NCBI GenBank assembly: GCA_011620305.1
Contig: WOZL01000033.1
Location: forward strand, 1-12,845
Direction of reading: 5' to 3'
Source of the DNA: Candidatus Dojkabacteria bacterium
GTDB taxonomy: Bacteria; Patescibacteriota; Dojkabacteria; SC72
DNA: 12,845 nt
Under the pieces are notes generated by a model. The model saw only the letters and a list, made by a program, of their open reading frames with translations. It was not told the origin of the DNA and did no database searches. Positions 1 through 12,845 of this stretch are shown here, piece by piece (positions within the stretch are counted from its first letter, which is position 1; each line of letters opens with the position of its first letter). The position numbers and the translations under genes were made by a program.

Positions 1-55
1 ACTCAGGACCTCATTCTTACCATGAATGCGCTCTAACCAACTGAGCTAATCCAGC
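1..55 (-). tRNA. tRNA-Thr (anticodon GGT), 3' part cut by window edge
   Basis: Read on the minus strand, this has a 7-base acceptor start (GCTGGAT), a D arm closed by GCTC/GAGC, and a 5-bp anticodon stem CATTC/GAATG around the loop ATGGTAA, which gives anticodon GGT (plus-strand acc at 19-21). The variable loop AGGTC and the first part of the T arm are present; the rest lies beyond position 1. It is the last visible member of a three-tRNA transcript, 3 bases after the CCA end of tRNA-Tyr. It decodes ACC/ACU. Confidence 0.93.
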
Positions 56-58
56 ATA

Positions 59-144
59 TGGTGCAGAGGACTGGATTCGAACCAGTGTATCCCGAAGGAG
101 TCGGTTTTACAGACCGATGCGTTTGACCGCTCCGCCACCTCTGC
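59..144 (-). tRNA. tRNA-Tyr (anticodon GTA)
   Basis: A class II tRNA with a long variable arm. The acceptor strands GCAGAGG (144-138) and CCTCTGC (69-63) pair fully; the discriminator is A and the CCA end is encoded at 61-59. The anticodon stem TCGGT/ACCGA holds the loop CTGTAAA, so the anticodon is GTA. The T arm CTGGTTCGAATCCAG is canonical. It sits 4 bases from the upstream tRNA-Thr(TGT) and 3 bases from the downstream tRNA-Thr(GGT), so all three must be processed from one precursor. Confidence 0.97.
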
Positions 145-148
145 ACTA

Positions 149-225
149 TGGAGCCGAAGAAGAGATTCGAACTCTTGACCTATTGTTTACAAAACAATTG
201 CTCTGACCAACTGAGCTACTTCGGC
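149..225 (-). tRNA. tRNA-Thr (anticodon TGT)
   Basis: The acceptor strands GCCGAAG (225-219) and CTTCGGC (159-153) pair fully, the discriminator is T, and CCA is encoded at 151-149. The D arm is GCTC/GAGC, the anticodon stem ATTGT/ACAAT encloses TTTGTAA, and the T arm is AAGAGTTCGAATCTCTT. The anticodon TGT reads ACA/ACG. This is the first gene of the minus-strand tRNA operon; its 5' end lies about 8 bases from the predicted transcription start. Confidence 0.97.
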
Positions 226-239
226 ACAACTGCAAGTCT

Positions 240-268
240 ATTATATCAATGAATTCAAAGTCATGAAA
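240..268 (-). promoter_or_regulatory. Promoter of the tRNA operon (extended -10)
   Basis: On the minus strand there is a perfect TATAAT (245-240) preceded by TGA, forming the extended -10 TGnTATAAT (248-240). A weak -35, TTTCAT, lies 17 bases upstream (268-263). The predicted start, near 233, is a few bases before tRNA-Thr(TGT). The T-run that ends the upstream 6S-like RNA lies just before it, so the two RNA units appear to be separate transcripts. Confidence 0.65.
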
Positions 269-276
269 GGGGTATT

Positions 277-422
277 AAAAAAAGCGTCCCGACAGGAGAG
301 GAGTCATAAAGCTCTATCTAGTAAGTGGGTTCCCTCAACTTATCTTCAATGAAGATAAGCAATTTTGAGATCCCTAAGCTTTGATTACGGAGCTATGAAA
401 CCTCTATATCCCATCAGGACAC
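277..422 (-). ncRNA. ssrS: Candidate 6S RNA (SsrS-like) with 3' T-run
   Basis: The minus-strand RNA folds into one long rod. Its closing stem pairs 422-410 with 284-296 (13 bp, four of them G-U), then 405-401 with 297-301, then 398-390 with 304-314 around a small bulge. A central bubble follows (389-375 opposite 326-315), then an apical arm with GGG/CCC, CTCAA/TTGAG and a perfect 9-bp hairpin (359-351 with 347-339, loop ATT). The G-U pairs of the closing stem become A-C mismatches on the plus strand, so the RNA is read from the minus strand. The stem is followed by seven T (283-277). A closing stem, central open bubble and apical arm are the known 6S RNA layout, which mimics open promoter DNA and binds the sigma-70 holoenzyme. 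At about 140 bases it is short for 6S. The identity is inferred from structure only; another structured RNA is possible. Confidence 0.55.
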
Positions 423-444
423 TATATTTTAACTTAAAATATAG
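422..444. repeat. AT-rich perfect palindrome 11+1+11
   Basis: The two 11-base arms (422-432 and 434-444) are exact reverse complements around the single C at 433. The element lies 24 bases downstream of the M50 protease stop codon and over the -10 of the 6S-like RNA. No T-run follows on either strand, so it is not a standard intrinsic terminator. It could be an operator or a weak RNA 3'-end hairpin for the protease transcript. Confidence 0.6.
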
Positions 445-454
445 CAGATAGCAA
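426..454 (-). promoter_or_regulatory. Candidate promoter of the 6S-like RNA
   Basis: On the minus strand, TTGCTA (454-449), a 17-base spacer and TAAAAT (431-426) place the start at about 419-422, the first bases of the closing stem of the 6S-like RNA. A perfect 11+1+11 base inverted repeat (422-444) covers the -10 and the start region. Confidence 0.5.
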
Positions 455-468
455 TTAATAATGATAGG

Positions 469-1086
469 TTATAGAAATCCAAATAGCCTCAAAAAGAACG
501 ACAAGACGGCATTTATGTATTTAGATAGAATATCTGATAGTGGGGAGAAGGGAATTAGTATTAGCAGTATTAATATCCAAGAATATTTCTCTAAATCCTC
601 CCACCAGTATGACCATCGCTTAGGTAAAAAAGCGTTTACCACTTTATGACCGTCAAGTGGTGGTATAGGTAATATATTAAAAACAGCCAGTGAGATGTTT
701 ATAGTAGCAAATACATATAGAAAAAACGCTATAAGACTATAGTTGGATAGAAAATGAAATAGTAAACCGGAAAGGGCAGCTAGTAAGAGGTTAGAAACAG
801 GACCAGCTAACGCAGTTAAAGCTTTTCCCTGCCTCCTATTTTCAAAATTCCATTCATTTATAGGAACTGGTTTACTCCAACCAAACCTAAAAATTACCAT
901 CATAAGGGCGCCAATAGGATCTATATGGGCTAGGGGATTAAGAGTTAGTCTTCCATGTGCTTTAGGAGTAGGATCACCCAATTTAAAAGCTATCCAAGCA
1001 TGAAAATACTCATGCACAGTAGAAGCTATTAGTATTGATGGAACAGCAAACAGTATCCAAGTTATAATATTATCAGTTGAAAACAT
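469..1086 (-). CDS. Site-2-protease-like M50 family membrane metalloprotease
   Basis: A 205-residue integral membrane protein matching the M50 (site-2 protease) family, which cleaves substrates within or next to the membrane using zinc. The zinc-binding HExxH motif is HEYFH at residues 25-29 in the first transmembrane region. The distal metal-ligand motif, of the form NxxPxPPLDG, is at residues 137-146 with D145. The conserved NPLAHIDPIG at residues 50-59 and the WSKPVPIN loop at 70-77 are typical of the short soluble-domain-free M50 group. There is no PDZ domain, so this is the minimal form. The ATG is supported by AAGG seven bases upstream (1097-1094) and by a promoter at 1118-1146. It is transcribed away from rpmB and towards the 6S-like RNA. 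Its substrate cannot be told from the sequence; in other bacteria family members act in regulated proteolysis, such as anti-sigma factor release. Confidence 0.92.
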   Translation of the reverse strand: MFSTDNIITWILFAVPSILIASTVHEYFHAWIAFKLGDPTPKAHGRLTLNPLAHIDPIGALMMVIFRFGWSKPVPINEWNFENRRQGKALTALAGPVSNLLLAALSGLLFHFLSNYSLIAFFLYVFATINISLAVFNILPIPPLDGHKVVNAFLPKRWSYWWEDLEKYSWILILLILIPFSPLSDILSKYINAVLSFFLRLFGFL

Positions 1087-1117
1087 AATTTAACCTTGCT
1101 AAAATTTCCTCTTTTTG

Positions 1118-1146
1118 ATAATATCATCTTGCGATTTAGCAATCAA
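1118..1146 (-). promoter_or_regulatory. Promoter of the M50 protease gene
   Basis: On the minus strand, TTGATT (1146-1141), a 17-base spacer and TATTAT (1123-1118) form a good sigma-70-type promoter. The start would be near 1111, giving a leader of about 25 bases that holds the AAGG ribosome site. It lies inside a dyad-symmetric region shared with the opposing rpmB gene. Confidence 0.6.
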
Positions 1147-1162
1147 TTAAAACATTAGAAAT

Positions 1163-1393
1163 ATGGCAAAAGTATGCTACATGTGTGAAAAATCTACAAT
1201 AGCTGGTAAAAATATTCAGCATAAGCACTCAGAAGGGTGGAGATATAAAGCTCCTAGAACAAACAGAAAATTCAAACCAAATCTTAAAAAGATTGAATTA
1301 GAGGTTGATGGAAAGCCTAAGAAGGTTAGAATATGTATGAAGTGCTATAAAAGACTACGAAAAGAAGAAGCCCAAAAAGCTCAAACAGAGTAG
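1163..1393 (+). CDS. rpmB: 50S ribosomal protein bL28, zinc-ribbon form
   Basis: A 76-residue basic protein of the large ribosomal subunit. It starts MAKVCYMCEKS and has two CxxC pairs (C5/C8 and C58/C61), the zinc-binding version of bL28. The central part, with APRTNRKFKPNL at residues 30-41, matches the family core TkRxfkPNLq and carries a short insertion before it (GWRYK) that fits CPR-type L28 as I recall it. The ATG has no Shine-Dalgarno. It is divergent from the M50 gene and is followed by its own hairpin, so it is probably monocistronic. The length is normal for the family. Confidence 0.95.
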   Translation: MAKVCYMCEKSTIAGKNIQHKHSEGWRYKAPRTNRKFKPNLKKIELEVDGKPKKVRICMKCYKRLRKEEAQKAQTE

Positions 1394-1394
1394 T

Positions 1395-1452
1395 ACAATT
1401 CTTTTATCCAAAATGCTTTCTAGAGGGTATAATATGCCCTCGAATTGTTTTG
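1395..1452 (+). terminator. Terminator-like hairpin after rpmB
   Basis: Positions 1423-1430 pair with 1434-1441 in an 8-bp stem (GAGGG/CCCTC extended by T-G, A-T and T-A) with the loop AAT. The T-G pair forms only in plus-strand RNA. A second stem, ACAATTC (1395-1401) with GAATTGT (1442-1448), stacks directly under it, followed by TTTTGT. The tail is short on T, so termination strength is uncertain. The same outer arm runs into the mreB -35 region. Confidence 0.5.
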
Positions 1453-1489
1453 TACTACATGCTATCATACATTATAGTATTGTTATAAT
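1450..1489 (+). promoter_or_regulatory. mreB operon promoter(s), possibly tandem
   Basis: Two overlapping signals are visible. One is TTGTAC (1450-1455), 17 bases, TATAGT (1473-1478). The other is an extended -10 of the form TGnTATAAT at 1481-1489 with a perfect TATAAT at 1484-1489 and no clear -35. The second would start near 1496, leaving a leader of only about 9 bases before the mreB ATG, with no Shine-Dalgarno in it. Confidence 0.6.
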
Positions 1490-1504
1490 TTCGACTCTGT
1501 AAAA

Positions 1505-2560
1505 ATGAAAATATTTGATTCTGTTTGGAACCTAGTCACATACGATTTGGGTATAGATTTAGGTACATCTAATACAATTGTTTATCTAAGAGGACATGGT
1601 ATTGTTATATCTGAGCCCTCTGTTGTTGCTATAGATAAGCGTACTAAAAAAGTTTTAGCTGTAGGTAGTGAAGCTAGAAAGATGATAGGTAGAACTCCTG
1701 CCAATATTGTTGCTGTTAGACCTCTTAGACATGGGGTAATATCAGATTTTGATACTACTCAAGCTATGATTCACCACTTTATTCACAAAACTCACAAAAT
1801 ATTTAGTAAGAATTGGAAATTACCAAGACCAAGAGTAATTATGGGAGTACCTTCCTCAGTAACAGAAGTTGAAAGACAGGCTGTAATAGATGCATCTAAA
1901 ACTGCTGGAGCAAGAGAGGTATATATTGTAGAGGAGGCAATGGCAGCAGCTATTGGTTCAGGTTTACCAATAGAGGAGGCTTCTGGAAATATGATAGTTG
2001 ATATCGGTGGAGGGACTACAGATATAGCAGTTATGTCACTTGGTGATGTTGTCATTGATAATACTATCAAGATTGCTGGTGATGAGATGAGTGAGGAGAT
2101 AGTTAACTACGTTAAAGATAAATACAATATATTAATTGGTGAGAGAACAGCAGAGGATGTAAAAATAGCTATTGGTTCTGCAATTCCTTTAGAAGAAGAA
2201 AAAGAAGTGATTTTGCAAGGTAGGGATTTAGTAAACGGTTTACCAAAATCTATTAAAGTTAGTAGTGTGGAGATAAGGGAGGCAATAATGGGGCCACTTG
2301 GAACAATAACAGAGGCTGTTAAAGAGGCTGTTGAAGATACCCCTCCAGAGCTTGTAAAGGATTTGTTGACTTCTGGGTTACATTTGGCAGGAGGTGGTTC
2401 ACTAATCAAAGGTATAGATACATATTGGCAAAACGAGCTTAATATGTCTGTACATATAGTTGATGACCCAATCTCTGCAGTTGCTAGAGGTACTGCTCAA
2501 ATGCTCGATCATATTGAACTACTTGATAAGGTACAAACCTCTTGGAAAGAATTAGTTTAA
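1505..2560 (+). CDS. mreB: Rod-shape determining protein MreB (actin homologue)
   Basis: A 351-residue actin-fold ATPase that polymerises under the membrane and guides the elongasome to build lateral cell wall. Visible nucleotide-binding motifs are phosphate 1 (DLGIDLGTSNT, residues 14-24), phosphate 2 (DIGGGTTD, 166-173) and the adenosine motif (LAGGGSLIKG, 294-303). VEEAMAAAIG at 142-151 matches the MreB connect region. Length and sequence are typical of full MreB. The hydrophobic N-terminal segment MKIFDSVWNLV could act as a membrane anchor. It is the first gene of the operon mreB-mreC-mreD-PBP2-femAB and starts almost directly at the promoter, with no Shine-Dalgarno. Its presence implies a rod or elongated cell, or at least controlled lateral wall growth. 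Confidence 0.98.
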   Translation: MKIFDSVWNLVTYDLGIDLGTSNTIVYLRGHGIVISEPSVVAIDKRTKKVLAVGSEARKMIGRTPANIVAVRPLRHGVISDFDTTQAMIHHFIHKTHKIFSKNWKLPRPRVIMGVPSSVTEVERQAVIDASKTAGAREVYIVEEAMAAAIGSGLPIEEASGNMIVDIGGGTTDIAVMSLGDVVIDNTIKIAGDEMSEEIVNYVKDKYNILIGERTAEDVKIAIGSAIPLEEEKEVILQGRDLVNGLPKSIKVSSVEIREAIMGPLGTITEAVKEAVEDTPPELVKDLLTSGLHLAGGGSLIKGIDTYWQNELNMSVHIVDDPISAVARGTAQMLDHIELLDKVQTSWKELV

Positions 2561-2572
2561 TAAATATTAAGC

Positions 2573-3403
2573 ATGCTTTTTAATCAAGAAGATAAGAAAA
2601 AAGATGAGAGGAGTTGGTTATCTATACCCATTATCCTCTTGCTCTCAATTCTTCTCCTTTTTCTTAACTCTCTTGGTACATTTAAAGGTGTTAAATCTAC
2701 GGTTTCCTATGTTTTAGGTCCAATCTATACTACTTCTTCCAATTTAGCTATTAGTCTAAAAGATTTCTTCTCAACAGTAGTAAATATCTCTGAGTTTAGG
2801 GAGGAGTATAACGAAATGAAATTACAGATTGCTGAGTATGAGGTAGATAATCTTGAGTATCAGCTTTTGTTAGATGAGAACAGTGATTTAAAGAGTCAGC
2901 TAGAGCTCGGTAATAGAGAGGATAGATATATATTGGCTAAGGTATTGGATCATATAGAGAGTGAGTATTTAATAGTTAACCAAGGTTCCAAAAAGGGTAT
3001 TAAGCAAGGAGATATAGCTGTTATTGGAGATGCTTTCGTTGGTATAGTAATAGAGTCTGGTCAGTATACATCTAAGATTAGATTACCAATATCTAAATCT
3101 AATTTCTTAGAAGCATATATTCTTTCTTCTGATGAAGAAGACAGTCAAAGGATATTAAGCAGGGCTGTTATCAATGGCTCTTCTGATGGTATTAGAATCG
3201 AAAATATCGGTATGAATAGTGGTGTTAAGAATGGTGACATAGTTGTTGTAAATGATAGTAAAGTAGGGGAGAATTTAATTGTAGGTACAGTTGTAGGTCT
3301 TTCTGAAGATCCTGCTACAACGACAAGGACAGGTTATGTTTCTCCAGCTGTTGATTATTATGATTTAACTAATCTCTTTATTAGAATTGAAAATGTTGAT
3401 TAA
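2573..3403 (+). CDS. mreC: Rod-shape determining protein MreC
   Basis: A 276-residue bitopic protein that links MreB and MreD to periplasmic or extracellular PBP2 and activates it. It has a short charged cytoplasmic N-terminus, one transmembrane helix at about residues 16-34 (rich in I and L), a coiled-coil-like stretch at about 73-112, and then the beta-rich MreC core, with VNQGSKKGIKQGDIAV at 135-150 and the second-barrel signature GMNSGVKNGDIVVV at 203-216. Length is usual for the family. It begins 12 bases after the mreB stop with no Shine-Dalgarno and ends inside the start of mreD. Confidence 0.95.
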   Translation: MLFNQEDKKKDERSWLSIPIILLLSILLLFLNSLGTFKGVKSTVSYVLGPIYTTSSNLAISLKDFFSTVVNISEFREEYNEMKLQIAEYEVDNLEYQLLLDENSDLKSQLELGNREDRYILAKVLDHIESEYLIVNQGSKKGIKQGDIAVIGDAFVGIVIESGQYTSKIRLPISKSNFLEAYILSSDEEDSQRILSRAVINGSSDGIRIENIGMNSGVKNGDIVVVNDSKVGENLIVGTVVGLSEDPATTTRTGYVSPAVDYYDLTNLFIRIENVD

Positions 3404-3881
3404 GGTTTTGCTAACAATTGTTGGATTATTATTTCTCATAGTTCTAGAGAGTTTTTTTAATACTCTTTTTTCATTCTCTATAATAGTAATGGCTTTACTG
3501 TTTTTAATAGATAAAATTGATTGGAGAAGGTGGGTCATTATAGCTGCTCTTTCAACAGTATTAATAGATATATTACTATTAAGGCCAATGGGTGTTACCA
3601 TGTTGGTCCTTGCTATTATATCTTTACTTCTATACATTCTTTTTCTAATAGTTCCTAAAAAAGAGGTAATTCTATCATATATTCCATATCTATTTGCTAT
3701 CTGGTTATACTATATTCTCCTAGACCTTTCTGTCCCTTATCTTCAAGATGGGGTATGGGGGACAATTTCATGGGAGAGTATATTCGTAGATATGGTAATA
3801 TCTATTATATCTACTGTTATAATTTTTTTAATTAACTTACTAGTTAGTAATTTTAGGTCTAAAGAAGATCTCAGACTATGA
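3393..3881 (+). CDS. mreD: Rod-shape determining protein MreD
   Basis: A very hydrophobic protein of 162 residues with about five predicted transmembrane helices, matching MreD, the integral membrane partner of MreC in the elongasome. The assignment rests on hydropathy, size and position between mreC and PBP2 more than on sequence motifs, as MreD is poorly conserved. The ATG at 3393 is chosen; an in-frame TTG two codons upstream (3387) is less likely. The start overlaps the end of mreC by 11 bases, and the TGA stop overlaps the next ATG in an ATGA junction, so translation of the three genes is probably coupled. The TGA also shows that UGA is a stop here. Confidence 0.85.
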   Translation: MLIKVLLTIVGLLFLIVLESFFNTLFSFSIIVMALLFLIDKIDWRRWVIIAALSTVLIDILLLRPMGVTMLVLAIISLLLYILFLIVPKKEVILSYIPYLFAIWLYYILLDLSVPYLQDGVWGTISWESIFVDMVISIISTVIIFLINLLVSNFRSKEDLRL

Positions 3882-5884
3882 AAAAGTTAGATTTTGATAA
3901 AAAGATTAATAAAAAGAAGTTAAGGAAGCCAAAGGTGTGTTTGCCTGAAATGGATAAGCAAAATGGTAAAGATGTTGTAGTACAGATGCTTCAGTGTGAG
4001 GGTTCTCAGAGTATTTCTCAATGGAATTTTCTCTACATTCTTCTCTTGTTTTTCCTACTTTTCTCAGCTCTTTTTTTCTCTTTAGCAAATTTACAGATAG
4101 TACAGGGTCAGGAGATGGTAGAGAGATCTCAGAGAAATAGTATTAGAATATCATCTATACCTGCATATAGGGGAGTGATATTTGATAAGAATGGTCAGAA
4201 GGTTGTAGAGAATGTTCCTGCTGTAAATGTGTATTTAAATATTGATGTATTTCTAGATGCACAGATGGATATTGACGATGAGAAACTTAGGAATGTATCT
4301 AGAACCTTAGAAGAGATATTAGGTGAAAAATGGAAAGATACTTCAGAAGATGAAATATCTTACGAAAGTATATATCAGAAAGTTATCTCTATCTATTCTT
4401 CAGATCCATATTTCTCAAATATTCTTTTAGCAAGGGATATTGATAATGATATGTCTATTTCAATCAAGTCTTTAGGAGAGGAGTTAGAGGGTGTGGTATT
4501 GGAAGATGAGAGTAAACGTAACTATCTATACCCTGAACAGTTCTCTCATATCTTAGGCTATGTAGGAGAGGCTTCTTTAACTGATATAGAGAAGTATGAG
4601 TATGTATCTAATAATGATATTGTAGGTAAGCTTGGTATAGAGAAATATTACGACGAAGTACTTGCTGGTAAAAATGGAGAGCTGGCTACTGAGGTTAATG
4701 CTTTAGGTCACTCCATTACTGGCTCTTCGTACATTATAACTCCCCAGGAGTCTGGTAAGAGTCTGTATATGACCATTGATGCTAAGGTTCAGAGTAAAAT
4801 CTATGAAATTCTCAAAGAAGCTGTAAAAGAGAATGGGGCTACAGGAGCCGCGGTAGTTGTAGAAGATGTAAATAATGGGGAGATACTAAGTATGATCTCC
4901 TATCCTGGATATGATAACAACAAATTTATTGGAGGTATTAGTCAAAAAAGTTACAATCAACTTCTAGAAGATGACAGAATACCTCTGCTTAATAGACCAA
5001 TAGCGGCACAAGTCCCTCCAGGTTCTACCTTTAAGTCTTTGGTTGCTACAGCTGCTCTAGATTCTGGAGCTATTAATACCTCAACTATATATACAAGTAG
5101 AAGAGGGTATACTTTTAGTAGTGGTGCACCTTTTCAGGAATTTCAGAATAATGCATATGGTAGGTTAAATGTCATACAAGCTATTGCTCGTTCATCAAAT
5201 ATATTCTTTTGTGAGACGATTAGGCATTGGGATATAGATGAATTAGTTCCATATCTAAGAGACTTTGGGATAGGACAATATACAGGGATAGATATACCAG
5301 GTGAAATGCCAGGGAGATTACCTTCTCCAGAAAACAAGATATATTTAGCAGAAAATGGAGCTACATGGCTAGATCCAATATGGTATCCAGAGGGTGATGG
5401 ATGTAACTCAGTAATAGGGCAGGGTATCACATTAGTTACACCTATACAGATGGCGAATTGGATAGCAGCAATTGCTAATAATGGAACTCTCTATACACCA
5501 CATGTAATAGAGAAAAGTGTGGATGATGAAGGAAATGAAGAGATATTGAAGTTCGAACCTTTAAACGAAGACTTTATTTCACCGAAATCATTAGAGATTG
5601 TAAGAAAAGGAATGTGGTCTGTAGTACACAGTGATTTAGGTAGTGCTAAGATTCTAAGAGATGTAGGAGAAGAGGTAGCTGTAAAGACTGGTACTGCTGA
5701 GTTTGGTGCGTTAAATGAAAAGGGTGAATATGAGCACACACATGTTTGGATAGCAGGTTTCTATCCTTTCGAAGATCCAAAGTACTCCTTTGTGATATTT
5801 TTTGAGGATGGTGGTTTAAGTTTCGAATCTTTACCACATGCAAGAACTATCCTATCATGGTTAATAAGTTCAGGGTATAAATAG
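3878..5884 (+). CDS. mrdA: Penicillin-binding protein 2 (peptidoglycan transpeptidase)
   Basis: A 668-residue class B PBP that cross-links peptidoglycan during elongation, outside the membrane. It has a basic cytoplasmic tail (residues 1-49), one transmembrane helix at about 51-72, and then the dimerisation domain with YRGVIFDKNG at 97-106. The transpeptidase domain carries all three catalytic motifs: SxxK as STFK at 383-386, SxN as SSN at 439-441, and KTG at 603-605. The N-terminal tail, at about 50 residues, is longer than in most PBP2 proteins and contains two cysteines (C21, C40). It follows mreD with an ATGA overlap and lies 4 bases before the FemAB gene. Its glycosyltransferase partner RodA is not in the window. 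The activity should be inhibited by beta-lactams, as in the family. Confidence 0.97.
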   Translation: MKKLDFDKKINKKKLRKPKVCLPEMDKQNGKDVVVQMLQCEGSQSISQWNFLYILLLFFLLFSALFFSLANLQIVQGQEMVERSQRNSIRISSIPAYRGVIFDKNGQKVVENVPAVNVYLNIDVFLDAQMDIDDEKLRNVSRTLEEILGEKWKDTSEDEISYESIYQKVISIYSSDPYFSNILLARDIDNDMSISIKSLGEELEGVVLEDESKRNYLYPEQFSHILGYVGEASLTDIEKYEYVSNNDIVGKLGIEKYYDEVLAGKNGELATEVNALGHSITGSSYIITPQESGKSLYMTIDAKVQSKIYEILKEAVKENGATGAAVVVEDVNNGEILSMISYPGYDNNKFIGGISQKSYNQLLEDDRIPLLNRPIAAQVPPGSTFKSLVATAALDSGAINTSTIYTSRRGYTFSSGAPFQEFQNNAYGRLNVIQAIARSSNIFFCETIRHWDIDELVPYLRDFGIGQYTGIDIPGEMPGRLPSPENKIYLAENGATWLDPIWYPEGDGCNSVIGQGITLVTPIQMANWIAAIANNGTLYTPHVIEKSVDDEGNEEILKFEPLNEDFISPKSLEIVRKGMWSVVHSDLGSAKILRDVGEEVAVKTGTAEFGALNEKGEYEHTHVWIAGFYPFEDPKYSFVIFFEDGGLSFESLPHARTILSWLISSGYK

Positions 5885-5888
5885 GAGA

Positions 5889-6950
5889 ATGAATATACGA
5901 TTTTTAGAACCAAAATCAGCCGATGAATGGGATAGATATGTCCTACAGTTAGAGAATTACTCTTTTGTTTTAAGTGATGCGAAATTTAGAAGCTGGCAGG
6001 ACTGTAATGTTAAGAGTTTTAGATATTTAATATTTAACAACGATCAATTTGTAGGTATTGTAGGTGGAAGAATTGATAAAGTTAAAATATTCGGTAATTA
6101 CCTAGAGTGTAAGCATAATCCTATGTTAATACCTAACATAGATGATGAAAGTAAGGTAGAAATTTTAAGAGAGGTATTTAAAAAATTACAAGAAATTGGA
6201 TATAGTAATAATTGCTTCCTTATTCGTCTTTCTCCCTTAATTGAGTATGATGAAATATATGATAAGGTGTATTTAGAATTTGGTGCTAAAGAATCTCCAG
6301 TGCAACCTCAAGATGCTCTGATATCTCAGTATTTTGACACTACTAAAGATATTAAAGAGTTACATAGTGAAATGAATAAATCTTCTAGAAGTAATGTAAA
6401 TAAGTTACTTAAGGATGGTGAGTATACAGTTAAGGTATTTACTGATGATTTTGTATTTCCAATATTTAAAGATTTCTATACACAAACAAAGCAGTATAAA
6501 GGATATAGAGGTAAAGGTGCTGATAATCTTCTAAAAGAGTTTAAAGAGTATTTAAAGAGAGATATGCTCTATTTTCTAGTTGCATACTACAAAGAGGAGC
6601 CTGTTACAGTATGGCAAATGATTAGATTTGGGAAATATATGCATCATTATCAAGCAGGTAGTGACTTAAAATTTCAGGAGAAATGTACTAGATTACTTTT
6701 TTACAAAGCTTTAGAACTTTGTAAGGAGATTGGGGTAGAAACCTTAGATCTTTTCGGTGGTATGCTACCTGAGGATATAGATGGAGAAAATAATCCTTGG
6801 AAAGGTGTTAATGACTTTAAGATGAGTTTAGGTGGTCGAAAAGTTACATATATGCATCCTAGAGATATTCCTCTTAAGCGTTACTACTCAATATATCTTC
6901 CATATGCTAGGTTTAGAGTAGAGCGTAAGGGTCATACAGTAGATTGGTAA
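5889..6950 (+). CDS. FemABX-type peptidyltransferase (cell-wall bridge aminoacyl transferase)
   Basis: A 353-residue protein resembling the FemABX family, which transfers amino acids from aminoacyl-tRNA to the peptidoglycan stem peptide, usually on lipid II at the inner face of the membrane. It shows the two-lobed GNAT-like layout: SSRSNVNKLLKDG at residues 165-177, a helical segment around 178-225, and the conserved C-terminal half with HHYQAGSD at 252-259, ETLDLFGGM at 284-292 and VNDFKMSLGG at 307-316. There is one copy, whereas staphylococci have three. It starts 4 bases after the PBP2 stop. AGGAG (5883-5887) sits only one base before the ATG, too close for normal use, so initiation is likely coupled to PBP2 termination. 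The amino acid it adds cannot be told from the sequence. Some homologues act on other peptidyl acceptors. Confidence 0.85.
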   Translation: MNIRFLEPKSADEWDRYVLQLENYSFVLSDAKFRSWQDCNVKSFRYLIFNNDQFVGIVGGRIDKVKIFGNYLECKHNPMLIPNIDDESKVEILREVFKKLQEIGYSNNCFLIRLSPLIEYDEIYDKVYLEFGAKESPVQPQDALISQYFDTTKDIKELHSEMNKSSRSNVNKLLKDGEYTVKVFTDDFVFPIFKDFYTQTKQYKGYRGKGADNLLKEFKEYLKRDMLYFLVAYYKEEPVTVWQMIRFGKYMHHYQAGSDLKFQEKCTRLLFYKALELCKEIGVETLDLFGGMLPEDIDGENNPWKGVNDFKMSLGGRKVTYMHPRDIPLKRYYSIYLPYARFRVERKGHTVDW

Positions 6951-6954
6951 TTCA

Positions 6955-6982
6955 TTGTTAGTTAATCTTTTGTTGTTAAACT
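6955..6982 (+). promoter_or_regulatory. Weak candidate promoter of dprA
   Basis: TTGTTA (6955-6960), a 16-base spacer and TAAACT (6977-6982) would put the start at about 6989-6990, exactly on the dprA ATG. Both hexamers match the consensus at only four of six positions. dprA could instead be read from the upstream operon. Confidence 0.3.
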
Positions 6983-6989
6983 TCTATAT

Positions 6990-7790
6990 ATGAGGTTTAA
7001 CAAGTATCAAGTTTCTTTGAGATTAACTCAAAAGGGAGTAGGTAGAAAGAAAATTCTACAGGAGCTCTACAACCAAAGTTTTATCAATTACACTCAGGAA
7101 GCTCTACGTTATAGAGAATCTCTTTATAGAAGTGGGGTAAGGGTAATCTCCTACAACGAGGAAGGGTATCCTAAATATCTTAAGGAAATAAATGATTATC
7201 CTTTAGTACTTTTTACAAAAGGGGATAAATCTCTTCTTAAAAAGCATATGATTACCATAGTTGGTACTAGAGATATGTCTAAGTATGGTAAGTGGGCTGT
7301 AGGATACATCCTAAGGCCGTTAATAGGTGTGAACATAGTAGTTGTAAGTGGATTAGCAAATGGAGTGGATGGGGAGGTACATAAGAAGTGTTTAGAATAT
7401 GGGATACCTACAGTAGCAGTAGTGGCTGGAGGTATAGATAAAGGATATCCAAGAAGTAATCAGGATATATATGATGAGATATCTATTAGAGGTTTAATCA
7501 TATCTGAATTCCCGCCTGGCAGGGGAATAGTTAAGGGAATGTTCCCAATGAGAAATAGAATATTAGCCGGATTATCATCAGCAACAGTAGTAATTGAGTC
7601 GGATTTGAGTGGTGGATCACTAATTACATTAGAGTTAGCACTTGATTATGGAAGAGATATATTCTGTATACCTTGTAATATAAGCAGATATTCGTTACAA
7701 GGTTGTAACATGGCTATAGGGGAGGGTGCAACTCCACTATATTCTAACCAGCAACTACTAAAATACTGTCAGAATTTAGACATAAGTTAA
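6990..7790 (+). CDS. dprA: DNA processing protein DprA (recombination mediator)
   Basis: A 266-residue protein with the Rossmann-like DprA fold, which binds incoming single-stranded DNA during natural transformation and loads RecA. Conserved blocks in order are GTRDMSKYG (residues 92-100), SGLANGVDGEVHKK (118-131), the GGIDKGYPRSN block (148-158), FPMRNRILAGLS (185-196) and SGGSLITLELALDYGRD (206-222). The short N-terminal region (about 1-75) is compact and the winged-helix C-terminal domain of larger homologues is missing; this minimal form occurs in other bacteria too. No Shine-Dalgarno precedes the ATG. Its presence suggests DNA uptake, which is in keeping with reports of competence genes in CPR bacteria. 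The operon stops here or just before, since a 163-base gap follows. Confidence 0.93.
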   Translation: MRFNKYQVSLRLTQKGVGRKKILQELYNQSFINYTQEALRYRESLYRSGVRVISYNEEGYPKYLKEINDYPLVLFTKGDKSLLKKHMITIVGTRDMSKYGKWAVGYILRPLIGVNIVVVSGLANGVDGEVHKKCLEYGIPTVAVVAGGIDKGYPRSNQDIYDEISIRGLIISEFPPGRGIVKGMFPMRNRILAGLSSATVVIESDLSGGSLITLELALDYGRDIFCIPCNISRYSLQGCNMAIGEGATPLYSNQQLLKYCQNLDIS

Positions 7791-7794
7791 ACAG

Positions 7795-7879
7795 TTGATA
7801 TGTCAATATACCTTTTCACACTAGGCATGTACGCTATAGTACACTATTAGTGAACAGTCAGTATGGGTGATGTGAACAG
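7795..7879 (+). promoter_or_regulatory. Dyad-rich operator-like region between dprA and topA
   Basis: Three elements are packed here. One is a near-palindrome TTGATATGTCAA (7795-7806, one mismatched pair). The second is a 40-base imperfect inverted repeat at 7815-7854: TTCA..CTA (7815-7823) pairs with TAGTGAA (7848-7854), and TGTAC (7828-7832) with GTACA (7839-7843) around GCTATA. The third is a direct repeat GTGAACAG at 7850-7857 and 7872-7879, spaced 22 bases, about two helical turns. No T-run follows. It may be an operator or a 3' UTR structure; the function is unknown. Confidence 0.45.
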
Positions 7880-7883
7880 GGCG

Positions 7884-7942
7884 ATAATATTTAAAATTTA
7901 ATTTTACACTTTCTTGACAACTTGTTTTTTTGAAGGTATTTT
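7884..7942 (+). promoter_or_regulatory. topA promoter with UP-like AT tract
   Basis: A consensus -35 TTGACA (7914-7919), a 17-base spacer and TATTTT (7937-7942) make the best promoter in the window. An almost pure A/T tract (7884-7908) sits just upstream, as an UP element would. The predicted start is about 7949, only 5 bases before the ATG at 7954, so the mRNA would be nearly leaderless. A TTG at 7945 lies before the start and is thus unlikely as initiator. Confidence 0.75.
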
Positions 7943-7953
7943 AATTGACGAAT

Positions 7954-10083
7954 ATGGCAAAAAAGAAATTGAGTTATAAAAATCTATTAATTGTTGAGTC
8001 ACCCGCTAAAGCGAAGACTATTAATAAGTATCTTGGAAAAGATTTTAAAGTCAAAGCTACAGTGGGTCACATTAGAGATCTTCCTAAAAGTGATTTAGGT
8101 GTTGATATTGAAAACGGCTATGAACCAGAATTTACCACTATATATGGTAAAGCTAAGATTATTAAAGAGCTTAAAAAGGCTGTACCTAAAGATGGTAATG
8201 TGTACTTAGCTATGGACCCTGATAGAGAAGGTGAAGCTATAGCTTGGCATGTTAAAATAGCTTTAGAACTAAAAGATCCTAAACGTGTTACCTTTAACGA
8301 AATTACTAAAGATGCAGTACAGAAGGCTGTAGATAATCCAGGTAAAATAGATGATGATTTAGTAGAAGCACAAAAGGCTAGAAGGGTATTAGATAGATTA
8401 GTAGGATACAAAGTAACAGAATTAATCTGGAAGAAGATATGGTATGGTCTCTCTGCTGGTAGAGTACAATCTCCAGCACTAAGATTAATTGTTGAGAAAG
8501 AGGAGGAGAGAGAGGCATTTAATCCTGAAGAGTATTGGAAATTCTCTGTAATTGTTAAAGATGAGCAGAAGAATGAACTTGAGGCAGAATTAAAGAGTAA
8601 GGATGGCAAGAAATACATACCAAGTACTGGTAAAGAGGTTGAAGAATTAGAGAAAACATTGGGAGATTCAAATTATAAAGTTGTTGAAGTTTCTGAAAAA
8701 GAGGTTAATAGACGACCGTATCCACCACTTACAACTTCTAAGATGCAACAGTCTGCAAATATTGGGTTTGGCTTTACATCTAAAAGAACAATGGGTATTG
8801 CCCAAGCTCTATACCAAGCCGGATATATTACATATATGAGAACTGACTCTATCAGTATGAGTAGTAAAGCTATTAAAGAGATTCGTAGTTTAATTTCAAA
8901 AGAGTATGGAGAAAAATACCTACCTAAGAAACCTATATATTACAAAACAAAGAGTAAAGGTGCTCAAGAGGCACATGAAGCTATTAGACCTACGGATTTC
9001 TCTGTTAATAAAGCGCAGATTAAGAAGGAATTAGGTAGTGCTCACGCTAAACTTTATGATCTCATATGGAGAAGGGCAGTAAGTAGTCAGATGAATCCTA
9101 AGAAAGCTAAAGTATTAACTGTTAAGATATCTCCTAAGGATGTCTCTAAACCTGAATATATATTCTCTCTAGGTGGAGAGATGATTCTCTTTGATGGCTT
9201 TAGAAAAGTATTAGGAGGAGGTAAGGCACAAGAGGATTTAGCACAGATTTCTCAAATTAAGGAAGGGGAGGAACTAAAGAAAGTAAAATTTGAAAAAGAG
9301 CAGAAGTTTACACAACCACCTGCAAGATATACAGAGGCAAGTCTTGTAAAAGCTTTAGAAAAGTTAGGTATAGGGAGACCATCTACATATGCAACCATTA
9401 TTTCTACCATTCAATCAAGAGGATATGTAACTAAAGAAGGTAAATCTCTTCTTCCTACAGATATAGGTAGAGTAGTTACTAACTTTTTAAGAAACAATTT
9501 TGAGAGATTAGTTGACTATGAATATACAGCAAAGGTCGAAGAGCAACTTGATGATATCTCTGCTGATGAGGTACAGTATGTTCCTTTTATGGAGTCACAG
9601 TACAAGCCTTTGTTAGAGGAGATTAAAAAGGCAGATAAAGAGGTTGAAAAGGAGGATGTTGTTATATTAGGTGCAGCCGAGGGTGAGAAATGTCCTGAGT
9701 GTGGTGGAGAGATGGTTATCAGAGTAGGGAGGTACGGTAAGTTTTTAAGCTGTGCTAAATTTCCAGATTGTAAGGGAATGAAAGATTTATCTGGGGGAGA
9801 GGAATCTTTGGACTATGATAAGTATTACAAACCAGAGAAGTGCCCTAAGTGTGGTGCTAAAATGGTACTTAAAAATGGTAAATATGGAAAATTTTGGGCT
9901 TGTGAGAAGTATCCAGATTGTAAAACCACTATGCCTATGTTACTCAATGAAAAATGTCCTGAATGTGGTGAGAGATTAGTAGAGAGAAAGGGTAAATGGG
10001 GTAAGATGTTTATTGGTTGTAGTGGTTACCCTGATTGCAAATATATTAAAAAGAGTAAGAAGAAAAAGGAAAGCGAAAAATAA
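7954..10083 (+). CDS. topA: DNA topoisomerase I (type IA)
   Basis: A 709-residue type IA enzyme that relaxes negative supercoils by cutting and passing one strand. The N-terminal Toprim domain has E15 in VESPAK (14-19) and the metal-binding DPDRE at residues 88-92. The catalytic tyrosine is Y294 in YITYMRTDS (291-299), with R296 next to it. The C-terminus has three four-cysteine zinc ribbons: C580/C583/C600/C606, C630/C633/C650/C656 and C668/C671/C689/C695, each with the form CPxCG...YPDCK or similar, followed by a lysine-rich tail. Length and order are typical of bacterial TopA with zinc fingers. The ATG at 7954 is preferred over the in-frame TTG at 7945 because the promoter predicts a start near 7949. 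The gene has its own strong promoter. Confidence 0.98.
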   Translation: MAKKKLSYKNLLIVESPAKAKTINKYLGKDFKVKATVGHIRDLPKSDLGVDIENGYEPEFTTIYGKAKIIKELKKAVPKDGNVYLAMDPDREGEAIAWHVKIALELKDPKRVTFNEITKDAVQKAVDNPGKIDDDLVEAQKARRVLDRLVGYKVTELIWKKIWYGLSAGRVQSPALRLIVEKEEEREAFNPEEYWKFSVIVKDEQKNELEAELKSKDGKKYIPSTGKEVEELEKTLGDSNYKVVEVSEKEVNRRPYPPLTTSKMQQSANIGFGFTSKRTMGIAQALYQAGYITYMRTDSISMSSKAIKEIRSLISKEYGEKYLPKKPIYYKTKSKGAQEAHEAIRPTDFSVNKAQIKKELGSAHAKLYDLIWRRAVSSQMNPKKAKVLTVKISPKDVSKPEYIFSLGGEMILFDGFRKVLGGGKAQEDLAQISQIKEGEELKKVKFEKEQKFTQPPARYTEASLVKALEKLGIGRPSTYATIISTIQSRGYVTKEGKSLLPTDIGRVVTNFLRNNFERLVDYEYTAKVEEQLDDISADEVQYVPFMESQYKPLLEEIKKADKEVEKEDVVILGAAEGEKCPECGGEMVIRVGRYGKFLSCAKFPDCKGMKDLSGGEESLDYDKYYKPEKCPKCGAKMVLKNGKYGKFWACEKYPDCKTTMPMLLNEKCPECGERLVERKGKWGKMFIGCSGYPDCKYIKKSKKKKESEK

Positions 10084-10127
10084 CTCATCTTTAACCTTTT
10101 TTTCATAACTACTTAGTAGTATTACAT

Positions 10128-10763
10128 ATGCTACCTAGAGAGAAATTTCAACGAAATGGTATAGATTCATTGTCTGATAACGACCTTATCGCAATCATCA
10201 TTGGTAGTGGGATAAAAGGTAAAGATTTTAAAAGTATATCCCTAAGTGTATTAAGAAAGATACAAAAAAGTATTAAGAAAGGACAAGAGATTGTCCTAAA
10301 AGACCTTTCTACAATAGAGGGGGTAGGGGAAATAACTGCAATGAGGATACTCTCTGGTATGGAATTGGGAAGAAGGGTATACGGTATCTACTCTAATCAG
10401 AGATTTCTAATATACAACTCCAAAGATGCATATGAACTACTCAAAAATATTTCCAATTATAAACAGGAACATATTGTTGCCCTCTATTTAAACTCTAGAT
10501 TTGAGTTACTTGAGCAAAAAACAATTAGAATAGGGGGGATAGATAACGCTCAGTTACTACCAAGGGATGTAATAACATATGCTTTGGACAATAATTCGTC
10601 ATATGTGGTACTAGCTCATAATCATCCTTCGGGGGAGTGTACACCAAGCCAAGAAGATATTTTACTAACAAGGAGACTGGATGAGGCAATGGAGTTGATG
10701 GGTATAAAACTACTTGAGCATATTGTAATAGCCAAAGATGGTTGGAAAAGTATAGATGTATAG
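10128..10763 (+). CDS. radC: RadC / MPN-JAB family protein
   Basis: A 211-residue RadC-family protein. The N-terminus begins near the family start MLPREKFQRNG and carries a helix-hairpin-helix (LSTIEGVGEITAMRIL, residues 60-75). The C-terminal JAB/MPN domain has the metal motif H164-x-H166 with D177 in HNHPSGECTPSQED, as expected for a zinc-dependent domain. Despite its name, a role in repair is not proven for the family; homologues also appear with mobile elements and competence genes. It lies 44 bases after topA with no Shine-Dalgarno. A 13-base palindrome ACTACTTAGTAGT (10108-10120) sits just before it. The gap is short, so it may be read with topA. Confidence 0.95.
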   Translation: MLPREKFQRNGIDSLSDNDLIAIIIGSGIKGKDFKSISLSVLRKIQKSIKKGQEIVLKDLSTIEGVGEITAMRILSGMELGRRVYGIYSNQRFLIYNSKDAYELLKNISNYKQEHIVALYLNSRFELLEQKTIRIGGIDNAQLLPRDVITYALDNNSSYVVLAHNHPSGECTPSQEDILLTRRLDEAMELMGIKLLEHIVIAKDGWKSIDV

Positions 10764-10771
10764 TGTATAAT
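10742..10771 (+). promoter_or_regulatory. rpsB-tsf promoter
   Basis: TTGGAA (10742-10747), an 18-base spacer and a perfect TATAAT (10766-10771) overlap the end of radC. The predicted start is about 10778, which leaves a leader of about 90 bases before rpsB. Confidence 0.6.
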
Positions 10772-10797
10772 TCAACCGTTAATTTATAAATCTCACA

Positions 10798-10860
10798 TAT
10801 CTTTCGATTTTCCTTGTAGTAATTAACTACTAGAGAGATAGGTGTTTAAAGGAAAAGGAG
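10798..10860 (+). promoter_or_regulatory. Structured rpsB leader with strong Shine-Dalgarno
   Basis: In the leader, TATCTTTC (10798-10805) pairs with GAGAGATA (10833-10840), 8 bp with one G-U. Inside it, GTAGT (10816-10820) pairs with ACTAC (10826-10830). AAGGAG (10855-10860), seven bases before the ATG, is the best ribosome site in the window. Leaders of rpsB in other bacteria bind S2 for autoregulation; whether this one does is inference. Confidence 0.5.
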
Positions 10861-10867
10861 TAAAACT

Positions 10868-12004
10868 ATGGCAGAAAAAAAGAAAACAGTCTCAAAGAAC
10901 ACTAAGACTGAAAACAAGAGTGTTCAAATACCAGAACTTATAGAATTTCTTAAAGCAGGTGCCCACTTTGGTCACAAGACTAGTGCGTGGAATCCTAAAA
11001 TGAAAGAATATATCTATGAGGAAAGAAATGGTGTACATATAATCGATTTGGTTAAATCTCGAGCTCTACTTGAAAAAGCACTTGATGCAATTCAAAAGGC
11101 CTCAAATAAAGGATATATCCTCTTTGTAGGTACTAAAGGACAAGCTGCAACCATTATTCAAAAGAAAGCAGAAGAGGTTGGTGCCTTCTATGTTAACCAA
11201 AGGTGGCCAGGTGGACTATTTACTAACTTTGATATTCTCAAAAAGAGTGTAAACAATTTAATAAAGATGGAAGAAGAACTAGCAAGAGGTGGAGAAAATT
11301 TAGTTAAAAAGGAAGTCTTAATGCTTGAAAGAGATGTTGAGAGATTAAATAGAGTGTATGAAGGTATCAAGTTTATGGATAAACTACCTTCCTTAATGAT
11401 TGTCATTGATAGTAAGGTAGAGGATATCGCTATAAAAGAGGCTAGAATTGCTGGAGTACCAACAGTAGCATTAATTGATACTAACTGTAATCCAGAACTA
11501 GTTGACTATCCTGTCCCAGCCAATGATGACTCACTAAAAAGTATTTCTTTGTACGTAGATCTTTTCGGAAAGGCGGTTGACCTAGGTAAGAAGTCTGAGG
11601 GATTAATTGCATTAAGAAAGAATCATAAAGCAAATTTAAAGAGATTAAGAGAAGAATATTTGGCTGAAGAGGAGAGAAAGGCACGAATGGAGGAGCAAGA
11701 GAGACGAAGAATGAAAGCTATGAGAGAAGGAAAAGTCACAAAGGAGGGTTCAACTGGAGTTGTAAGAGTAGTTAAGAAAGAGAAAAATATCGAGGATGAT
11801 ATTAAGGCAGCTGAAGCTGTTAAAGCTCAAAAAGATGCAACTAAAATCGAGGAGTTAAAACTAAGTACAAGAACAGAGAATGCTCTTAAAGATGCAGGTA
11901 TTAAGAATGTAGAAGGTTTAAGTGGAAAGAAGAAAGAAGAACTAAAAGAAATTAAGGGAATAGGAGAGAAGTCTGCAGAAGAGATTTTAGATGCAATAAA
12001 ATAA
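10868..12004 (+). CDS. rpsB: 30S ribosomal protein uS2 with C-terminal RNA polymerase alpha-CTD-like domain
   Basis: A 378-residue protein; bacterial S2 is usually about 230-260. Residues 20-237 are a normal S2 core, with AGAHFGHKTSAWNPKM at 30-45, VNQRWPGGLFTNF at 109-121 and VPTVALIDTNCNPELVDYPVPAND at about 197-220 (the C of which is unusual). An extension of about 140 residues follows: a highly charged, probably helical stretch (about 250-325), then residues 327-377, which match the RNA polymerase alpha C-terminal domain. Numbered against E. coli alpha, offset by exactly 70 with no gap, R335, N338, G366, K368, S369 and E372 correspond to R265, N268, G296, K298, S299 and E302; only C269 is changed (A339). 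This is a helix-hairpin-helix fold, so other HhH relatives remain possible. The strong SD and 19-base gap to tsf fit the classic rpsB-tsf operon. Confidence 0.95.
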   Translation: MAEKKKTVSKNTKTENKSVQIPELIEFLKAGAHFGHKTSAWNPKMKEYIYEERNGVHIIDLVKSRALLEKALDAIQKASNKGYILFVGTKGQAATIIQKKAEEVGAFYVNQRWPGGLFTNFDILKKSVNNLIKMEEELARGGENLVKKEVLMLERDVERLNRVYEGIKFMDKLPSLMIVIDSKVEDIAIKEARIAGVPTVALIDTNCNPELVDYPVPANDDSLKSISLYVDLFGKAVDLGKKSEGLIALRKNHKANLKRLREEYLAEEERKARMEEQERRRMKAMREGKVTKEGSTGVVRVVKKEKNIEDDIKAAEAVKAQKDATKIEELKLSTRTENALKDAGIKNVEGLSGKKKEELKEIKGIGEKSAEEILDAIK

Positions 12005-12023
12005 ATTAATAGATTTGTTAGAA

Positions 12024-12737
12024 ATGGGTAAGGTACAAGTTGAAGATATTAAAAAACTTAGAGCAAAGACATCTGCCGGTATGGCACTTTGTAAAGAAGC
12101 TTTAGAGAAATCTGATGGAGATATGCAGAAAGCTATAGAGTACATCAATGAGAGAAGCGATGTAATAGCTAGACTCCATAATCTTACAGGGGCAAAAATT
12201 GGTCTTTGTAAGTTAGCTCTAGAGGAAACTGAAAAGGACTTTGAGAAAGCAGTAGAGCTTATCAAAGAGAGAGGTTGGAATGAGCCAATAGAGCCAGAGT
12301 GTGAGAAAGGTAATGGTATCATAGATGCCTATCTACACGGCACAGATCAGAGGTTAGCATCCCTTGTTGAGGTAAAATGTAAAACTGATTTTGTAGCTAA
12401 AAACGAAGAGTTTAAAGAATTTGTTCATGAGCTATCTTTGCAGGTAGCAGCTATGAAGCCTAAATATGTTTCTAAAGATGATATTTCAGAAGAAGAGTTA
12501 GTTCAAATTAAAGAGACTTTCCTTAAAGAAACTCAAGCTGAGGGTAAACCAGAGGATATGATTTCAAAGATAGTAGAGGGGAAGTTAAATAAATATTATC
12601 AAGAGAATTGCTTACTAGAGCAGAAGTGGTTTAAAGATGAATCTAAAACAATGAGAAATCTTTTAGATGAAGCTACTACTAAGCTAGGTGAGCCACTTGA
12701 AGTTAGAAGGATTCTTTATTGGGAGTTTGGGAAATAA
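12024..12737 (+). CDS. tsf: Elongation factor Ts with two tandem N-terminal TS-N (UBA-like) domains
   Basis: A 237-residue nucleotide-exchange factor that recycles EF-Tu-GDP. The C-terminal core is clear, with KCKTDFVAKNEEF at residues 118-130 (the family TDFVAKN motif), and it is of the short type with one core subdomain, ending in EVRRILYWEFGK. The N-terminus is unusual: instead of one TS-N domain there are two, residues about 6-44 and 45-83, matching without gaps at a period of 39 (L12/L51, T16/T55, C23/C62, L27/L66, D33/D72, A37/A76, I41/I80, R44/R83). The first has TSAGMALCKEAL and the second TGAKIGLCKLAL. The ATG at 12024 is chosen over an in-frame TTG at 12015. No clear Shine-Dalgarno is seen; it lies 19 bases after rpsB and is closed by a terminator. 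Confidence 0.95.
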   Translation: MGKVQVEDIKKLRAKTSAGMALCKEALEKSDGDMQKAIEYINERSDVIARLHNLTGAKIGLCKLALEETEKDFEKAVELIKERGWNEPIEPECEKGNGIIDAYLHGTDQRLASLVEVKCKTDFVAKNEEFKEFVHELSLQVAAMKPKYVSKDDISEEELVQIKETFLKETQAEGKPEDMISKIVEGKLNKYYQENCLLEQKWFKDESKTMRNLLDEATTKLGEPLEVRRILYWEFGK

Positions 12738-12754
12738 TCATGATGAATGAAATG

Positions 12755-12786
12755 AAGGGGGGATTTATTCTTCCCTTTTGTTTTAA
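12755..12786 (+). terminator. Intrinsic terminator of rpsB-tsf
   Basis: AAGGGGGGA (12755-12763) pairs with TCTTCCCTT (12769-12777), 9 bp including two G-U pairs that form only in plus-strand RNA, around the loop TTTAT. The tail TTGTTTT follows at once. It lies 17 bases after the tsf stop. Confidence 0.8.
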
Positions 12787-12833
12787 CAATTTTTTTTGTA
12801 CAATCTAATATAATTTTATTTTTAAAATTAAAT

Positions 12834-12845
12834 ATGGATACAGAC
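12834..12845 (+). CDS. Possible start of the next gene (four codons only)
   Basis: An ATG at 12834 opens a frame that runs off the window (MDTD). It follows an AT-rich region with a perfect TATAAT at 12809-12814 and a TAAAAT at 12823-12828, which could drive it with a very short leader. Too little is visible to name a product. Genes for UMP kinase or ribosome recycling factor often follow tsf, but nothing here proves that. Confidence 0.25.

Follow-up and report, generated by a model that had tools for sequence, protein, structure and literature searches.

The ribosomal protein uS2 encoded in the window (the whole stretch of 12,845 nucleotides analysed here) ends in a domain that, judging from profile and sequence comparisons, we firmly assign to the RNA polymerase alpha-CTD family, and we conclude that the fusion is real. 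The arrangement of uS2, helix, linker and alpha-CTD is best explained as being older than the window's family. With moderate confidence, we interpret the protein as a uS2 that holds a nucleic-acid-binding module on a tether, close to where mRNA leaves the 30S subunit.

The uS2 gene and its C-terminal extension

In profile searches, the window S2 matched Ribosomal_S2 (PF00318) with 260.9 bits (cut-off 26.1) and the NCBIfam model TIGR01011 with 274.1 bits (cut-off 76.3). The product has the uS2 fold, and rpsB is followed by tsf, as in the usual uS2 gene order. About 137 residues are added past the S2 core, which comprise an arm, a linker and the alpha-CTD domain.

10868..12004, plus strand: rpsB, encoding a uS2 of 378 aa that is extended at its C-terminus; the coordinates include the stop codon
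10937..11581, plus strand: uS2 core domain, residues 24-238
11594..11728, plus strand: predicted long single helix (arm), residues 243-287; ten-residue block means 94 to 75 in the AlphaFold2 model
11729..11821, plus strand: flexible linker, residues 288-318, with a predicted helix from residue 308, according to model pLDDT
11759-11785, plus strand: V-V-R-V-V-K-K-E-K motif in the linker, residues 298-306; V299 and R300 nearly invariant
11822..11998, plus strand: alpha-CTD-family domain, residues 319-377
11870..11872, plus strand: R335, corresponding to R265 of alpha; an arginine in all 30 S2 sequences compared
11963..11971, plus strand: G366-E367-K368 of the hairpin (G366 and K368 equivalent to alpha G296 and K298); G in 30 of 30, K in 29 of 30
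12024..12737, plus strand: tsf (EF-Ts), usual operon partner of rpsB; TIGR00116 165.9 bits, EF_TS 115.8 bits

The AlphaFold2 model predicts that a 45-residue helix leads through a flexible linker to the domain, resembling a "hand on an arm". The linker is modelled with pLDDT block means of 40 for residues 291-310 and 50 for residues 311-320, and the helix would span about 65 angstroms, calculated from 1.5 angstroms per residue. The EF-Ts encoded downstream (12024-12737) has two UBA-like domains in tandem at its N-terminus, with two matching stretches each for EF-Ts_N and UBA_8, and the tsf frame behind the S2 gene of genome G016 (L141) looks alike by eye. An Rfam search of the window yielded no S2 leader and three tRNA matches, which are located at positions 1-225 on the minus strand, the match at 1-55 being clipped by the window end.

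Assignment of the tail to the alpha-CTD family

The Pfam profile RNA_pol_A_CTD (PF03118) matched the window S2 with 56.5 bits (E 2.3e-15, cut-off 23.8), whereas HHH_5 (PF14520) reached 30.8 bits, which is above its cut-off of 27 but 25.7 bits below PF03118. When residues 307-378 were searched alone, the scores were 61.9 bits for RNA_pol_A_CTD and 33.1 bits for HHH_5, i.e. the alpha-CTD profile was ahead by 28.8 bits. A generic helix-hairpin-helix domain was thus rejected, and because the tail scores well above the HHH models, the profile result that the first-pass annotation had named as speaking against an alpha-CTD did not occur. The NCBIfam RpoA models matched residues 319-377, the best at 1e-13, which is far below their whole-protein cut-offs, since the S2 tail corresponds to only a part of RpoA; the N-terminal alpha domain is absent from the fusion protein, and the S2 core stands in its place.

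The ungapped alignment of residues 327-377 (residue 327 starts at 11846, residue 378 finishes at 12001) to E. coli alpha at a constant offset of 70, as proposed from the sequence beforehand, fits a phmmer comparison of the tail with the E. coli alpha-CTD chain 1lb2_B, in which query positions 8-58 and chain positions 12-62 are paired over equal lengths. Identity to the E. coli domain amounts to 16 of 51 residues; this phmmer match was weak (E 0.081), and the alpha-CTDs of Thermus and Bacillus were found at 2.8e-8. With a profile of 25 tails searched against the PDB, the best 26 rows were all RpoA chains (E 2.4e-14), and each of the 30 S2 proteins compared below matched PF03118 at an E of up to 0.01. 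A structure search with the whole model covered only the S2 core; therefore, the tail was modelled and searched separately. The tail is predicted to have the alpha-CTD fold, and among its listed structure matches are some that contain Spx, CAP or sigma region 4.

Conservation of the positions equivalent to DNA contacts in alpha

Residues were counted in 30 S2 proteins at 45 to 84% identity to the window S2, namely 25 tails of the window and further loci, 24 of which are distinct, and five rows from database proteins. The equivalents of R265 (R335) and G296 (G366) are present in all 30, that of K298 (K368) in 29. At the position of N268 (N338), 11 proteins have N and 18 have K; that of S299 (S369) is S in eight and A in 22, E302 (E372) is kept in 15, and C is found in none at the position of C269 (A339). 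The first-pass annotation had stated that six of seven residues contacting DNA or activators are kept. Its residues R335, N338, A339, G366, K368, S369 and E372 are all present in the window S2, so that the statement holds for this sequence; it does not extend to the family, where of the full 265 determinant (R265, N268, C269, G296, K298, S299 and E302) only R265, G296 and K298 are retained, i.e. three instead of six. A set of 17 RpoA CTDs, 16 from the phylum and that of E. coli, likewise keeps R and G in all 17 members and K in 16 and varies at positions 268 and 269, while S299 (14/17) and E302 (15/17) are better kept than in S2. In 13 other S2 copies the arginine equivalent to R265 was found in seven.

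The equivalents of the conserved positions in alpha are among those touching the DNA minor groove, and for this reason we favour a tethered nucleic-acid hand over the other readings. The domain might instead pair with a protein, e.g. another alpha-CTD or a regulator, leaving the nucleic-acid contact unused. The alpha-CTD also has protein-contact faces, and the Spx, CAP and sigma region 4 entries among the structure matches point in this direction; R335, G366 and K368, which are invariant or nearly so, occupy positions that we take to be the nucleic-acid face of the alpha-CTD, and we consider such a purely protein-binding module quite unlikely.

For pairs with a core identity of at least 0.86, the dN/dS of the domain was 0 to 0.15 in 10 of 11 pairs, compared to 0.02-0.10 for the S2 core; for the eleventh pair, window and L061, the ratio was not computable. 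More distant pairs gave 0.10 to 0.33 for the domain in five of seven cases. Note that the pairs overlap in sequence and are not independent. These ratios indicate purifying selection on the domain that is weaker than that on the core. A neutral appendage retained by chance could account for the four S2 proteins of the order that lack the domain (G016, G034, G036 and G037), but it is disfavoured by the low dN/dS and hard to reconcile with invariant residues across 30 proteins of the given divergence; we regard it as very improbable.

Distribution of the domain-bearing uS2

Named close relatives of the window S2 are mostly from Candidatus Dojkabacteria (WS6), the nearest being L061 with 81% identity. 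In the window's family, an S2 match was found in 29 of 31 genomes and the domain in 28 of these 29, in 26 cases within one match (one with an internal stop) and in two cases in two pieces; each of the 28 carriers also has a PF03118 match. Only G016 has an S2 without the domain. G004 and G007, whose assemblies consist of 3 and 2 contigs and are 94 and 95% complete, gave no S2 match. In the sister families of the order, S2 was found in nine of 10 genomes and the domain in six of these nine, the exceptions being G034, G036 and G037. The S2 proteins of G016, G036 and G037 stop soon after the V-R-V-V motif; the V-R-V-V-K/S-K motif that otherwise lies between arm and domain persists in them.

In the rest of the class, at least seven of 42 genomes with S2 carry the domain (G041, G043, G045, G048, G051, G054 and G327), based on 15 of the 42 that were read, with G054 taken from coordinates. 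G045 (18.4 bits) and G048 (23.5 bits) are below the Pfam cut-off, yet reach 40-44 bits with the S2 tail profile. In the survey of 286 phylum genomes, the carriers named are those among the matches listed. Outside the class, a like domain is present in six of 76 S2 tails, with 18-66 bits (L161, L164, L175, L177, L178 and L196), in a non-random sample, some of whose members were selected because the frame was long or PF03118 matched close by. With the G286 S2 tail as query, three S2 proteins and one RpoA were returned. An apparent fusion of S2 and EF-Ts in G193 (L197) was dismissed, as an assembly gap of N was read through in one frame. In 49 named S2 loci of other bacteria (L092-L140, the best after Dojkabacteria), no tail exceeded 7 bits with the tail profile.

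RpoA and the origin of the domain

RpoA (PF01000) was identified in 28 of the 31 family genomes, the exceptions being G024, G030 and the window's own genome (G000). A profile search of the whole window assembly revealed no RNA_pol_A_bac match; this assembly is 80.5% complete in 115 contigs, and the missing match is most simply explained as a gap. In the same-genus genome G001, rpsD, an rpoA with CTD and rplQ follow each other, as seen by eye. PF03118 matched in the same frame in 26 of 26 uncut family RpoA, a set without the RpoA of G014 and G026, which appear cut at contig ends. Whether RpoA still has its CTD, a point raised by the first-pass annotation, can hence be answered positively for the relatives, the window's assembly itself showing no RpoA, and a displacement of the RpoA CTD onto S2 is ruled out for the family. 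A recent duplication of the bacterium's own RpoA CTD is not supported either: a tree of 60 rows and 57 columns places seven RpoA CTDs from the window's order in one clade, with E. coli nearest to it and the S2 CTDs apart. This tree speaks only weakly against duplication, because the alignment is short and the tree was read without branch support. Five more distantly related genomes of the class (G044, G047, G050, G053 and G056) have RpoA frames of 231-276 aa and, among the matches listed, no CTD match in RpoA or S2.

Other carriers of the domain

A C-terminal alpha-CTD-family domain was also found on bL21, in two loci of phylum genomes (L163 and L166) and in the proteins P0047 and P0048; PF03118 matched L166, P0047 and P0048 with 50.0-56.0 bits. 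A search from the bL21 tail returned two proteins, the query included. On NusA, such a domain follows the KH domains in L165, L169, L237, L251, L254 and L257 (genomes G205, G207, G038, G045, G046 and G051, the last four within the class), and L165 matched PF03118 with 54.6 bits. The arginine equivalent to R265 is present in all three bL21 and both NusA rows. The NusA of G033 (L242) has an HHH-like end. In the window's family, none of 11 NusA tails, i.e. that of the window genome (L247) and ten others, carries the domain. A complementary distribution of the domain on S2 and NusA was looked for but did not emerge: G038, G045 and G051 have both and G036 has neither.

Possible functions of the tethered domain

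With arm and linker, the alpha-CTD-family domain would be placed as a tethered hand by the mRNA-exit side. We put RNA (an mRNA leader or the 16S rRNA near its 3' end) slightly ahead of DNA as its candidate ligand, a judgement based on the presence of the module on both S2 and bL21, two proteins surrounded by RNA; a ligand of the domain (mRNA, rRNA or DNA) and a function in coupling are both putative. The four order genomes mentioned above and the incomplete conservation of the alpha determinant are points against a nucleic-acid hand. bL21 is located on the large subunit, distant from the RNAP-30S interfaces.

As described in PMC10931766, uS2 is located at the back of the 30S subunit at the head-body hinge and is required for bS1. 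According to the review PMC6566652, E. coli uS2 takes part in the contact between RNAP and the 30S close to the mRNA exit, and it belongs to the first expressome interface as well. These positions would presumably hold in Dojkabacteria as well. A replacement for a lost bS1 was rejected: among the matches listed, strong rpsA-model matches occur in 47 of 56 genomes, the window's included (a frame of 430 aa), none of them above the cut-off.

The location of E. coli uS2 in RNAP-30S interfaces makes it plausible that the domain acts as a coupling module, which would tether the ribosome to the transcription machinery, either by gripping DNA close to the polymerase at work or by direct contact with RNAP, NusA or sigma. 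PMC6566652 also lists uS2 in the collided expressome interface and describes that the E. coli alpha-CTD itself touches the 30S at uS9 in the expressome; moreover, the same kind of domain is found on NusA in the six genomes named above. However, the binding of the S2 domain is itself putative, NusA of the window's family is devoid of the domain, the bL21 copies are away from the interfaces in question, and two later coupling papers (PMC12820379, PMC10953045) do not name uS2. We thus consider a coupling module possible though unlikely. In a more far-reaching and rather speculative version, to which we give little credence, the Dojkabacteria 30S would bear a DNA hand of the polymerase type. Its S2 alpha-CTD would sit on A/T-rich DNA or on the polymerase beside the transcribed gene and join ribosome to template with no need for NusA or NusG, so that transcription-translation coupling would be built into these very small cells; within the phylum, S2, bL21, NusA and RpoA would have exchanged the module.

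A role in ribosome assembly or at the 16S 3' end, in which the domain would bind pre-16S rRNA and partly offset missing 30S assembly factors, appears doubtful. PMC12641178 reports era and rbfA as almost absent in Dojkabacteria, WWE3 and Saccharimonadia, and uS2 is a late joiner of the 30S according to PMC10931766, which would suit such a role; one Saccharibacteria S2 (L131), however, has a 28-residue tail without the domain, and the pattern across the class is patchy. The tethered nucleic-acid hand remains our preferred reading.

uS2 is a universal protein, and here an entire lineage bears on it a nucleic-acid domain of the transcription type. A single arginine offers a mutable handle on the question of whether the ribosome alone can hold DNA, mRNA or polymerase, and the fusion adds a case of small-genome bacteria with a larger, not smaller, ribosomal part. 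Among the papers listed by our searches of the open-licence PMC literature, there is no account of an alpha-CTD fusion to S2 or another ribosomal protein, and the conserved S2-alpha-CTD fusion is apparently undescribed so far.

Comparison with known systems

The closest counterpart is the alpha-CTD of RpoA (PF03118), with which the S2 tail shares the profile, the predicted fold, the equivalents of R265, G296 and K298 and a flexible tether to a large machine. It differs in that the tail hangs on uS2 rather than on the alpha NTD, that N268, S299 and E302 are not kept throughout the S2 family, and that the relatives have an RpoA with its own CTD besides the S2 copy. From ordinary bacterial uS2 (TIGR01011, PF00318) the window S2 is set apart by its extra residues, about 137 in number. 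The NCBIfam entry NF051451 (S2 'sunset domain variant') is likewise a named S2 class with an added part, but the window S2 does not belong to it, as it scores 210.7 bits against a cut-off of 710. The eL32 with a helix-hairpin-helix (NF009401, PDB 9l94_Q), which we take to be haloarchaeal, likewise combines a ribosomal protein with an extra domain of the HHH type, to which the sequence match is weak; it belongs to the large subunit, carries the domain N-terminally and is a much weaker match than the alpha-CTD (16.4 bits; E 0.34). A parallel for an alpha-CTD-like domain outside RpoA is provided by PglW of BREX, whose helical alpha-CTD-like domain is described in PMC12839542 as its nucleic-acid-binding part. 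The bL21 and NusA carriers, finally, bear the same kind of C-terminal domain as S2, but on another protein, and in the window's family none was found on NusA.
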